From: Nostoc sp. RI_552
GTDB taxonomy: Bacteria > Cyanobacteriota > Cyanobacteriia > Cyanobacteriales > Nostocaceae
DNA length: 64,000 nt
Direction of reading: 5' to 3'
Assembly (NCBI GenBank): GCA_016124525.1
Contig: WGNO01000035.1
Location: 1-64,000 of the forward strand
Both the position numbers and the translations under genes were made by a program. Shown one piece after another: positions 1 through 64,000 of the stretch (within the stretch, counting starts at the first letter, position 1; each line of letters begins with the position of its first letter). The notes below the pieces were generated by a model. It was not told the DNA's origin and did not search any database. It worked only from the letters and a program-made list of their open reading frames with translations.

Positions 1-234
1 CATCACCACTTAATGTGTGGTTACCATCACCATTCACTGTTAATCTATCGTCATCATCACCACCACTTAATGTGTGGTTACCATTACCATTGACTGTCAA
101 GGTATCATTACCAGCATCACCACTTAATGTGTGGTTACCATTACCATTGACTGTCAAGGTATCATTACCAGCATCACCACTTAATGTGTGGTTACCATTA
201 CCATTGACTGTCAAGGTATCATTACCAGCACCAC
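1..234. repeat. 57-bp tandem repeat, four units, continuing past the window edge
   Basis: The anchor word CACTTAATG recurs at 7, 64, 121 and 178, an exact 57-bp period. The units at 64-234 are nearly identical at the base level; the one at the edge has diverged (Asp-rich variant). Each unit encodes 19 residues of the partial coding region on the minus strand, so the repeat is coding. Base-level identity suggests recent expansion or gene conversion. Confidence 0.93.
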
Positions 235-1459
235 CCCTAAAAGTGCTATTGCCGGTAGGATTAGACAGTCCAATATCATCAATACCAGAACCACCAGTAT
301 AATCAACCGCGCCAGAGTCTAACGTAAATGTCAGGTTACCTCTAGTGCCAGACGCGTTAATCGTAACATTTCTACCTAGTAAATCAATGTCATCAGTAAC
401 AGTTAGTCCAGCATCACCGTTTGGAGTACTGTCACCGTTGATGTTTATTGTACTCAGTAGTGGTGTGTTTAAAACTAGTGTTTCGATTGTATTATTTGCT
501 GGACTATTTGTTGCGGGAAATTCACTTTTGAGACTAATATTAACAGTGTTGACTCTGCTACCCTCAATTGTCAGAGCGTCGTGAGAAAAATTAAAGTTAC
601 CAAGTGGCAATGTGTTCGTCAATTGAGCATCCACAAGGGAAATGTTCCCATCGCTACCGTTACCAAAGTTAGCCCTGATGGAGGTATTGCTGACGTTATC
701 AATAGCAAGTCTAATGTTACGCAGTCCTCTGATATTTGGTATCTCTGAATCGCGATCCAAGATAGTACCCAAAAATTGGGGATTATTTTTTAGGGTAACT
801 TCCTTTAGACCTGAAAGACTAGGATTAGCACTGAAGTCAATAGTTCCTACCTTGAAGTTAATTAATTCTACCTTTTCCACACCCTGGAGTCTAGGCAGCA
901 CATTACTGGCGTTATAGTATTGGAAGGTATCAGTACCAGAACCACCTATAATCCGGTCGGTAGCTTGAACGCTGTTGGCATCGCCGATGATAATGTCATC
1001 ACCAGTGGTACCCGGTAGAATGTCATTGTTATCGGTGAAAACCAATTCTGTGCCAACAGACTCAGTAACGACGTTGGCGACAGATACCTTATTTCCCAGA
1101 ATCCTTTGAAGTGAGGGGTTAGGAGAATTTACTATCTGAGTAACTACACTTGCCGGATTCGCCGCCCATTCCCCAGCCAATGTAGTCAGGTCTGCTGGGG
1201 TTGGAGAGGCACCAAAAGCGTTGCTGTAAATTTTGTTAACAGCTTGTTGTGCGGTTAAACCATTATACTCATCTTGTACATCTACTGAATTAACAATCTG
1301 TTGGGTGATGTTGTCAATAGAAGATGTCCCATTATTCAACTGCCCAACATATCCATTTAAACTTGCGGGATCAGGGGCGCTACCCAGTAAGGCTACATAG
1401 CGCTGTTGAACATTTGACTTATTAGTTTCGGTTCTAGCACGCTCAAATCTGTTGACCAT
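1..1459 (-). CDS. Partial DUF4214-type repeat protein with RTX-like tandem repeats
   Basis: The reading frame is open from an ATG at 1459 to the left window edge (at least 486 codons), so the C-terminus is missing. I checked the frame at four places and found no stop. The first ~110 residues resemble the helical DUF4214 domain common in cyanobacterial surface or secreted proteins. The middle is a beta-rich Asn/Thr/Gly segment. The last ~90 visible residues are near-identical 19-residue units containing GDAGNDTL, similar to calcium-binding RTX nonapeptides (GGxGxD). No N-terminal signal peptide is visible, which fits type I secretion with a C-terminal signal, as is usual for RTX proteins. A GAGGAG Shine-Dalgarno lies about 13 bases upstream. 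Substrate or role is unknown; an extracellular or S-layer-like protein is an inference. Confidence 0.75.
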   Translation of the reverse strand, partial: MVNRFERARTETNKSNVQQRYVALLGSAPDPASLNGYVGQLNNGTSSIDNITQQIVNSVDVQDEYNGLTAQQAVNKIYSNAFGASPTPADLTTLAGEWAANPASVVTQIVNSPNPSLQRILGNKVSVANVVTESVGTELVFTDNNDILPGTTGDDIIIGDANSVQATDRIIGGSGTDTFQYYNASNVLPRLQGVEKVELINFKVGTIDFSANPSLSGLKEVTLKNNPQFLGTILDRDSEIPNIRGLRNIRLAIDNVSNTSIRANFGNGSDGNISLVDAQLTNTLPLGNFNFSHDALTIEGSRVNTVNISLKSEFPATNSPANNTIETLVLNTPLLSTININGDSTPNGDAGLTVTDDIDLLGRNVTINASGTRGNLTFTLDSGAVDYTGGSGIDDIGLSNPTGNSTFRGGAGNDTLTVNGNGNHTLSGDAGNDTLTVNGNGNHTLSGDAGNDTLTVNGNGNHTLSGGDDDDRLTVNGDGNHTLSGD

Positions 1460-1995
1460 AGTCTAATTTTCACTCCTCTGTAACTTGGAATACATCGAAA
1501 AAACCAATATTGTGACACTTTCAGGTGTAAAGACACTGGGATTGTGCTGGCCACGATATTTTTACGAGAATGACTGCCATTCTAATGACGGAGATTAAAC
1601 AGTTAAAACATATACCTGTGAGTTCAAGCTGACTCCAGACCACCCAATCAACTTAAAACAGTGAAATTCATTGACAGTTACTAAGTTCTGGGTCAGTTTA
1701 AGTTTTAACTCACTCTAGCAGTGTCCTTGACCCTTTTTAGGCAGTTCCGCGCTATTTTTTATGGAATCTTTACGGAATGTTCACACCTCCACCAAGAAAA
1801 TTTAGGGAACTGGGAAAACCACTCACTAGGGCTGACTCCTGGGTGGCTTTGCCCTTGGTAGTCCAAATGTCTCTGTACCTTCACCATGGGACATTATACA
1901 AAGCTTTACGGGTCAAGTTGTAAAGCTTATGTAGTTAAAATAACCCAGATGAAAGTTTTTTGCAACGTGTTTGTAATGTCACATTGCCTATTTTT
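1460..1995. other. Intergenic region, upstream of the repeat protein
   Basis: About 536 bases without a convincing gene. It holds the leader of the leftward repeat-protein gene. Near the 3' end of the next leftward gene is a 9-bp inverted repeat, AAGCTTTAC at 1901-1909 paired with GTAAAGCTT at 1920-1928. It could be a weak terminator for that gene but has no strong T-run. I see no known small RNA. Confidence 0.5.
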
Positions 1996-2961
1996 TTATC
2001 TCTGTAAGAAATTAAAACTGTAACCAATACCGACGGCAAGAACTGAGCCAGATTCACTATTATTTAGAGCATCCCCATAGATGACAGCCACACTCAATGG
2101 TATAGTTTGAACAGGAATAAAAGAAGCCCCCAAATTCAGCCCGCGACCGCTCCAAGCTGAACTTACGGCTATTTGGGGATGTACTTGGATGCCCGCCCCT
2201 GCAATTACCCCCACCCCGGAGTTGGAGTTAGAAAAGAAGGGAGCGCCGCCTAGTCCCAGAGACAGGGTGACAGGTAAAGAATTATTGCGGTCTTGAGGTC
2301 TTAAAACGCGATATGCACTAACTACACCATAAACACTGGAGGGGTATGTTCCCCCGGCATCGTTACCATAGTTAGCAAGGTTATTCCAGCCTACAGCTGC
2401 TGCTACTTGAGTAGTGCTGTTGGAAAATAAGGAGCGATGTACTTTGGCATCAAAGGAACCATTTTGGGCGAAGCTTCTAATACTGAGGTTGTTGTAAATT
2501 ACCTCTAAGCCCAGGGATTGTCTGGAGTTACCCAGGCCAAACCCAAGGGATGTACCTCCGTCAGTTTCTGGTCTGACGTTATCAGAGGTTGACCCAGCAA
2601 GGCTAAGAAACATATCTCCCCAACTAGCACCAAAAGCGGTGGGAATTCCAGCCGAGGCGGAAGGGGAATAGACCCGGCGCTGAATTACATCAAAAATAGG
2701 GGTAACTCTCAACTCTTGGCGCAGTTGGTCAACAGACCTTTCTGGTGTTAGCTGCTTGGGCGCTACACTTTCTCCTAACAGTATCTGTGCGGACTCCTGT
2801 GTTACTTGGGAAGAAATCACCCCAGACTCAGAGGTTACTTCTTCTACCGTGACCGTGGGAGGGACATCAGGTAACCGACCATGACTAGCAGTAGCTAAAA
2901 ATGCTAAACTTCCTAAACTCAGACCCAGGGATCTGAAAAACCATAACTGCTCACCTACCAT
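1996..2961 (-). CDS. Hypothetical exported protein, possibly outer-membrane
   Basis: I do not recognise the family. The protein is about 321 residues. I chose the ATG at 2961 over the GTG four codons upstream because GAGGAG lies 4 bases before the ATG. The N-terminus has a hydrophobic stretch (LGLSLGSLAFLATA) suited to a signal peptide. The C-terminal half is rich in Gly, Ser and alternating hydrophobic residues and ends in GIGYSFNFLQR, a pattern seen in beta-barrel outer-membrane proteins. The middle contains SVDQLRQELRVTPIFDVIQ, possibly helical. It is transcribed away from purE with a ~110-base gap. An envelope location is inferred only from these features. Confidence 0.6.
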   Translation of the reverse strand: MVGEQLWFFRSLGLSLGSLAFLATASHGRLPDVPPTVTVEEVTSESGVISSQVTQESAQILLGESVAPKQLTPERSVDQLRQELRVTPIFDVIQRRVYSPSASAGIPTAFGASWGDMFLSLAGSTSDNVRPETDGGTSLGFGLGNSRQSLGLEVIYNNLSIRSFAQNGSFDAKVHRSLFSNSTTQVAAAVGWNNLANYGNDAGGTYPSSVYGVVSAYRVLRPQDRNNSLPVTLSLGLGGAPFFSNSNSGVGVIAGAGIQVHPQIAVSSAWSGRGLNLGASFIPVQTIPLSVAVIYGDALNNSESGSVLAVGIGYSFNFLQR

Positions 2962-3069
2962 GTAGCTCCTCACTTTAGGGGTTTGAGTTGTTTGATTGAT
3001 ACTTCACCCTATAATTTTACACTGTGGTAGGTATGATTGCTACTGCACTACCATAATTACACTTAGATA

Positions 3070-3588
3070 TCAAGGGGATTGTTCTAGATACTGCTGGTAA
3101 CCTAACTGTTGTAGTTTTACTTGCTTCTCCATGACTAATGCAGCTAGAGTTTGCCGATATTGCTGAACTTGAGCCATTAATTGTGGCTGGTGGGTAGCGA
3201 GGATTTGTACTGCTAAAATTCCGGCATTTTTGGCGTTGCCTATGGCTACTGTGGCCACTGGGATACCAGCAGGCATCTGTACTATAGAATAAAGTGAATC
3301 AACTCCTTGTAAGTTGCGGGTAGGGATGGGAACACCAATTACAGGCAAGGGCGTTAAAGATGCTACCATGCCTGGAAGATGGGCTGCACCCCCAGCACCG
3401 GCAATAATTACTTGAATACCTCTAGGGTGAGCTGTTTGGGCATATTCAACCATGCGTTCTGGGGTACGATGGGCAGAAACGATGGCTACTTCAGTTTCTA
3501 TACCAAATTCTCCACATATCGCGATCGCATTTTTCATGGTGGGCAGGTCGGAATCGCTACCCATGATAATACCAATTAGAGGAGCCAT
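3070..3588 (-). CDS. purE: N5-carboxyaminoimidazole ribonucleotide mutase
   Basis: Class I PurE converts N5-CAIR to CAIR in de novo purine synthesis, working after PurK in the cytoplasm. The 172 residues are the usual length. Visible signatures are the N-terminal [13 protein letters not shown] loop that binds the phosphate, SAHRTPERM with the catalytic His, the [11 protein letters not shown] glycine-rich segment, and PVIGVPI followed by a [12 protein letters not shown] motif. No purK is adjacent. The gene is followed leftward by the exported hypothetical gene on the same strand. Upstream (to the right) lies copy A of the intergenic repeat. Confidence 0.96.
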
Positions 3589-3640
3589 ATAATCAAATAA
3601 TTAGTGGTAATTTTGAGTGAAGAATTAATTGCTTTGACAC

Positions 3641-3780
3641 CAGAAGTGTTAAATCCTGCAATAAAAATTTACAATTTTTCCGTTTTACCCAGATAAAGTT
3701 CATTGTCTATTAAGAATGGAGTCATTAATTGCTCAAATTTTGTATCACTAACGCACAAATTGGACAGTCAACAGTCAACA
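3641..3780. repeat. Intergenic repeat copy A (~140 bp)
   Basis: The segment from CAGAAGTGTTAAATCC to the ACAGTCA heptamers matches 7478-7651 with only a few substitutions; the other copy carries a short internal duplication. It contains a small hairpin (AAAAATT-TAC-AATTTTT, at about 3664-3680) and ends in two ACAGTCA heptamers. It lies between purE and nagA, in the same orientation relative to the plus strand as copy B. Confidence 0.9.
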
Positions 3781-3853
3781 TTTCCGCTTTGACACTTGAT
3801 TAGTGTATCAAAGATTGTTTTACCCCACCTTCCCCGTTCCCTTATTACCTATT

Positions 3854-5017
3854 ATGAACACAGAGGAATTTTTACTTCCAGAGGTGAAGAATATAATCAA
3901 CGGGCGAGTCCCTGGTCATGAAGGTTTACAACGCATCTGTGTTAACTCTCAAGGGGTAGTTGAGGAAATCACTCCTATGAGCCTGGGATTTTCTAGTTGC
4001 GAGTCTTCACTAGATGTTGCTGGCGATTGGATTTCTCTAGGTGGTGTTGATTTACAGATTAATGGGGCTTTAGGGTTAGCTTTTACGGAATTATCCCGGG
4101 ATAATTCCCATCTACTGCCCAAGATATCTCTTTTTTTAGAAGATATGGGTATAGATGCATATTTACCAACTTTAGTGACTACATCAGTGGAAAATATACA
4201 GCGATCGCTCGGCATAATCGCTGATTTTACCACTACCCAAAGAGCAGGTGCGAAGATACTGGGAGTACATTTAGAAGGCCCATTTTTAAACTACCACAAG
4301 CGCGGGGCACACCCAGAAGAGTATTTATTGCCGCTGACGATTGTGCAAGTCGAAAGAGTTTTGGGCGATTATGCCCATGTTGTGAAAGTGATCACCTTAG
4401 CCCCAGAATTAGACACTACAAAGGAAGTAATACCATATTTGCGTTCTTTGGGCATAATTGTGAGTTTAGGCCATTCCCAGGCCACGGCGGCCCAAGGACA
4501 AACAGCTTTTCAACTGGGGGCAACAATGGTCACCCATGCTTTTAACGCCATGCCTCCATTACATCACCGAGAACCGGGATTATTAGGTGCAGCAATTACC
4601 CATCCCCATGTGATGTGTGGTGTGATTGCTGACGGTGAACACATTACACCCATGATGTTAGAGATTCTACTGCGAGCCAGGCACCAAGGGCTATTTCTAG
4701 TGAGTGATGCCCTTGCACCTCTGGGGCTACCCGATGGGGTGTATCCCTGGGACAATCGTTACATTGAAGTTAAAAATGGTACAGCACGATTACCGGATGG
4801 TACTTTATCAGGGACAACTTTACCCTTGTTGGTGGGGGTACAAAATTTAGTCAAGTGGGGAATTTGTAATGTGGAGACAGCCATATCCTTAGCCACAAAT
4901 GCACCTAGACAAGCGATGAATTTACCAGGAATTATTTCTCATCCAGCGGCCAATTTATTACGTTGGCATGAGGATGAAAGTGCAGGAAATTTAACCTGGC
5001 AAAGATTATTTACTTGA
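3854..5017 (+). CDS. nagA: N-acetylglucosamine-6-phosphate deacetylase
   Basis: NagA removes the acetyl group from GlcNAc-6-phosphate during amino-sugar and cell-wall recycling. The fold is an amidohydrolase barrel. Motifs include the metal-binding HLEGPF, GHSQATAAQG, THAFNAMPPLHHREPG and the catalytic Asp in LVSDALAPLGLPDG. The open frame extends 17 codons further upstream, but that part reads through low-complexity intergenic sequence (LFYPTFPVPLLP), so I prefer the ATG at 3854, giving 387 residues, the family's usual size. nagB is not nearby; nagZ, which supplies related cell-wall sugars, is at 61-62 kb. Confidence 0.92.
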   Translation: MNTEEFLLPEVKNIINGRVPGHEGLQRICVNSQGVVEEITPMSLGFSSCESSLDVAGDWISLGGVDLQINGALGLAFTELSRDNSHLLPKISLFLEDMGIDAYLPTLVTTSVENIQRSLGIIADFTTTQRAGAKILGVHLEGPFLNYHKRGAHPEEYLLPLTIVQVERVLGDYAHVVKVITLAPELDTTKEVIPYLRSLGIIVSLGHSQATAAQGQTAFQLGATMVTHAFNAMPPLHHREPGLLGAAITHPHVMCGVIADGEHITPMMLEILLRARHQGLFLVSDALAPLGLPDGVYPWDNRYIEVKNGTARLPDGTLSGTTLPLLVGVQNLVKWGICNVETAISLATNAPRQAMNLPGIISHPAANLLRWHEDESAGNLTWQRLFT

Positions 5018-5062
5018 ATTGACAATCAACAATTAAATAACCGCAACACAGACACATATTCT

Positions 5063-7147
5063 TTAAAGATGAGCCTCTCCCAATAAAACAATAGAACCTG
5101 TTAGTTCTTCAATTACTTGAGTTGTAACTTCACTTACAGCTAAACCACCTGTGGTACGATAACGGACAGAACGTAACACGGCTAAATCGAAGGCTTGAGC
5201 TTGGCGAACTATGGTTTTAGCAACATCGTCGTCTCTAATAATTTGAATATTTGTATTCACCTGTAACTTACTTTTAGCAACAATTTCAGACAATTGAGTT
5301 GTAAATTGTTCTACTAAATGGGAAGGGGTTTTGTAATTAAACACGTGTAATAGTACAACCTCAGCCTTATTGACATCAGCCAACATTTCTGCAAACCGCC
5401 AAGCGCTGATGGTTTGAGGTCTTAAATCTCCAATGGGGACAATAATTCTCGCGATGGTTTTCGGGCTACTGATTAAGCGTGTTACTGCTACTGGACAGTG
5501 GGAAGACCAGAAAACACTATCAATTACATTACCAAACAAGCGGGCGCGTAAACCAGTTGTTCGTGACCAACCCATAACTATTAAACTAGCATTTTGTTCT
5601 CGACTGGTGCGGCTAATTGCCAATGCAATATCATCATCAATACGAATTGCCGTTGACACTTGCACATTAAATTCTTGACTGATTTCTTCAGCCATTTTTA
5701 ATCTTTGCTGACTTTGCTTTAGTGATATTGCTAATTGTGGGTCATCCATGTGAACATGGGCTTTGGTAATAGCTAAAGGCAAAATTCGTCCAGATTGATG
5801 TTGAGCTATTAAGGCTGCCATTTCTATGAGGTAGCGCTGAGTTTGGGGGTTATATATTGGTACTGCTACAGTGAAGGTATCCTGAGTTCTCTCTGGTGGT
5901 TGACCATCATAACTTTCCCACCAAGTTGTTGAAAAATTCTCTGTTTCTAAATCTGTTTGGTGCATTTGTAATAACGCGGCAAATCTAGCTGTAATTAATG
6001 GACCCATTATGGAAGTAACTACCATGAGGACAATTACACTATTTAAAACACTCTCACTAATTAGCCTTTCACCAGCAGGATTTAAGCTTTGATAAGCGAC
6101 CAATGCTGCGGCTAATGTAGCAGCTACTTGTGGTAGTGACAAGGACCACATTGTCAACATTTGTGGATTGTTGTAGCGGTAAATGAGCTTGGCTAAAAAT
6201 GCTGCTATAAATTTACTGAGAACCAAAGCCGCTACAATTACTACTGTTAGGGATATTGAACTAAGAGTTTTGATAAATGCAGGAATATTAATTAGCAGTC
6301 CCATATCTACAAAAAAACAAGGGATAAATAAGACGCTACCAATAAACTCAATTTTTTCTTTAACCGGGCTACGTCCCACCACATCATTGACTGCCAAACC
6401 GGCTAAAAATGCACCAACAATTTTTTCAACTCCAACTATCTGCGCTCCTACTGATGCTAAAAATAAAGCCAGTAAAATAAATAAAAATTGGTTACTTTGT
6501 TCATCTCCAGAACGGCGAAAAAATTCTTTACCAGCCCAATCAAAGCCAAACAGTACAATCAGAGAGTAAAATGCTAATCCACCCAACAAACTTGCTAAAC
6601 TCATTGGTGAGAATTCTCCTCCATGAATTCCCACACAAATTGCCAATACTAGCAAAGCAGCTGTGTCAGTAAAAATTGTTGCACCTACTGTCACTGTCAC
6701 AGCTTCATTCATCACGACTCCCAAACGACTGACAATGGGATAAGCTAAGAGGGTATGGGAGGCTAGTAAAGAACCTATTAGGATGGAAGCATTCCACCCA
6801 AAATTAAATAATTGTCCCACAAATATCCCAGCAATGAATGGCACTAAAAATGTAAGTATTCCAAATACAATTGAACGATTTTTAGTTTTGTAAAACTGTT
6901 TTAAATCAATTTCTAACCCGGCGACAAACATTAAGTAAACTTTGCCTATATCTGAAAGCAGACTGACAGTTTCTGAATCAGAATTTAAAAGTTTTAGCCC
7001 ATTTGGCCCTAGGACTATACCTGCTACTAGTAACCCTACTAATCCAGGTAGTCGCAGTCGCTCAAATATAGGAGGTACAGTAAAAATAACTGTCAGGAGA
7101 ATTGTAAATTGAATGATGGGACTTTCAGTTAATAAGTTAGATGCCAT
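5063..7147 (-). CDS. CPA2-type Na+(K+)/H+ antiporter with two universal-stress domains
   Basis: A 694-residue protein. Residues ~10-390 form a Kef/NapA-like membrane domain of about 12 helices (GLVGLLVAGIVLGPNGL at the start; KFIAAFLAKL near the end). The rest contains two soluble domains resembling the universal stress protein fold, at ~420-550 and ~560-690, the first ending near GWSRTTGLRARLFGNVID. Such proteins exchange monovalent cations for protons at the plasma or thylakoid membrane and take part in pH and salt homeostasis. Ion specificity cannot be read from sequence. The gene converges on nagA with a ~45-base gap and stands alone. Confidence 0.88.
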   Translation of the reverse strand: MASNLLTESPIIQFTILLTVIFTVPPIFERLRLPGLVGLLVAGIVLGPNGLKLLNSDSETVSLLSDIGKVYLMFVAGLEIDLKQFYKTKNRSIVFGILTFLVPFIAGIFVGQLFNFGWNASILIGSLLASHTLLAYPIVSRLGVVMNEAVTVTVGATIFTDTAALLVLAICVGIHGGEFSPMSLASLLGGLAFYSLIVLFGFDWAGKEFFRRSGDEQSNQFLFILLALFLASVGAQIVGVEKIVGAFLAGLAVNDVVGRSPVKEKIEFIGSVLFIPCFFVDMGLLINIPAFIKTLSSISLTVVIVAALVLSKFIAAFLAKLIYRYNNPQMLTMWSLSLPQVAATLAAALVAYQSLNPAGERLISESVLNSVIVLMVVTSIMGPLITARFAALLQMHQTDLETENFSTTWWESYDGQPPERTQDTFTVAVPIYNPQTQRYLIEMAALIAQHQSGRILPLAITKAHVHMDDPQLAISLKQSQQRLKMAEEISQEFNVQVSTAIRIDDDIALAISRTSREQNASLIVMGWSRTTGLRARLFGNVIDSVFWSSHCPVAVTRLISSPKTIARIIVPIGDLRPQTISAWRFAEMLADVNKAEVVLLHVFNYKTPSHLVEQFTTQLSEIVAKSKLQVNTNIQIIRDDDVAKTIVRQAQAFDLAVLRSVRYRTTGGLAVSEVTTQVIEELTGSIVLLGEAHL

Positions 7148-7785
7148 TGGTATTTATAGTATTTTAAACTTTGATTAGGAAATCAAATCTATATATAGAG
7201 TGTACACGGATTTAGTAATTTATAGAAAAGCAACTCTCATAAACTAAGCAATACCATTGTACTTTATAAGTATACAGTAATCAGGAGTCATTAAAAACTA
7301 GAGGCAAAGCAAAAACTGAGGTTTAGTCACTGAAATGAATGGGAAATCAGTAATCTGGATAAAAATCACTAGTAAATGTTGATTTATATCCTAGACAGGG
7401 GTTGATATGAGTTGAAGGAGTGAAAAATTCGGTTTCATTTGTTCAAGTAACCAACAACCTGGAAAATCAATTATTATCAGAAGTGTTGAATCCTGCAATA
7501 AAAATTTACAATTTTTGCGTTTTACCCAGATAAAGTTCATTGTCTATTAAGAATAGAGTCATTTAAGAATAGAGTCATTAATTGCTCAAATTTTGTATCA
7601 CCGACGCACAACTTGGACAGTCAACAGTCAACAGTCAACACTCAACAGTCAACAATTATTATCTGTAATTAGTTACTATGCCGGAAGTGAGACCAGAAAG
7701 TAGTAAAAAAAATATGTCTGATTATTCTTGACCCTTGCTATTAATGATAATTTTAACCATGGGGAACACTTAAAAATTTTACTTT
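7148..7785. other. Intergenic region between divergent antiporter and chlM
   Basis: About 640 bases without a gene. It must hold the promoters of both divergent genes. The right half contains repeat copy B and a run of ACAGTCA heptamers. TTGACC at 7728-7733 followed by an AT-rich tract is a possible chlM promoter, but no -10 with good spacing is evident. Confidence 0.5.
7478..7651. repeat. Intergenic repeat copy B with internal duplication and heptamer tail
   Basis: Matches copy A at 3641-3780 almost base for base. Differences are a few substitutions and a 16-bp tandem duplication around 7549-7580 (AAGAATAGAGTCATT occurs twice here, once in copy A). The copy ends in five 7-bp units at 7617-7651 (ACAGTCA three times, one ACACTCA, one ACAGTCA). 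It lies ~135 bases before chlM. Copy A lies ~75 bases before nagA. Confidence 0.9.
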
Positions 7786-8472
7786 ATGAAGGTAGCTGAC
7801 GATAAAACGATTGTTCGGGAGTATTTTAATTCCACAGGGTTTGACCGATGGCGGCGAATTTATGGCGATGGTGAAGTCAACAAAGTCCAGTTAGATATCC
7901 GCAACGGACACCAGCAAACTGTAGATACAGTGATTGGCTGGCTCAAAGATGATGGTAATTTACCACAATTATCAATCTGCGATGCTGGATGTGGTGTGGG
8001 TAGTTTGAGTATCCCCTTGGCCGCAGATGGTGCTAAAGTCTATGCCAGCGATATTTCTGAGAAAATGGTGACAGAAGCTAAGGATAGAGCCTTACAAGCC
8101 TTGGGAAATTCTGAAAATACCATTTTCGCCGTACAGGATTTAGAATCCTTGGGTGGTAGCTACCACACAGTTATTTGCTTGGATGTTCTGATTCATTACC
8201 CCCAGGAAAAAGTCGAAGAGATGATTTCTCATCTTTGCTCTTTAGCAAAGTCAAGGGTAATTATGAGTTTTGCTCCCAAGACCTGGGCTTTGACTATACT
8301 GAAGAAAATCGGTAGTTTTTTTCCTGGACCAAGTAAAGCAACCCGCGCTTATCTTCACCGGGAGGCTGATGTGGTGAAAATCCTGGAAAATAACGGCTTC
8401 TCAGTGCAACGCCAAGGGATGACTAAGACTAGTTTTTATTACTCGCGTTTACTAGAAGCTACGCGGAAATAA
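7786..8472 (+). CDS. chlM: Magnesium-protoporphyrin IX methyltransferase
   Basis: ChlM methylates the C13 propionate of Mg-protoporphyrin IX with SAM, the step after Mg-chelatase in chlorophyll synthesis. The 228 residues match the family length. The N-terminal signature YFNSTGFDRWRRIYGDG is characteristic of ChlM/BchM, and the SAM-binding motif I reads DAGCGVGSLSIPLA, followed by VYASDIS. The C-terminal FYYSRLLEA is also typical. The gene is monocistronic: a strong terminator follows directly. Confidence 0.97.
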   Translation: MKVADDKTIVREYFNSTGFDRWRRIYGDGEVNKVQLDIRNGHQQTVDTVIGWLKDDGNLPQLSICDAGCGVGSLSIPLAADGAKVYASDISEKMVTEAKDRALQALGNSENTIFAVQDLESLGGSYHTVICLDVLIHYPQEKVEEMISHLCSLAKSRVIMSFAPKTWALTILKKIGSFFPGPSKATRAYLHREADVVKILENNGFSVQRQGMTKTSFYYSRLLEATRK

Positions 8473-8478
8473 AGTTAA

Positions 8479-8526
8479 AATTGCGGCAAAGATTATTAAA
8501 ATAATCTTTGCCGCAATTCCTTTTTT
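8479..8526 (+). terminator. Rho-independent terminator after chlM
   Basis: A perfect inverted repeat of 19 bases on each side (8479-8497 and 8500-8518; arm begins AATTGCGGCAAAG) is followed by CCTTTTTT. It begins seven bases after the chlM stop codon. Confidence 0.92.
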
Positions 8527-8589
8527 AATGGAAGCTTTTGCCAAGTAAAGCTAAAATCGCAAGCAAGGTTTAAAGTCTGATGTGAAACT

Positions 8590-9078
8590 ATGAAGACTCC
8601 TGAAAAATTGGCTGCGGGTTGGCTATTAACACTGGCGTTCATGTTTTTGACACTATCAGTTTCAGCAACACTTGAGAAAAAATCTATGCTCAAGGCGATT
8701 TACCCAGAATACAAAGAGGCTTTAGCAGAAGAATTTATCAATCAACCTGCTCTTTATATGCTAGATAATACTGCTAAAAATGGTTTAATTTTTGGCATTC
8801 CTACAATGTTGTTGGGCGGTTGGATGAGCTTAGGGTTGTATCGTCAAAGCAAGGATGAGAAGAAAGCACTTGAGCAAAAAATAAGCGATGGCTTACAATC
8901 TAGTTTTTATAAAATGCTGCAAGAAAATAACGGGAGGGTTACTGTTTTAGGCTTGGCGATGAATTCTCAATTACCAGCAGCTAAAGCACAAGAATATTTA
9001 GACATGAAAGCTAAAGAATTCAATGCTGATTTTCAGGTCAGCGAAAAAGGTGGAGTATCATATCATTTTGACATCTAG
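8590..9078 (+). CDS. Hypothetical two-helix membrane protein
   Basis: 162 residues with no family I can name. An N-terminal membrane helix (LAAGWLLTLAFMFLTLSVSA) is followed by a ~35-residue polar loop, a second helix (GLIFGIPTMLLGGWMSLGLY), and a soluble C-terminal domain of ~85 residues. The latter reads like a small winged-helix domain (RVTVLGLAMNSQLPAAKAQEYLDMKAKEFNADF, helix-turn-helix then a beta hairpin). A membrane-anchored regulator is possible but unproven. The DUF423 gene follows after 18 bases, so the two are probably co-transcribed. Confidence 0.7.
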   Translation: MKTPEKLAAGWLLTLAFMFLTLSVSATLEKKSMLKAIYPEYKEALAEEFINQPALYMLDNTAKNGLIFGIPTMLLGGWMSLGLYRQSKDEKKALEQKISDGLQSSFYKMLQENNGRVTVLGLAMNSQLPAAKAQEYLDMKAKEFNADFQVSEKGGVSYHFDI

Positions 9079-9096
9079 AATCTATCCTGATTAGGA

Positions 9097-9477
9097 ATGG
9101 CACAAATTTTTGTCAGCCTAGCTGCTGTTTTAGGCGGTTTATCCGTGGCCGCAGGCGCTTTTGCTTCTCATGCCTTGCGCTTAAAAGTTAGTGAGCAATC
9201 GCTGGAAATTTTTGATATTGCTGCTCGCTACCAAATGTACCACGCTTTAGCACTGTTGTTAGTAGGTTTACTAATTAGTCGTACAGCATCACCTCAACCA
9301 ATTTTAGTTGCCAGTGGATGGTCATTTGTGCTTGGCACTACCATTTTTTCTGGTAGTTTGTACGCACTGAGTCTAACTGGTTGGAAATACTTGGGTGCAA
9401 TTACGCCTTTAGGTGGTGTAGCTTTTCTTGTGGGTTGGGGTGCTTTGGCTGTTGCTGGTTGGGGTTTGGAGTTTTGA
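9097..9477 (+). CDS. DUF423 family membrane protein (YgdD-like)
   Basis: 126 residues with four predicted membrane helices. It has the DUF423 N-terminal signature with GGLSVAAGAFASHALR and the later YQMYHALALLLVG segment. This small integral membrane family is widespread and its function is not established. The gene follows the two-helix membrane gene closely and converges on putA. Confidence 0.88.
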   Translation: MAQIFVSLAAVLGGLSVAAGAFASHALRLKVSEQSLEIFDIAARYQMYHALALLLVGLLISRTASPQPILVASGWSFVLGTTIFSGSLYALSLTGWKYLGAITPLGGVAFLVGWGALAVAGWGLEF

Positions 9478-9504
9478 CAATTCCAAGCCCAGAAGCAGGA
9501 GGAA

Positions 9505-9528
9505 TGGGAGGATGTAAAAACCCTCCCA
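9505..9528. terminator. Possible hairpin terminator between DUF423 gene and putA
   Basis: TGGGAGG (9505-9511) pairs with CCTCCCA (9522-9528) across an A-rich loop in the gap between two convergent genes. The loop reads as a T-run on the minus strand, but no clear T-run follows either arm, so this is a weak call. Confidence 0.4.
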
Positions 9529-9577
9529 AATGGTTGTTAGCTTTGTCGAGGAAGTTTCACAAAATAAGTGCGCTTTG

Positions 9578-12556
9578 TTAATCTGCGCCTTCAATGGGTG
9601 CAAAACCTTGGCGTTGGATGTTTTCTGTCACTGTACGCGGTTCTAGAAATTGCAAGAGATAATCGGGGCCTCCGGCTTTGGAACCTACACCAGAAAGTTT
9701 GAAGCCGCCAAAGGGTTGTCTAGCGACGATTGCACCTGTAATGTTACGGTTAATGTACACATTCCCAACTTCAAAATCTGTCTGTACTTGTTGAATGTGG
9801 GAAGGTGTTCGAGAATAAAGTCCTCCAGTTAAGGCGTAGTTAGTATTGTTGGCTACTGCTAGGGCTGTTGCAAAATCTTTTACTTTAATTACCGCCAACA
9901 CCGGGCCAAAAATTTCTTGTTGGGCAATGGTGGCATTAGGTGGTACTTCAGTAAAGATGACTGGGCCGATATAATACCCTTGTTCGGGTGCTGTTAGTTC
10001 CAAAGCCACTTGCGCTTCTGTCTTGCCTTTTTCAATATACTCCATGATGCGATGGCGGGCTTTAGCGTCAATTACTGGCCCGACTTGGGTGCTTGGTAAC
10101 TCCGCTGGGCCAATATTTAAGGATTTTGTCGCTTCTACCAACCGCGCCACGAAAGCATCATATATGGGTTCCAATACAATTACTCGGGAACAAGCAGAAC
10201 ATTTTTGTCCACTGTAACCAAAGGCTGACTGTACCACTCCCACAACTGCTTGGTCTAAATCAGCGCTTTCATCGACAATAATGGCATTTTTACCGCCCAT
10301 TTCGGCAATTACCCGCTTCATGTGCTTTTGTCCAGGTTTCAGGGTTGCTGCTTCTGCATAAATGCGACAACCAACTTCCTGAGAACCGGTAAAGGCAATG
10401 ATATGGGTATCAGCATGATTTACCAAGTAAGCACCAACTTGGGAACCCTTGCCAAGAATGTACTGAAATACACCTTTAGGGATACCAGCCTCTAATAAAA
10501 TTTCTGTGAATTTAGCAGTAATTACAGAAGATGGCTCCGCAGGTTTGAGCAAAGTACAGTTACCGGCAACCAAAGCTGCTACAGTCATACCACAGGCGAT
10601 GGCTAAGGGAAAATTCCAAGGAGAAATTACTACAGCAATTCCTCGTGGTTGGTAAATATAGCGATTGGTCTCACCTGCTAAGTCATAGTTTACACCTTTG
10701 TCTAGCCGTTCCATTTCCTCAGCATAGTAGCGACAAAAATCTATGGCCTCAGAAACCTCTGCATCTGCTTCCTTAACTGGTTTTCCCACTTCCAAAACAA
10801 TCCATGCTGCAAGTTCACACCGGCGTTCTTCCATCAATTCAGCAGCTTTTCGCAGAACACCGGCGCGTTGCTTGACAGGTGTTTTTCTCCAAGCGGGAAA
10901 CGCGGCCTTAGCAGCTTGCATGGCCTGTTCCGCCTGTTCGAGGCTCATCAAGCCAACCTTACCAATAACCTCACTAAAATTAGCAGGATTGAGGGAATCA
11001 ACAAACTGTGAAGTATTTACATACTCGCCGTTTACCAAAGGTAGATAAGTTCTACCCAATTGTTGACGAACTGAGGCTAAAGCCTGAGCAGACCTGATTG
11101 TTGCTTTTTCTTTTGCATAATCTGTATCCGCAGCACCGAAGAATCTTTCTTCTTTGCCCCTCTGGTTCTCTGGTTGAGACAGTGGCAAATTTGGCGGCGC
11201 TAACAACTCCTCAATGGGGCGATTTTCCAGATTTTGCCGTAAGAAAGAACTATTAGCGGTATTTTCCAACAAGCGTCGAATCAGATAAGCCATCCCCGGT
11301 AGCAACTCACCGTAAGGACAGTAAACTCGGACTCGATAACCCTTAGTAACCAAAGCCTTGGCTAACTTATCCCCCATCCCATATAACACTTGCATTTCAA
11401 AGTTACGACGAGGGACATTTAAACTTTCAGCTACGGCAATGGCCCGGGCTTGCGATCGCACATTATGGCTACCAATGGCAGCATAGACATATTGGTGATT
11501 TTCTAGCAATAACTGAGTAATGGTTTCAAAGTTTGCATCTGTGGCTGCTTTATGGTTATAAACTGGCTGGGGCCAATGTTTCTGTTGTGCTTTAATTGTT
11601 TCCTGGTCCCAATATGCGCCTTTGACTAAACGAATCGTCAGGGGATAACCGCGTTGTTGCAACCAAGAAATTAGCTTTTTAACGTCTTCTTCGCTATCAC
11701 GCAGATATGCTTGGATTGTTACACCAATATCTGTACGTTGCCTAAATTCATCTTCTAGCAATAGTTTTTGCAGAATATTCAGGGTTAAATTTTTGTAGGC
11801 GTACTGTTCCATATCAAAATGCACAGCTGCGCCTAATTCTTTTGCCCGACGTAACAGAATGCGAATGCGATCACTGACTTTTTGTTCACTACCCTGGGGA
11901 TCTAATGGGTCAAATTGAGAATAAAATGCTGTTAACTTGACAGAAACCTGCACTTGTGGGATTTTTTCTCCATCCGCTTCATCAATGGCTGGAATGACGG
12001 CCCAATTCTTTGATGCTTCCACCAATTGCTGCATTAATTCTAGATAGCGTTCTAGATAAAACTGCGCTTCTGTTTCGGTAATTACCGCTTCACCAAGTAA
12101 GTCAATAGTGAATGCCATTTTTTCTTTTCGCAGTCGTTCAACTGTTTTGATGACTTGTTTAATATTTTCGCCGGAAATATATTTATGGGCTAAGGTTTGT
12201 ACAGCAGTAGAAACAGTGTTAGCCGCAACTTGTCCTGGCATAGAATCAGGGTTAGCAAAGTTTAGCATCCCCTTTAAGGCTGATGGTAATTCTACAGACT
12301 CTTGACCTAAATATTCTTGTAAATGTGCCGCAATTTCTGATTGCTTTTGTAAAGCAGGTAGTGTGTCAATAAAACGAAATAGTTGCACCCGTAAACCAGG
12401 GTTACTCATTGCCCAAGCTAGTAATTTATCATCCCAGCGCATCTGATCCCGTAGGGAACCTAAAAAGGAACGATTTTCTTGGGTTTCTGAGAGAAGCTGT
12501 TTAGCAATTTCTTGAGTTTTAGCTTCGTAGGTGCTGGTTTGTACTTTTAATACCAC
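9578..12556 (-). CDS. putA: Bifunctional proline dehydrogenase / glutamate semialdehyde dehydrogenase
   Basis: 992 residues. The enzyme oxidises proline to glutamate in two steps. An N-terminal helical arm (1-~150) leads into the FAD-dependent proline dehydrogenase barrel (~190-460; VKLTAFYSQFDPLDP, RLVKGAYWDQETI, GSHNVRSQARA). The aldehyde dehydrogenase half (~510-985) has SPWNFPLAI, AFTGSQEVG, the catalytic Glu in EMGGKNAIIV and the catalytic Cys in SGQKCSACSR. It lacks the N-terminal ribbon-helix-helix DNA-binding domain of enteric PutA, so it should not repress its own gene. In diazotrophic filaments it may help use nitrogen-rich amino acids; that is inference. Confidence 0.96.
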   Translation of the reverse strand: MVLKVQTSTYEAKTQEIAKQLLSETQENRSFLGSLRDQMRWDDKLLAWAMSNPGLRVQLFRFIDTLPALQKQSEIAAHLQEYLGQESVELPSALKGMLNFANPDSMPGQVAANTVSTAVQTLAHKYISGENIKQVIKTVERLRKEKMAFTIDLLGEAVITETEAQFYLERYLELMQQLVEASKNWAVIPAIDEADGEKIPQVQVSVKLTAFYSQFDPLDPQGSEQKVSDRIRILLRRAKELGAAVHFDMEQYAYKNLTLNILQKLLLEDEFRQRTDIGVTIQAYLRDSEEDVKKLISWLQQRGYPLTIRLVKGAYWDQETIKAQQKHWPQPVYNHKAATDANFETITQLLLENHQYVYAAIGSHNVRSQARAIAVAESLNVPRRNFEMQVLYGMGDKLAKALVTKGYRVRVYCPYGELLPGMAYLIRRLLENTANSSFLRQNLENRPIEELLAPPNLPLSQPENQRGKEERFFGAADTDYAKEKATIRSAQALASVRQQLGRTYLPLVNGEYVNTSQFVDSLNPANFSEVIGKVGLMSLEQAEQAMQAAKAAFPAWRKTPVKQRAGVLRKAAELMEERRCELAAWIVLEVGKPVKEADAEVSEAIDFCRYYAEEMERLDKGVNYDLAGETNRYIYQPRGIAVVISPWNFPLAIACGMTVAALVAGNCTLLKPAEPSSVITAKFTEILLEAGIPKGVFQYILGKGSQVGAYLVNHADTHIIAFTGSQEVGCRIYAEAATLKPGQKHMKRVIAEMGGKNAIIVDESADLDQAVVGVVQSAFGYSGQKCSACSRVIVLEPIYDAFVARLVEATKSLNIGPAELPSTQVGPVIDAKARHRIMEYIEKGKTEAQVALELTAPEQGYYIGPVIFTEVPPNATIAQQEIFGPVLAVIKVKDFATALAVANNTNYALTGGLYSRTPSHIQQVQTDFEVGNVYINRNITGAIVARQPFGGFKLSGVGSKAGGPDYLLQFLEPRTVTENIQRQGFAPIEGAD

Positions 12557-13004
12557 TGATAACTCCTTATATAGGGACTGGGGGAATTAATTTTGGATTT
12601 GTGATTTTAGATTACACTCCAACCTCAAATCTAAAATTCATTATTTCCCCTTATTCATTGTGACTTTTTCATTTTGGTGCCACCATATATGGAACACGGG
12701 ATAATTAAATTTTTTCCGGACAATTTTGGTAGAGGTTGTCAAACAGTATTACAATGCTGACTGTAAAGTAGCCAACACAAATCTGTACACCTCTGAAGAA
12801 GTATTTTTGCATAATCTGCTTAAATCTGGATTTTGGGAAAAATTCCTGTTTGTAATGGTAGTAAGTGTTATTGCTTACAGCAATAAAAGCAGTTAGCTCA
12901 CTGGCTTTTAGCCGTGGGGAGTTGAAAAGGCAAAGACAAAGCCATTGCTTCGGGTACTGGGCTTTACGCAATGGCTATTTATGAACTTCAGGAGCAAATT
13001 TTCA
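12557..13004. other. Intergenic region between putA and SDR gene
   Basis: About 450 bases with the promoters of two divergent genes. A 9-bp inverted repeat (AGCCATTGC at 12940-12948, GCAATGGCT at 12968-12976) sits 29 bases before the SDR start and may fold in its leader RNA. A minus-strand open frame here (12705-12971) has no family resemblance and poor codon character, so I do not call it. Confidence 0.5.
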
Positions 13005-13985
13005 ATGCACAACCTTGAAGGAAAGGTGACTTTAGTTACAGGTGCTACACGGGGCATTGGCAAAGGAATTGCCATTGCTTTGGGTGAAGCAGGTGCAACT
13101 GTGTATGTTACGGGAAGAACTCTAGATAAAACTGATGCTAGTAATCAAATTTCTGGTACTCTGAATGACACCAAAGCCGCCGTTGAGGAAGCAGGTGGTA
13201 TATGTATTCCCGTCCAAGTAGACCACAGCGACGACGAACAAGTGCGATGGCTGTTTCAACGCATCGAAAATGAGCAAAACGGACAACTTGATTTATTAGT
13301 TAATAATGTTTTTTCAGGGGTCCCTGGTTTAAGAGAAAATCAAGGAAAACGTTTTTGGGAGTGTGAACCTAGTTTTTGGGATGCTAACAACAACGTCGGT
13401 CTCCGCAGCCACTACGTCGCCAGCGTTTTCGCAGCGCAAATGATGGTTAAAAGACAACAAGGGTTGATTTGTACTATTTCTTCTTGGGGTGGTATGTCGC
13501 CAATTTTTAGTGTAGCCTACGGTGTTGGTAAAGCGGCCTGTGACCGATTAGCAGCTGATATGGCTAAAGAACTCAAGGCTAATAACATTGCTTCTGTATC
13601 CATGTGGCCGGGTATTGTTGGTACTGAGCAAATTTCTCAGCTAGCAGATGACATGGCGGGACAAAATGTCACTGACCAAGGAAATTCAGTAATTACTGAA
13701 CGTTATAACTGGGAAACGCCGTTATTTACGGGGCGAGTAATTGCAGCCTTAACTGCTGATGCTCATGTGATGCTCCGGACAGGAAAAGTGCAGATTGTAG
13801 CTGAACTAGCTCAACAATATGGAATTGTAGATGAACAAGGTGATTGCCCAGGATCTCTACGTTCTCTTAAGTTCATTATCCCAGCAGCTCTACCCGCCCT
13901 GAGAAAATATTCGTCGCTGATACCAGATATAAAAATCCCGTGGTCGCTGTTACTGCTAACAATACTCAAATCACCTCAGATTTAA
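13005..13985 (+). CDS. Short-chain dehydrogenase/reductase, DHRS1-like
   Basis: An NAD(P)-dependent oxidoreductase with a Rossmann fold. The cofactor motif is TGATRGIGKGIA, the acidic structural motif LVNNVF, and the active site combines TISSWGG with YGVGK (the YxxxK pair). It resembles the animal DHRS1 group (IPVQVDHSDDEQV after the third strand). I use the ATG at 13005, 20 codons inside the longest open frame, because GGAG lies ~11 bases upstream and the protein then begins MHNLEGKVTLVTG, as the family normally does. Length is then 326 residues. The substrate is unknown. The C-terminal ~40 residues are hydrophobic and proline-containing. Confidence 0.88.
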   Translation: MHNLEGKVTLVTGATRGIGKGIAIALGEAGATVYVTGRTLDKTDASNQISGTLNDTKAAVEEAGGICIPVQVDHSDDEQVRWLFQRIENEQNGQLDLLVNNVFSGVPGLRENQGKRFWECEPSFWDANNNVGLRSHYVASVFAAQMMVKRQQGLICTISSWGGMSPIFSVAYGVGKAACDRLAADMAKELKANNIASVSMWPGIVGTEQISQLADDMAGQNVTDQGNSVITERYNWETPLFTGRVIAALTADAHVMLRTGKVQIVAELAQQYGIVDEQGDCPGSLRSLKFIIPAALPALRKYSSLIPDIKIPWSLLLLTILKSPQI

Positions 13986-14301
13986 TGCCAAAAAAAAATC
14001 TGCAAATTTAGTTCCTCAGTGTTCTCAGTGTCTCTGTGGTTCTTTTTTCCAGAACTGTGCCTGGGGAACCAACGGACACTATTGATTTTTCCATAAGTAA
14101 ACGGGGGTTGAACAAGTGCTGTTTTCACCTTTCTCCTGCCTTCTATTAGAATAGTAATATTACTTATATTGTTATAAACATTAGACATCAGCAAGCAAGG
14201 GCTGATGAGGATAAAACAGTACCACAGCTTATGGTAGTTTTAAAGTTAAACTCATACATTGCAAGAGAACACTTTTATCCTCATGACTGGAGACCACAAC
14301 C
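13986..14301. other. Intergenic region upstream of ccmP
   Basis: About 315 bases without a gene. It contains a short repeat at 14014-14040 (listed separately). GGAG at 14289-14292 serves ccmP. Confidence 0.5.
14014..14040. repeat. Three imperfect 9-bp units (CTCAGTGTT type)
   Basis: Three consecutive 9-mers, CTCAGTGTT, CTCAGTGTC and TCTGTGGTT. This sequence type recurs between genes in filamentous cyanobacterial genomes. It is non-coding here. Confidence 0.65.
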
Positions 14302-14943
14302 TTGGGAATAGAATTACGCAGTTTTGTATTTCTCGACAGCCTGCAACCTCAACATGCAGCCTACATGGGAACAGTAGCCCAAGGTTTCTTACCATTACCG
14401 GGAGATACATCACTGTGGGTTGAAATCTCTCCGGGTATTGAAATTAATCGAATTACGGATGTAGCACTCAAATCTGCTTCTGTTCGTCCAGGAGTGCAGG
14501 TGGTGGAGCGACTATATGGTTTATTAGAAATTCATTCTAGCTCTCAAGGAGAAACCCGGGCTGCTGGTCAAGCGATTTTGGCGACACTGGGAGTCAAACG
14601 GGAGGAATGTCTAAAACCACGTGTTGTTTCTAACCAAATTATTCGCAATATAGACGCTTATCAAACCCAATTAATCAATCGTACACGCAGAGGTCAGCTG
14701 CTGCTAGCAGGGCAAACACTATATGTATTAGAAGTTCAGCCGGCTACTTATGCTGCATTAGCTGCTAATGAAGCTGAGAAAGCAGCAGCGATTAATATTC
14801 TAGAAGTGCAAGCTGTAGGAAGTTTTGGACGATTATATTTAGGTGGATCAGAGCAGGACATTTTAGCAGGTGCAGCCGGAGCATTAGCAGCGATTGAAAA
14901 TGTAGCTGGTCGAACAAATCCCCAGGGTGGGAGACAGGAGTAA
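14302..14943 (+). CDS. ccmP: Carboxysome shell protein CcmP (tandem BMC domains)
   Basis: 213 residues, the known length of CcmP, a beta-carboxysome shell protein with two fused BMC domains that forms stacked trimers with a gated central pore. The sequence follows the family from the start ([18 protein letters not shown], then [18 protein letters not shown]) to the C-terminal BMC-like segment [18 protein letters not shown]. The start codon is TTG, supported by that alignment and by GGAG nine bases upstream. CcmP genes usually lie away from the main ccm operon, as here. The pentapeptide gene follows after 10 bases, so the two are likely co-transcribed. Confidence 0.9.
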
Positions 14944-14953
14944 AGGAGAGAAC

Positions 14954-15760
14954 ATGGCAAATCGAGAGCATCTGGCTTTACTCAAAGCAGGTGCAGTTCA
15001 ATGGATGGAGTGGAGACAGGAACATCCCCAGATGACACCAGATATCAGCGCGGCGAACCTCACAGGAGACAACCTCAGAGGGGCAAACCTCCAAGATGTC
15101 AACTTAAATAAGGTGGATTTAAGTAGTGCTTTACTTGTGCGAGCTAACTTGAGTAGGGCTGACTTGAGCGGTGCAAAGCTGCACAAAGCCAAGCTGATAG
15201 AAGCTAATCTGAATGCAGCTAACTTGAGTGTGGCTAATTTGAGTGGTGCTACACTTACCCAGGCAAATTTGAGTCAGGCAAATCTCATTGGTGCTGACTT
15301 GAGTCAGGCTAATCTTCAAGGCGCTATTATGACTGAAGCTAACCTCATTGGAACTGACTTGAGGGAGGCCAACTTGAAAGATGCTGATTTGGCTAGGGCG
15401 CAGTTAATCAGGGCTAACCTTTGTTTTGCTAATTTGATAGCAGCTAACTTAATTGGTGCTGATTTAAGTGAAGCAAATTTGTACGAGGCGGATTTTATTG
15501 GGGCTTATTTTTATCAAGCTAATTTTTACAGAGCTAATTTAAACCAGGCTCACCTCAGTGGGGCATACTTGTTTCAAGCTAACTTCAGTGAAGCTAATTT
15601 GAGTGGTGCTAATTTAACATGGACTAACTTAACAAGAGCTAATTTGAAAGGTGCTAATCTTACCGGTGCTAATTTGAGAGGTGCTAATGTCACCGGTGCT
15701 GATTTGAGAGGTGCTAATCTTCAGGAAGCAATTATGCCGGATTTGTGTAGGTGTGATTAG
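14954..15760 (+). CDS. Pentapeptide-repeat protein
   Basis: 268 residues, nearly all tandem A(N/D)LXX pentapeptides (about 40), which fold into a right-handed quadrilateral beta helix. The first ~40 residues (REHLALLKAGAVQWMEWR) are a helical cap common in cyanobacterial members. No membrane helix or extra domain is present. The ATG at 14954 is chosen because AAGGAGAG lies just upstream; the longer open frame begins inside ccmP. Pentapeptide proteins in cyanobacteria have few known functions. The placement directly after ccmP is noted, but no link to carboxysomes is established. Confidence 0.92.
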   Translation: MANREHLALLKAGAVQWMEWRQEHPQMTPDISAANLTGDNLRGANLQDVNLNKVDLSSALLVRANLSRADLSGAKLHKAKLIEANLNAANLSVANLSGATLTQANLSQANLIGADLSQANLQGAIMTEANLIGTDLREANLKDADLARAQLIRANLCFANLIAANLIGADLSEANLYEADFIGAYFYQANFYRANLNQAHLSGAYLFQANFSEANLSGANLTWTNLTRANLKGANLTGANLRGANVTGADLRGANLQEAIMPDLCRCD

Positions 15761-15931
15761 CCAAAATTCACATTAATGCCATGAATTGATTCTCTCAATC
15801 AAACATCAATACCAAGATATGGAAATGTTTAAGGCGATCGCTATATTTAAGTTACATAAACAAAGCTTGATTATTGCCTGTTCCCCATTCCCTGTTCCCT
15901 TTTTGGCAGACTCTATTAGAGGTTGGCTTTG

Positions 15932-16801
15932 ATGGCAAAAAAAATTGCATTTGGTTGGTATGGTGGTAAGTACAGTCATTTAGACTGGCTTTTGCCATTG
16001 TTGCCCAAAACGACTCACTATTGCGAACCGTTTGGGGGTTCTGCAGCGGTGTTGTTAAACCGGGAGCCTGCACCTGTGGAAACCTATAATGATATTGATG
16101 GCCAGGTAGTCAACTTCTTTCGGGTGTTACGTGACCAAAAAGATGAACTTATCCAAGCTATTGGGTTAACACCATTTTCCCGTGAAGAATTTCACATTGC
16201 CATTAGCAATGATCACGAAGGTGTATCAGATTTAGAAAAAGCTAGACGATTTTTTGTCCGGGCGCGACAAGTAAGAACAGGGTTGGCACAAACCGCCAGT
16301 GTGGGACGATGGGCACATTGTAAACTCACTAGCAGGGCTGGAATGGCTGGTGCAGTTTCTCGGTGGCTCGGTAGTGTTGAGCATCTACCAGAAATTGTGC
16401 AACGGTTGCTGCGTGTGCAAATTGAAAACGACCAAGCAACTGATATTATTCAACGGTACGATAGTCCAGAAACTTTATTTTACTGTGATCCTCCGTACCC
16501 TCACGATTCCCGTGGGGATAGCAAAGCTTACGCTTATGAAATGACCGATGACGAACATCGACAATTGGCAGGGGTTTTGCGTTCAGTTAAGGGTAAGGTT
16601 GCCCTTTCAGGCTATGATTGTACGTTGATGCAGCAACTTTATGATGATTGGAACTGCATCAAAGCACCCCAGAAGCATTGCCATTCCGTCAAGGAGTTAC
16701 GGCAAGAAATACTTTGGGTAAATTATGACTTGCCAATTTCCACCTTCACTATCCAAGAAATAGCTCCATGTCCACCACCCCACGAGCTATCCTTGATGTA
16801 G
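15932..16801 (+). CDS. D12-class DNA N6-adenine methyltransferase (Dam-like)
   Basis: 289 residues from the ATG at 15932; the open frame also has a TTG three codons upstream. The SAM-binding motif is FGWYGGKYSHLDWLL, then EPFGGSAAVLL; the catalytic motif IV is DPPY at the segment LFYCDPPYPHDSR. These features place it with D12-class (DpnM/Dam-type) adenine methyltransferases, many of which recognise GATC. The exact target cannot be read from sequence. No full restriction enzyme is adjacent. The next ORF overlaps its 3' end by 34 bases. It could be an orphan regulatory or maintenance enzyme, or the surviving half of a restriction system. Confidence 0.9.
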   Translation: MAKKIAFGWYGGKYSHLDWLLPLLPKTTHYCEPFGGSAAVLLNREPAPVETYNDIDGQVVNFFRVLRDQKDELIQAIGLTPFSREEFHIAISNDHEGVSDLEKARRFFVRARQVRTGLAQTASVGRWAHCKLTSRAGMAGAVSRWLGSVEHLPEIVQRLLRVQIENDQATDIIQRYDSPETLFYCDPPYPHDSRGDSKAYAYEMTDDEHRQLAGVLRSVKGKVALSGYDCTLMQQLYDDWNCIKAPQKHCHSVKELRQEILWVNYDLPISTFTIQEIAPCPPPHELSLM

Positions 16802-17058
16802 CCTTGCAAATAGCCGAAGCATCAAATCAAGCCCTTGTAACTGACCCCAGCATCGCTGAAAAAATCGATTATGTATCGCGCTATGTGGGTAATCGTGCTG
16901 TGGTTCGTTTGTTACTTGCCTGCTCTTTAGCAGCAATTCACCGTCCGGATGTTGATATCCGCAAGGTTTACGCAGAACAAGAAAGTGCTGTGACTCAACC
17001 TCTAAAAGAAGCTTTTTTGGCTTTGAGACAAGCTGCTGAAAGTGCAAGGGAGTTTTGA
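16768..17058 (+). CDS. Small protein overlapping the methyltransferase; possible restriction-enzyme N-terminal remnant
   Basis: 96 residues, mostly helical by eye, overlapping the methyltransferase end by 34 bases in another frame. That arrangement suggests translational coupling. The segment NRAVVRLLLACSLAAIHR followed by PDVDIRK resembles, from memory, the N-terminal part of SacI-type restriction endonucleases, where a similar stretch precedes a PYTEIG motif. Here the sequence departs right after DIRK and stops ~35 residues later. If that resemblance is real, this is a truncated endonuclease; if not, it is an unknown partner of the methyltransferase. Confidence 0.55.
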   Translation: MSTTPRAILDVALQIAEASNQALVTDPSIAEKIDYVSRYVGNRAVVRLLLACSLAAIHRPDVDIRKVYAEQESAVTQPLKEAFLALRQAAESAREF

Positions 17059-17070
17059 GGAGTCAACAGC

Positions 17071-17160
17071 TACTGGGTCTAGTTTCCACTTAACATAACG
17101 CCAAAGTCCCGGAAAAACCGTAAACCCCTTGTCATATTCAGGCAGAAACCAGACCCAGTA
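17071..17160. mobile_element. Candidate 90-bp MITE with TA-flanked terminal inverted repeats
   Basis: CTGGGTCTAGTTTC (17073-17086) and GAAACCAGACCCAG (17145-17158) are inverted repeats with one mismatch (a G-T wobble in RNA), and each outer end is flanked by TA. A ~86-bp non-coding element with such ends and a TA duplication is what IS630/mariner-type MITEs look like. It could instead be a bidirectional terminator for the two convergent gene sets around it. Confidence 0.45.
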
Positions 17161-17195
17161 TAAAATTTTAGTTTTAGACGGTGAGATTTTAAATC

Positions 17196-17957
17196 TTAGC
17201 GTCTGCCACGGTAAGGAACCGCACTGAGATAATCAATATCAAATGCAGAAAGCTTTTGAGCGTAGTTACCTTTGGCACCAACCGCTGCTGCCATATCCGC
17301 ATATTTGCGTGGGTCGCCTTCGGATAAGCGTCTTTCTTGGAACTTGCGGGTGTAGAATTTCTCCAAGGTAAAGCGCCAATCAGTTTTAACTGTGCCCACT
17401 TTTTCTTGAAATTCTTCGCCGTAACGAGGTGTTACCAAGTTGTGAGGACGACCTTCCATGCGTTTGCGCTGGTAGGGTACGATAGTGTCGCCAAAGTTTT
17501 GGGTGTATTCTTCACTATCTACTAAAGCATCAACAAAGCCGCTGAAACCTTTGGTAGCAATCACGATTGACCAAGCAATTTGTTCGTCTTTGTTGTAGGA
17601 CTCACGGCCTAAGATCCGCTTCAGGGTGATGTCTACTAAACGGTAGTTGTTGTTTGCCGAAACAACTAAACGATAAAACGCTTCAGACTTGGCTAAACCT
17701 CTGATGAAGTCGCGCACAGATAGAGAGCCGGTTTTGAGTTGAGATTCCAAAGCTTTTTGGCGGTTGAACTTGAGAATTTCATGTTCACTAAAAATTTGCC
17801 GATAGGCTGCCCAAATAATGCTTTGGATATCAGTGTAAGAGCTGACATCTTCCATTCGGTAGATGTATGGTGTGTCTTCATTTTGGTCAGCTATACCAAA
17901 ACTTTTGACTCGGTGATTTTGAGTGGTTGGTTTGTATTGAAGTAATGGCAGAGACAT
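17196..17957 (-). CDS. cpcG4: Phycobilisome rod-core linker CpcG4
   Basis: 253 residues. The PBS linker domain (Pfam PBS_linker_poly type) spans ~20-190: [47 protein letters not shown] and [12 protein letters not shown]. CpcG proteins connect phycocyanin rods to the allophycocyanin core. The length and the C-terminus ([15 protein letters not shown], with no hydrophobic tail) fit CpcG4 of Anabaena rather than the membrane-tailed CpcG3/CpcL type. It is the last gene of the cpc cluster, 202 bases after cpcG2. Confidence 0.9.
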
Positions 17958-18159
17958 ACTGCGTTCTTCCTTTGATTAACAGGTAAACAAAAAGCTAACT
18001 GGCAAAACTGAAGGAGGTGGGAATCCTCAAACCCTCATTCGTACTTTATTTATTCTCCCGCATTATGTTAATACCAAGAGCTGATTGCCCAGCAATTTAC
18101 TATTAACAAGAAACTTATTTCTGCGGTGACTCCTGGTAATGTAGCTAACAAGCAGCTAT

Positions 18160-18903
18160 TTACCGCAAGGGAAAATTCGCCATCGCATTGATGGATAAAG
18201 GGGTACCTTGGAGGTTGGTATCTCTTGTCATGTTGGGAATTTGGATGTTTGCCAGGTTAACTGGTGTAAATTTCAGGGTCTTGATTTCGATAGAATTAGC
18301 TAATTCCATGAAGTTCTTGATATCTCCTGGTTTATAGCGCTGGTTTTCTAACTTATCACGCCAGTAGTTACCGTAGCGTGGTGTGACTAAATTAAAGGGT
18401 CTGTCTTTAAAACGTCGCCGTTGGTAGGGAACTATATTGTCGCCAAAGTTGGTTTGATATTCTTGAGAGTCTATTAAAGCATCAACAAAACCATCCCAGC
18501 CCAGGGTAGCTATTTTAATTGACCAAGCAATTTCTTCGTCTTTATTGTAGGATGCGCGACCTAAAAGCCGTTTCAGGGCAATTTCTACCAGACGATAGTT
18601 AGAATTAGTCTCTACTACCAAAGAGCGAAAGGCTTCGGATTTAGCCAAGCCCCGGATAAAGTCACGGACAGTAATGGCTTTATTTTTGAGTTGAGATTCT
18701 AAGTTGCTTTGGCGATAGAATTTGAGGATTTCATGTTCGCTTAATACTTGCCGATAGGCTGCCCAAATTAATTCTTGGACTTCGCTATTAAAAGCACAGT
18801 CTTCAATGCGGTAAATCCTGGGGCTATCTTCGTTGGGAACTTCGTAACCGGCAACCCGCTGGTTTTGAGAACTGGGTTTGTATTCTAGTAAAGGAATGGT
18901 CAT
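18160..18903 (-). CDS. cpcG2: Phycobilisome rod-core linker CpcG2
   Basis: 247 residues, equal to Anabaena CpcG2. The linker domain reads [69 protein letters not shown] and LVTPRYGNYWRDK. The C-terminal ~50 residues differ from the other two copies, as expected if each CpcG contacts a different core site. The gene lies 42 bases after cpcG1, within the same leftward transcription unit. Confidence 0.92.
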   Translation of the reverse strand: MTIPLLEYKPSSQNQRVAGYEVPNEDSPRIYRIEDCAFNSEVQELIWAAYRQVLSEHEILKFYRQSNLESQLKNKAITVRDFIRGLAKSEAFRSLVVETNSNYRLVEIALKRLLGRASYNKDEEIAWSIKIATLGWDGFVDALIDSQEYQTNFGDNIVPYQRRRFKDRPFNLVTPRYGNYWRDKLENQRYKPGDIKNFMELANSIEIKTLKFTPVNLANIQIPNMTRDTNLQGTPLSINAMANFPLR

Positions 18904-18945
18904 GACAGTTGCCTACATCTGACTAGTTAAGTGAGGACTGATGTT

Positions 18946-19785
18946 TTAATTGGTGGGATTTTTGGGAATGTAACGATAAGGTAGAGCAACAGCTACAGGT
19001 TTTATGGTTGGTTGTGGTGTATCAGATGGGCGGGAGGTGTCGGGAATCTGCATATCTTTGATTTGGGAGGTAACTGTGGCTACTGTGCGTTGATAGTTAC
19101 GTTCATTTGTGATCACTTTTCCGGCCATGTCCATGAAAGTGGCAGGAATTACCCGACGAACCTCTTGTTTGCTAGCACGGCCTGTGGTGCGGGCGGTATA
19201 GAAGGAACGACCACCGATAGATTGCAACATCATGCGATCGCGCCAGTATGAACCGTAGCGGGGATTGACTAAGTTAAAGGGTCTGTCTTTATAGCGACGG
19301 CGTTGGAAAGGTACAATGTCATCGCCAAAGTTTTGAAGATATTCTTCACCGTCCACCAAGGCATCAATAAAACCGTGTAATCCTTTGGTACCAATGACAA
19401 TTGACCAAGCAATTTCTTCGTCTTTGTTGTAGGCGGCGCGTCCTAAAAACCGCTTTAAGGTAATATCCACTAAGCGGTAGTTGGTGTTGATGTCGGCTAC
19501 TTGTGTCCGGTAAACTTCAGATTTACCCAATCCCCGGATAAAATCGCGGACGTTAATGGACTGATTTCGCAATTGAGATTCTAAAAATTTCTGGCGATTG
19601 CTTTGAATAATTAAGTGTTCGCTGAAAATTTGTCGATATGCTGCCCAAATAATCGCATCAATATCTGTATCTGAGGTAGCAGCAGTTAAGCGATATATTG
19701 TTGGTGTATCTTCGTTGGGTACCTCGTAACCTTCTACACGCTGATTTTGAGTGGTGAGTGGATAATTGAGCAATGGTATTGACAT
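18946..19785 (-). CDS. cpcG1: Phycobilisome rod-core linker CpcG1
   Basis: 279 residues from the ATG at 19785, chosen because AAGGAAAA lies ~8 bases upstream and the protein then starts MSIPLLNYPLTTQNQRVEGY, as CpcG1 does. A longer frame would overlap the end of cpcF. The linker domain is followed by a C-terminal extension (~190-279) rich in basic and Thr/Pro residues. It docks peripheral rods on the tricylindrical core. The gap to cpcF is 19 bases, consistent with one operon. Confidence 0.94.
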   Translation of the reverse strand: MSIPLLNYPLTTQNQRVEGYEVPNEDTPTIYRLTAATSDTDIDAIIWAAYRQIFSEHLIIQSNRQKFLESQLRNQSINVRDFIRGLGKSEVYRTQVADINTNYRLVDITLKRFLGRAAYNKDEEIAWSIVIGTKGLHGFIDALVDGEEYLQNFGDDIVPFQRRRYKDRPFNLVNPRYGSYWRDRMMLQSIGGRSFYTARTTGRASKQEVRRVIPATFMDMAGKVITNERNYQRTVATVTSQIKDMQIPDTSRPSDTPQPTIKPVAVALPYRYIPKNPTN

Positions 19786-19804
19786 GTTTAGTTTTTCCTT
19801 TTTT

Positions 19805-20428
19805 TTATAATGTGTGAGCCAAAAATCCATCAGTAATGGCTAGGCGCACACGAGCACGAATTGCCTTTTCTTCATCAGTGGCTAGCATCTGGTTGAGTCT
19901 AGTGCGGATGGGATGTTGCAAATCAGGTATTTGAGCCAAGGCTTGTAAACCGACCACAGCAGCATAACGGATTGACCATTCTGAGTCTTGGGAAATTAAC
20001 AGCAAGGTTTCTAAGGCCTTGTTCAACCCTGTTTCCCTGTGGGGAGACTTGAGTTTATGCCAGTGCAAGTTTCCCAATCCCTTGGCAGCAGCACGGCGAA
20101 CACTGGGAGCAAAGTCTGTAGCTGCGGCTGTGATTAAAACGTCTAATGCACGGGGGTCGGCGATTGCTGCTAAGGTACGAATCGAATAAGCCCGTGCGCC
20201 ATAGTTATAATCGTCTATTTGGGATAGCAATTGTGGCACTGCTATTTCTCCCATTTGTGTCAAGGTTTCCACCGCCACTGTAGCTGCGGTTGGGTTGTTA
20301 TAACCAAACACTGCTATTAAGGTGGAAATGGCTGCGAAATCTTGGGCTGCTGCCAGGTTTTTTACTGCCGTCACCATTTTTTGTGGTGTATCTGCCAGGG
20401 CTACGGCACGGATTAATTCATCAGTCAT
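19805..20428 (-). CDS. cpcF: Phycocyanobilin lyase beta subunit CpcF
   Basis: 207 residues of HEAT-like/EZ repeats (YGARAYSIRTLAAIADPRAL, SVRRAAAKGLGNLHW, WSIRYAAVVGLQALA). CpcF pairs with CpcE to attach phycocyanobilin to Cys84 of CpcA. It sits in the expected order after cpcE, separated by 75 bases that contain repeated TCAGTCA/TAATGACTA-type sequence. Confidence 0.95.
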   Translation of the reverse strand: MTDELIRAVALADTPQKMVTAVKNLAAAQDFAAISTLIAVFGYNNPTAATVAVETLTQMGEIAVPQLLSQIDDYNYGARAYSIRTLAAIADPRALDVLITAAATDFAPSVRRAAAKGLGNLHWHKLKSPHRETGLNKALETLLLISQDSEWSIRYAAVVGLQALAQIPDLQHPIRTRLNQMLATDEEKAIRARVRLAITDGFLAHTL

Positions 20429-20503
20429 CAGTCAACAGTCGCTAATTAATAATCAATAAGTCATTGGTTATTAATCATTAAACTCATGACTAATAACTAA
20501 TGA

Positions 20504-21334
20504 CTACAAAAGTGAATCCATCAAGTTCATTACTGCAATGGCATGATCACAGAGAGATAAAGCATCTAAGTTTTGGGTAAGTTGATGCTCTAGCAATCCT
20601 TTCAAAGCCATGAGTTTGAAGCTATTTTCAGCTTTAGTGCTGGCCATAGCCTCCGCTGCGGCCATGTAACCAATTGCACCCAAATCTGCTAGTACTAAGC
20701 GGCGCAACTTTAGATCGTCACTAGACAACATTGTTACCAATCTATCCCCATAAGTGGGGTCTTGTGTGAGTTGGTACATTGATCGAGCGGCGGCACAGCT
20801 GACTGCTGGTATTTCATGGTCTAAAAACGGTGAAATTAAAGAAATAGCCTCAGTTGCACCAATAGCTCCCAAGGCTTCTATTACCGCTTCATAGGGCTGG
20901 GTCAGATGAGGGCAACCGGGTACTTGCACGGCCATGGCCACACCTCCATGGAGCATTTTTATGAGTGCTGGTGCAGCAGTTTTGTTTCCCAGCTTTTGTA
21001 AGGACTGGGCTGCTGCTTCGCGGACATAAAAGTCAGAGCATTCTAAGCAATGAATTAAGCCTGGTATCGCTTTAGCATCACCTATTTTCCCCAATGCTCT
21101 GGCTGCATTGCGCCGCAGTGGATAACCTCCCATTTCGGTTCTGTCGGCTTCGTCTTCCAAGGCCGCAATTAAGGCATTGACGACATCTGGGTGGTTAACG
21201 CGAAATCTACCCAGCCACCAAGCTGCGTAATAGCGGAGACTTAAATCTAGTGAGTGCAGGTTAGCGAGTGCTTGCTCTGGTGTCAAATGGGGCGCGTTTT
21301 CTGCTGAATATTCTTCCGCAGTGGGTTCTTTCAT
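20504..21334 (-). CDS. cpcE: Phycocyanobilin lyase alpha subunit CpcE
   Basis: 276 residues, the usual CpcE length, built from HEAT-type repeats (GDAKAIPGLIHCLECSDF, YVREAAAQSLQKLGNKTAA, LRRLVLADLGAIGYMAAAEA). It forms the active bilin lyase with CpcF. The C-terminal MNLMDSLL is typical. The gene follows cpcD after 10 bases. Confidence 0.95.
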   Translation of the reverse strand: MKEPTAEEYSAENAPHLTPEQALANLHSLDLSLRYYAAWWLGRFRVNHPDVVNALIAALEDEADRTEMGGYPLRRNAARALGKIGDAKAIPGLIHCLECSDFYVREAAAQSLQKLGNKTAAPALIKMLHGGVAMAVQVPGCPHLTQPYEAVIEALGAIGATEAISLISPFLDHEIPAVSCAAARSMYQLTQDPTYGDRLVTMLSSDDLKLRRLVLADLGAIGYMAAAEAMASTKAENSFKLMALKGLLEHQLTQNLDALSLCDHAIAVMNLMDSLL

Positions 21335-21344
21335 TGCCAGAAAA

Positions 21345-21587
21345 TTAGTTTGCTTCAGCGTTCAATGGCAAAATATTTATAATTCTGCCACCTAGGCGGT
21401 TAATTCTTTGCATTTCTTCGTTCATCCGACTGTATGGCACTGTGATAAACACGCTACCACTACGACGGATATCAAATTTATTTTTGTCAGTTTCTGCGTT
21501 TTGGCGCAAACCTACGACTTCATAACGAAATACTCGGCTTGCAGATGAAGAAACGCTACTAGCCCCTAGTGTGGTTTGACCGAACAT
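21345..21587 (-). CDS. cpcD: Phycocyanin small rod-capping linker CpcD
   Basis: 80 residues forming a single CpcD domain, with VFRYEVVGLRQ, SGSVFITVPYSRMNEEMQRI and GGRIINILPL. It caps the distal end of phycocyanin rods and limits their length. It lies 82 bases after cpcC in the operon, preceded by a good Shine-Dalgarno (AGGAGA). Confidence 0.95.
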   Translation of the reverse strand: MFGQTTLGASSVSSSASRVFRYEVVGLRQNAETDKNKFDIRRSGSVFITVPYSRMNEEMQRINRLGGRIINILPLNAEAN

Positions 21588-21669
21588 TACTTTTACATCT
21601 CCTTTATAGTTGAGGCAGCGCTGGCTGAGGTTTTTCCTGCATCAGCGACTGCCGTTGAGTAACGTTAGC

Positions 21670-22530
21670 TTAAGCTGAAGTAATACTGACGATTTTGCCG
21701 CCTTGCCGATGAATTTGCTGGATCTTGTCAGAAAGCCGCTCGTAAGGTACCATGAATGCTGTGCTACTCCGTCTGACACTGGGATAGCCAGCTCCACGAA
21801 TTGCTGTTACTTCAATGCGATAAACGCGATCGCTGACACCAACAGCATTACCCAACTTCTTCTTGGGAGCTACATCTGCGGAAGCACGGAAATTCCAGTT
21901 ATCGTTGCTGCCTGATGGCCCCACAATTGAAGAAGAGCTATTACGAGCTAAATCCTGCGCTAACCGGGATTTAGTTCCCTCTACCTGGGCGCGATCGCTA
22001 TTGGCATAACCCCGATACAATCTAAATAAACGGGTAAAGCCTACAGTTTTTTGCCCTGGTTGAGTATTAAAACCACGATAATAAGGTACGACATTGTCGC
22101 CGAAATTATTTTGGTACTCCGGAGAATCAATATAGGAGTCAATCTCTGCGTCGTAGCCTTTTTTCTGGTACAAATCTAGGTGGTACACAACCTCCGATTC
22201 ATCGTAGGGAGCGCGACCCAAAAGATGTTTGTAGTTGAGTTCGATTAATCTGGTTTGAAAATTGGGATAAAAAAACTTGGTTTTGTAGAGTTCCGATTTA
22301 GCAACAATGCGGACAAACTCCCGCACTGTGATATTGCCATCTCGCAAAAGTGATTCGGCGCTGACTAGACGTTCTGATGCCATCAAGTAGTCATTACCCA
22401 AAACTTGCCGATAAACGGCGCGGACGACAACTTCTGCTTCATTTTTGCTGGCGTTGGGGCGCAGTTCAATTGGAGGCGCATCGCTAAAAGGCTCTGTTCC
22501 TAGCCTGGATGCTGCTGCTGTAATTGCCAT
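21670..22530 (-). CDS. cpcC: Phycocyanin rod linker CpcC
   Basis: 286 residues with an N-terminal PBS linker domain (~20-180: [68 protein letters not shown]) and a C-terminal CpcD-like domain (~230-286: [30 protein letters not shown]). It joins hexamers within phycocyanin rods. It follows cpcA after 223 bases that contain a large stem structure. Confidence 0.96.
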
Positions 22531-22620
22531 TTTGCTTCACCTGTCTATTTGCATTTCGGCTATTTCTACCGATTGCCAACTTTACTAAAGCTGTTATTTT
22601 TTATTTCTCTGAATAAAACT

Positions 22621-22745
22621 TTGCCCGGAGGAAGATCCAACTGCTAGGTGAGCCAGAACGATCCTTTTGGTTGCCAAAACGAGCGACTGGTTAACCCCAA
22701 AAGGTTGACTAAATCCATCCAGCACTTGCATCCCTCTCCGGGCAA
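22621..22745 (-). terminator. Long stem-loop between cpcA and cpcC
   Basis: TTGCCCGGAG (22621-22630) pairs perfectly with CTCCGGGCAA (22736-22745), enclosing ~105 bases that can fold further. It begins nine bases after the cpcA stop. Structures here in cpc operons usually act as partial terminators or RNA stabilisers, leaving much more cpcBA than linker mRNA. No strong T-run follows, so stabilisation is as likely as termination. Confidence 0.6.
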
Positions 22746-22753
22746 GCTACTAT

Positions 22754-23245
22754 CTAGCTGAGAGCGTTAATAGCGTAGTCGAAGTAGGTGTTAGCTTCGT
22801 TGGCAGCTTGTCCAGACAAACCATGATTGGCTTTCATGTATTTGATGGCTTCAATGTACCAGCTAGGAGATAAATCAAAGGAGTTGTTAATTTCAGCCAA
22901 GCCAGCGATCAAGAATTCATCCAAAGGACCAGTACCACCAGCAACTAAGCTGTAGGTAACAATGCGTAGGTAGTGACCTACATCACGAGCGCACTTACCT
23001 TTACCACGGCTGTCAGAAGCATACTGAGGTCCTGGTGTTTGGGTGGTGTAAGGGAATTTTTGATATACAGCTTCGGTTGCACCATCAATTAAGCGTTGTG
23101 CGTTAGAGGTCAAAGCGCGAGCAGCTTCCATGCTGGCAATAGCACGTACATAACGACCGTTAACTGCTTGTAATTCGGTGTTGCTTAAGAAACGTCCTTG
23201 GGTATCAGCAGAGGCAATAGCTTCAGTAATTGGTGTTTTAACCAT
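22754..23245 (-). CDS. cpcA: C-phycocyanin alpha subunit
   Basis: 163 residues, the usual length. The single bilin-binding cysteine is in [13 protein letters not shown] (position 85 counting Met, conventional Cys84). The globin-like helices are clear, from [20 protein letters not shown] to [17 protein letters not shown]. The protein is CpcA rather than PecA, because the N-terminus and chromophore region match phycocyanin. It lies 79 bases after cpcB. Confidence 0.97.
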
Positions 23246-23324
23246 CTTCTCAAATCTCCTTGGTATTTTGTAAATTTTTGGTCTGATTACCTAAATATTT
23301 AGGCACTGGACTTTGTAAGTGATA

Positions 23325-23846
23325 TTAAGCAACAGCAGCAGCAGCACGATCAAAGTAGCTAGCTACTTCAGACATTAATTGGCTGCAATCGCCCTTGGTG
23401 ATACCGTTGGGATCGTTAGCGAGGCCAATAGCAGCATCCTTCATTTTTTGAACGCCCACAGCTACGGAAGAACCAGGAGTTCCTAAAGCTTGGTAGGTTT
23501 CGCGCAAACCGTTCAAGCAGCGATCATCTAGAACACTGGCATCACCAGCTAAAATAGCGTAGGTAACGTAGCGCAAGATAATTTCCATGTCGCGCAAGCA
23601 AGCAGCCATACGACGGTTGGTGTAAGCGTTACCACCAGGAGCAATCAATTGGGGTTGTTCTTCAAACAAAGAACGAGCTGCATTGGTAACAATGGCTGAA
23701 GCGTTGCTGGTGATGCGGTTAACAACATCTAAACGCTTGTTGCCTTCTTTAACAACGTTGGTCAAAGCGTCTAGTTGCTCACTGCTCAAAAACTCTCCTC
23801 TGGAGTCAGCTTGAGAAACCACCTTGGTAAATACGTCTAATGTCAT
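23325..23846 (-). CDS. cpcB: C-phycocyanin beta subunit
   Basis: 173 residues. The bilin cysteines are in [14 protein letters not shown] (conventional Cys82) and [10 protein letters not shown] (conventional Cys153). The asparagine that CpcM methylates is in GGNAYTNRR. The start is well supported by AGGAGA ten bases upstream. It is the first gene of the cpc operon. No pecBACEF (phycoerythrocyanin) genes precede it, unlike the arrangement in Anabaena PCC 7120; the next gene upstream is rluD. Confidence 0.98.
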
Positions 23847-24457
23847 GAACTTTAATCTCCTAATTCCTTAGTTGGTGAGATGTCTAGATTAAAACTGGCA
23901 ATGTTTTATCAAAATTTGAAGTTGAAAACAGACTATGAATCAAACCGCTTCTCTGTTTAGTCTCCTAATGCCTTGTTACTGGGTGAACGAGGAATTATGA
24001 GAATCTGGGTTAATTATGAGAAATAGGCAAATTGGCATCAACTAATTGCCTTGTTTGACTTTTGTCTTTCATTCAACCCCTTCAGATTATGTTTATACAA
24101 TGCTATAGATCGTTTATTTGTTACAATTTATGAATAAATGAGATGCAGAAATAAGAACCACCTCAAATCCTTTACATACAAGGGCTGTGCCTGAGAAATA
24201 GCCTCAATTTTAGTAACATTAATTTACAATAGCCAAGTATCACCAGAGAATTTATTAATTTCATAATTTTTTAACTTTTATAGAAGTCTACAATACACAG
24301 TACATTGCAGTGGTTGTGTGTATTTTTAACTATTGCTGTTTTTATAAAAAAATGTTATGATGGGGTTTTAAGATATTGCTGCAAGTAGTTCTAGTTCATC
24401 TTGACAACAGTAAAAAAAGCGAAAAAAGTTTACAAATCTCAATAACCACCCATAGCT
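23847..24457 (-). promoter_or_regulatory. Long upstream region of the cpc operon
   Basis: About 610 bases between the rluD stop and cpcB hold no gene. Cyanobacterial cpc operons usually have long 5' leaders and strong promoters, so this region should carry both. On the minus strand TTGTAAC (about 24118-24124) precedes AT-rich TATA-like words, but I cannot fix a promoter. The leader ends in the AGGAGA ribosome site of cpcB. Confidence 0.5.
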
Positions 24458-25411
24458 TCAGCCAGGAAATCTTCGCCGCAGAACCTCCAGCAAAGTTGTC
24501 AGTGTTTGAGGAGGAGGAGCTGTCACGGAGATCCAATGGTGAGAGACTGGATGTTGCAACTTGAGTCGCCAGGCGTGCAGCGCTTGACCTGGTAAGTTCA
24601 CCCCTACAGAACGACCAGAACCATAAAGAGGGTCACCAACGATGGGATGACCCATTTTGGCACTGTGGACACGAATTTGATGGGTGCGTCCAGTTTCTAA
24701 TTGAAACAGGATCAACGTATAGTTTGCTAGTCTTTCTATTACTTGCCAGTGAGTGACAGCACAACGTCCGCCTTTTTCTATAGGGAGAATTGCCATTTTT
24801 TTTCTATCTTTGGGATGACGACCAATAGGAAAGTTTATCATCCCACTTTCGGCTTTTGGCGCACCGTAAACAATACCCAAATATTCTCTTTGAGCAGTTT
24901 TTGCTTGTAGTTGTGCTTGCAGACTGTAATAGGCAATATCAGTTTTAGCAATAGCGATAGCCCCTGTTGTATCCTTATCTAATCGATGCACAATTCCTGG
25001 ACGCTGCACACCGGCAATTCCGGGGAGATTGGGACAATGTGCTAACAAAGCATTTACCAAAGTACCATCGGGATGACCGGGTGCGGGATGGACCACTAAG
25101 CCTGCAGGTTTGTTGAGAATCACTAATTGATCGTCTTCATAGAGTATATCTAAGGGGATATGTTGGGCTTGCAGTTCTAGGGTTTCAACTTCTGGGATTT
25201 TTAAAGTAATGACATCCCCTGCTTTGACATTGATTTTTTTAGTTGTGCAGATTTCATTATTCAATTGAACATTACCCTGTTCAATTAATTGCTGGATGCG
25301 AGAACGGGATAACTCTGGCAATTCTTCTGTAAGGTAGCGGTCAAGGCGTTGACCGGAGGTATTAGCCACGCCATCGCCTATTTCTTCAACTTGTAAATTA
25401 AATACGCTCAC
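24458..25411 (-). CDS. rluD: 23S rRNA pseudouridine synthase, RluD family
   Basis: 317 residues. An N-terminal S4 RNA-binding domain (~15-75: RLDRYLTEELPELSRSRIQQ) is followed by the RluA/RluD catalytic domain with IVHRLDKDTTGAIAIAKT, which contains the catalytic Asp, and later GRTHQIRVHSAKMGHPIVGD. It isomerises uridines in 23S rRNA (RluD acts at 1911/1915/1917 in E. coli). The start codon is GTG. It lies upstream of cpcB on the same strand; the long gap suggests separate transcription. Confidence 0.9.
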   Translation of the reverse strand: MSVFNLQVEEIGDGVANTSGQRLDRYLTEELPELSRSRIQQLIEQGNVQLNNEICTTKKINVKAGDVITLKIPEVETLELQAQHIPLDILYEDDQLVILNKPAGLVVHPAPGHPDGTLVNALLAHCPNLPGIAGVQRPGIVHRLDKDTTGAIAIAKTDIAYYSLQAQLQAKTAQREYLGIVYGAPKAESGMINFPIGRHPKDRKKMAILPIEKGGRCAVTHWQVIERLANYTLILFQLETGRTHQIRVHSAKMGHPIVGDPLYGSGRSVGVNLPGQALHAWRLKLQHPVSHHWISVTAPPPQTLTTLLEVLRRRFPG

Positions 25412-26679
25412 AATTGCTCTAGATTAATTTCTCTTGCATGCAGTTAGGCACGGAGATATAGTCATTCTATCAATTTTAACCAACTGGTGAACAAGAAATG
25501 AATTTAATTACGCCAATAACAAAATAGACAAAAACTTTCATCACTCATTTAGCACTGCTATGTATGTATTGTTCATCATTGGGTTTTTATTGGGTAATAA
25601 TATGTTATTACTGTAACTTTTATCGAAGTAGACTTTCCGGAACAAGTAGATAAAAATACCACTAATTTTTATTCACATTCTCTTTAGTTATTCATGATGA
25701 AATTTATAATTTTTTTGGTAATTTTTGCAAAAATTATAGTAACATAAAAATTAGTAAGCAAACTATTTGCCATATACCATTTAGCTAAAAAGCTATTTTG
25801 CTGGTATGTATGTAAGATACCTTTTGGCTTTAGCTGTAAATCATGGGTTTTGCTGAATTCCCCACTGTTGCATTTCACTACCAACTATCTTGGTGTAATA
25901 TCAACCCTCGATAACTAATGACCATGACCATAGTCATTAGTATCCCACCACCCCGGTTGCTAGAGATTAGAGAAATTCGCAACGCACTAGCTCCTCTATC
26001 CCTTTCTGAGGAAGTGCAGCAGGATAAGATTTTAATTTGAGTAACCTGAGTACGGAGAAAATCTACAATCTCAAATTTGTGTACAACACCGAACAAACTC
26101 GCTACTTAGTTAAAAAATACACAATATGTTCTAGTTAACAATATCTTTAAGTGCTGATTCTCCAGAATATTACTCGAGTAAATACGGTTAGTAGCAATAA
26201 TTTTGCTACTGATGGGCTAGAGCCAATAGTCTATGTGAGGTACTTAAGTTACAGTTAAATTGGCTAAATGAGCGACGTCACAAATAATCAATTTGCTCTA
26301 CAGAGTTATTGGTCATTAGTCGTGAGTTAACCACACCCAAAAAGGATACGGTTGTAACAGACTGGTTAGTAATTAGTTTGTAAACTCACAGAGGTAACCG
26401 CCTCTAGCAACTAATCACTAGTGACTACTTCATCAGGTTGGTTTTTCAAATACTACTTTTCAAAGCATCGCGGTGCCTACCGGAGTAGATGATCACTTGA
26501 TCAACTATAGCTTAACAGATATTGGTAAATTCGGAGTTAGGGGTGAGGAATCTCTGTACTAACTCAAATGTGACCGCTATATTTAGCTCAACAGTACTTT
26601 TGAAACTTTAATGTGAATTTCCTCCAGGTTATTCGCCAATTTTGTTCGTGGATGTCGATTATATCTCAAATTTGTGCCG
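25412..26679. other. 1.27-kb intergenic region upstream of patA
   Basis: Very AT-rich and without a convincing gene; the short minus-strand frames (25684-25884, 25878-26096) have no family resemblance and odd composition. It contains an 8-bp perfect hairpin, AGTAGCAA at 26190-26197 with TTGCTACT at 26203-26210, and several copies of TAGT/ACTAAT words. A long regulatory region or unannotated small RNA upstream of a heterocyst-pattern gene is plausible but not demonstrated. Confidence 0.5.
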
Positions 26680-27795
26680 ATGAAGACACTTCCCATTAGT
26701 AGATATAGATTTTTCCAAAAACTGCAACCCATATCTCTTTTAAAAAAGATCACAAGCAAGACTGTTAATGGTTGTTTGCAAGTGTTTAGCACATCCGGCT
26801 CTTGGTTAATTTATATAGAGCAGGGTAAGCTGATTTATGCCTGCTACTCTGATCAAATGTTTGAGCCGCTTTACAGACACTTGCAAAGCTTAAGTCAGCA
26901 AATCTCAACTATTCCTAACGGAATTGATGAGCAGTTGCAGGTAATATTTCAAAGTGGTATTGATGAGCAAGCAATTCCAAACCCAGATTATTTGGCTATT
27001 TGTTGGTTAGTCAGCCAAGAATACATTACCCCTGTTCAAGCAGGAATGCTAATAGAAAAATTGGCACTAGAAGTTTTAGAAACATTTTTGAGCTTAGAAG
27101 AGGGAAGTTATGAATTTATCCCGGAAAGCTTTCTAGACGATATGCCAAAATACTGCCATTTGAGTATACGTTTGTTAGTGGAACAGTGTCAAAGGGGTAA
27201 CCGTGAGAGAAGTTACAAAGCAACATTGCCGGCTGCGCGATTAAATCAACCACAACCTCAAACACCACCTATTAAAAAGTCCCCCAGAGTCAGCGAAGGC
27301 AATCACGCCGTATACTCTCATAACAATACTGATAAGGCCAATAAAACGACATACTCTAACCCTGGATCAATTCACAATATTCATAAAACTTATAATAGCG
27401 GTCAGCGAACTACAACACCTGCCGACAAAAAACTCTACAAAGTATTTTGTATTGATGATAGTCCTACGGTGTTAAAAACTATTCAAAATTATTTAGATGA
27501 GCAAATATTTTCTGTGATTACGATTACTGATTCTTTAAATGCTTTAATGCAAATTCTGCAGATTAAACCAGACATAATTTTATTAGACATTGAGATGCCT
27601 AACTTAGATGGGTACGAATTATGCTCTTTGTTACGCAAACATCCATCTTTGAAAAGTACACCTATAATTATGGTAAGTGCTAGAACAGGATTGCTAGATA
27701 GAGCAAGAGTAAAGCTAGTGAGAGCTTCTGGCTTTTTAGCTAAACCTTTTATACAAGGAGATTTACTGAAAATAATCTTTCAACATATTAGCTAA
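26680..27795 (+). CDS. patA: Heterocyst pattern-formation regulator PatA
   Basis: 371 residues from the ATG at 26680 (MKTLPISRYRFFQKLQP); a GTG two codons earlier is also in frame. Residues 1-~170 form the PATAN domain (DUF4388-type, LQVFSTSGSWLIYIEQGKL). A Ser/Asn/Pro-rich linker follows, then a receiver domain (~255-371) with FCIDDSPTV, the phosphoacceptor Asp in LLDIEMPNLDGYELCS and the Lys in GFLAKPF. In Anabaena, patA mutants form heterocysts mainly at filament ends; PatA works with HetR and other pattern genes. The match to Anabaena PatA is strong over the whole length. The receiver keeps the acidic pair (DD) needed for Mg2+. Confidence 0.94.
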   Translation: MKTLPISRYRFFQKLQPISLLKKITSKTVNGCLQVFSTSGSWLIYIEQGKLIYACYSDQMFEPLYRHLQSLSQQISTIPNGIDEQLQVIFQSGIDEQAIPNPDYLAICWLVSQEYITPVQAGMLIEKLALEVLETFLSLEEGSYEFIPESFLDDMPKYCHLSIRLLVEQCQRGNRERSYKATLPAARLNQPQPQTPPIKKSPRVSEGNHAVYSHNNTDKANKTTYSNPGSIHNIHKTYNSGQRTTTPADKKLYKVFCIDDSPTVLKTIQNYLDEQIFSVITITDSLNALMQILQIKPDIILLDIEMPNLDGYELCSLLRKHPSLKSTPIIMVSARTGLLDRARVKLVRASGFLAKPFIQGDLLKIIFQHIS

Positions 27796-28141
27796 TTGGC
27801 TGATGATGAGGACAAAACAGTGTCTAAATCATAACGAATGTGAAAAAATACATCTTCTTTATTATTCGTGGATGATTGCTGAATTATTCACCAAATACTA
27901 AATTGAGGAATGGCTACTGTAAGTCCCCTCTGTTAATATTACCTCTATTTCAACCAATGCAGCTTTGTAGCTAATGATTTGGATTAATCTGGCCTGGGGA
28001 ATATTTACAAATTGCTGATTGTTTTTCTTCCCCATATTTATAGATTGTTTCCAAGTAGTGATGTTGTACTTTAGGCATCAGTCAATTACTCGTGCAGTAG
28101 CTGTATATAAATAATTTAAGTAAATAATTTAACTAAATAAT
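27796..28141. other. Gap between patA and a methyltransferase gene
   Basis: About 345 bases with no intact gene. It carries a truncated copy of the start of the methyltransferase gene (27841-27893) and a 13-bp tandem repeat next to the methyltransferase stop codon; both are listed separately. Confidence 0.6.
27841..27893 (-). pseudogene. Truncated duplicate of the 5' end of the neighbouring methyltransferase
   Basis: These ~53 bases match 28863-28917 (the first ~10 codons and ~23 bases upstream of the methyltransferase gene) with three mismatches and one 3-base gap. The ATG is ACG in this copy. The first codons still read NNKEDVFFHI against NNKHEDVFFQI in the intact gene. Nothing else of the gene is recognisable, so it is a remnant of a partial duplication. 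Confidence 0.75.
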
Positions 28142-28146
28142 TTAAT
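28108..28146. repeat. Three 13-bp tandem units (TAAATAATTTAAN)
   Basis: Units at 28108-28120, 28121-28133 and 28134-28146 differ only in their last base. The third overlaps the stop codon of the leftward methyltransferase gene. Each unit holds TTAAATTATTTA on the opposite strand, a stop-rich AT tract. Confidence 0.85.
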
Positions 28147-28894
28147 ATTTCTGCATTATGTAAAATAAATAACCATAATATTGAGAGTATTGGCGATAAA
28201 GGTCAATCTCAAGTTGCTCCATATTGATGACTTCAAGAGCTTCTGTATCATCTTGGTAATGCTTTCGTAAAGCCTGTAATTTTTCTTCTAAAGGTTGGTA
28301 GTAGTAATTCCACCAAGATGATTCTGGGAGGACAAAATGATCAATAATTTTGTATCCACTATTTTGGATAATTTTTAAATTACCTTCAATATCCTGCATG
28401 GCTGGATAACCCACACGCCAAAATTCTTTTAATTCTGTTGGTGGGTTAGGTTGTAGCCATGTAATTTCTGAGGCTACCAAATAACCTTTTTCTTTCAGCA
28501 AGGGTTTCCATTGCTTCAGTCCATTTTCAAATCCAATAATATATATTGAACCTTCCGCCCAAATAATATCAAAATTTCCTTCCAGAAAATCAAGAGCAAA
28601 CATATCAGCGTTGACTACAGTGATTTTTTCTGACCATCCTGCTTGGAGTACTTTCTGTTCCAGTTCCTTGATATAAACAGAATGATTATCAATAGCGATA
28701 ATTGTGCCATTAGTCAGCCTGGCTAAATCTAAAGTTTGAAAGCCAGGGCCACAACCGATATCTAGAATTTTGGGATGTGGCGGTAAATCAATCAACTTTA
28801 AGAAAGCTTTTTTGGTGGAGTTGGAATCACCAGGCCCTTCTCTGTCCAAACCCTGATGAATTTGAAAAAATACATCTTCATGTTTATTATTCAT
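28142..28894 (-). CDS. Class I SAM-dependent methyltransferase
   Basis: 250 residues with a Rossmann-type methyltransferase domain at ~35-160: motif I ILDIGCGPGFQTLDLARL, then TIIAIDNHSVYIKEL, and later FDIIWAEGSIYIIGF. The C-terminal ~90 residues contain a Tyr-rich segment (YRQYSQYYGYLFYIMQ). Substrate unknown; small-molecule methylation is likely. The upstream neighbour, 51 bases away on the same strand, is an FAD monooxygenase, so the pair may modify one metabolite. The last codons overlap a tandem repeat. Confidence 0.85.
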   Translation of the reverse strand: MNNKHEDVFFQIHQGLDREGPGDSNSTKKAFLKLIDLPPHPKILDIGCGPGFQTLDLARLTNGTIIAIDNHSVYIKELEQKVLQAGWSEKITVVNADMFALDFLEGNFDIIWAEGSIYIIGFENGLKQWKPLLKEKGYLVASEITWLQPNPPTELKEFWRVGYPAMQDIEGNLKIIQNSGYKIIDHFVLPESSWWNYYYQPLEEKLQALRKHYQDDTEALEVINMEQLEIDLYRQYSQYYGYLFYIMQKY

Positions 28895-28945
28895 GGATTA
28901 TTGCTGAATTATTTACCAGGTAATAATTTTGATTAAAAATCACAG

Positions 28946-30145
28946 TTACACCTTGATGGTTACCTGTGTTATGCCGTGGCGCATTTCACGTTGTCGCTTT
29001 AACCAAGACAGTTTAGCTATTCTACCCAGGAAAGGCGCAAATTGAACCAAGAGCCATGGCACAAGTGGATTTTTTCGCAGTAGTTCTGCTTGTGTGGCTT
29101 CCTGTAATTGTAGTTGCTGGGCGCGGATAATTTCTGGCTCACGCTCGGCTTGAATGGATGATAGTGCTGTATCAATCTTTTGGTGTTCAGCATTTGCTAG
29201 CAATATTGGTATTAGATGATTAGCAGCAACAATGACATCACGCAGTGCTATGTTGATACCTTGAGCGCGGACAGGAGACATGGGGTGTGCAGCATCACCT
29301 AGAAGGAGTATCCCTGGTCTGTGCCATTGTGGACAACGACCAACCACCACAGAGAGTTTAATGGGTGATTCGATGCTATCTGCGTGATTACGGAAATGTT
29401 CTGCTAACCATGAGGGTGATACTGAAGCAAAAATTTCTGCCCAGTTTGCTTGTTTGTAGTCGGTTTTTTCGTGAGGAGATATTACCCAAGCTAAATGTAG
29501 TTTACCTGGATCTGCACCATGAAAGATGCTAAACACGCGATCGCTATTGACAATAGTGCGAAATACATTTTCATTTGCAAACTGGGGGCTGGCGCACAGC
29601 TTAAACCAAAGAATATCTATATTTTTGGGCTGACATACTAATTTTAATCCTGCTCGTTCTCGCACAATTGAGTTACGACCATCTGCGCCAATTACTAAAT
29701 CAGCCGGAAGTTGTCGCCCATCACTGAGAATCACACCTGCAACACGTTGATTGACCCAATATAAATCTTTTACAGCAATACCTGGAATAAATTCAAACTG
29801 ATCATTGGTTGCAGCTGCTGAAATCAGTGCTTTGAGCAGTGGTGGTTGTGATACCAGTGTACAAGGACGATTTGCCCCCATTGGCTCCTCCACTCGAAAT
29901 AACTGTTTGCCGCCAATGATGAACTCCCATGCATCGAGTTTTCGAGATGGAATATCCTCCAACAGCCCAGCTAGTCCCATTTGAGTTAGTGCATCTAATC
30001 CACTAGGCATTAATCCCTCACCGCGAAATACACGATGAAAGTCTTTTGCTGCTTCAATCAGCGTTACATGGATATCATGTTGGACAAGGAGTGTAGCCAG
30101 TGCTGCACCTGTGGGGCCTGCGCCGACAATGATAATTTGTGCCAC
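28946..30145 (-). CDS. FAD-dependent monooxygenase, UbiH/PHBH type
   Basis: 399 residues. The FAD-binding GxGxxG motif is IIIVGAGPTGAALATLLVQ at the very N-terminus, the conserved DG motif is LVIGADGRNSIVRERAGL, and the second FAD motif is LLLGDAAHPMSPVRAQGI. The start is GTG at 30145, set by a perfect AGGAGG six bases upstream; a longer open frame would begin at a TTG ten codons earlier and read through that Shine-Dalgarno. Aromatic hydroxylation is the usual reaction in this family. The order is cobA, this gene, methyltransferase on one strand, though the gap to cobA is 65 bases. Confidence 0.88.
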   Translation of the reverse strand: MAQIIIVGAGPTGAALATLLVQHDIHVTLIEAAKDFHRVFRGEGLMPSGLDALTQMGLAGLLEDIPSRKLDAWEFIIGGKQLFRVEEPMGANRPCTLVSQPPLLKALISAAATNDQFEFIPGIAVKDLYWVNQRVAGVILSDGRQLPADLVIGADGRNSIVRERAGLKLVCQPKNIDILWFKLCASPQFANENVFRTIVNSDRVFSIFHGADPGKLHLAWVISPHEKTDYKQANWAEIFASVSPSWLAEHFRNHADSIESPIKLSVVVGRCPQWHRPGILLLGDAAHPMSPVRAQGINIALRDVIVAANHLIPILLANAEHQKIDTALSSIQAEREPEIIRAQQLQLQEATQAELLRKNPLVPWLLVQFAPFLGRIAKLSWLKRQREMRHGITQVTIKV

Positions 30146-30150
30146 TTCAT

Positions 30151-30157
30151 ACCTCCT
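30151..30157 (-). promoter_or_regulatory. Consensus Shine-Dalgarno deciding a GTG start
   Basis: AGGAGGT on the minus strand lies five to six bases before the GTG of the FAD monooxygenase. It also falls inside the upstream extension of that frame, which makes the longer start unlikely. Confidence 0.85.
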
Positions 30158-30210
30158 GTTTGTGTTCTTTGACAATCACTGACAGCAAATACACGGTCAT
30201 GGAAAAACAA

Positions 30211-30990
30211 TTAAATAGGACGACACCCAGATAAAATACTGTGCATATTTACTACTGAGCCAATTACCGCGATCGCTGGAGCGTCAAATCCAGTTTCCTC
30301 AACTTGCTGAATAATGGTGTTTAAAGTGCCAATTAATTCTTCTTGTTCTGGTCGTGTACCCCAGCGTACCAAAGCAATGGGTGTTTCTAAATCCAAGTCC
30401 GCTGCACTTAACTGTTCTACAATATAAGGTAAATTGTGAATGCCCATGTAAATGACAATGGTTTCCGAACCTTGGGCGATAGCTTGCCAATTTACTTTCG
30501 GTTTATACTTACCGACTGCTTCATGTCCTGTAACAAAAGTAACCGAAGAACTATAGAGTCGATGAGTTAAAGGAATTCCAGCATAAGCAGAAGCGGCAAT
30601 ACCAGATGTAATTCCCGGCACTACTTCCACAGATATTCCCCCTTGGACTAAATCTGCCATTTCCTCACCACCCCGACCAAAGATAAAGGGGTCACCACCT
30701 TTGAGGCGCACAACTATGCTGTGTTCTCGCGCCTTTTCTATTAACAAATGGGTAGTTTCTTCCTGTAATAATGAATGTCTCCCCATCCGCTTACCAGCGT
30801 TGATTTTTTCGGCTTGGGGATTAATCATTGCCAGAATTGCTGGACTTACTAAGGCATCATAGATGACCACATCTGCACATTCCAACAAGCCCTTACCCTT
30901 GAGGGTGATGAGTCCTGGATCTCCTGGTCCCGCACCCAGCAAATACACCTTACCCAAACATCTTTGTGCTTCTTTTTCTGTGCGGCTCAT
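30211..30990 (-). CDS. cobA: Uroporphyrinogen-III C-methyltransferase (SUMT)
   Basis: 259 residues. CobA/SUMT methylates uroporphyrinogen III at C2 and C7 to precorrin-2, the branch to siroheme and cobalamin. Signatures are VYLLGAGPGDPGLITLKG, VRLKGGDPFIFGRGGEE and VPGITSGIAASAYAGIPLTH. It lacks the CysG dehydrogenase/chelatase half. Its ATG overlaps the sirB stop by four bases (ATGA), so the two genes are translationally coupled. Confidence 0.95.
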   Translation of the reverse strand: MSRTEKEAQRCLGKVYLLGAGPGDPGLITLKGKGLLECADVVIYDALVSPAILAMINPQAEKINAGKRMGRHSLLQEETTHLLIEKAREHSIVVRLKGGDPFIFGRGGEEMADLVQGGISVEVVPGITSGIAASAYAGIPLTHRLYSSSVTFVTGHEAVGKYKPKVNWQAIAQGSETIVIYMGIHNLPYIVEQLSAADLDLETPIALVRWGTRPEQEELIGTLNTIIQQVEETGFDAPAIAVIGSVVNMHSILSGCRPI

Positions 30991-31700
30991 CTATCTATTA
31001 ATTCCCCAATGATCTCAGCTAATTCTGCACTTGCTCCCATAGGCGCAGCCAGTTGGAAAGTTACAGCAGGAAATTGTAATTTTAACTTTTCTGTGGATTG
31101 GGCGATGGCATCATTTATAGTACCTGTGAATAAAAAGTATGGCAAAACTGCAATTTTCTTCTTGCCAACAGCCACTAAATCTTGTACTCGTGATTCTAAA
31201 CTGGGAGCTACAGACCAATAAGCAGTCACCGCTCCCAATTTGGCGGCTATAGTTTCTATTGGCTCTAAAGAACCAGGATGACGGCTACCGTGAGCTAACA
31301 AAATCGTGGACTCGGCCTTCATACCAGCCATTTGCTGAGACAGTAATGTAATTAAACCAGTATGAATACCTAGATATGGTTGGAGGTTAATTGTGATTTC
31401 CTTGCCAAGAGCTTGTTGTGCCAGGGCAATCTGATCCGGAATATCCGTCATTACATGGACACCTGGTAACAGGAATAGCGGTACAACCTGCAAACAACTA
31501 ACTCCCTGGACTACAACACCACTGGCAAATTGTTGAATCTGCTGATGTAAAGGCTCTGGTTGTAATTCCAAAGCAGCTATACCTACCAAATGCTGAGAAA
31601 TATTCAGTTGATGAGATACTAACCCTGCCAATTGCTCCATAGCAACTTCTGGGCGTGGGTCACGGCTGCCGTGGGAGAGCAGTAAATACGCAGATGACAT
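30987..31700 (-). CDS. sirB: Sirohydrochlorin chelatase, SirB/CbiX type
   Basis: 237 residues with two similar halves. The metal/substrate His lies in LLLSHGSRDPRPEVAMEQL and again in ILLAHGSRHPGSLEP. The protein inserts iron (SirB) or cobalt (CbiX) into sirohydrochlorin. Coupling to cobA favours siroheme, the cofactor of nitrite and sulfite reductases, but the sequence does not exclude cobalt. It is the first gene of the leftward sirB-cobA unit. Confidence 0.9.
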   Translation of the reverse strand: MSSAYLLLSHGSRDPRPEVAMEQLAGLVSHQLNISQHLVGIAALELQPEPLHQQIQQFASGVVVQGVSCLQVVPLFLLPGVHVMTDIPDQIALAQQALGKEITINLQPYLGIHTGLITLLSQQMAGMKAESTILLAHGSRHPGSLEPIETIAAKLGAVTAYWSVAPSLESRVQDLVAVGKKKIAVLPYFLFTGTINDAIAQSTEKLKLQFPAVTFQLAAPMGASAELAEIIGELIDR

Positions 31701-31747
31701 GGAAAAAATTTCACTCTTAGTAGCTACTTTTAGAGTAGCAGGTCCCT

Positions 31748-31763
31748 AGGGTAGACCTACCCT
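31748..31763. other. Short perfect hairpin upstream of sirB
   Basis: AGGGTAG (31748-31754) and CTACCCT (31757-31763) form a 7-bp stem in the 94-base gap between the DUF4359 stop and the sirB start. No T-run follows on the minus strand, so it is only a possible terminator for the DUF4359 gene or a leader element of sirB. Confidence 0.35.
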
Positions 31764-31794
31764 TGTGGCTGATTTAGGGTTGCCAATTTTTGGT

Positions 31795-32175
31795 TCATTG
31801 CTGCTCGGCTTTGTAGGTATAAAAGTTATTCAACGCTCCCACTGTTTCAAACTTATAAATAGGGATGAAGGAACTGAGCTTTAAATCGGTTTTATAAATG
31901 CTAAAAATGAATAAATTTTGCCTTTCTGTAGTTCTTGCCAGGATTTCCCGCATTTGGGGATTAACCTCATCTACCAGGTTTTCACATTGAGACTTGATTA
32001 AATTTTCTAAAAAATTGGTTGTTTTTCGGCAAAAGTCTTGTTTCAAGTAATCTGTGAGCCTTTGTATGGCATAATCCTCGTATTCAGCCTGAGAAGGATT
32101 GGTTCCGGCCATTGCCACCCCCAATGCCGCTAGTGCTCCTGCTCCCGAAATTGCAACAATAGTTAGTGCTTTCAT
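31795..32175 (-). CDS. DUF4359 family exported protein
   Basis: 126 residues. The N-terminus (MKALTIVAISGAGALAALGVAMAG) is a signal peptide or membrane anchor. The mature part, with YEDYAIQRLTDYLKQDFC and NLVDEVNPQMREILARTTER, matches the cyanobacterial DUF4359 family. Two cysteines (in QDFCRK and KSQCENLV) could form a disulfide in the periplasm. Function is unknown. Confidence 0.82.
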   Translation of the reverse strand: MKALTIVAISGAGALAALGVAMAGTNPSQAEYEDYAIQRLTDYLKQDFCRKTTNFLENLIKSQCENLVDEVNPQMREILARTTERQNLFIFSIYKTDLKLSSFIPIYKFETVGALNNFYTYKAEQQ

Positions 32176-32253
32176 TGACTTTCACTGTGATTTTCGATAG
32201 TTATTGCAGTGCCGAGACTATAAATTAACAAAATCGGTTCCTGGAAAAAAGTC

Positions 32254-32283
32254 TTGATTATTTTCTGATTAAGGTGCTATAAT
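32254..32283 (+). promoter_or_regulatory. Sigma-70-type promoter of tRNA-His
   Basis: TTGATT (32254-32259) and a perfect TATAAT (32278-32283) are separated by 18 bases. The expected start of transcription, about 32290, is ~9 bases before the tRNA. Confidence 0.78.
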
Positions 32284-32298
32284 CGGGACGTAGTAAAT

Positions 32299-32372
32299 GG
32301 CGAGCGTAGCCAAGTGGTTAAGGCAGTGGTTTGTGGTACCACCATTCGTGGGTTCGAGTCCCATCGTTCGCC
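32299..32372 (+). tRNA. tRNA-His (anticodon GTG)
   Basis: A complete cloverleaf. The acceptor stem 32300-32306 pairs with 32365-32371 (one G-T pair), with the His-specific extra G-1 at 32299 opposite C73 at 32372. The anticodon arm GTGGT-TTGTGGT-ACCAC presents GTG, and the T arm contains GGTTCGAGTCC. CCA is not encoded. Confidence 0.97.
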
Positions 32373-32540
32373 CTGGTAAAACTGAGTAAGAATGAAGACA
32401 TATACAAGACATATATAATTTATGGACTTATGTCAAACGGATGAGGAATTATCATTCCTTAGTTAGAGTGAAAAAACACTGAGTAGTATATATTTTGAGT
32501 AAAAGAAACACGAATCAAGATCGGAATCATGGCTGATCTA

Positions 32541-32573
32541 ATGAACACAGATAGATAATTCGTCTGTGTTCAT
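32541..32573 (+). promoter_or_regulatory. 11-bp inverted repeat in the susA leader region
   Basis: ATGAACACAGA (32541-32551) pairs with TCTGTGTTCAT (32563-32573), about 87 bases upstream of susA. It is a possible operator or RNA hairpin. It lacks a T-run, so termination is unlikely. Confidence 0.45.
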
Positions 32574-32659
32574 TTGTGCTTATATGTAGTCACACGTAAG
32601 CAGGAGGTATTACTTTTATCCTGCAAATCGAAAATGCCAATTCAATGTTAGGGGTTACT

Positions 32660-35080
32660 ATGTCAGAATTGATCCAAGCAATCCTGGATAGCGAAGAAAA
32701 AAGTGATTTGCGTTCTTTCTTAAGTCTAATACGCCACCAAGAAGAAAATTACTTGTTGCGTAATGACATTTTGAATGTATTTATTGATTATTGTTCCAAG
32801 TCCGAAAAGTTAGAAACCTATGCCGGTGCTTCCCGGTTAAGTAAACTGATTTATTATACTCAGGAAATTATTCAAGAGGATACCAGCCTTTGTTTTATCA
32901 TTCGTCCTAAGATTGCTAGTCAAGAAGTTTATCGGCTCACGGAAGATTTGAATGTTGAGCCGATGTCAGTACAAGAACTCCTGGATCTACGGGATCGCTT
33001 CGTAAATAAACATCATCCCCTAGAAGGTGATTTACTAGAACTAGATTTTGGCCCTTTTTATGACTACACTCCAGTAATTCGGGATCCCAAGAATATTGGT
33101 AAAGGGGTGCAATTTCTTAACCGCTATCTATCCAGCAAAATATTTCAAGACTCGAAACAGTTGTTGGACAGCTTATTGAATTTCTTACGGCTCCACGAAT
33201 ACAACGGAGTGCAACTGCTGATAAATGATCGTATTAAAACTCAGCACCAACTGTCCAACCAACTCAAGAAAGCCATCACCTTTGTCAGCGAACGCCCCAA
33301 AGATGAACCCTATGAACAATTCCGCTTTGAATTGCAAATGATGGGTTTTGAGCCGGGTTGGGGTAACACAGCCCAGCGTGTTTATGAGACCCTGGAAATC
33401 TTAGATGAATTAATTGATTCGCCAGACCCTCAAACCATCGAAGCCTTCATCTCTCGGATTCCGATGATTTTTAGAATCGTCCTTGTATCGGCTCATGGTT
33501 GGTTCGGCCAAGAAGGGGTTTTAGGTCGTCCTGATACTGGCGGACAAGTGGTTTATGTTCTCGATCAAGCGAAGAATCTGGAAAAGCAACTACAACAAGA
33601 TGTTGAACTAGCGGGTTTAGAGGGGCTGAAGGTCGAGCCAAAGGTAATTATTCTCACCCGCCTGATTCCCAATAGTGATGGTACTCTCTGTAATCAACGC
33701 CTAGAAAAAGTTCACGGTACAGAAAACGCCTGGATTTTGCGCGTACCTCTGCGGGAGTTTAATTCCAAGGTGACACAAAATTGGATTTCCCGATTTGAGT
33801 TTTGGCCTTATTTAGAAACTTTTGCCATTGACTCACAAAAAGAACTACTAGCGGAATTTCAAGGTAGACCTGATTTGATTGTGGGTAACTACTCTGATGG
33901 TAACTTAGTGGCGTTTCTTTTAGCACGGCGAATGAATATCACTCAGTGTAACATTGCCCATGCCTTAGAAAAGTCCAAATACCTGTTTAGTAACCTTTAT
34001 TGGGAAGATTTAGAGGATAAATATCATTTTTCCTTGCAATTCACTGCTGATTTGATTGCAATGAATGCTGCAAATTTCATTATCAGCAGTACCTACCAAG
34101 AAATTGTCGGTACACCGGATAGTGTGGGACAGTACGAATCTTACAAGTGCTTTACCATGCCAGAGTTGTACCATGTGGTCAACGGGGTGGAATTGTTTAG
34201 TCCTAAATTTAACGTTGTACCTCCTGGAGTCAACGAGAATTATTACTTTCCTTACACCCACACTAAAGAACGAGTAGAAAGCGATGGCGATCGTATTGCT
34301 GACATACTGTTCACCTTGGAAGATTCCAACCAAATTTTTGGGAAACTTGATGATCCTAAAAAGCGCCCTATCTTTTCAGTAGCCCGTCTTGACAGGATTA
34401 AAAACCTCACAGGTTTAGCACAATGCTACGGTAAGAGTCGAGAATTACAGGAGCATTGCAATTTAATCTTAGTGGCGGGTAAGTTGCGTGTAGAAGAATC
34501 AGGGGACAATGAAGAACGCGACGAAATTATTAAACTGTATCAAATCATTGAAGAATATCATCTCCACGGTAAGATTCGTTGGTTAGGTGTGCGCTTGACA
34601 AAATCTGATTCTGGTGAAGTTTACCGAGTAATTGCTGACCGTAAAGGTATCTTTGTCCAACCAGCTTTATTTGAAGCCTTTGGTTTGACAATCTTAGAAG
34701 CCATGATCTCTGGATTACCAACTTTTGCTACCCAATTTGGCGGGCCACTAGAAATTATTCAAGATCAGGTCAATGGCTTTTACATTAACCCGACAAATTT
34801 AGAAGAAACAGCGGCGAAAATCTTAGAATTTGTCGCTAAGTGTAATCACACTCCTCAGTATTGGGATCACATTTCCGAAGAAGGAATTAAGCGGGTGTTG
34901 ACTACATATACCTGGAAAATTCATACCACGAAGCTGTTATCTTTAGCACGTATTTATGGCTTTTGGAACTTTACCTCCAAGGAAAATCGTGAGGACTTGT
35001 TGCGCTACATTGAGGCTTTGTTCTATTTAATTTACAAACCGAAAGCAAAGCAATTATTAGAGCAGCATAAGCATCGTTAG
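32660..35080 (+). CDS. susA: Sucrose synthase
   Basis: 806 residues from the ATG at 32660 (MSELIQAILDSEEKSDLRS), the same length and start as Anabaena SusA; the open frame starts five codons earlier. SusA reversibly cleaves sucrose with UDP (or ADP) to UDP-glucose and fructose. The N-terminal regulatory region is followed by the GT4 domain (HGWFGQEGVLGRPDTGGQVVY with the Gly-rich loop, VGNYSDGNLVAFLLARRM, IFSVARLDRIKNLTGLA, and FVQPALFEAFGLTILEAM with the E-x7-E motif). In diazotrophic cyanobacteria the enzyme links sucrose to glycogen and nitrogen fixation. It has an inverted repeat in its upstream region. Confidence 0.97.
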   Translation: MSELIQAILDSEEKSDLRSFLSLIRHQEENYLLRNDILNVFIDYCSKSEKLETYAGASRLSKLIYYTQEIIQEDTSLCFIIRPKIASQEVYRLTEDLNVEPMSVQELLDLRDRFVNKHHPLEGDLLELDFGPFYDYTPVIRDPKNIGKGVQFLNRYLSSKIFQDSKQLLDSLLNFLRLHEYNGVQLLINDRIKTQHQLSNQLKKAITFVSERPKDEPYEQFRFELQMMGFEPGWGNTAQRVYETLEILDELIDSPDPQTIEAFISRIPMIFRIVLVSAHGWFGQEGVLGRPDTGGQVVYVLDQAKNLEKQLQQDVELAGLEGLKVEPKVIILTRLIPNSDGTLCNQRLEKVHGTENAWILRVPLREFNSKVTQNWISRFEFWPYLETFAIDSQKELLAEFQGRPDLIVGNYSDGNLVAFLLARRMNITQCNIAHALEKSKYLFSNLYWEDLEDKYHFSLQFTADLIAMNAANFIISSTYQEIVGTPDSVGQYESYKCFTMPELYHVVNGVELFSPKFNVVPPGVNENYYFPYTHTKERVESDGDRIADILFTLEDSNQIFGKLDDPKKRPIFSVARLDRIKNLTGLAQCYGKSRELQEHCNLILVAGKLRVEESGDNEERDEIIKLYQIIEEYHLHGKIRWLGVRLTKSDSGEVYRVIADRKGIFVQPALFEAFGLTILEAMISGLPTFATQFGGPLEIIQDQVNGFYINPTNLEETAAKILEFVAKCNHTPQYWDHISEEGIKRVLTTYTWKIHTTKLLSLARIYGFWNFTSKENREDLLRYIEALFYLIYKPKAKQLLEQHKHR

Positions 35081-35088
35081 AAATTTGA

Positions 35089-35134
35089 TTAGTCAGTTGT
35101 TAATTGTTAATTTTTACTACTGACAACTGACTAA
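35089..35134. terminator. Shared inverted repeat between convergent susA and the next gene
   Basis: TTAGTCAGTTGT (35089-35100) and ACAACTGACTAA (35123-35134) form a perfect 12-bp stem. It lies between susA and the leftward peptidoglycan-binding gene and includes the latter's stop codon. It likely works as a bidirectional terminator, with TTTTTA in the loop. Confidence 0.6.
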
Positions 35135-35694
35135 ATTGTTAACTGTTGCCAAGTGACAGGCCCTACTATTCCATCTACTGTGACACGGCGCTGGTTTTGA
35201 AACGCTTTCACAGCTGTTTCAGTTAATGGTCCAAAACTGCCATCAACTCTGATAGCATAGCCGTTAGAAACCAAGAGCCTTTGTAAAACTCTCACAGAAG
35301 TACCTGAGCTACCAAAACGGAGAATAGGCAGAGGTAAACCGCTAAACCTTGGCCATGGCCTTGGGAATTCGACACTATTATAGTCTGAGGCATAGTAGTT
35401 CTGATCTGATGGTAACGCCCCTGAGAACAAATGTGTGTTTGTAATTTTCTCAAAAAGTTGCTTTTTGGCTAAGTTAGAGGTGGATAAATTCCTTGGAGAA
35501 ATTGGATCTGTTTCGATGAATTCAGGTGGTGTAATTTGAGAAGTACGAACTAATTGACTTAAATTACCATGTGTTAACTTCTCCGCGCTATTTTCCATCT
35601 GAAATGGTTGCTGCTTCGGTAATTTATTCGGTGAAGGTAATTGTCTGGTTGTTAATATCCCCGTTATCAGCAGACCAATTTCGCTCATTGTCAT
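35131..35694 (-). CDS. Peptidoglycan-binding domain protein
   Basis: 187 residues. The last ~60 residues are a PG_binding_1 domain (LRFGSSGTSVRVLQRLLVSN, FGPLTETAVKAFQNQRRVTV, DGIVGPVTWQQL). The N-terminus has a short hydrophobic stretch (IGLLITGILTT), weak as a signal peptide, and a ~110-residue polar linker. No catalytic domain is present, so a wall-binding or scaffold role is the most that can be said. An ATG two codons inside the frame is an equally possible start. Confidence 0.8.
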   Translation of the reverse strand: MTMSEIGLLITGILTTRQLPSPNKLPKQQPFQMENSAEKLTHGNLSQLVRTSQITPPEFIETDPISPRNLSTSNLAKKQLFEKITNTHLFSGALPSDQNYYASDYNSVEFPRPWPRFSGLPLPILRFGSSGTSVRVLQRLLVSNGYAIRVDGSFGPLTETAVKAFQNQRRVTVDGIVGPVTWQQLTI

Positions 35695-36277
35695 TCATTT
35701 TACTAAGAACATAAATATAATTTCACAAACAAACACCTTGTTAGTCTGGAATGTTTGATACTCACATACTCCTAAAAATTATGTGATTTTCTTATGTTTG
35801 TTTTTATTGATAAATAAACTCATATTAAAGTTATGGTCAAAGTTATATTTTGATACCCCTTTCATGAATTGATGTCATCAGTTGGAAATAGAGCAGTATT
35901 TTACTGTGAGATTGTTTAAATTTACAGTAACCTAGTATTGGCTTTCTTCCTCCCAAAGTCTCATCAAGTTCCACAGTAATAATTGACGGCAGTAAATAAA
36001 TATATTCATGAATGAATTAATTTAGTCGATAATCAACCGTACTAATTACTGACTAATAGGCAATTTTCGGGTCATAGCTGGGATAAACTTTTGTATAGTC
36101 TGTTATCCTCATTCCAATATTTTTGGGACACACCCCCTAAAAACAAGTTGTTTTGCCATCAGACAAAGCACCGAAAATATAGGATGGCGTGTTGCGCTGT
36201 TTTAACCCCACGGATAAATCCGTGGGGTTGTTCAGCACCCTAGGGTTGCTCAGGGGAAGGACCGCTAAGGTGATATA
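35695..36277. other. Intergenic region with a strong palindrome
   Basis: About 580 AT-rich bases without a gene. It contains the AAAACAA-G-TTGTTTT palindrome near 36138-36153 and, closer to the antiporter gene, the 12-bp inverted repeat at 36204-36229. These two structures may be remnants of one mobile element. Confidence 0.5.
36204..36229. repeat. 12-bp perfect palindrome, possible terminator or IS200/IS605 relic
   Basis: AACCCCACGGAT and ATCCGTGGGGTT are separated by only two bases. On the minus strand it lies ~48 bases beyond the cax stop and is followed by AAAACAG rather than T's; on the plus strand it is preceded by TTTT. Subterminal hairpins of this kind mark ends of IS200/IS605 elements, but no tnpA or tnpB is present. 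Confidence 0.5.
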
Positions 36278-37369
36278 TTAACCAATATTATCTATGACTG
36301 GATGGAAGTAGAAAGCAAACCCCAAAACTGTATAAGCAGCTAATAGTAAAATCCCTTCTAACCAATTGGATTCACCATCAGAACTAATACTATTGGCAAT
36401 GAAAACTGACACCACTACAGCCACTAGTTCAAAAGGATTAAAATCCAAATCCATCGGTTTATCAAGTACCCACCCAGCTATCACTAAAACTGGCGCGACA
36501 AATAAAGCAATTTGCAGACTTGATCCCACGGCTACCGACAGGGAAAGATCCATTTTATTCTTCATGGCTACGGTGATTGCAGTGGCGTGTTCAGCAGCGT
36601 TACCAACTATGGGAACTAAAATCACCCCTGTAAATAGAGATGTCAAACCTAGTTGAGATGTGGCTACTTCCAAAGAACTTACCAACATTTCCGATTCCAC
36701 TGCTACCAACAAAGTACACACTAACAACACCCCACTCCATAACCATATATTGGGTTTGGTATGGTGGGTGTCTTCTGCTTCTATCTCTGCAACACCTACA
36801 TCATATAGATAGGCGTGGGTTTTCATGGAAAAAAGCAGCGTTAGGGTATACACCAGAATTAAGACTAGTGCCACTGCAAGGGAAAGATTTTGCAGAATTT
36901 TTTCACTAATTCCTGTGGAAGTATAATTCACTGCCGTTGGCAAGAGAATGGCAATTACCGCTAAATTCATTGACGAAGCATTTACCCGGGCTACAACCGA
37001 TTGAAATTTTTGTTCCTTGTAGCGCAGTCCACCCAAAAGCATGGAAAAACCCATTACCAGTAACAAGTTACCGATAATCGAACCTGTAATACTAGCTTTC
37101 ACTACATCCACTAAGCCAGCGTTCAGAGCCACTAAAGCTATAATCAACTCTGTCGCATTGCCAAAGGTGGCGTTTAGTAATCCTCCCAAGGTTGGCCCAA
37201 CTACCACGGCTATTTCTTCTGTAGCCGTACCCATCCAGGCCGCTAAGGGTAAAATTGCTAAACCAGCTGTAATAAAGACTATCAAATCTCCCCACTCTAA
37301 AAAGTGGGCTGCTAAAGAAACTGGTATAAACAGTAATAAAATCAGCAAGAGAGTGTTTTTAACTGACAT
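36278..37369 (-). CDS. Calcium/proton antiporter (CaCA/Cax family)
   Basis: 363 residues with about 11 membrane helices. The two Cax alpha repeats are visible: TLGGLLNATFGNATELIIALVAL with GN-A-TEL, and VPIVGNAAEHATAITVAMK with GNAAEHATA. These carry the acidic residues that bind Ca2+. The protein exports or sequesters Ca2+ in exchange for H+ in the cytoplasmic or thylakoid membrane. A short acidic/His segment (EIEAEDTHHTKP) separates the two halves, as in other Cax proteins. It stands alone. Confidence 0.94.
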   Translation of the reverse strand: MSVKNTLLLILLLFIPVSLAAHFLEWGDLIVFITAGLAILPLAAWMGTATEEIAVVVGPTLGGLLNATFGNATELIIALVALNAGLVDVVKASITGSIIGNLLLVMGFSMLLGGLRYKEQKFQSVVARVNASSMNLAVIAILLPTAVNYTSTGISEKILQNLSLAVALVLILVYTLTLLFSMKTHAYLYDVGVAEIEAEDTHHTKPNIWLWSGVLLVCTLLVAVESEMLVSSLEVATSQLGLTSLFTGVILVPIVGNAAEHATAITVAMKNKMDLSLSVAVGSSLQIALFVAPVLVIAGWVLDKPMDLDFNPFELVAVVVSVFIANSISSDGESNWLEGILLLAAYTVLGFAFYFHPVIDNIG

Positions 37370-37877
37370 TTTCTACCTTCAAGTGAGATGATCATGCACA
37401 GATGTTTCTAATTATTCGCAATATATCAAGCACTCTGCAACCAAATACTAGGATACTCTCAAGCATGTGGGCTTTTGTGACAAATTATAATCTTTTGGAT
37501 ATGGTTTTCATTGATTTCAAATCCTTATAGTATTTACTCAATGGTCTACTACAGATGTAAAATAAAATTGCAATTTATAAAGTTTTAGCAAACTTTCGTA
37601 GTAAAAATATCTATCTAAACTAGCATTTTCCGCTAAATATAGGGTTTAATAGAAGAAAAGACTCTAAAATATTTGACAGACGTTGTTAATAAAAAATCCT
37701 AATGTCTGTGAGATAACGCAGATTTACCGCTCTAGTCAAACAATTTTTGGGGAGATTTAACTGTATCCTATACCCATAGTTTTGCTCTATACCGGATTTT
37801 GGATTAAAACCCTTGTAAAAAGGTTTAAAGGCCAAGTTTTGGGCGCGAATGTAAGTTTTTTATTTGGATGAATATAC
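37370..37877. other. Intergenic region between cax and the GH57 gene
   Basis: About 510 AT-rich bases holding the promoters of two divergent genes. I see no small gene, RNA or notable structure. Confidence 0.5.
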
Positions 37878-40595
37878 ATGACTTCTGCTGCTGAAATGCC
37901 AGTGAACCCTGGCACAACCTTTACATCACATTCACTAGCCAACGATACTGATCAGACTGACCCCCTGAAACAGGCCGCTGGTGTATATGTGACGGTGCAT
38001 GGTCATTTTTATCAGCCACCCAGGGAAAACCCTTATTTAGAGGCGATTGAACGTCAACCCAGTGCAGCACCTTTTCATGACTGGAATGAACGCATTCATT
38101 GGGAATGCTATCGCCCCAATGCTTTTGCTAGGGTGTTAAATGACCAGGGCGAAGTATTAGATATTGTCAATAATTACGAATACTTCAGCTTTAATATCGG
38201 TCCAACGCTGATGTCGTGGCTAGAACGCTACGATTTCGAGGTTTATCAGCGAATTTTAGAAGCAGATCTCAAGAGTTCTCAGCGTTTGCATGGTCATGGC
38301 AATGCCATCGCCCAAGTGTACAATCACATCATTATGCCTTTGGCTAATGAACGGGATAAATACACCCAAATTCGTTGGGCAAAAGAAGACTTCCGCTCTC
38401 GTTTTGGACGTGATCCCGAAGGTATGTGGCTAGCGGAAACTGGTGTGGACTATCCCACTTTAGAAGCTTTGGTGGCTGAAAAAATCCGGTTTATTATCCT
38501 TGCACCATCCCAGGCCCAGCGTTGTCGTCCCCTACCAACAGAGAATCATCCCCACCCAGAATGGCAAGAAGTCGGCGGTAGTCAAATTGATCCCACCCGC
38601 CCTTATCGTTGTTATTTAAAGCCAAAACTAAGTACTGCGGCTTCACCTCTGAGCACAACAAAGGAAGGAACTAAAGATATTGATAATTCCCTTCCTTACA
38701 TTGATATTTTCTTTTACGATGGGCCTATTTCCAGGGATATGGGTTTTAGTGATGTGGTTTATAGTTCCAGTCACTTCGCCCGACGTATCGGCTCCGCAGT
38801 GCGTGGAGATCATCGTCCAGCACAATTAATTTCGGTAGCTACAGACGGGGAAACTTTTGGACACCACAAGAAAGGAACCGAGAAAACCTTAGCTTACGCT
38901 TTTGTTGCGGAGTTTCCTAACCATGGTTGGACAGTGACCAACTTTGCTCACTATCTCAGCCTCAATCCTCCCACTTGGGAAGTAGAAATTAAACCAGCAG
39001 CTACAGCTTGGAGTTGCGCCCACGGTGTCAATAGATGGCAGGATGACTGTGGTTGTGGTGGTGAAGGTGGTGTATGGCATCAAAAATGGCGGCGACCGTT
39101 GCGAAATGCTTTAAATTGGCTGCGGGATCAGCTGATTGATGTATATGAGGAAAATGGTAGACAGCTGTTCCGTGACCCCTGGCAAGCGCGAGATGAATAT
39201 ATCCAGGTCATGGGCGATCGCTCTCCTGGGAATATTAATTCCTTCCTGACCCGCCATCAAACCCACAAACTCATAGCAGTAGAACAAGTAGATGCTTTGC
39301 GCTTGTTGGAAATGCAGCGTCATGCTTTGCTGATGTTCACTAGTTGTGGCTGGTTTTTTGAAGAAATTTCTCGCCCAGAAGGTACGCAGATTCTCCGCTA
39401 TGCCGCCCGTGCCTTAGAATTGGCTGGAGACGTGGCAGGTGTACAGTTAGAAAAAGGTTTCCTCAAACGCTTAGGGTTAGCTCCCAGTAATGTAGATATC
39501 TTTAAAAATGGTGCGGAAGTGTATCGGCAAATGGTACAAACTGCCCAAGTCAGCGTTAAACAAGTAGCTGCACATTATGCTATTACTTCTTTATTTGGTA
39601 ATCACAAATCCACAGAAAAGCCAAATCCCCATGTCACAAAACAAACTACTAAATATCCTCATCCTGATCAAAAGCGGGTTTATTGCTACACAATCAATGA
39701 GATAGATTACCAACTCCAACGCATGGGATCATTGACACTGGCGGTAGGACATTTAAAGCTGGTGTCAGAAATTACCTGGGAAAGTGAAAATTTGGTCTTT
39801 GCCGTCCTGCATTTAGGTGGCTGGGATTTCCATTGCTGCACTCAATTATTTACCGGACGACGTGATTACAGCCAATTGAAAGAAAAGCTGTTTATAGCAT
39901 TGCGTCAGGCGAGCGCGTCTCACGCTATTTTGGTGATGACACAGCTATTTAAAGAAGATACGTTCAGTTTGCAGAATCTTTTTGCAGAAGAACGTCACCG
40001 AATTATGCGCTTACTTAGTCAGGAAACACTGACACGTCTAGACCAACTGTATACCCAAACATACCGTGATAATTATGGCGTGTTGATGGCATTTCACCGA
40101 GACGAACTAGAAGTTCCCCAAGAGTTGCAGGTGGCAGCAGAGATTGCCTTGGGATCACGTTGTATGATGATATTGCGATCGCTTGAGCAAGATATCACAG
40201 AACCAACACCGAGCTTAAATCACATTGCAGAACTAGAAGCGATCGCTACTGAGGCCAAACACCTACATTGTCGGCTCAATATTCCCGAAGGTAGGCAGAT
40301 ATTAGAACAGTTGATCACGCGATTACTTTGGCAATTGTTGCACGATATCCATGGCAGTTTGGCTACAGAAATCCAAACTTTAGAACGCTTAATTGATGTC
40401 AGCTATCAGCTAAATATCGGTATATCCCTGCACAGATCTCAAGAGTTGTACTTTAGTTGTCTGCACAGTCAAATTGTGCCCCTATGTGTCACATCTTTAA
40501 TCAGTCAAGAGGACAATCATCAATGTCGTCAATTCCTAAAATTAGGACAAAAGTTAGCAGTTGATGTGAGCCATATTTTGAGTAAGTTTGATTAA
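37878..40595 (+). CDS. Glycoside hydrolase family 57 protein with DUF3536
   Basis: 905 residues. The N-terminal GH57 domain (~35-420) starts VTVHGHFYQPPRENPYLEAI and contains WNERIHWECYRPNAF, GMWLAETGVDYPTLEAL (the usual place of the nucleophile Glu), and VATDGETFGHHKKGTEK with the acid/base Asp region. The rest (~440-905) is the DUF3536 domain that accompanies this subfamily. GH57 enzymes act on alpha-glucans, so a role in glycogen metabolism is likely, but the exact reaction is not known. A short Ser/Pro/Thr-rich insertion at ~258-278 is variable. Confidence 0.9.
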   Translation: MTSAAEMPVNPGTTFTSHSLANDTDQTDPLKQAAGVYVTVHGHFYQPPRENPYLEAIERQPSAAPFHDWNERIHWECYRPNAFARVLNDQGEVLDIVNNYEYFSFNIGPTLMSWLERYDFEVYQRILEADLKSSQRLHGHGNAIAQVYNHIIMPLANERDKYTQIRWAKEDFRSRFGRDPEGMWLAETGVDYPTLEALVAEKIRFIILAPSQAQRCRPLPTENHPHPEWQEVGGSQIDPTRPYRCYLKPKLSTAASPLSTTKEGTKDIDNSLPYIDIFFYDGPISRDMGFSDVVYSSSHFARRIGSAVRGDHRPAQLISVATDGETFGHHKKGTEKTLAYAFVAEFPNHGWTVTNFAHYLSLNPPTWEVEIKPAATAWSCAHGVNRWQDDCGCGGEGGVWHQKWRRPLRNALNWLRDQLIDVYEENGRQLFRDPWQARDEYIQVMGDRSPGNINSFLTRHQTHKLIAVEQVDALRLLEMQRHALLMFTSCGWFFEEISRPEGTQILRYAARALELAGDVAGVQLEKGFLKRLGLAPSNVDIFKNGAEVYRQMVQTAQVSVKQVAAHYAITSLFGNHKSTEKPNPHVTKQTTKYPHPDQKRVYCYTINEIDYQLQRMGSLTLAVGHLKLVSEITWESENLVFAVLHLGGWDFHCCTQLFTGRRDYSQLKEKLFIALRQASASHAILVMTQLFKEDTFSLQNLFAEERHRIMRLLSQETLTRLDQLYTQTYRDNYGVLMAFHRDELEVPQELQVAAEIALGSRCMMILRSLEQDITEPTPSLNHIAELEAIATEAKHLHCRLNIPEGRQILEQLITRLLWQLLHDIHGSLATEIQTLERLIDVSYQLNIGISLHRSQELYFSCLHSQIVPLCVTSLISQEDNHQCRQFLKLGQKLAVDVSHILSKFD

Positions 40596-40704
40596 AGGAA
40601 ATCTTTGGGGTGTGTTGTTATAAAGGACAATGCACCATTTTTTTTACCCACAGGTTTACGGATGTGTTAAGAGGCTGTTGGTAAAAAAGCATTAGTCAAA
40701 GCAA

Positions 40705-40767
40705 TGACTTCAGCTACTCTAGTGGAGGGAGCCAGGGAATAAATGAAGAGTCTCATTGCTGAAGTCA
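40705..40767. other. Inverted repeat after the GH57 gene
   Basis: TGACTTCAGC (40705-40714) pairs with GCTGAAGTCA (40758-40767) around a 43-base loop, in the 298-base gap between the GH57 and psiE-like genes. The adjoining CAATGA/TCATTG can pair alternatively. No T-run follows, so terminator function is uncertain. Confidence 0.4.
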
Positions 40768-40893
40768 GTTGAAATCAACCATTTTATCCTCACCGACCCC
40801 AGAGGTTGATGTGAAAAAGTTCTCCAGAATAACTTTTAAAATTGTGAATTGCCTAAGATAAATTTAGAAGAAACTAAAATATCTGGAGTTACT

Positions 40894-41355
40894 ATGCCAA
40901 AGCGGGTGATTGCAGAAGTAAAAAGTTGGTTTAAACGAGGAAGAATTGTTGGGAATTTAGAAATTTTCCAAGACTTCATTGTTATTTCCCTGTGCTTAGG
41001 CTTATTTGGTGTGATGCTGATCCGATTGGGAGATATGTTTTACTCCTTTTTACATCCATTAGATTTACGGGAAGTAACATCTGATATTTTATTTATTTTG
41101 ATTTTAGTAGAGTTATTTCGACTCTTAATTGATTATTTACAAGAGCAGCGTATTTCTGTGGGCGCAGCAGTAGAAATTACTATTGTTTCCGCACTGCGCG
41201 AAGTCATTTTACGAGGCGTCCTGGAAATTCCTCGTGAGCAAATTTTGGCAATTTCTGTATTTTTAGCAGTCTTAGCCACAATCCTCGGCACTTTACCTTG
41301 TATATCTCTGTTTTTTGAAAATTTAAAAGCTAGCACTTCCGAGACCACAGATTAA
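40894..41355 (+). CDS. PsiE-like small membrane protein
   Basis: 153 residues from the ATG at 40894, which has GGAG six bases upstream; a longer frame would start at a TTG. Four membrane helices are visible (FIVISLCLGLFGVMLIRLG; DILFILILVELFRLLIDYL; AAVEITIVSALREVILRGVL; ILAISVFLAVLATILGTL). The pattern LFRLLIDYLQEQRISV then ALREVI matches the PsiE (phosphate-starvation-inducible) family. Molecular function is unknown. A terminator follows, separating it from the Zorya-like operon. Confidence 0.82.
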   Translation: MPKRVIAEVKSWFKRGRIVGNLEIFQDFIVISLCLGLFGVMLIRLGDMFYSFLHPLDLREVTSDILFILILVELFRLLIDYLQEQRISVGAAVEITIVSALREVILRGVLEIPREQILAISVFLAVLATILGTLPCISLFFENLKASTSETTD

Positions 41356-41389
41356 ATATGGCCATAACTATGGCAATTGCAGTTACTAT

Positions 41390-41414
41390 AGAGACATTCA
41401 GTGTCTCTTTTTTT
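41390..41414 (+). terminator. Rho-independent terminator after the psiE-like gene
   Basis: AGAGACA (41390-41396) pairs with TGTCTCT (41402-41408) over a 5-base loop and runs into TTTTTTT. It isolates the following operon from upstream transcription. Confidence 0.85.
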
Positions 41415-41567
41415 GTAAAGGTAAAGATTATTACCCTTGACTAAAGATGACAAAAATTACACAACTTCCATAACCGACAAAATAGATTCGTGTCTTCTCT
41501 GGATCTGTGGTTCGTTATTAAAAATATTCCTACCTCTTTATTGGAATATGCGTCTTCCATTAGCTTG

Positions 41568-41573
41568 TATAAT
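41568..41573 (+). promoter_or_regulatory. Possible -10 element of the Zorya-like operon
   Basis: TATAAT lies 60 bases before the first start codon of the operon, preceded by TTG. TTGGAA at 41541-41546 is the nearest -35-like word, but the spacing (21 bases) is too long, so this is a tentative call. Confidence 0.35.
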
Positions 41574-41632
41574 GATTGAGTTATCTATCCTACCTCACAC
41601 AGCCATCGTCCCTTGGGGGTGAGCAAACGTAT

Positions 41633-42010
41633 ATGATACAGTGGAAACCACCTTTGATAGAGTTAGTCAAAGAAATTATCGCGATCAATCAAGGCTGGAA
41701 GTTAGCTGAGGAAATCGGTGATTATGCTTCCGCCCTATCAGACTCACTAGCTGAGTTAAAAAATCGGTTACAAGTACAACTTTTACGGAATTACGCTCCT
41801 GAAAAAGTTTATTTGCAAATTGATACCTCTACAGACAGCACAGAAATGGAAGAACTCTATGGGTTGATTCTGCGGGAACCCATAGAAGGTTATTGGAACG
41901 CTGCTCATCTTCCAGTACGTGTTGCTGAGAAATTATTGTCTGCTCAAGAAATAGAACAATTCATCATCCCATTAGAAGTTGAGAAGAAACATGATTCTAA
42001 CTGTGCTTAA
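41633..42010 (+). CDS. Unrecognised small protein leading the Zorya-like operon
   Basis: 125 residues from the ATG at 41633; GGTGAG about nine bases upstream supports it, while the longest frame starts at a TTG 57 bases earlier. I do not recognise any domain. Residues 1-~55 look helical (IELVKEIIAINQGWKLAEEI, then LAELKNRLQVQLL); the rest is mixed, with YLQIDTSTDSTEMEELYGLI and a helical LPVRVAEKLLSAQEIEQF. There is no signal peptide or membrane helix, so it is probably cytoplasmic. Its last 20 bases overlap the zorA-like start, so the two are translationally coupled. The position suggests a structural, immunity or effector role in the same system, but no function can be assigned. Confidence 0.7.
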   Translation: MIQWKPPLIELVKEIIAINQGWKLAEEIGDYASALSDSLAELKNRLQVQLLRNYAPEKVYLQIDTSTDSTEMEELYGLILREPIEGYWNAAHLPVRVAEKLLSAQEIEQFIIPLEVEKKHDSNCA

Positions 42011-44135
42011 TATTTTTTGGCAAAATACTTTTTTTCATTGGATTATTGTGATTGTTTTTCTGGTGGCGCTAATAGCGGTAATACTCGAAAGTGGATTTCT
42101 GCATAGTTTTTTCAATAGGTTTTCAATATTTAGAAATCAGGAAAAAAATCAAAAAATTATTAAACGCTTGAAAAGAAAACTTAGATTTCTGTATGAGCCT
42201 TCTAGTTCTATAGATATAAATCTGAAAGAAAATGAAGAAATTATTGAATACTTGAAAGAAAACAAACCGAGTGATGAAACTTCAAAAGTTTTAAGTCTAA
42301 CTTTAAGAAATTCAGATGATAAAGTATCCCGGTGGCTCGAAAAGCATTTAGTTAGGATTCGTGAGAATAATGATGGTAATTTCCACGCCCAAGTTGAGGG
42401 GGGAAGATTTGTATTATTACAATATCCAACTGTTTTCACCCGTTCTATTCCTAGTAGTTTTTGGCGTTTTGTACCTACTATTCTCATTGCCATTGGTGTT
42501 TTAGGGACTTTTTATGGTATTCAAGAAGGACTATCGAAAATAGATATCAGCAATATTGAGCAAAATAGTTCTAACTTATTAGAAGCTAGCGTTCAGCTAC
42601 TACGAGGTATGAAAACTGCTTTTTCTACCTCATTGATGGGATTAGGCTCTAGCAGTATATTCACTATTGTATTAGCAATTGCAGAAGAACGAAAACGCCA
42701 ACGTATTAAGGAAGTACGCCATGAACTAGATAAAATTGCTTTTGTCCAAAGTCCTGCAAGAGTTTTATCTCGGTTAAAATTTGATGCTATTGATGGAGCA
42801 GCAAAAAGTCTGGAGGAAACTGCTGGAACTATCACAACTTCATTTACAAAATTAATTGAAGCACAAGGTAAACTAAGTCCTGATGCTATTGGTAGAGCAA
42901 TAGGACAAGAGATGTATCCCATTTTTGAGGGTATTAAAGAAGAACTATCACTATTAAAAGACATTAAACATGACCAAGGTGGAGAAATTTTAAAGAATTT
43001 AATTAGAGAACAAAGAGAACAATTAATTGAACCCCTGATAGCTGAACTAAACAGAAGCGCAAAACTCACTCAGGAAGCTTCTCAAGCTGTCCATGAACTC
43101 AAAAAAGAACTCGGTGGAATTTCTCAAAGTCTCAGCCAATCTGTAAATACTATCCAAAGATTCCAAGAGGATACTTTAGTAAAATTGCAAGATTTTGCTG
43201 GTAATTTACAGTTTATTTTAAACGAATTTCGTTCTGATACTCAAGGAGTAATGGAGCGCGTTTCTACAGAAATTCAGTCAGCAGTTAATGCTAGTGTTCA
43301 GGCTATAGATGCTCAAAAAATTGCTTTTGAAAGTAGCGCCAGTCAAGCAGCTAATACTTTTAGAGGTATTCGCGAAGACTTACAAGCAGCATTACATACC
43401 CAAGCTGAAATAGAACGCCAAATGCTTCAGGAGTTTCAAGATAGAACTGTAGCTATTATCACTACACAAACTGAAAGCATTACTACAGTTGGAAATGAAG
43501 CATCTCGATTAATGGATGCAGCTAGAGAAAATTTAATATCTACCCTCTCCAATATTGATACAATGCTGCAAAACACTCGCATCACTGTACAGGAAGAGTT
43601 ACAACAATTTCGTCTGAACTATCAAGAAGCTTTACAAAATTTCTTCACTAGCCAACATGAGTTATTAGAAGAAACTTTAGGTGAGCAACGTCAAGGGCTA
43701 GCTCAGGTAGTCAATGATTTACAGACGGCTTTTAACGATGAATACGAAAGACGCTTAAGGTTATCCGCAGGGATAGAGGAAACCATGACAAGAATTCAGG
43801 AAACGGTTCGTATTATGAATAACTTTGCCAATGCTGTAGGTTTACACTCAGGAGAAAGACTAGAGCAAATTATAGAAATTTCTCGATTGCTGGGTTCAGA
43901 AGCTACTAGGATTGAGAAAGTTTATGCAGGTATGATTGAACAATTGAATCAAGCTTTAGCCATGAGTAATCAACATTTAGTTACTTACTTAGAACAAGCA
44001 TCTGCATCTGAAAGAGTCTTTTTCACTCAAGCTGATGAAGCCACCGCTAGGATTTCTCACCAATTACTCCAAGCTGCTAATTACTTAGTAGCTGCGGAAG
44101 CTTATCGTCGTGATCAAAACAATCATAATAGTTAA
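41991..44135 (+). CDS. zorA: ZorA-like MotA/TolQ/ExbB motor protein with long coiled-coil tail
   Basis: 714 residues from the ATG at 41991; the longer frame starts at a TTG inside the preceding gene. Membrane helices are visible at ~15-35 (HWIIVIVFLVALIAVIL), ~158-178 (PTILIAIGVLGTFYGI, the TolQ/MotA-type G-T-F-Y-G segment) and ~208-231 (TAFSTSLMGLGSSSIFTIVL). From ~255 to the end runs a long, mostly helical tail rich in Gln, Glu and Ala (for example EASQAVHELKKELGGISQ). This is the ZorA plan: a proton-driven membrane motor with a long intracellular tail thought to pass an infection signal from the envelope to effectors. Tail length is like type I Zorya. zorB-like follows after 5 bases. Confidence 0.86.
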   Translation: MILTVLNIFWQNTFFHWIIVIVFLVALIAVILESGFLHSFFNRFSIFRNQEKNQKIIKRLKRKLRFLYEPSSSIDINLKENEEIIEYLKENKPSDETSKVLSLTLRNSDDKVSRWLEKHLVRIRENNDGNFHAQVEGGRFVLLQYPTVFTRSIPSSFWRFVPTILIAIGVLGTFYGIQEGLSKIDISNIEQNSSNLLEASVQLLRGMKTAFSTSLMGLGSSSIFTIVLAIAEERKRQRIKEVRHELDKIAFVQSPARVLSRLKFDAIDGAAKSLEETAGTITTSFTKLIEAQGKLSPDAIGRAIGQEMYPIFEGIKEELSLLKDIKHDQGGEILKNLIREQREQLIEPLIAELNRSAKLTQEASQAVHELKKELGGISQSLSQSVNTIQRFQEDTLVKLQDFAGNLQFILNEFRSDTQGVMERVSTEIQSAVNASVQAIDAQKIAFESSASQAANTFRGIREDLQAALHTQAEIERQMLQEFQDRTVAIITTQTESITTVGNEASRLMDAARENLISTLSNIDTMLQNTRITVQEELQQFRLNYQEALQNFFTSQHELLEETLGEQRQGLAQVVNDLQTAFNDEYERRLRLSAGIEETMTRIQETVRIMNNFANAVGLHSGERLEQIIEISRLLGSEATRIEKVYAGMIEQLNQALAMSNQHLVTYLEQASASERVFFTQADEATARISHQLLQAANYLVAAEAYRRDQNNHNS

Positions 44136-44140
44136 TAATC

Positions 44141-44785
44141 ATGAATGATTTTACTGAGTGGGAACAAGAATCTCAAACAGAAGAAGATAATTCCAGTGTT
44201 TTACTCTCCATTGGAGATATGATGTCTGGATTATTAATGATATTTGCTTTATTGTTCATTACTGTTTCGTTACAGTTGAGTCAAAGAGAAAAACCTAAGC
44301 AAGATGTGATTGCAGAAGTGATTTCTGCTTTAAACTCCAATGATGTCAATGTAGAAGTTAATGCCAAAAACGGAGAGGTCACTCTTGCAGAAAGTATACT
44401 TTTTGCAGAAAATAGTGCAGAATTAACTCCTAGGGGTCAAAATTTTCTACAGAAGTTTATCCCTGTTTATAGCAATGTAATTTTTTCCAAGCCTGTATAT
44501 GAGGATGTAATCACGCGGGTAGTGATTGAAGGACACACTAGTTCTAAGGGTAATTACAACGCAAATTTACAACTGAGTTTGTTAAGGTCTTTTTCAGTCG
44601 CTGAATATATCTTCTCTCCCAAGATGCAATTTAAAAGTAAATCAAAGCTGAGTGAAAAAATCATTTCCTCTGGAAGGGGAGAAATTGAAGCTCGTCAAGA
44701 GATTGACTACCCCAAAGATAGAAAAGTAACTTTTCAATTGCAATTTAAAGGAGAGGATTTGTCTGATATTTTTCAACGAAAATAA
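44141..44785 (+). CDS. zorB: ZorB-like MotB/OmpA stator partner
   Basis: 214 residues. A short cytoplasmic N-terminus precedes one membrane helix (IGDMMSGLLMIFALLFITV) with an Asp at residue 26, the position expected for the proton-carrying aspartate of MotB/ExbD/ZorB proteins. The C-terminal ~120 residues are an OmpA-like peptidoglycan-binding domain (GEVTLAESILFAENSAELT, VVIEGHTSSKGNYNANLQLS, RKVTFQLQF near the end). It would anchor the ZorA motor to the cell wall. It is short next to enteric ZorB (~246 residues). The zorC-like gene begins 22 bases later. Confidence 0.86.
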   Translation: MNDFTEWEQESQTEEDNSSVLLSIGDMMSGLLMIFALLFITVSLQLSQREKPKQDVIAEVISALNSNDVNVEVNAKNGEVTLAESILFAENSAELTPRGQNFLQKFIPVYSNVIFSKPVYEDVITRVVIEGHTSSKGNYNANLQLSLLRSFSVAEYIFSPKMQFKSKSKLSEKIISSGRGEIEARQEIDYPKDRKVTFQLQFKGEDLSDIFQRK

Positions 44786-44807
44786 CTTTTACTAAACAAA
44801 AATCATC

Positions 44808-46292
44808 ATGTTTAATTTTCCCACTTTATCTCTCCAGCAGCCACAGTTACAACAACCAGCAAATTTACTGCAATTAGTCAATAATTTTCGTAATTATCAA
44901 CAATTATCACATCTGCAAAATCTCCGCGAAGCAGAAATAGATAGTTGGCGTTCGTTAGATGACATTATTCAAACGTTGCAAGAGGGAAATAGTGACCAAA
45001 TTAAACGTATTGAATGGGTATATTGTCTCTACAACAAAGCCGAATGGGATCAAGAACACCCGGAAAGCAGTCAGGAAACTTCAGAGTTGATTTGGACAGT
45101 AGCAATGAATAATTTATGGCTGAAACAAAGTTTGTTATGGCTGTTAGTGCTTCATTACAGCCAGTCATCATCAATTATTAGTGATTCTTTAGTGAAAACT
45201 TTTGTATCTTTTGTCAAGCAAGGGGGAAAAAATGACATTCAAATAGTCATTATAGAAACAATTAGGCAAAACAATTATCAACAACTAGCTCTAGTTGCAA
45301 AAGAAAACAATCTTACACCTAAAGAATTACTCAAAAATGCCAATTTTCCATCTAGCATTCCTGGGGTTAGTCAGGCTTTAAATTATGTAGTCACAATATT
45401 TGTTAATGACAATCAGCCACAATGGTTACTGCGTTGTTTTCAGCAAATGTCCCGAGAACAACAACATCAGCAAGTCAATAAGTTACTAACCACAGTAAAT
45501 GCGGAAACAGGAAGTTGTTTCTTATCAATAGTTGAATGGTTACGTCAAAATTATGGGCCTCGTACCATTAATTCTCAATGGCGTGAACTATCATCACAAG
45601 CTCAGTCAGCACTCCGTCAATGGATTGGTGCTGCTACTTGGGGAGATTTTGATAAACTCCTCACAGCCCTAATTCGTCACTTGGAGTCACGTTTACAATT
45701 ATTATCCCCAGGGAGTAGAGAATATCAAGAAGTAAAGTATCAGAAAAATCAACTGGACAGACGCAAGGGTTTCTGGTCAAATTATAGCGATCGCTTTGAA
45801 CGGCTGCGTATTTTGGTACCAAAGTCAACTAGTTGGATCAGTGATGAATTAACACGAGATATTGATATTCTTGTAGATGACGGCAGTAATGAAACAGAAG
45901 TTTGTATCTTTGATTTTGGTGATTGGTTTATAGTGGAATTCTTTCGTGGAAATGGAAGTGAAATTCTGCTCTTTAACCGCGATCGCTCTACCAGGTTTGA
46001 AGAAAAATTATTTCAATCTCAAAATTTGTCTATCTCAGATATTCGCCGTCTGCGTCGTTTGGGAGGAGAAATTCATGATCATGTCTACCTTTGGCAATAT
46101 TATGCTGAACAATGGTTGAGAGGACAACACGGAATTTATCCTAATGACGGGATAATTAGTTTTCAAGGACTTGATCACCCTTTTAATATATATAGTCGGA
46201 TAACAGGGTTACCCGTTCCTTCAGTGGATAAACAGAGCGATCGCGAAAGAGCATTAGTACATTGGCGCAGGGACATAGAAAGAATATACTAA
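44808..46292 (+). CDS. zorC: ZorC-like EH-signature protein
   Basis: 494 residues without membrane helices. The N-terminal two thirds are helical. The C-terminal ~320-440 carries the EH-signature pattern: FWSNYSDRFERLRILVP, then FDFGDWFIVEFFRGNGSEI with a Glu at ~377, then a His pair in EIHDHVYLWQYYAEQWL (~421-437). EH-signature proteins accompany ZorA/ZorB in type I Zorya, where ZorC binds DNA and cooperates with ZorD. Here no ZorD follows. Three HIP1 octamers (45787, 45979, 46237) lie within the gene, so it has probably resided in cyanobacterial genomes for long. Confidence 0.82.
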   Translation: MFNFPTLSLQQPQLQQPANLLQLVNNFRNYQQLSHLQNLREAEIDSWRSLDDIIQTLQEGNSDQIKRIEWVYCLYNKAEWDQEHPESSQETSELIWTVAMNNLWLKQSLLWLLVLHYSQSSSIISDSLVKTFVSFVKQGGKNDIQIVIIETIRQNNYQQLALVAKENNLTPKELLKNANFPSSIPGVSQALNYVVTIFVNDNQPQWLLRCFQQMSREQQHQQVNKLLTTVNAETGSCFLSIVEWLRQNYGPRTINSQWRELSSQAQSALRQWIGAATWGDFDKLLTALIRHLESRLQLLSPGSREYQEVKYQKNQLDRRKGFWSNYSDRFERLRILVPKSTSWISDELTRDIDILVDDGSNETEVCIFDFGDWFIVEFFRGNGSEILLFNRDRSTRFEEKLFQSQNLSISDIRRLRRLGGEIHDHVYLWQYYAEQWLRGQHGIYPNDGIISFQGLDHPFNIYSRITGLPVPSVDKQSDRERALVHWRRDIERIY

Positions 46293-46769
46293 AAACTTCG
46301 TATTTAGTTTAAATAACAAAAATACAATCAGATATAGTCAGATACCATCATTTATGGTATATTTTCGTAATTAAATTATTTGACTATCCAGAGTTTGCAT
46401 AATTTAATGAATATTAAACTTTTGTGGGGTGAGCATCTTGCTTGCAGACAATAGCCAATGCTCCTGTTCCACCGAGAAACTATAACCCTACATTTTGACC
46501 TTGCCAGTCAACTACCAGCAGCTTCAATCCAAAGTGTAGACAGAAGGCTAAATTCCTCAAAGTCCCTTATTTTTAGGGGAATTGGGGGAGAGGGAAAAGT
46601 TTTTTATACATCAAGAGGAAGTTTCACAACATCCTCTCAAACGGTTATGGGTAATGTCAATTCTTTTTGATAAATTTTTGTATTTTATACTTGACAATTA
46701 CTTATATATCAAGTTTTTTTGAAATAATGGTGAAGATAACTTTAGTTAAAACACGCAATGGAGAGTTTG
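46293..46769. other. Intergenic region where zorD would be expected
   Basis: About 475 bases with no helicase or nuclease coding potential. A 70-codon plus-strand frame (46458-46670) resembles no Zorya protein and reads through a G-rich repeat-like tract (TTAGGGGAATTGGGGG) common between cyanobacterial genes. TTGACA at 46691-46696 may belong to the promoter of the next gene, but no -10 with proper spacing is clear. Confidence 0.6.
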
Positions 46770-47828
46770 ATGAAAATAACAATTAAGAATATGGTTCTCG
46801 CACTGGGAATGTTAATCCTAGTAAGTAGTTGTGGAAATCAATCAACTTCTAGTCAAAGTCAGCAGTCTCAAAACGTCATTGAAGTTAGTAATACAGTCAA
46901 GACTGGAACAACGATTAGAATAGACGGTTCGAGTACAGTACATCCCATTACTCAAGCAATTGTCCAGGAGTTTCAAGAAAACTCTAAGAATAAGCTGCAA
47001 ATAGACGTAAAGATTTCTGGTACCACAGGCGGATTTGAAAAATTTTGCGCTGGAGAAACAGAGATTAATAACGCGTCTCGACCAATTTTAGTGGCAGAGA
47101 TGGAAGCTTGTAAGAAGAATGGAGTGGGGTATATAGAGCTTCCCATTGCTTTTGATGCTTTAACGGTGGTTGTTAATCCGCAAAATAACTGGGCAAAAGA
47201 CATTACGATAGCAGAATTAAAAAAGATTTGGGAACCTGCAGCCCAGGGAAAAATTACTCGATGGAATCAAGTCCGCCCATCCTGGCCGGATCGTCCTTTA
47301 ACTTTATATGGTGCAGGTGATAAATCTGGTACTTTTGATTACTTTACAGAAGCTATTGTCGGTAAAACCAGAGCTTCTCGTAATGACTATACAGCTAGTG
47401 AAGATGATGATGTATTAGTATATGAGGTAAGCAAAGATCCAAATGCTTTGGGTTACTTTGGCTATGCCTATTACGAAAAACATCAAGGTAAGTTAAAAGC
47501 ACTCTCCATAGATAGCGGACGTGGTGCAGTATTACCTTCACGTCAAGCTGTAGAGAAAGCCCAGTATCAACCACTTGCTCGTCCTTTGTTTATTTATGTT
47601 AATCCTAGGTCTCTCTCAGGTAGAGGAATACTTTACAAATTTACTGATTTTTATATTCAGAAAGCACCAGAGGTAATTAGCTCTGTGGGATACATACCTT
47701 TACCAGAGGATGGCTACCGACTTAATTATATTCATATGTACCAAGGTAAGGTAGGCACAGTATTTGATGGCAAAGCTGAAATGAACTTAACTATTGGTGA
47801 TTTGTTACGCAAAGAAGCCGAATTTTAA
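46770..47828 (+). CDS. sphX: Phosphate-binding lipoprotein, PstS/SphX family
   Basis: 352 residues from the ATG at 46770 (GGAGAG upstream); an in-frame ATG four codons earlier is less likely. The N-terminus MKITIKNMVLALGMLILVSS ends in a lipobox (LVSSC), so it is lipid-anchored in the periplasm. The PBP-like domain has RIDGSSTVHPITQAIVQEFQ, ISGTTGGFEKFCAGETEI with the phosphate-binding Ser/Thr loop, and GAGDKSGTFDYFTEAIVG. SphX-type proteins deliver phosphate to the Pst ABC transporter; pstCAB is not in the window. Phosphate control is likely from family knowledge, but I could not identify a Pho box. A strong terminator follows. Confidence 0.88.
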   Translation: MKITIKNMVLALGMLILVSSCGNQSTSSQSQQSQNVIEVSNTVKTGTTIRIDGSSTVHPITQAIVQEFQENSKNKLQIDVKISGTTGGFEKFCAGETEINNASRPILVAEMEACKKNGVGYIELPIAFDALTVVVNPQNNWAKDITIAELKKIWEPAAQGKITRWNQVRPSWPDRPLTLYGAGDKSGTFDYFTEAIVGKTRASRNDYTASEDDDVLVYEVSKDPNALGYFGYAYYEKHQGKLKALSIDSGRGAVLPSRQAVEKAQYQPLARPLFIYVNPRSLSGRGILYKFTDFYIQKAPEVISSVGYIPLPEDGYRLNYIHMYQGKVGTVFDGKAEMNLTIGDLLRKEAEF

Positions 47829-47865
47829 GTAGCTATACTTAAAAAAAGGTAGTCACCACAAGTGG

Positions 47866-47907
47866 CAGATCCCTGAGTTCTCTGAGAAGTGGGGGGTCTG
47901 TTTTTTT
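47866..47907 (+). terminator. Rho-independent terminator after sphX
   Basis: CAGATCCC (47866-47873) pairs with GGGGTCTG (47893-47900, one G-T pair) and leads into a run of seven T's. It starts 38 bases after the stop codon. Confidence 0.88.
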
Positions 47908-48027
47908 GTTGATATCTATTCTGTTGGTATAGGAATTTGAGGAGTTTTATTCATCAGCAGTTAGAAGAGGCGACAAATGTTTATTGTTAATTACAGGTAA
48001 TATAAGACTGAATTTTTACTGTTATTT

Positions 48028-48987
48028 TTATTTCTGTAAAACTTTATTCATCCACAACCCAGACAAAGCATTGACATCTACATCTTGCCCTTTACCTTCC
48101 TGAGTATTTTGAAAAAGTACAGTAAATGCACCCGCACCTAGTTCATCTTGGGGAAAAATCCGATAACAAGGAATATCAGTTAACTTGGATTGATATTGAT
48201 GTAAATAATTCACCTGTATTGGTTGAAATTGAGGAAATTTTGATAAAAACCATTCACAAACCTCCTCATTTTCTTCAGGAGAGTAAGTACAGGTCATATA
48301 AACAAGATATCCTTGTGGTGCAACTAATTGAGCAGAATTAGCTATAATCCTTTTTTGCCTATTAGCACTTCTATTAATAGCTGTGGGATGAAAACATCCT
48401 GGTGCTTTTTCAGCTTTAGCCAGTAAAGATTGACCAGTACAAGGCGCATCTACTATGACTAAATCACTAGATAAGGGCATGGTTTCTGCAAAAATACTAG
48501 AATCGCGATTTACCACAGCGCAAGGGCTAACTTGACACCGCTTTAAATTAGAAATTAGCATTCCCAAACGTTTACCGATCACTTCATTACAAATTAGTAG
48601 TTGAGGTTGCAATGCTCTCCAAGCAAAAATACTCTTACCCCCCGGAGAAGCACACATATCAAAAACCAAACCTACAGGACGAGGAATTGTCAATAAAACA
48701 GCAGCCGCAAACACAGAAGAAAAATCCAAGCAATAAAAATAACCTTGTTCATGGAGAGGATGTTTACCTGGCTTTTCTCCTAATAATAAACGCTCCACAA
48801 AGTCTGGTTGCCATTTGGTTGGTGTTTCTACGGTAAATGGCAATATATCTGGCTTGTTTTGACACCAAAGAATAGCAGGATTAAAAGACTGAGGATGAAT
48901 CAATGAATCAATAAATTTTTGTTGTTGTTCAAGGCTAGTGAACAAACGCCGTGAGAGTTTAAGCAATAAATTTGATGGTTTTTCCAT
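48028..48987 (-). CDS. RNA cytosine-5 methyltransferase, RsmB/NSUN family
   Basis: 319 residues. The SAM domain has FDMCASPGGKSIFAWRAL. The two catalytic cysteines are seen in VDAPCTGQSLLAKAEK (motif IV) and YMTCTYSPEENEEVCEW (motif VI). It belongs to the rRNA/tRNA m5C methyltransferases; the N-terminal RNA-binding region of RsmB is absent and the protein is closer to RsmF/YebU-like short forms. The modified base is unknown. It is transcribed alone, convergent to sphX. Confidence 0.9.
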   Translation of the reverse strand: MEKPSNLLLKLSRRLFTSLEQQQKFIDSLIHPQSFNPAILWCQNKPDILPFTVETPTKWQPDFVERLLLGEKPGKHPLHEQGYFYCLDFSSVFAAAVLLTIPRPVGLVFDMCASPGGKSIFAWRALQPQLLICNEVIGKRLGMLISNLKRCQVSPCAVVNRDSSIFAETMPLSSDLVIVDAPCTGQSLLAKAEKAPGCFHPTAINRSANRQKRIIANSAQLVAPQGYLVYMTCTYSPEENEEVCEWFLSKFPQFQPIQVNYLHQYQSKLTDIPCYRIFPQDELGAGAFTVLFQNTQEGKGQDVDVNALSGLWMNKVLQK

Positions 48988-49107
48988 AAGTAAAATTGTT
49001 AGATAAGAACAATGTTATCGATACTGTTGGCTGCATACTGAAAGCATAATGACCACGATGCTAAACATGATTTCTCAGCTAACCTACTACACTGGAGATA
49101 GTCATAA

Positions 49108-50529
49108 ATGTTAGATAACTTTCAGCAAAAATTACGCCAAGAAGCACAATTGTGGCGAGATGAGGGACTGATTAGCGCTTCACAGTATCAAAACCTAGAA
49201 CAACGTTATGGATTTAATAATCTGGAAAGGGCTGCGCGCGATCGCTTTGGGGTAATTGTGATTACTATAGGTAGTATCTTTTTGTGTTTAGGTGTAATTA
49301 CCTTTGTAGCAGCAAACTGGGGATTATGGTCACGAGAAGTTAAATTCATCTTGATGATGAGTTTATTTTTCTCCACTACTATCATTGGTTTTTATACCCA
49401 AAGAGAAGCTAAATCAGGTAACAATCAACAAAATCAACAGCAAAAATCTAAACGCATCGTCGGAGAAGGACTACTTATTCTAAGTGGTTTTATCTTAGGG
49501 GCAAACATATTATTGATGGCACAGATTTTCAATGTTAATGGTTCCCTGGCTGAACTATTTTTTGCTTGGGGATTTGGTGTTTTAGTCATGGCCTACAGTC
49601 TATCCTTAAGTTCTCTGGGAATCATGGCAATTATCCTCATTCAAATTGGTTATTGGCTGGGAAGAAGAGAATTCTCGGTATTTGCAGATGACTGGAATTG
49701 GGTACTTTTGGTAGTTCGACATATGCCTTTGTTGTCGTGGTTACTATTTGTACCCTTAGCATATTTTTGTCGCTCGCGCTGGATTTTTGTTTTGGCAGCT
49801 TTCGTCTTTGCTACTACTTTACAGTTAAATCTCAATCCCCTACCACTGCTGAATTTTTCTAATATCGCTCCTTGGGTAGCATCGTTTGCTTTTGCACTAC
49901 CACCTGCATTATTCTGGAGCTATGATGATTTGCTGTTTCCCACCATCAACTATAGGCTATTTCAACCCCTCGCCCGTAACCTGGCATTGCTATTTTTCGC
50001 TCTGGTGTTTTATGCCTTGTCTTTTCGTTGGCAATGGGTAGCCTCGACTTTAAATTCTTTTGCCCCAAACAGCACAAATAACTTGTTCATGTCTTTGCCC
50101 ATCATTGATTTAGGCATTCTCAGTGGTTTAGCAGTGTTACAATGGTTATCGCTGCTGCGGTTGAGAAACAACCCTCCTCGCCGGGAATTAATTTTCACTA
50201 TTGCTGTGGTTGGTACTTTTTTGGCTTTCATTATTATTACACCTTTCTGGCATCTAGCTATTACGCGCATTGATGAATTAGGCAGTTTCATCTTCAATGT
50301 ACTTTTAGCTTTCTTCGCATCAGGGCTAATTCGAGAAGGATTAAAGTTAAATAGCAGAAGCAGCTTTTGGGGAGGTATGCTATTATTAATGCTACAAATT
50401 ATTAGTCGCGCCATAGAATACGACACAGACCCACTTTTTCAGTCTCTTCTCTTTGTTCTATGCGGTTCGGCATTAATTGGCGCTGGACTTTGGTTTGAAC
50501 GTCGCTCACCTGCTCGATCTCATTCCTAA
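49108..50529 (+). CDS. DUF2157 multi-pass membrane protein
   Basis: 473 residues. A soluble N-terminal ~45 residues (LRQEAQLWRDEGLISASQYQ) and the following membrane region with FVAANWGLWSREVKFILM match the DUF2157 family. About 12 membrane helices follow. Function is unknown. The pairing with a GDYXXLXY-domain gene downstream is typical in cyanobacteria and suggests the two proteins act together in the membrane. Confidence 0.88.
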   Translation: MLDNFQQKLRQEAQLWRDEGLISASQYQNLEQRYGFNNLERAARDRFGVIVITIGSIFLCLGVITFVAANWGLWSREVKFILMMSLFFSTTIIGFYTQREAKSGNNQQNQQQKSKRIVGEGLLILSGFILGANILLMAQIFNVNGSLAELFFAWGFGVLVMAYSLSLSSLGIMAIILIQIGYWLGRREFSVFADDWNWVLLVVRHMPLLSWLLFVPLAYFCRSRWIFVLAAFVFATTLQLNLNPLPLLNFSNIAPWVASFAFALPPALFWSYDDLLFPTINYRLFQPLARNLALLFFALVFYALSFRWQWVASTLNSFAPNSTNNLFMSLPIIDLGILSGLAVLQWLSLLRLRNNPPRRELIFTIAVVGTFLAFIIITPFWHLAITRIDELGSFIFNVLLAFFASGLIREGLKLNSRSSFWGGMLLLMLQIISRAIEYDTDPLFQSLLFVLCGSALIGAGLWFERRSPARSHS

Positions 50530-50692
50530 TAACAATTTGAATAAGTGGGTTGTTGCTCTTGGCCTACAAGGTTTCGGTCTGGTAGAATGGCCATCCATCA
50601 TTTTATTTAGAGGCTCTCTGCGTTATTCCTAATTCTGGTAATTTGACCAGACACAATTGTGACCAATCACCTTTTAATTTAGGACTACGCTC

Positions 50693-51454
50693 ATGAGAAG
50701 TGACTCCTCTGAATCAAGTGGAAATAAATCATTTAGAACTTTATCTCCTGAACTCGAATTTTCCGAAAAGCTGACTTTTCGAGACTACCTAATTGCGACT
50801 GAAGAAAAAGCGAACCGGCCTCTACCTTTATGGCGGCTGTTAATTCCTTTGTTGATTCAAACCGGAATAATTCTCGCAGTTCCCACCCAAGCCATGTATA
50901 CTAATTTCACCGGGAGGGATGTGATTCTGCAAACTCTAGCCCAAGACCCGAACAATTTTGTTCAGGACTTTTATCTTAGGTTGGAATACAACATATCCCG
51001 TGTTGAAAATTTGAGAGAACTTCCTGGTTGGGATGATTTACTGAGGGTAAATAAGGGAAGAAACAGACGACTACTATCGGGAACTAACTTGTACTTAATT
51101 TTACAAGAGCAACAAAATTTATCAAACCGTGGTGTTCCCAGAGCTTGGAAACCTGTACGGGTTAGTAGTAATTTACCCCAATCCCTGCCGAGAAATCAAG
51201 TAGCATTAAAAGGCGTGTATCAAGATAATGCTGTTATCTATGGCATAGAAACATACTACCTTCCACAAGAGCAACGCCAGCAAATTAGTAACGATATTCT
51301 CCAAAGCGTGCAGCTAACCAGAAAAAATCGAGGTAGACAAATTCAACCAATTACAGTCAGAGTGAAAGTAGATCCTCAGGGAAATGCTGTACCCGTTAGT
51401 TTGTGGGTGCGGAATGGCAAAACATTCCCAATGGATCGCAATTATCGTTTTTAA
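50693..51454 (+). CDS. GDYXXLXY-domain membrane protein with degenerate motif
   Basis: 253 residues with one membrane helix (~47-70, PLWRLLIPLLIQTGIILAVP) and a soluble C-terminal domain. After DPNNFVQ comes DFYLRLEY, aligning with the GDYXXLXY signature; the Tyr, Leu and last Tyr are kept but GD is DF. The C-terminal RQIQPITVRVKVDPQGNAVP is like the family's beta-rich end. The gene follows the DUF2157 gene after 163 bases. Function is unknown. Confidence 0.78.
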   Translation: MRSDSSESSGNKSFRTLSPELEFSEKLTFRDYLIATEEKANRPLPLWRLLIPLLIQTGIILAVPTQAMYTNFTGRDVILQTLAQDPNNFVQDFYLRLEYNISRVENLRELPGWDDLLRVNKGRNRRLLSGTNLYLILQEQQNLSNRGVPRAWKPVRVSSNLPQSLPRNQVALKGVYQDNAVIYGIETYYLPQEQRQQISNDILQSVQLTRKNRGRQIQPITVRVKVDPQGNAVPVSLWVRNGKTFPMDRNYRF

Positions 51455-51476
51455 ATGTGTTTGTTCTCAAATCTCG

Positions 51477-51500
51477 AGAGACGTTGTATGCAACGTCTCT
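51477..51500. repeat. Perfect 10-bp hairpin of a common dispersed cyanobacterial repeat
   Basis: AGAGACGTTG and CAACGTCTCT flank TATG. This hairpin (GAGACGTTG type) is found in many copies between genes of Nostoc-like genomes and lies here 20 bases after a stop codon, where it may also slow transcription. No T-run follows. Confidence 0.7.
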
Positions 51501-51577
51501 ACATTCTTGGTTAGAATTCTTTTACACATATCTTGAACACATATGTATGGTGGAAACGCTAACTTACCCATGAGGAA

Positions 51578-51817
51578 TTAATCTTCGTGGCGGAAATTCC
51601 ATGCTGCACAACCAGCTGCGGTTGCTCCTGCTAATAAACCCGTACTCATTCCCTGTAGAGTTTTTTCCAGGGGTTCTTGTTGCAAACAATCACTTGTGAC
51701 AGTTTCGGACTGCAAGCAAAGATTGCTTTTTGCCCAACTCGACGTACCGCCTAGAATTACACCAGCTAGACTACAGGAAAAAACCAGTAACAACAGGCGC
51801 TTGATTTTTCTATCCAT
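51578..51817 (-). CDS. Small hypothetical exported protein
   Basis: 79 residues from the ATG at 51817 (MDRKIKRLLLLVFSCSLAGV), a better start than the upstream ATG because it places a basic n-region and hydrophobic core at the N-terminus. A signal peptide ending near SSWA is likely. The short mature part contains three cysteines (LCLQ, DCLQQ, GCAAW) and a hydrophobic Gly/Ala stretch (STGLLAGATAAGCAAW). No family is recognised. It lies alone between convergent genes; it may be real, given the clear signal peptide. Confidence 0.55.
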   Translation of the reverse strand: MDRKIKRLLLLVFSCSLAGVILGGTSSWAKSNLCLQSETVTSDCLQQEPLEKTLQGMSTGLLAGATAAGCAAWNFRHED

Positions 51818-52016
51818 AGATGGATGATTTAAAGGTGAGAAACTGATAGATGATCTCAACTACTCTACACCTGTTTTTATAATGTTGACTACTATTTATC
51901 TATTTTTTATGTCCTGCTACCATCATCAGTGCAGATACTTTTCTGACGAATCCTACTCCCTAGGGATATCATATTGAATTGAATGGAAACTGCGCCTGAT
52001 GTTTTGGTAGCTATTG

Positions 52017-52030
52017 ACAGTCAACAGTCA
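52017..52030. repeat. Two ACAGTCA heptamers
   Basis: Two complete 7-bp units plus ACAG, the same heptamer as at 3764 and 7617. It belongs to the short tandem repeats common in filamentous cyanobacteria and sits ~45 bases from the mfd stop codon. Confidence 0.7.
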
Positions 52031-52073
52031 ACAGCCCATATCTTAGATTTCACAAATCATGGAAGAGTTTTAT

Positions 52074-55000
52074 TCAAACCACAACTACCTCACCAACAGC
52101 ACCTTGCATTTTATTGAACGCATCTAATAAACTTTGCAGTTGCTGATCAGCTTTTAACACAGCTAAACCGCGTACTGTCACCTTACCAGGAGAATAAACA
52201 AAACGTGTTTTTAAATGTTCTGGTAAATTCCCTGCTAGTAAATTCCAAGCAGGTTCTTCCATAGGGGTTTCTAAGACAATATGTTGCTTATTTTCTGGTT
52301 TAATGCGGCTAAATCCTAACTTTTTCGCTAATTGCTTCAGTTCCATCACTCGTAACAGTTGATTTGCTGGAGTCGGTAAAGCACCATAGCGATCGCCCCA
52401 CTCAGCTGCGATATACTTTAATTCTTCTAAAGATTTCGCTGCGGCCACAGCGCGATAAGCGCTCATCTTTTGGTCTAAATCAGGAATATAATCAGATGGA
52501 ATAAACGCTGTGAGGTTGAGGTCAATTTGGGTGTCATCAACTTTGGGTATTTCTTGTCCTCTGATTTCTCGAATCGCTTCTTCCAACATTTCCATATACA
52601 AATCAAAGCCGATGGCTTCCATTTGACCGGATTGTTCTGCACCTAGCAAGTTACCCACACCCCGAATTTCCATGTCCCGCATTGCTAACTGATATCCAGA
52701 ACCGAGTTGAGTAAATTCTTGAATCGCCCGTAACCTTTGCCGGGCTGCATCTGATAAAGCTTGTTGTTTGGGATAAAATAACCAAGCGTGCGCTTGTATT
52801 CCTGCGCGTCCCACACGACCACGTAATTGGTATAACTGAGACAAACCAAAACGATGGGCATCTTCAATTAAAATTGTATTCACTCGCGGAATATCTAAAC
52901 CAGATTCAATAATGGTTGTACAAACAAGAATATCCGCATCACCATTACTGAAGGTCAGCATAGTTGATTCCAATTCGCTTTCATCCATTTGGCCATGAGC
53001 AATGGCAAACCTCCCCCCTGGTATCATTTCTCGTAAGTTGGCTGTGAGTTCTTCAATACCTTCCACTCGGGGTACTACATAAAATACCTGTCCGCCCCTG
53101 TCTAATTCCTGACGAATGGCACTGCGGACAATTTCTGGTTTCAACGGCGCTAGGTGGGTTTTAATTGGTCTTCTGGTGGGAGGCGGTGTAGTAATCAAAC
53201 TCATTTCCCGAATCCCGGACAAAGACATATATAAAGTACGGGGAATGGGAGTAGCGGAAAGGGTGAGGACATCAACTTGAGTTTTCAAGCTTTTAATTTT
53301 TTCTTTTTGGTTCACCCCAAATCTTTGTTCTTCATCCACCACCAACAGTCCTAAATCGCGAAAGGTGACATTTTTGCCTAAAAGTTGGTGCGTACCCACG
53401 ACTATATCTAACTCCCCGGTAGCTAATCGCTTTTGAATAGTGCGGCGTTCTTCAGCTGTGCGGAAACGGTTAAGTAAGCCAATATTTACTGGGTAAGGAG
53501 CAAAGCGTTCTTTGAGGGTGTGGTAATGTTGTTGAGTTAGGATAGTGGTGGGTGCTAACAGTGCAACTTGTTTCCCTGCGGTGACAGCTTTAAAAATTGC
53601 CCGAATAGCTACTTCTGTTTTCCCAAAACCCACGTCACCACAAATCAAACGATCCATTGGGCGATCGCTTTCCATATCTCGTTTGACGTCTTGCACTGCT
53701 TTGAGCTGGTCTGTGGTGGGTTGGTAAGGAAAAGAATCTTCCATTTCTTCTTGCCAAGGCATATCCTGTGCATAGGTATAGCCTTGTTGCTTGGATCGTG
53801 CTGCATACAGTTTGAGCAAGTCCACCGCTAATTTTTTGATGGCTTTGCGAACTCTGGTTTTGGTGTTATCCCAAGCTTTACCAGTCATTTTGTGCAATTC
53901 TGGCGGTTTATCTCCTATGCGGCGAAAGCGAGATAAAGAACCTACTTGATCGGCGGCAACTCTGAGGATGCCATCGGCATATTTTACTACTAAATAATCA
54001 CGAGTTTCGTGATTAATTGTTAGACTCTCCAGTTTAACAAATTGACCGATGCCGTGGCTTTTGTGAACTACATAATCTCCCTGACGCAGCTTATGAGGGT
54101 CTACTTGTTTAGAACTGGCCTGGCGACGCTTGCGGATATATCCTGGTGTAGCTAGAGAATGCTGTCCGTAAAACTCGCGGTCAGTCACCACCACCAGACG
54201 GTATGTAGGCATGATAAAGCCTTCTAGTTCTGCTAAACCAGAATATTTCAGAGCTACAGGTATATGATTAATTTGTAACTTGTCAATTGCTTGGTAGTCC
54301 CGGGGATTGGGAATAAACTGAGCCGGACAATCGTGTTCTTGCAGGAGAGAAACAGAACGGGAAGGTTGGGCAGAAATTAACCAAATGGAAAAATTGCGAT
54401 CGCGCTGTTGTCTCAAGGTTTCCGCCAGTTTACCAAATTGATGTGGTGTCAGAGGTAAGCCTCGACTAGCCAAATTTATACCACTGCTTTCTTCGGCTAA
54501 TTCCGATAAATATAAAGTTTTAAATTTAATCACATCACCTAGGCATTGATCAAAAGAGCGATGAATCTTGGGCAATTTTAGGAAAATATCAGCCAATTCT
54601 TCCCCAAAACCCAATCCCCATTGTTCTTCGGCATTTTCTACCCAGCGATCACTATGTGCATGACACTGTTCTGGTTCATCAATAGCGACTAAAGTATTTG
54701 CAGTTAAATAATCTAACAGTGATGCGGGTTGTGGAAAAGCCAAGCCTAAAAAACGCCCCCGTCCTTCTGGTAGTTCTGAGTCTGTGGATAGACGATTCAT
54801 CGCCTGGGTAAAATGGGTATTGTCTTGTAGTGCAGCCAAAATAATAGGAGCAAAGCTAGTGGGAGTCAGGGTGATTTGCTGAATTTTGTCAAGGGCGGAA
54901 CGTTGACTAGCAGGATCAAATTCGCGGATTTTCTGAATTTCGTCACCAAACCACTCTAATCTCACGGGCATTTCCGAGGAAACCGGGAAAATATCAACGA

Positions 55001-55580
55001 TATCACCCCGGCGACTCCATTGACCCTCTGTTTCCACCAGGGGGACTCGTTCATATCCCAAACTGGTAATTTTTTCCCCAAAGGTATCCAAATCAAATTC
55101 CATTCCCCCATTGACGGTCACACAAAAAGGTGTGAAAGCTGCTGGTGGTGGTAAATGCGGTTGTAATGCTCCTGTGGTGGCTACAATAGCCAAACAACCC
55201 TGGGCTGTAGAATTACCACCATTTGTTTCTGATTGCCATTTCTTATTTACCAAATCCGCTAGGACTTGCATTTGTCCCCAGGTCATTTCTGTTTCTGGGT
55301 CAAAGGGTTCGTAAGGTGAGGCTTCAGAAGTGGGATAAAAATGCACTGTGTACCATCCCATGGCCTCCAACTGTGCATAGGCGCGTCCTGCTTCCTCCAG
55401 GGTTGGTACTACTACCAACAAATCTCTTCCTGAATTTTGCGCTAATGCTGAAGCTACCAGACCTTTAGGTAGGCGAGAAATGCCATTTAACCGTAATTCT
55501 TGTTGGCGATTTAACTTGGAAAGTAATTCATTGCTCAAAGGCGATCGTCCCAAGGCACGCACAATAGAAGAAAATGCCAT
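52074..55580 (-). CDS. mfd: Transcription-repair coupling factor
   Basis: 1168 residues. Mfd pushes stalled RNA polymerase off DNA lesions and recruits the UvrABC excision system. In order: UvrB-homology domains at the N-terminus (~1-330), the RNA polymerase-interacting (CarD-like) domain at ~490-560 ([18 protein letters not shown]), the helicase core with Walker [15 protein letters not shown], the DEEQ box in [28 protein letters not shown] and [10 protein letters not shown], and the C-terminal TRCF domain. The length is normal and no essential motif is missing. Confidence 0.97.
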
Positions 55581-55821
55581 AAGTTTTACTAGAGGAGGAA
55601 GTGGTTAAAGATAATAAAAATTAGAGTTAGTTTATATTCACCATTTTAAAAGTGTTAACCGCAGTATTTTTATTTCTGTGGAAGAATAATATTTAATTAT
55701 TCCTAGGTTAAAAGATTAAAAATATTACTTTATGTACTGTAAAACCATTTATGTGGGCATCTTCAATACTAGATACTAAAAGGTAAGCTACATTCGCTTT
55801 GATTAATGGCAATTCTCAAAA

Positions 55822-57144
55822 ATGTTTTCCATTACTTTTGAAACTTCAGTCCTTTTGGTGCTAATTATTGCCAATGCCCTGTTTTCTTTATCACAGATGG
55901 CAATCGTCTCAGCACGTAAAGTCCGGCTACAACAACTTGCCAATCAAGGAGATATCAAAGCAAGGGTAGCATTAGAACTAGCTGAGTCGCCCAATTATTT
56001 TCTTTCGACAATTCAAATGGGAATTACCTTCTTGGCTATTCTTGCAGGTGCTGTTTCGGCAGCAACAATTACTACACGAATAGCAGTATATATACGGTTG
56101 ATTCCTTTCTTAGCTTCTTACAGTCAAATCATCGCTTTTGCTTTAGTGGTTTTGATGATCACCTATTTGGTTCTGATTATTGGTGAATTACTACCAAAAC
56201 GTTTAGCACTGAATAACCCAGAGGGAATTGCCACATTTATGGCTATTCCCATGAAAGCTCTAACCACACTTGCTTCACCAATGGTATCTTGCCTCAATGC
56301 TTCTACTGACATCATAGTGCGAGGATTGGGTATGAAACCCTATGTTGAGCCAGCAGTTACTGAGGAAGAAATTAAAATCTTAATTGAACAAGGTACAGAA
56401 GCGGGAACCTTTGAAGAAGCTGAACAAGACATGGTAGAGCGAGTATTTCGTTTAGGCGATCGCCCTGCTACTTCTTTTATGACACCGCGTCCTGATATTG
56501 TCTGGCTAGACTTAGAAGATTCTCCCGCCCAAAATCGGCAAAAGATCATTGACAGTGGCTATTCCCGCTATCCAGTTTGCCAGGGAGGACTAGATAATGT
56601 ACTTGGTATAATCACCGTCACCGATTTATTAGCTAGCTGTTTCCGCAGTGAACTAATGGACTTAACAACAGGATTGCGACAGCCTGTGTTTGTACCAGAA
56701 GTTACTCATGGTTTGAAAGTATTGGAGTTGTTTAAACAAACCATTACTTACATGGCCTTGATAGTGGATGAATACGGTGTCATTCAAGGATTAGTTACTC
56801 TCAACGACATCATGAGCGAAATCGTCGGCGAGGTTCCAGAAGAACCAGGAGAAGAACAACCCCAAGCTGTCCAACGGGAGGACGGTTCCTGGTTACTAGA
56901 TGGGATGTTACACATAGATGAGTTTTATGAGCTGTTTGATTTAGAAGAATGGGAAATTGGCGAAAGAGGTAGCTATCAGACATTGGGTGGTTTTGTGATC
57001 AATCACCTGGGGCGTATTCCCGTAGCAGCCGACTATTTTCAATGGCGTGGTATGCGGATTGAAGTAATGGATATGGATGCTAACCGCGTTGATAAAGTGC
57101 TAGTAATCCCGATGGTAGATTACGAAGTAGCCACTAAAGATTAG
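55822..57144 (+). CDS. CorC/HlyC (CNNM-CBS) membrane protein
   Basis: 440 residues. The N-terminal DUF21/CNNM membrane domain (~5-190, with LFSLSQMAIVSARKVRLQQL and ELLPKRLALNNPEGIA) is followed by a CBS pair (~210-335: FMTPRPDIVWLDLEDS, VDEYGVIQGLVTLNDIM) and a CorC/HlyC C-terminal domain (~350-430: SWLLDGMLHIDEFYELF). Such proteins take part in Mg2+/Co2+ transport or regulation; the old hemolysin name is not informative. The gene is divergent from mfd. Confidence 0.93.
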   Translation: MFSITFETSVLLVLIIANALFSLSQMAIVSARKVRLQQLANQGDIKARVALELAESPNYFLSTIQMGITFLAILAGAVSAATITTRIAVYIRLIPFLASYSQIIAFALVVLMITYLVLIIGELLPKRLALNNPEGIATFMAIPMKALTTLASPMVSCLNASTDIIVRGLGMKPYVEPAVTEEEIKILIEQGTEAGTFEEAEQDMVERVFRLGDRPATSFMTPRPDIVWLDLEDSPAQNRQKIIDSGYSRYPVCQGGLDNVLGIITVTDLLASCFRSELMDLTTGLRQPVFVPEVTHGLKVLELFKQTITYMALIVDEYGVIQGLVTLNDIMSEIVGEVPEEPGEEQPQAVQREDGSWLLDGMLHIDEFYELFDLEEWEIGERGSYQTLGGFVINHLGRIPVAADYFQWRGMRIEVMDMDANRVDKVLVIPMVDYEVATKD

Positions 57145-57199
57145 AAAAGCAAACACAAGGAGTGAAAATAGTCACTTCCCAATCACTTATGACCACGCC

Positions 57200-58381
57200 C
57201 TAGGTCTTCGATAACCGCTTAACTTCATCACCTGCTAACATTTGATGAGCTTTTGCTAACATTTGAGGAATTTTATGGGCGTGGGGATTATTCACCAGAA
57301 ATGGTTGCAAGTCTAGCTCATCTAAACTATCTGCTTGATTACCAGGGAACCAGTGACTACCATGACCTAGTAGGTTATAACGCATTTTGGAGTAATCTAC
57401 TAAATCATAGGCGATGGCTAAATTTAACAACCACAAAATCACACGAATATTCACCTGTCCAGGGGTTTCTTCCCAATTGGGTAAGTTAGTATCCCAAGTT
57501 TTTACCCACTCTTCTCCTAAAACAGCGATCGCTTCTTGTTCTAACTTACTCAATATTGGAGGTAAAATTTCCTCAGCCCGGTTTAAATATTCTAAAGTTT
57601 GGAGATGTTCATCAAAATCTCCAGGTTTAGCAGCGCCCAAACTGAGGGTGTGTACTTCTTCGTGACTAAGACAAAACAAATCATTAAACACCATCGGACT
57701 TAAAGGATCACAAAGATGAACTAACTTTTGGGGTGGTTTATATAGCATTCCACCTTTATCTGAGGGACTAATAATAAATACCCCCATATCATGGCGGTTA
57801 GCGGCTGTAATTGCTTCCCAATTCCATTGATTAATGTAGTACCAATGCAAGTTAACATAATCAAATTGACGACTATTAATTGCTTGCAAAATCACATCTT
57901 CAGATCCATGAGTAGAAAAGCCAATAAATCTTACTTTTCCCTCAGATTGTAACTGCTGCGCCACTTCTAAACAGCCACCGGGGCGCATACTGTAGTCTAA
58001 AGATTCCCCATGATTAATACCGTGTAATCCCAGCAAATCTACATAATCCAACTGGAGATTTCGCAGTGATTGTTCAAATGTTTGACGAAATTCCTTGGCA
58101 TCTTCTACAGGGCAAACTTTTGTCTGTACAATTAATTGCTCCCGGGGAAACTGGGGCAATATTTTACCCAATTGCATTTCTGATGTACCATAGCCACGGG
58201 CAGTTTCAATGTGATTAATTCCCACATCTAAAGCTTTGCGAATAGTCGCTTCTAAATTTGCCTGATTATCCCCAGGAATTTCCGAATCGGGGACATCTTG
58301 CCATTTAAACTGGTATCTCATACCCCCACAAGAAAAAACAGGCATCTGTAATTCTGTGCGGCCAAATCTTCTATAAAGCAT
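57200..58381 (-). CDS. Aldo/keto reductase
   Basis: 393 residues, longer than the classic ~320 because of a C-terminal helical extension (~300-393). The barrel begins LYRRFGRTELQMPVFSCGGM. The catalytic region reads HIETARGYGTSEMQLG, where the usual Asp of DTA-x-x-YG is Glu; the Tyr is kept. Lys is in LIVQTKVCP and His in LLGLHGINHG. The cofactor region FIGFSTHGSEDVI is typical. The substrate is unknown. Asp-to-Glu at this site is seen in the related cyanobacterial group as I remember it, so activity is not excluded. Confidence 0.88.
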   Translation of the reverse strand: MLYRRFGRTELQMPVFSCGGMRYQFKWQDVPDSEIPGDNQANLEATIRKALDVGINHIETARGYGTSEMQLGKILPQFPREQLIVQTKVCPVEDAKEFRQTFEQSLRNLQLDYVDLLGLHGINHGESLDYSMRPGGCLEVAQQLQSEGKVRFIGFSTHGSEDVILQAINSRQFDYVNLHWYYINQWNWEAITAANRHDMGVFIISPSDKGGMLYKPPQKLVHLCDPLSPMVFNDLFCLSHEEVHTLSLGAAKPGDFDEHLQTLEYLNRAEEILPPILSKLEQEAIAVLGEEWVKTWDTNLPNWEETPGQVNIRVILWLLNLAIAYDLVDYSKMRYNLLGHGSHWFPGNQADSLDELDLQPFLVNNPHAHKIPQMLAKAHQMLAGDEVKRLSKT

Positions 58382-58542
58382 AAACTTGTATAAAGAGTAA
58401 ATTTTCTAGAGACACAATTAATAGTGCCTCTACTTGTGCTTATTGCTCGTATCTTTGTGTAGTGGTGAGGGATCAGTCGGTTTTTAATCGACTTGAGCCA
58501 TGAGAATCTTAATTTATTCCCTGGCTCACTAATACCTCTACA

Positions 58543-59781
58543 TTAAACAGGATCTTGTAACTCAGCTGTACGCACTGAAAGCAGCTGTGTCTGATTACCA
58601 CGTTGCACTCTCACCTGTAACAACTGACCAAGACGACTATTTTCCACCAGATTTTGTAATTGATCTGCACTGGTGATAGATTCCCGGTCAATTTGTACGA
58701 TTACATCACCACGTCGCATACCCGCGGACGCTGCTGGGGAATCAGGTACGACTCGCATTACTAAAACACCATTAATTTCTGGTATTTGAATAGGAGAATT
58801 AGGGTCAGTGTTATTTTGCCTTGCTAGGTCAGGGGTTAAAGTGATCATTTGCACACCTAAATAAGGGTGAATAACTCTGCCATCACGTTGCAATTTCAAT
58901 GCAATCTCTTTAGCTTTATCAATGGGAATCGCAAAGCCAATACCCATTGCGTCAGGACGAATAGCTGTGTTGATACCAATGACTTCGCCCCGTTCATTCA
59001 ACAGTGGCCCGCCAGAGTTACCAGGATTAATAGCAGCATCAGTTTGAATAAAGTCTAAGCGTTTGTCAGCAATGCCAACTTGGGCGCTGGAACGTTTGAG
59101 GGTACTGACAATTCCCAAGGTCACGGTGTTATCAAATCCTAAAGGATTACCCACTGCGATCGCCCAGTCTCCCACTTGTACTTGATCAGAATCACCCAAA
59201 GGTGCAACAGGTAAATCTCTATCAGGGCTAATCTTGACAACTGCTAAATCTGTGACTTCATCAATTCCTTGCACTTTGCCTTCATAAGTACGACCATCTT
59301 TGAGGCGGACTGTTACTCTATCAGCCTTATCAACCACATGGGCATTGGTTAAAACCAAACCACCTTTGTCAATGATAAACCCGGAACCTAAACCGCGTAA
59401 CTGTTCAGGAGGCAATTGTTGAGGGAAACCATCACCAAAAAACCGCCGAAAGAATGGGTCTTCCATAAATGGGTCTATACGACGAGCAATAGTGCGTTCC
59501 GTATCAATACGTACTACTGCCTTTCCCACACGATTTACAGCAGCGGTAACAAAACTAGTGCTACCTATAGCCACCTTAGCGGGGGATTCCTGTTGGGGGC
59601 TGATACCTGATGTTTGGGTTGGTATGGTCATATCATCCTCACCCCTGACCACAGTCGGCGCCGGGTTGGCTTGGGAAGGTAACACATGAAAAGTACCCAC
59701 CGTTAACGCTACACCTACAATCATGGCTAACAGATAAGAACTGAATTGACGTAGAAAAGCGCTTACTTGAGAAAATCGCAT
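58543..59781 (-). CDS. HtrA/Deg-type serine protease with PDZ domain
   Basis: 412 residues from the ATG at 59781, eight bases after GAGG; a GTG two codons earlier is less well placed. An N-terminal hydrophobic segment (YLLAMIVGVALTVGTFHVL) acts as a signal or anchor. The trypsin-like domain has the triad His in NAHVVDKADRV, Asp in VTDLAVVKI and Ser in NPGNSGGPLLN. A PDZ domain follows (~310-400: GVLVMRVVPDSPAASAGMRR). It resembles cyanobacterial HhoA/HhoB/HtrA, which degrade or refold damaged envelope proteins; which one cannot be decided here. Confidence 0.94.
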   Translation of the reverse strand: MRFSQVSAFLRQFSSYLLAMIVGVALTVGTFHVLPSQANPAPTVVRGEDDMTIPTQTSGISPQQESPAKVAIGSTSFVTAAVNRVGKAVVRIDTERTIARRIDPFMEDPFFRRFFGDGFPQQLPPEQLRGLGSGFIIDKGGLVLTNAHVVDKADRVTVRLKDGRTYEGKVQGIDEVTDLAVVKISPDRDLPVAPLGDSDQVQVGDWAIAVGNPLGFDNTVTLGIVSTLKRSSAQVGIADKRLDFIQTDAAINPGNSGGPLLNERGEVIGINTAIRPDAMGIGFAIPIDKAKEIALKLQRDGRVIHPYLGVQMITLTPDLARQNNTDPNSPIQIPEINGVLVMRVVPDSPAASAGMRRGDVIVQIDRESITSADQLQNLVENSRLGQLLQVRVQRGNQTQLLSVRTAELQDPV

Positions 59782-59993
59782 AATCACAACCTCATCTAGA
59801 AGGTTAATTGTGAGACGTTATGAAACATCTTCCTACATTTATTTTGACAAAATCGATAATAACCCTTGTGTATTGGCCTTGGCATTGTTTTTGTCGGTTT
59901 CTGACGAAAAATTGGTATTACTTATAATTACTTGTAATTAAATTACTGTACAATACTTACATATATCTGTAATCTCAACGAGGCTTTAGGTCT

Positions 59994-60830
59994 ATGGCGG
60001 GAAATATTGGTTCTCCTGATCCCACACAACCACTGAGTGTAGGTAAGGTTATCAGTAATGGAATACGCTTGTATCGTTCTCATGTTCAAGACTATTTTTT
60101 CCTAGCACTCAAGGCCCACCTTTGGGTCTTAGTTCCCGTCTATGGTTCGGTTAAGTTTATAGCTCTCACAGCTCTGATTTCCCGCTTGGCTTTCGGTGAA
60201 TTGGTGAATCAGCCAGAAAGTATCCCCTCTGGTCAACGCTTTGTTAATTCTCGGTTGTGGCAGTTTTTAATGGCGATGGTGTTATTATTTTTTATGGTTG
60301 TGGGATTTAGCCTAAGTATAGTGATTATACTTGTCATCTTAGGGGTTTTCTGGGGCTTTATATTTCCATACGAAAATTCTGCTGCTGTCCTTCTTTTGGG
60401 TCTGATTACCTTGGTGGGTCTGATTGTGGTAACCGGTTTCTGGATCATAATGAGGTTATGCTTAGTATATGAGCTCTTGGCTATTGAAGAAAATGTTGAC
60501 GGGGTGTCAGCCATTAGTCGCAGTTGGCAATTAACTCAGGGTTACGGCTGGCGGTTGTTGTTGATTTACTTTGTGGCTTTTTTAATTACCATCCCGGCTC
60601 GGATTATGATGCCAGTTATGACTAGTTTGTTAGAATTAGTTTTCTTACCGTTGATACTAGATGGATCTAGTCTATATGCTTTACTTTATTTTCTATTTTT
60701 GCCAGCCATCATTTTTAGTATTAGTGCTGTGATTTTACCCTTTTATCAAACTCTCACAGCTGTCATTTACTACGACCTCCGCAGTCGTCGGGAGGGTTTA
60801 GGTTTAAAACTACGAGACCACGAAATTTAA
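59994..60830 (+). CDS. Hypothetical multi-pass membrane protein
   Basis: 278 residues with about six membrane helices (for example WQFLMAMVLLFFMVVGFSL, AAVLLLGLITLVGLIVVTG, WRLLLIYFVAFLITIPA). The organisation, with DGVSAISRSWQLTQGYGWRL before a helix and PFYQTLTAVIYYDLRSRREG at the end, is like the membrane domains of glycerophosphodiester phosphodiesterase-related or DUF975-type proteins in cyanobacteria. No catalytic domain is present and function is unknown. Confidence 0.75.
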   Translation: MAGNIGSPDPTQPLSVGKVISNGIRLYRSHVQDYFFLALKAHLWVLVPVYGSVKFIALTALISRLAFGELVNQPESIPSGQRFVNSRLWQFLMAMVLLFFMVVGFSLSIVIILVILGVFWGFIFPYENSAAVLLLGLITLVGLIVVTGFWIIMRLCLVYELLAIEENVDGVSAISRSWQLTQGYGWRLLLIYFVAFLITIPARIMMPVMTSLLELVFLPLILDGSSLYALLYFLFLPAIIFSISAVILPFYQTLTAVIYYDLRSRREGLGLKLRDHEI

Positions 60831-60922
60831 CTGTTTGACTGGGGTTAACTTCAGGAAATATTTTTTCTTTGATTCTTGAGTCTCTAGGCTAGGATCTGAG
60901 TATTACCAGTGCTTAGATAATC

Positions 60923-61321
60923 ATGAACGGATCAAACCGATTAGCTCAAGAATCTTCGTCAGCATCCCAACCAATCAAAAATCCTCACACTCACAATGCA
61001 GACGACCAAAACAATCATACTCACGGGCATGGAAATTCGGTTCATTCTCACGTTCATAGTCAAGAGTCACTACGGAAAATTGTCAATCGCCTGTCACGCA
61101 TAGAAGGCCATATTCGCGGTATTAAAACAATGGTGCAGCAGGATACCCCTTGTCCTGATGTTTTATTGCAAATTGCAGCTGTGCGGGGCGCTTTGGATAA
61201 AGTAGCGAGAATTGTTTTAGATGAACATTTAAGTGAGTGTATTGCTAGAGCAGCACAAGAAGGCAATATGGAAGTGGAAATTGAACAGTTAAAAGCTGCT
61301 TTAGACCGATTTTTACCGTAA
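60923..61321 (+). CDS. CsoR/RcnR family metal-sensing repressor (InrS-like)
   Basis: 132 residues. The core (~48-132) is the all-helical CsoR/RcnR fold (IVNRLSRIEGHIRGIKTMV). The metal ligands Cys77 (DTPCPDVL), His102 and Cys106 (DEHLSECIARA) match the Cys-His-Cys pattern of CsoR and InrS. The ~45-residue N-terminal extension is His-rich (HTHNADDQNNHTHGHGNSVH), as in nickel sensor InrS of Synechocystis, favouring Ni2+ over Cu+. No metal exporter gene is adjacent. It lies 92 bases after the membrane protein gene. Confidence 0.9.
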   Translation: MNGSNRLAQESSSASQPIKNPHTHNADDQNNHTHGHGNSVHSHVHSQESLRKIVNRLSRIEGHIRGIKTMVQQDTPCPDVLLQIAAVRGALDKVARIVLDEHLSECIARAAQEGNMEVEIEQLKAALDRFLP

Positions 61322-61383
61322 TAGGCTAGGCTATGACAGGGGTTTAGTTAGTTAGAGTGTATTTTCAGACAGTCTAATTTTCC

Positions 61384-62493
61384 CTAATAGGCACAAGCGA
61401 TCGCTAATTCAGCGTGTTGTTTGAGTATATCTTGCTCCAAGGTATGGATCATATATTGGGGGGTGATTGCTAGTAATTTGTCAATTCTTTCTTTGGCTGC
61501 GGCTACAACTGATTGGTCTAAGCTACCATCAGTTAAGGAATTAACAAAATCTTCAGCCATCCCATAGGTACTCTCAATAGATATTGAATCAATATTACGG
61601 GAAACGATAAATAAGTCACAGCCAGCATTAAAGGCGCGTGCTACGGTACCGGCATGGGTAAACATATCTGACACAGCTTTCATATCTAGGTCGTCAGATA
61701 CAATCACTCCTTTAAAGCCCAATTCTTCCCTGAGTATGCTCTTGAGAATCCCTGGAGAAAGTGTTGCCGGCAAATACGCATCTATCTTGGGGAATAAAAT
61801 GTGAGCTGTCATGACTAAAGGAATTTCCTCGGCTATGAGTACTTGAAATGGTATCAGTTCTCGTTTCCGCAGGTCTTCTAAGGAGAGGTTGAGTATTGGT
61901 AATTCAATATGAGAGTCTTTGCTGGTGTCTCCATGTCCAGGAAAATGTTTAGCACATCCTAATATTCCTGCTTCCTGTAGTCCTTGATAGTATTCACGCA
62001 CCGCTTCAGCTGTTGTTTCTGGGGTGCGACCAAAGGCACGAGGCCCGATAATCGGATTTTGAGCATGGGAAAAAATATCTGCTACAGGAGACCAAGACAA
62101 ATTTATTCCCAAGGATTTTAATTCTATACCAGTAGCTGTTGCTACTTGACGTACTGACGATAAGCTTTTTCCTGTTTTTGTCTCTGGCAATAATAAAGCA
62201 TAGGGAAAGCGGGTAATTGGTGGAGGTGTCCGAACTACCCTTCCCCCTTCGTGATCTAATGTCATAAACATGGAATCACGTTCAGTATATTTTTTGATTT
62301 GCTCGTTTAGCTCCTTAAAGTTTTCCAGCCAAACTTCATAACGATGACCATCCAGAAAGTTTTTAGCGAAAAATATTACTCCAGCTGGTTTTAATTCACT
62401 CAGGATGCGTTTATCATCATCACTTAATGAAGTACCAGAAACACCAACTATTAAGTGACGTCCAAAGCTTTCTAGCTGTTGAGATGTTGCCAT
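61384..62493 (-). CDS. nagZ: Beta-N-acetylhexosaminidase NagZ-like (GH3)
   Basis: 369 residues from the ATG at 62493 (MATSQQLESFGRHLIVGVSG); longer starts add an Asn/His-rich extension without family support. GH3 signatures are the GVIFFAKNFLDG region, KHFPGHGDTSKDSH with the catalytic His/Asp dyad of NagZ, and VSDDLDMKAVSDMF with the nucleophile Asp. NagZ releases GlcNAc from peptidoglycan turnover products in the cytoplasm. There is no signal peptide. It may feed the pathway that includes the nagA product of this window. Confidence 0.9.
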   Translation of the reverse strand: MATSQQLESFGRHLIVGVSGTSLSDDDKRILSELKPAGVIFFAKNFLDGHRYEVWLENFKELNEQIKKYTERDSMFMTLDHEGGRVVRTPPPITRFPYALLLPETKTGKSLSSVRQVATATGIELKSLGINLSWSPVADIFSHAQNPIIGPRAFGRTPETTAEAVREYYQGLQEAGILGCAKHFPGHGDTSKDSHIELPILNLSLEDLRKRELIPFQVLIAEEIPLVMTAHILFPKIDAYLPATLSPGILKSILREELGFKGVIVSDDLDMKAVSDMFTHAGTVARAFNAGCDLFIVSRNIDSISIESTYGMAEDFVNSLTDGSLDQSVVAAAKERIDKLLAITPQYMIHTLEQDILKQHAELAIACAY

Positions 62494-62782
62494 AATGCTT
62501 GACCTGTGATTCATTAACAAATGATTAATTAACAAACAAATCCTGCTCAGGAGGTAATAGCAGTTAAAAAGCTGTTTTTTATATACATGTTTATTCCTTG
62601 GGAAGATTACTATATGAGCAAAACCTGATACAATCCAATACTTTATTTTTTGTAAAAATTCGCTTTCTTAAGCCTATAGCTCAGAAGTAATCAGGCATAA
62701 ACCCGGTTCGCATCTAGGCTGCATTAATTTTGATGTGTGTTGCCAATGCCAGGAATTGATACCTAATTAAAGTAGCATGATT

Positions 62783-63607
62783 TTACTGATTTTTTAATTT
62801 CTCTGCTTCAATAAGCCGAATTGCCAGAATAGTTTCTGCTAGAACGCGATGGAATACGTAATACCAACCATGCCAACCATTGAAAATCCACCCTTCAATA
62901 ATCAAACAATAGAAAAAAACCATCCCAGGAGCCAAGATTTTTTTTCTCCGGATTCGATCAACCCAATCAAGTTCGTTGACGGGAGTTTCTAGTATTTTCT
63001 TGGCTTCTAACACTGTGTAGCGTTCCTGTGACCATAACCAACGACTAAACGATTTACGATCATCGTGGTACAGATAGCTAGAGAGTAACGCTGATTTACC
63101 AGTCAATTGTAAAACCTGTGTATGTCCATCATCAATGTAAGTGGCTTTGCTTTTTTTAAACAAAACTTGACGTGGAGGAAGTATTCTGGTTTTGCGAACA
63201 GGTTTGCCCAACACACAGTAATTGAACTTGACAAAGTAGCCATCAATTTCTCCATCCACAGGTAAAGCTGCCATTTCAGAGATTAAATCATCTGTAACTA
63301 CATAATCTGCATCCAAAGAAAGTACCCAAGGAGATTTGACTTGCTCTAAGCCATAGTTCCATTGTTGACCGTGGGTATCAAATTTACGTTTAAATACTTC
63401 TACTTGGGAATAGGAGTTGAGAATTTCTAAGGTTGTATCGGTACTATAGCTATCAACAACTATGATTTTTTTAGCCCAAAAAAGTTGTTGGAGGGTACGC
63501 TCAATATTCGCTGCTTCATTGTAAGTCAGAATCACAGGCGTAATCTGTTTTAACATCGATACCATTTCATTAGAATTAAAGGAATTCTCTGCAGTAGATG
63601 TCGCCAT
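62783..63607 (-). CDS. Family 2 glycosyltransferase, WaaE/KdtX-like
   Basis: 274 residues. The GT2 domain begins TPVILTYNEAANIERTLQQL, with IVVDSYSTDTTLEIL, HGQQWNYGLEQVKSPWVLSL and DADYVVTDDL (the metal-binding DxD-type site). It resembles the glycosyltransferases of lipopolysaccharide inner core, such as WaaE/KdtX. A C-terminal amphipathic region (GMVFFYCLIIEGWIFNG) may bind the membrane. The sugar donor is unknown. Alternative Met starts exist at residues 15 and 18. Confidence 0.87.
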   Translation of the reverse strand: MATSTAENSFNSNEMVSMLKQITPVILTYNEAANIERTLQQLFWAKKIIVVDSYSTDTTLEILNSYSQVEVFKRKFDTHGQQWNYGLEQVKSPWVLSLDADYVVTDDLISEMAALPVDGEIDGYFVKFNYCVLGKPVRKTRILPPRQVLFKKSKATYIDDGHTQVLQLTGKSALLSSYLYHDDRKSFSRWLWSQERYTVLEAKKILETPVNELDWVDRIRRKKILAPGMVFFYCLIIEGWIFNGWHGWYYVFHRVLAETILAIRLIEAEKLKNQ

Positions 63608-64000
63608 AGGAGATGAGATAATTGATCTAGTTCTTAATTGAGTCTTGTTATTTGGATAGCATAGATAAGCAAAAATTTGTCAATTTTTCAGCAATCAGTC
63701 AAATAATTACCATCAAATAAATGCAATCTGGGTTATAGTAGTGATTTCTATGGACACCTACTAATTTGCGTAGAGTGTCCTTGGTGTAGGAGATACAGTG
63801 GTGGAAAATTATTTTTAACTGCTAAGTCGCGAAAATCGGTAATGACAGTAATCTGGTTAAGTGGGATGGAAACAAAAATCTTGCCTCACATCCACAGGAT
63901 GAATTACTGAAGTGGTAATGATACCGGGGGTGTGCTGTTGTTTGTGTATCATAATCAAGTTGCCTGGCAGAGAAGTTTTTGAACAAGGGGTGGCAGAATC
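63608..64000. other. Intergenic right edge of the window
   Basis: About 390 bases upstream of the glycosyltransferase gene. I see no gene, RNA or repeat that I can support. Confidence 0.5.

What the first reader, a model, noticed from the sequence alone, without database searches (positions are those of the whole stretch)
3641..7651. Two near-identical ~145-bp intergenic repeats flanking nagA and the antiporter
3641-3780 and 7478-7651 match almost completely, in the same orientation, each upstream of a rightward gene (nagA, chlM) and ending in ACAGTCA heptamers. Copy B has an internal 16-bp duplication. Conservation over the full length exceeds what is expected for neutral intergenic DNA. It may be a MITE, a duplicated promoter or a small RNA gene.
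Basis: seen in the sequence. Interest (0 to 1): 0.55.

Follow-up and report, generated by a model that had tools for sequence, protein, structure and literature searches.

The report
Cyanobacterial mini-transposon with repeat-tract end
The two repeats are two independent insertions of a small, recently multiplied 'hitch-hiker' transposon in a cyanobacterium, ordinary in kind but unusual in that a tract of 7-base repeats seems to serve as one of its ends, letting the end slip by one unit.

Summary
In detail: 3641-3786 and 7478-7653 carry the same ~132-bp core. They are not a local duplication. The core occurs at 49 places in this genome, and exact 9-bp target-site duplications flank 23 of the 43 scored (null 0.17%), both window copies included. 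It is a MITE. Its ends resemble those of an IS4Sa-like insertion sequence in the same genome, of which 10 left/right contig-end pairs share exact 9-bp duplications. A 165-bp form with an ordinary right inverted repeat lives in related Nostocaceae; 27 of 216 other genomes of the family match all or part of the core. Here that right end is replaced by tandem GTCAACA heptamers plus TTTCTG, seen in 0 of 44 places examined in relatives. Eight of the 23 exact insertions end one heptamer earlier, at GTCAAC. The cut lies 6 nt outside a TGTTGA core in 22 of 23, and the eight are not one clade. So the heptamer tract probably acts as a movable transposon end. Promoter, terminator and small-RNA readings found no support. 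New variant of a known kind.

The parts
3641..3786 (+). MITE copy A, 146 bp; left end CAGAAGTGTTAA, two heptamers, right end ATTTCCG (variant of ATTTCTG)
   Evidence: 6 differences from consensus in 132 core positions
3632..3640 (.). left 9-bp target-site duplication of copy A (CTTTGACAC)
   Evidence: site without the element in relative G038
3787..3795 (.). right 9-bp target-site duplication of copy A (CTTTGACAC)
7478..7653 (+). MITE copy B, 176 bp; core identical to consensus apart from the 16-bp duplication; heptamer tail; ends at GTCAAC without TTTCTG (alternative right end)
7469..7477 (.). left 9-bp target-site duplication of copy B (AATTATTAT)
7654..7662 (.). right 9-bp target-site duplication of copy B (AATTATTAT)
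7547..7579 (+). 16-bp tandem duplication inside copy B (TTAAGAATAGAGTCAT), seen in none of the other 45 aligned copies
7617..7653 (+). heptamer tract (ACAGTCA / GTCAACA units) that forms the right end of copy B

Best explanation
The repeats are two copies of a non-autonomous transposon (MITE); copies with exact duplications are 132-176 bp long. Shown from sequence: imperfect terminal inverted repeats (CAGAAGTGTTGA at the left; CAGAAATGTTGAC read inward from the right), 49 places in this genome, and exact 9-bp target duplications at over half of the places where this could be scored. Inferred: it is moved in trans by the DDE/YREK transposase of an IS4Sa-like IS of the same genome, which has nearly the same ends and the same 9-bp duplication (this much carries the confidence given). 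Inferred further, about 0.75 likely: the transposase recognises the TGTTGA core and cuts 6 nt outside it. In this lineage the MITE's right end was replaced by tandem GTCAACA heptamers (TGTTGAC on the other strand), so each heptamer offers the core again and the cut can fall one heptamer further in. That gives copies, including window copy B, that end at GTCAAC with no TTTCTG. Effect on nagA or chlM: none shown; most likely neutral intergenic insertions.
For: 49 places. Exact 9-bp duplications at 23 of 43 scored places (6 of the 49 left out), against 0.17% of 1806 mismatched pairings. IS ends: 16 distinct left and 15 right ends in the fetched stretches; 10 left/right pairs share an exact 9-mer, against 1 match in 3360 off-register comparisons. 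Named relatives of the IS: inverted repeats plus an 8-10-bp duplication with at most 1 mismatch in 41 of 80 loci, 39 of them exact at 9 bp; 1182 bp long in Sphaerospermopsis and Anabaenopsis. Transposase of a named relative: IS4 family NF033592 at 200.7 bits (cutoff 115); YxxRxxxExxxxxxK motif and 50% identity to IS4Sa, whose plasmid copy also has CAGAAGTGTTGA and, read by eye, a 9-bp CATCAGACC duplication. 165-bp form in relatives with exact duplications in 15 of 30 full copies. 8 of 23 exact copies end at GTCAAC; core offset 6 nt in 22 of 23. The eight are not one clade: 8 changes on the tree, p-AU 0.0055. Site A lacks the element in relative G038.
Against: No transposition was observed. The IS is not assembled whole here (only ends, and a decayed copy on contig C11), so an intact transposase in this genome is inferred. 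20 of 43 scored places lack an exact duplication: 6 have one mismatch, 14 two or more; three of the 14 (C23, C61, C67) sit at contig ends, others are decayed or unexplained. 15 of 30 full copies in relatives lack an exact duplication too. Of the 80 named IS loci 39 failed: in 20 no right end was found, 17 had both ends but no duplication, 2 had no left end; no shuffled control was run for that test. MITE and IS of this genome share only about the terminal 12-14 bp (by eye). The tree is a quick one on 118 columns with few differences, and one set of identical rows lies on both sides.
Confidence: 0.9

Rival explanations
1. A local segmental duplication of one intergenic region, without mobility.
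For: Two copies 3.8 kb apart in the same orientation.
Against: 49 places on many contigs; each window copy has its own, different 9-bp duplication and unlike flanks; site A lacks the element in G038, and the shorter upstream region of chlM in G038 and G001 shows none, though it aligns poorly.
Confidence: 0.01
2. A conserved regulatory element or small RNA gene (promoter, riboswitch, sRNA) kept by selection upstream of genes.
For: 0 of 27 copies lie inside an ORF of at least 100 aa, against 72.7% of random positions in the same flanks. Both window copies lie upstream of genes.
Against: No Rfam match, no promoter or terminator match at copy A, folding like shuffles, absent at site A in a relative. 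Avoidance of genes is expected from purifying selection on insertions.
Confidence: 0.04
3. The alternative right ends are not made by the transposase: copies first inserted with the full ATTTCTG end and lost it later through slippage or deletion in the heptamer tract.
For: The tract varies in unit number between copies, so slippage happens.
Against: In 8 of 8 the exact 9-bp duplication directly follows GTCAAC; slippage inside the tract would leave ATTTCTG in place, and a precise loss of only these 7 bp up to the duplication eight times is unlikely.
Confidence: 0.1
4. A REP/RAYT-type or IS200/IS605-type element moved by a Y1 transposase.
For: One relative copy (G014, L108) lies inside what looks like an IS200/IS605-type tnpA (read by eye).
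Against: 9-bp duplications and inverted repeats at both ends are not made by Y1 transposases (recalled knowledge); in G193 a MITE at a similar sequence has its own duplication CTCCAGACC (L302), so that gene is a target, not the source.
Confidence: 0.01

Closest known systems
IS4Sa (Synechocystis PCC 6803), IS4 family
   Same: Its transposase is 50% identical over ~340 aa to those of the named relatives of the partner IS, with the YREK motif; left end CAGAAGTGTTGA; 9-bp duplication.
   Different: IS4Sa is autonomous; the window element is too short for a transposase and resembles the IS only at its ends.
MITEs of Anabaena sp. 90 (147 complete or partial copies; PMC3542288, passages read)
   Same: Nostocaceae, short, multi-copy, 132 of 147 intergenic.
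   Different: That paper classed them as type II because it found no IS with matching ends; the sequences in its supplement were not seen, so identity with this family is untested.
BrickBuilt MITE of Porphyromonas gingivalis (PMC4596501, abstract and part 1 of section 7 read)
   Same: A MITE that contains a tandem repeat; intergenic; ends similar to those of an IS.
   Different: Its 23-nt repeats lie inside, between leader and tail; here a 7-nt repeat forms the end itself and resembles the inverted-repeat core. BrickBuilt has no constant target duplication.
Heptanucleotide STRR repeats of heterocystous cyanobacteria (recalled; Mazel et al. 1990 not read)
   Same: Same kind of unit: GTCAACA/GTCAACC arrays also occur outside the MITE in this genome.
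   Different: STRRs are not known, as far as I recall, to be transposon ends.
Nezha MITE of Anabaena variabilis (title seen in a reference list only; host recalled)
   Same: Cyanobacterial MITE reported as active.
   Different: Sequence not compared.

Membership tests
MITE (non-autonomous DNA transposon) | short, no transposase gene, multi-copy | tested here: met
   132-176 bp for copies with exact duplications, too short for a transposase; 49 places
MITE (non-autonomous DNA transposon) | terminal inverted repeats | tested here: met
   CAGAAGTGTTGA / CAGAAATGTTGAC, imperfect; in the 8 alternative-end copies the outer 6 bp of the right repeat are absent
MITE (non-autonomous DNA transposon) | target-site duplication of constant length | tested here: met
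   9 bp exact in 23 of 43
MITE (non-autonomous DNA transposon) | ends shared with an autonomous IS | tested here: met
   CACAAGTGTTGAATGT / CAGAAATGTTGAATGT at IS ends: right end 12 bp alike, left end 13 of the first 14 (by eye)
MITE (non-autonomous DNA transposon) | mobilised in trans by that IS | not testable with these tools
   needs a transposition assay
IS4 family, IS4Sa-like (for the partner IS) | IS4-family DDE transposase with the Y-(2)-R-(3)-E-(6)-K motif | tested here: met
   motif in the named relatives L212 and L223, family model for L223; in this genome only the N-terminal part is assembled (P0001) plus a decayed copy whose pieces score below the whole-protein cutoff
IS4 family, IS4Sa-like (for the partner IS) | 9-bp target duplication | tested here: met
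   10 exact contig-end pairs here; exact 9-bp duplications in 39 of 80 named loci, 41 passing in all
Rfam small RNA | match to a curated family | tested here: not met
   (3000-8400)

The most novel reading that the evidence does not exclude
Cyanobacterial heptamer repeat arrays (GTCAACA type) act as latent transposon ends for IS4Sa-type transposases: any array near a single left end can complete a mobile unit, and such one-heptamer-shifted transposition spreads and trims the arrays themselves, which would help explain the long-unexplained STRR heptamers of heterocystous cyanobacteria.
Probability: 0.15. Interest if true: 0.65.

Novelty: new variant of a known kind. Interest (0 to 1): 0.4.

Why it matters
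As a MITE it is ordinary. The useful part is a natural series of insertions suggesting that a transposon end can be made of tandem heptamers carrying only the inner recognition core, with the cut keeping a fixed 6-nt offset. That separates core recognition from the terminal bases in an IS4-family system, and offers a testable link between IS4Sa-type transposases and the heptamer repeats of cyanobacteria. It also warns that such repeats should not be read as conserved regulatory DNA.

Tried and rejected
Plasmid and phage collections: no match to the copy-A region, nor of the 165-bp form in plasmids. Named-genome pattern scan: no exact match; near relatives may be left out of that collection. 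Viral contigs: no exact match. Rfam, promoter/terminator scan and folding gave nothing. Promoter, sRNA and local duplication were rejected for the reasons under the rivals. The idea that heptamer tails go with higher copy number was dropped: G069 has 18 full-length copies with the ordinary form among 40 of 92 candidates scored. No fold prediction was run.

Origin of the tail is open. Either the 7-bp repeat core TTCAACA was duplicated (C18:4928 has GGACATTCAACAATCAACATTTCTG; C7:50310 has GTCAACATTCAACAGTCAACATTTCTG), or a pre-existing heptamer array was captured.

Literature searches: among the papers listed I saw none whose title or shown abstract describes a heptamer-tract transposon end. Only open-licence PMC papers are searched, only the listed rows were looked at, and one search was badly set (whole-word matching of a word stem), so its zero means nothing.
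Full report
What was checked. The two window repeats are real, direct and intergenic. Copy A lies between purE (leftward) and nagA; copy B between a CPA2-type antiporter (leftward; its best model is below the cutoff) and chlM.

Copy number. A 140-bp query from copy A finds 40 scored matches (of 92 candidates) in the window's own genome (4.2 Mb, 80 contigs). Two core 23-mers have 45 and 48 matches with up to 3 mismatches, with 0 in the reversed controls. Merging gives 49 places. At least two of these are probably one copy seen at two contig ends: C21:16239 and C67:1 share the left 9-mer TTGTAGATG. One more diverged copy, C7:50310, is not among the 49. 46 of the 49 were aligned; median divergence from consensus is 2.3%, copy A 4.5%, copy B 0% in the core; C50:4155, at 14.4%, is an outlier whose start was misplaced in the script.

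Ends and target duplications. Six of the 49 places lack a usable left end. Of the 43 scored, 23 have an exact 9-bp duplication, 6 have one mismatch, 14 have two or more. Pairing left 9-mers with other copies' right flanks gives an exact match in 0.17% of 1806. Three of the failures sit at contig ends (C23, C61, C67). Among the 23, 15 end in TTTCTG or a one-base variant (copy A: TTTCCG; C7:20032: TTTCTA) and 8 end at GTCAAC, copy B among them. C11:52338 (1 mismatch) and C65:42998 (2) may end at GTCAAC too and were not counted.

Partner IS. The 12-bp left end was searched in the genome (its list was cut) and 16-mers around it. Besides the MITE they mark many places near contig ends, most starting CACAAGTGTTGAATGT or CAGAAATGTTGAATGT, as expected of one collapsed multi-copy IS. 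In the stretches fetched there are 16 distinct left and 15 right ends; 10 pairs share an exact 9-mer, against 1 match in 3360 off-register comparisons. The left end leads into a transposase N-terminus. A decayed copy on C11 gives ORFs matching the IS4-family model NF033592 (E 1.7e-10, 8.1e-18 and 3.3e-6, each below the whole-protein cutoff), one of them also DDE_Tnp_1. Two internally deleted copies, 606 bp and 367 bp, lie on C22. Relatives of the transposase were found in 110 stretches of named genomes; 80 loci were kept. Of these 80, 41 show both inverted repeats and a duplication of 8-10 bp with at most 1 mismatch, 39 of them exact at 9 bp; of the other 39, 20 had no right end found (some cut by a contig end), 17 had both ends but no duplication, and 2 had no left end (no shuffled control). 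Full proteins from Sphaerospermopsis kisseleviana NIES-73 (L212) and Anabaenopsis elenkinii (L223) have the YREK motif and are 50% identical to IS4Sa. The Synechocystis IS4Sa copy read here has CAGAAGTGTTGA at its left end and a 9-bp duplication CATCAGACC (by eye).

Relatives. With the consensus as query, 28 of 217 genomes of the family, this one included, have a match at E <= 1e-5, in 13 of 56 genera. Some of these match only part of the core, and only 4 candidates per genome were scored, so copy numbers there are lower bounds. With the 165-bp form as query, 12 of 13 chosen genomes match; G069 has 20 matches, 18 of them full length (at most 40 candidates scored per genome). The one same-genus genome held, G001, has none of the 165-bp form and none, only matches of 41 and 35 bp to the left end. 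In 44 distinct places examined in the loci held of relatives none has tandem GTCAAC heptamers; 30 are full length and 15 of these have an exact 9-bp duplication. A search of 718 kb of held stretches from relatives and named genomes found no run of three GTCAACN units. The right end of the 165-bp form is CAGAAGTGTTGAATGTTAAG read inward, like the left end of the IS; a 21-bp exact match between that MITE end and IS left ends is seen in many named loci, and its first 33 bp are 85% like the right end of the IS in Oscillatoria sp. PCC 10802. So the 165-bp form is best read as an IS deletion derivative, and the heptamer tail as a later replacement in this lineage (inference). In Fortiea sp. LEGE XX443 a MITE copy lies just behind the transposase N-terminal match; its flanking 9-mers differ.

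Movable end. In 22 of 23 exact copies TGTTGA begins 6 nt inside the right cut; in the last, C80:8240, the core reads TTTTGA at the same place. This holds for CAGAAA-TGTTGAC ends and for GTTGAC-TGTTGAC ends alike. The eight GTTGAC-ended copies need 8 changes on the tree of the core (45 copies, C50:4155 left out; 23 labelled), and one clade of the eight against the other 37 is rejected (p-AU 0.0055; quick tree, 118 columns, one set of identical rows on both sides left free). All eight have a second TGTTGA unit inside, as the model requires. The simplest reading is that the transposase recognises the core in any heptamer and cuts a fixed distance outside it.

Effects. Of 29 copies with at most one mismatch, 2 had short flanks; of the other 27, none lies inside an ORF of 100 aa or more, against 72.7% of random positions in the same flanks (mechanical ORFs). 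Site A in G038 lacks the element; the flanks there have other small differences. At site B the upstream region of chlM in G038 and G001 lacks it too, but aligns poorly. No promoter or terminator match at copy A, no Rfam family and no stable fold was found, so no regulatory role is claimed.

Verdict. A MITE family of IS4Sa type with an unusual heptamer-tract end: a new variant of a known kind. Confidence is high for the MITE reading, moderate for the movable end.

Noticed in passing
window 40726-40774 and 58482-58530: Inverted 49-nt pair (84%) with an AGCCAGGGAATAAAT motif; L127 carries a similar CCAGGGAGTAAATTCCCTGGCTC stretch, so probably a second interspersed repeat family.
   Followed up: no
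window 1-296: 57-bp tandem repeats (4.1 copies) running off the window start, possibly inside a repeat-rich protein gene.
   Followed up: no
window 15503-15721: 15-bp periodic array (GCTAATTTGAGAGGT), reading like a pentapeptide-repeat gene (protein not tested).
   Followed up: no
window 17403-19801: Three related units ~0.9 kb apart (67-80% identical pieces), probably duplicated genes.
   Followed up: no
L175-L179 (contig C9), also C68, C30: Heptamer arrays (GTCAACA, GTCAACC; on C9 also ATCACCC, GTCACCC) outside the MITE; possible source or product of the MITE tail.
   Followed up: partly
L108 (G014) 1501-1665; L302 (G193): The 165-bp form of the MITE lies in what looks by eye like an IS200/IS605-type tnpA; in L302 it has an exact 9-bp duplication.
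   Followed up: partly
L129 (C22:35923-36528 and 53528-53894): Two internally deleted copies of the partner IS, intermediate between IS and MITE in size.
   Followed up: partly
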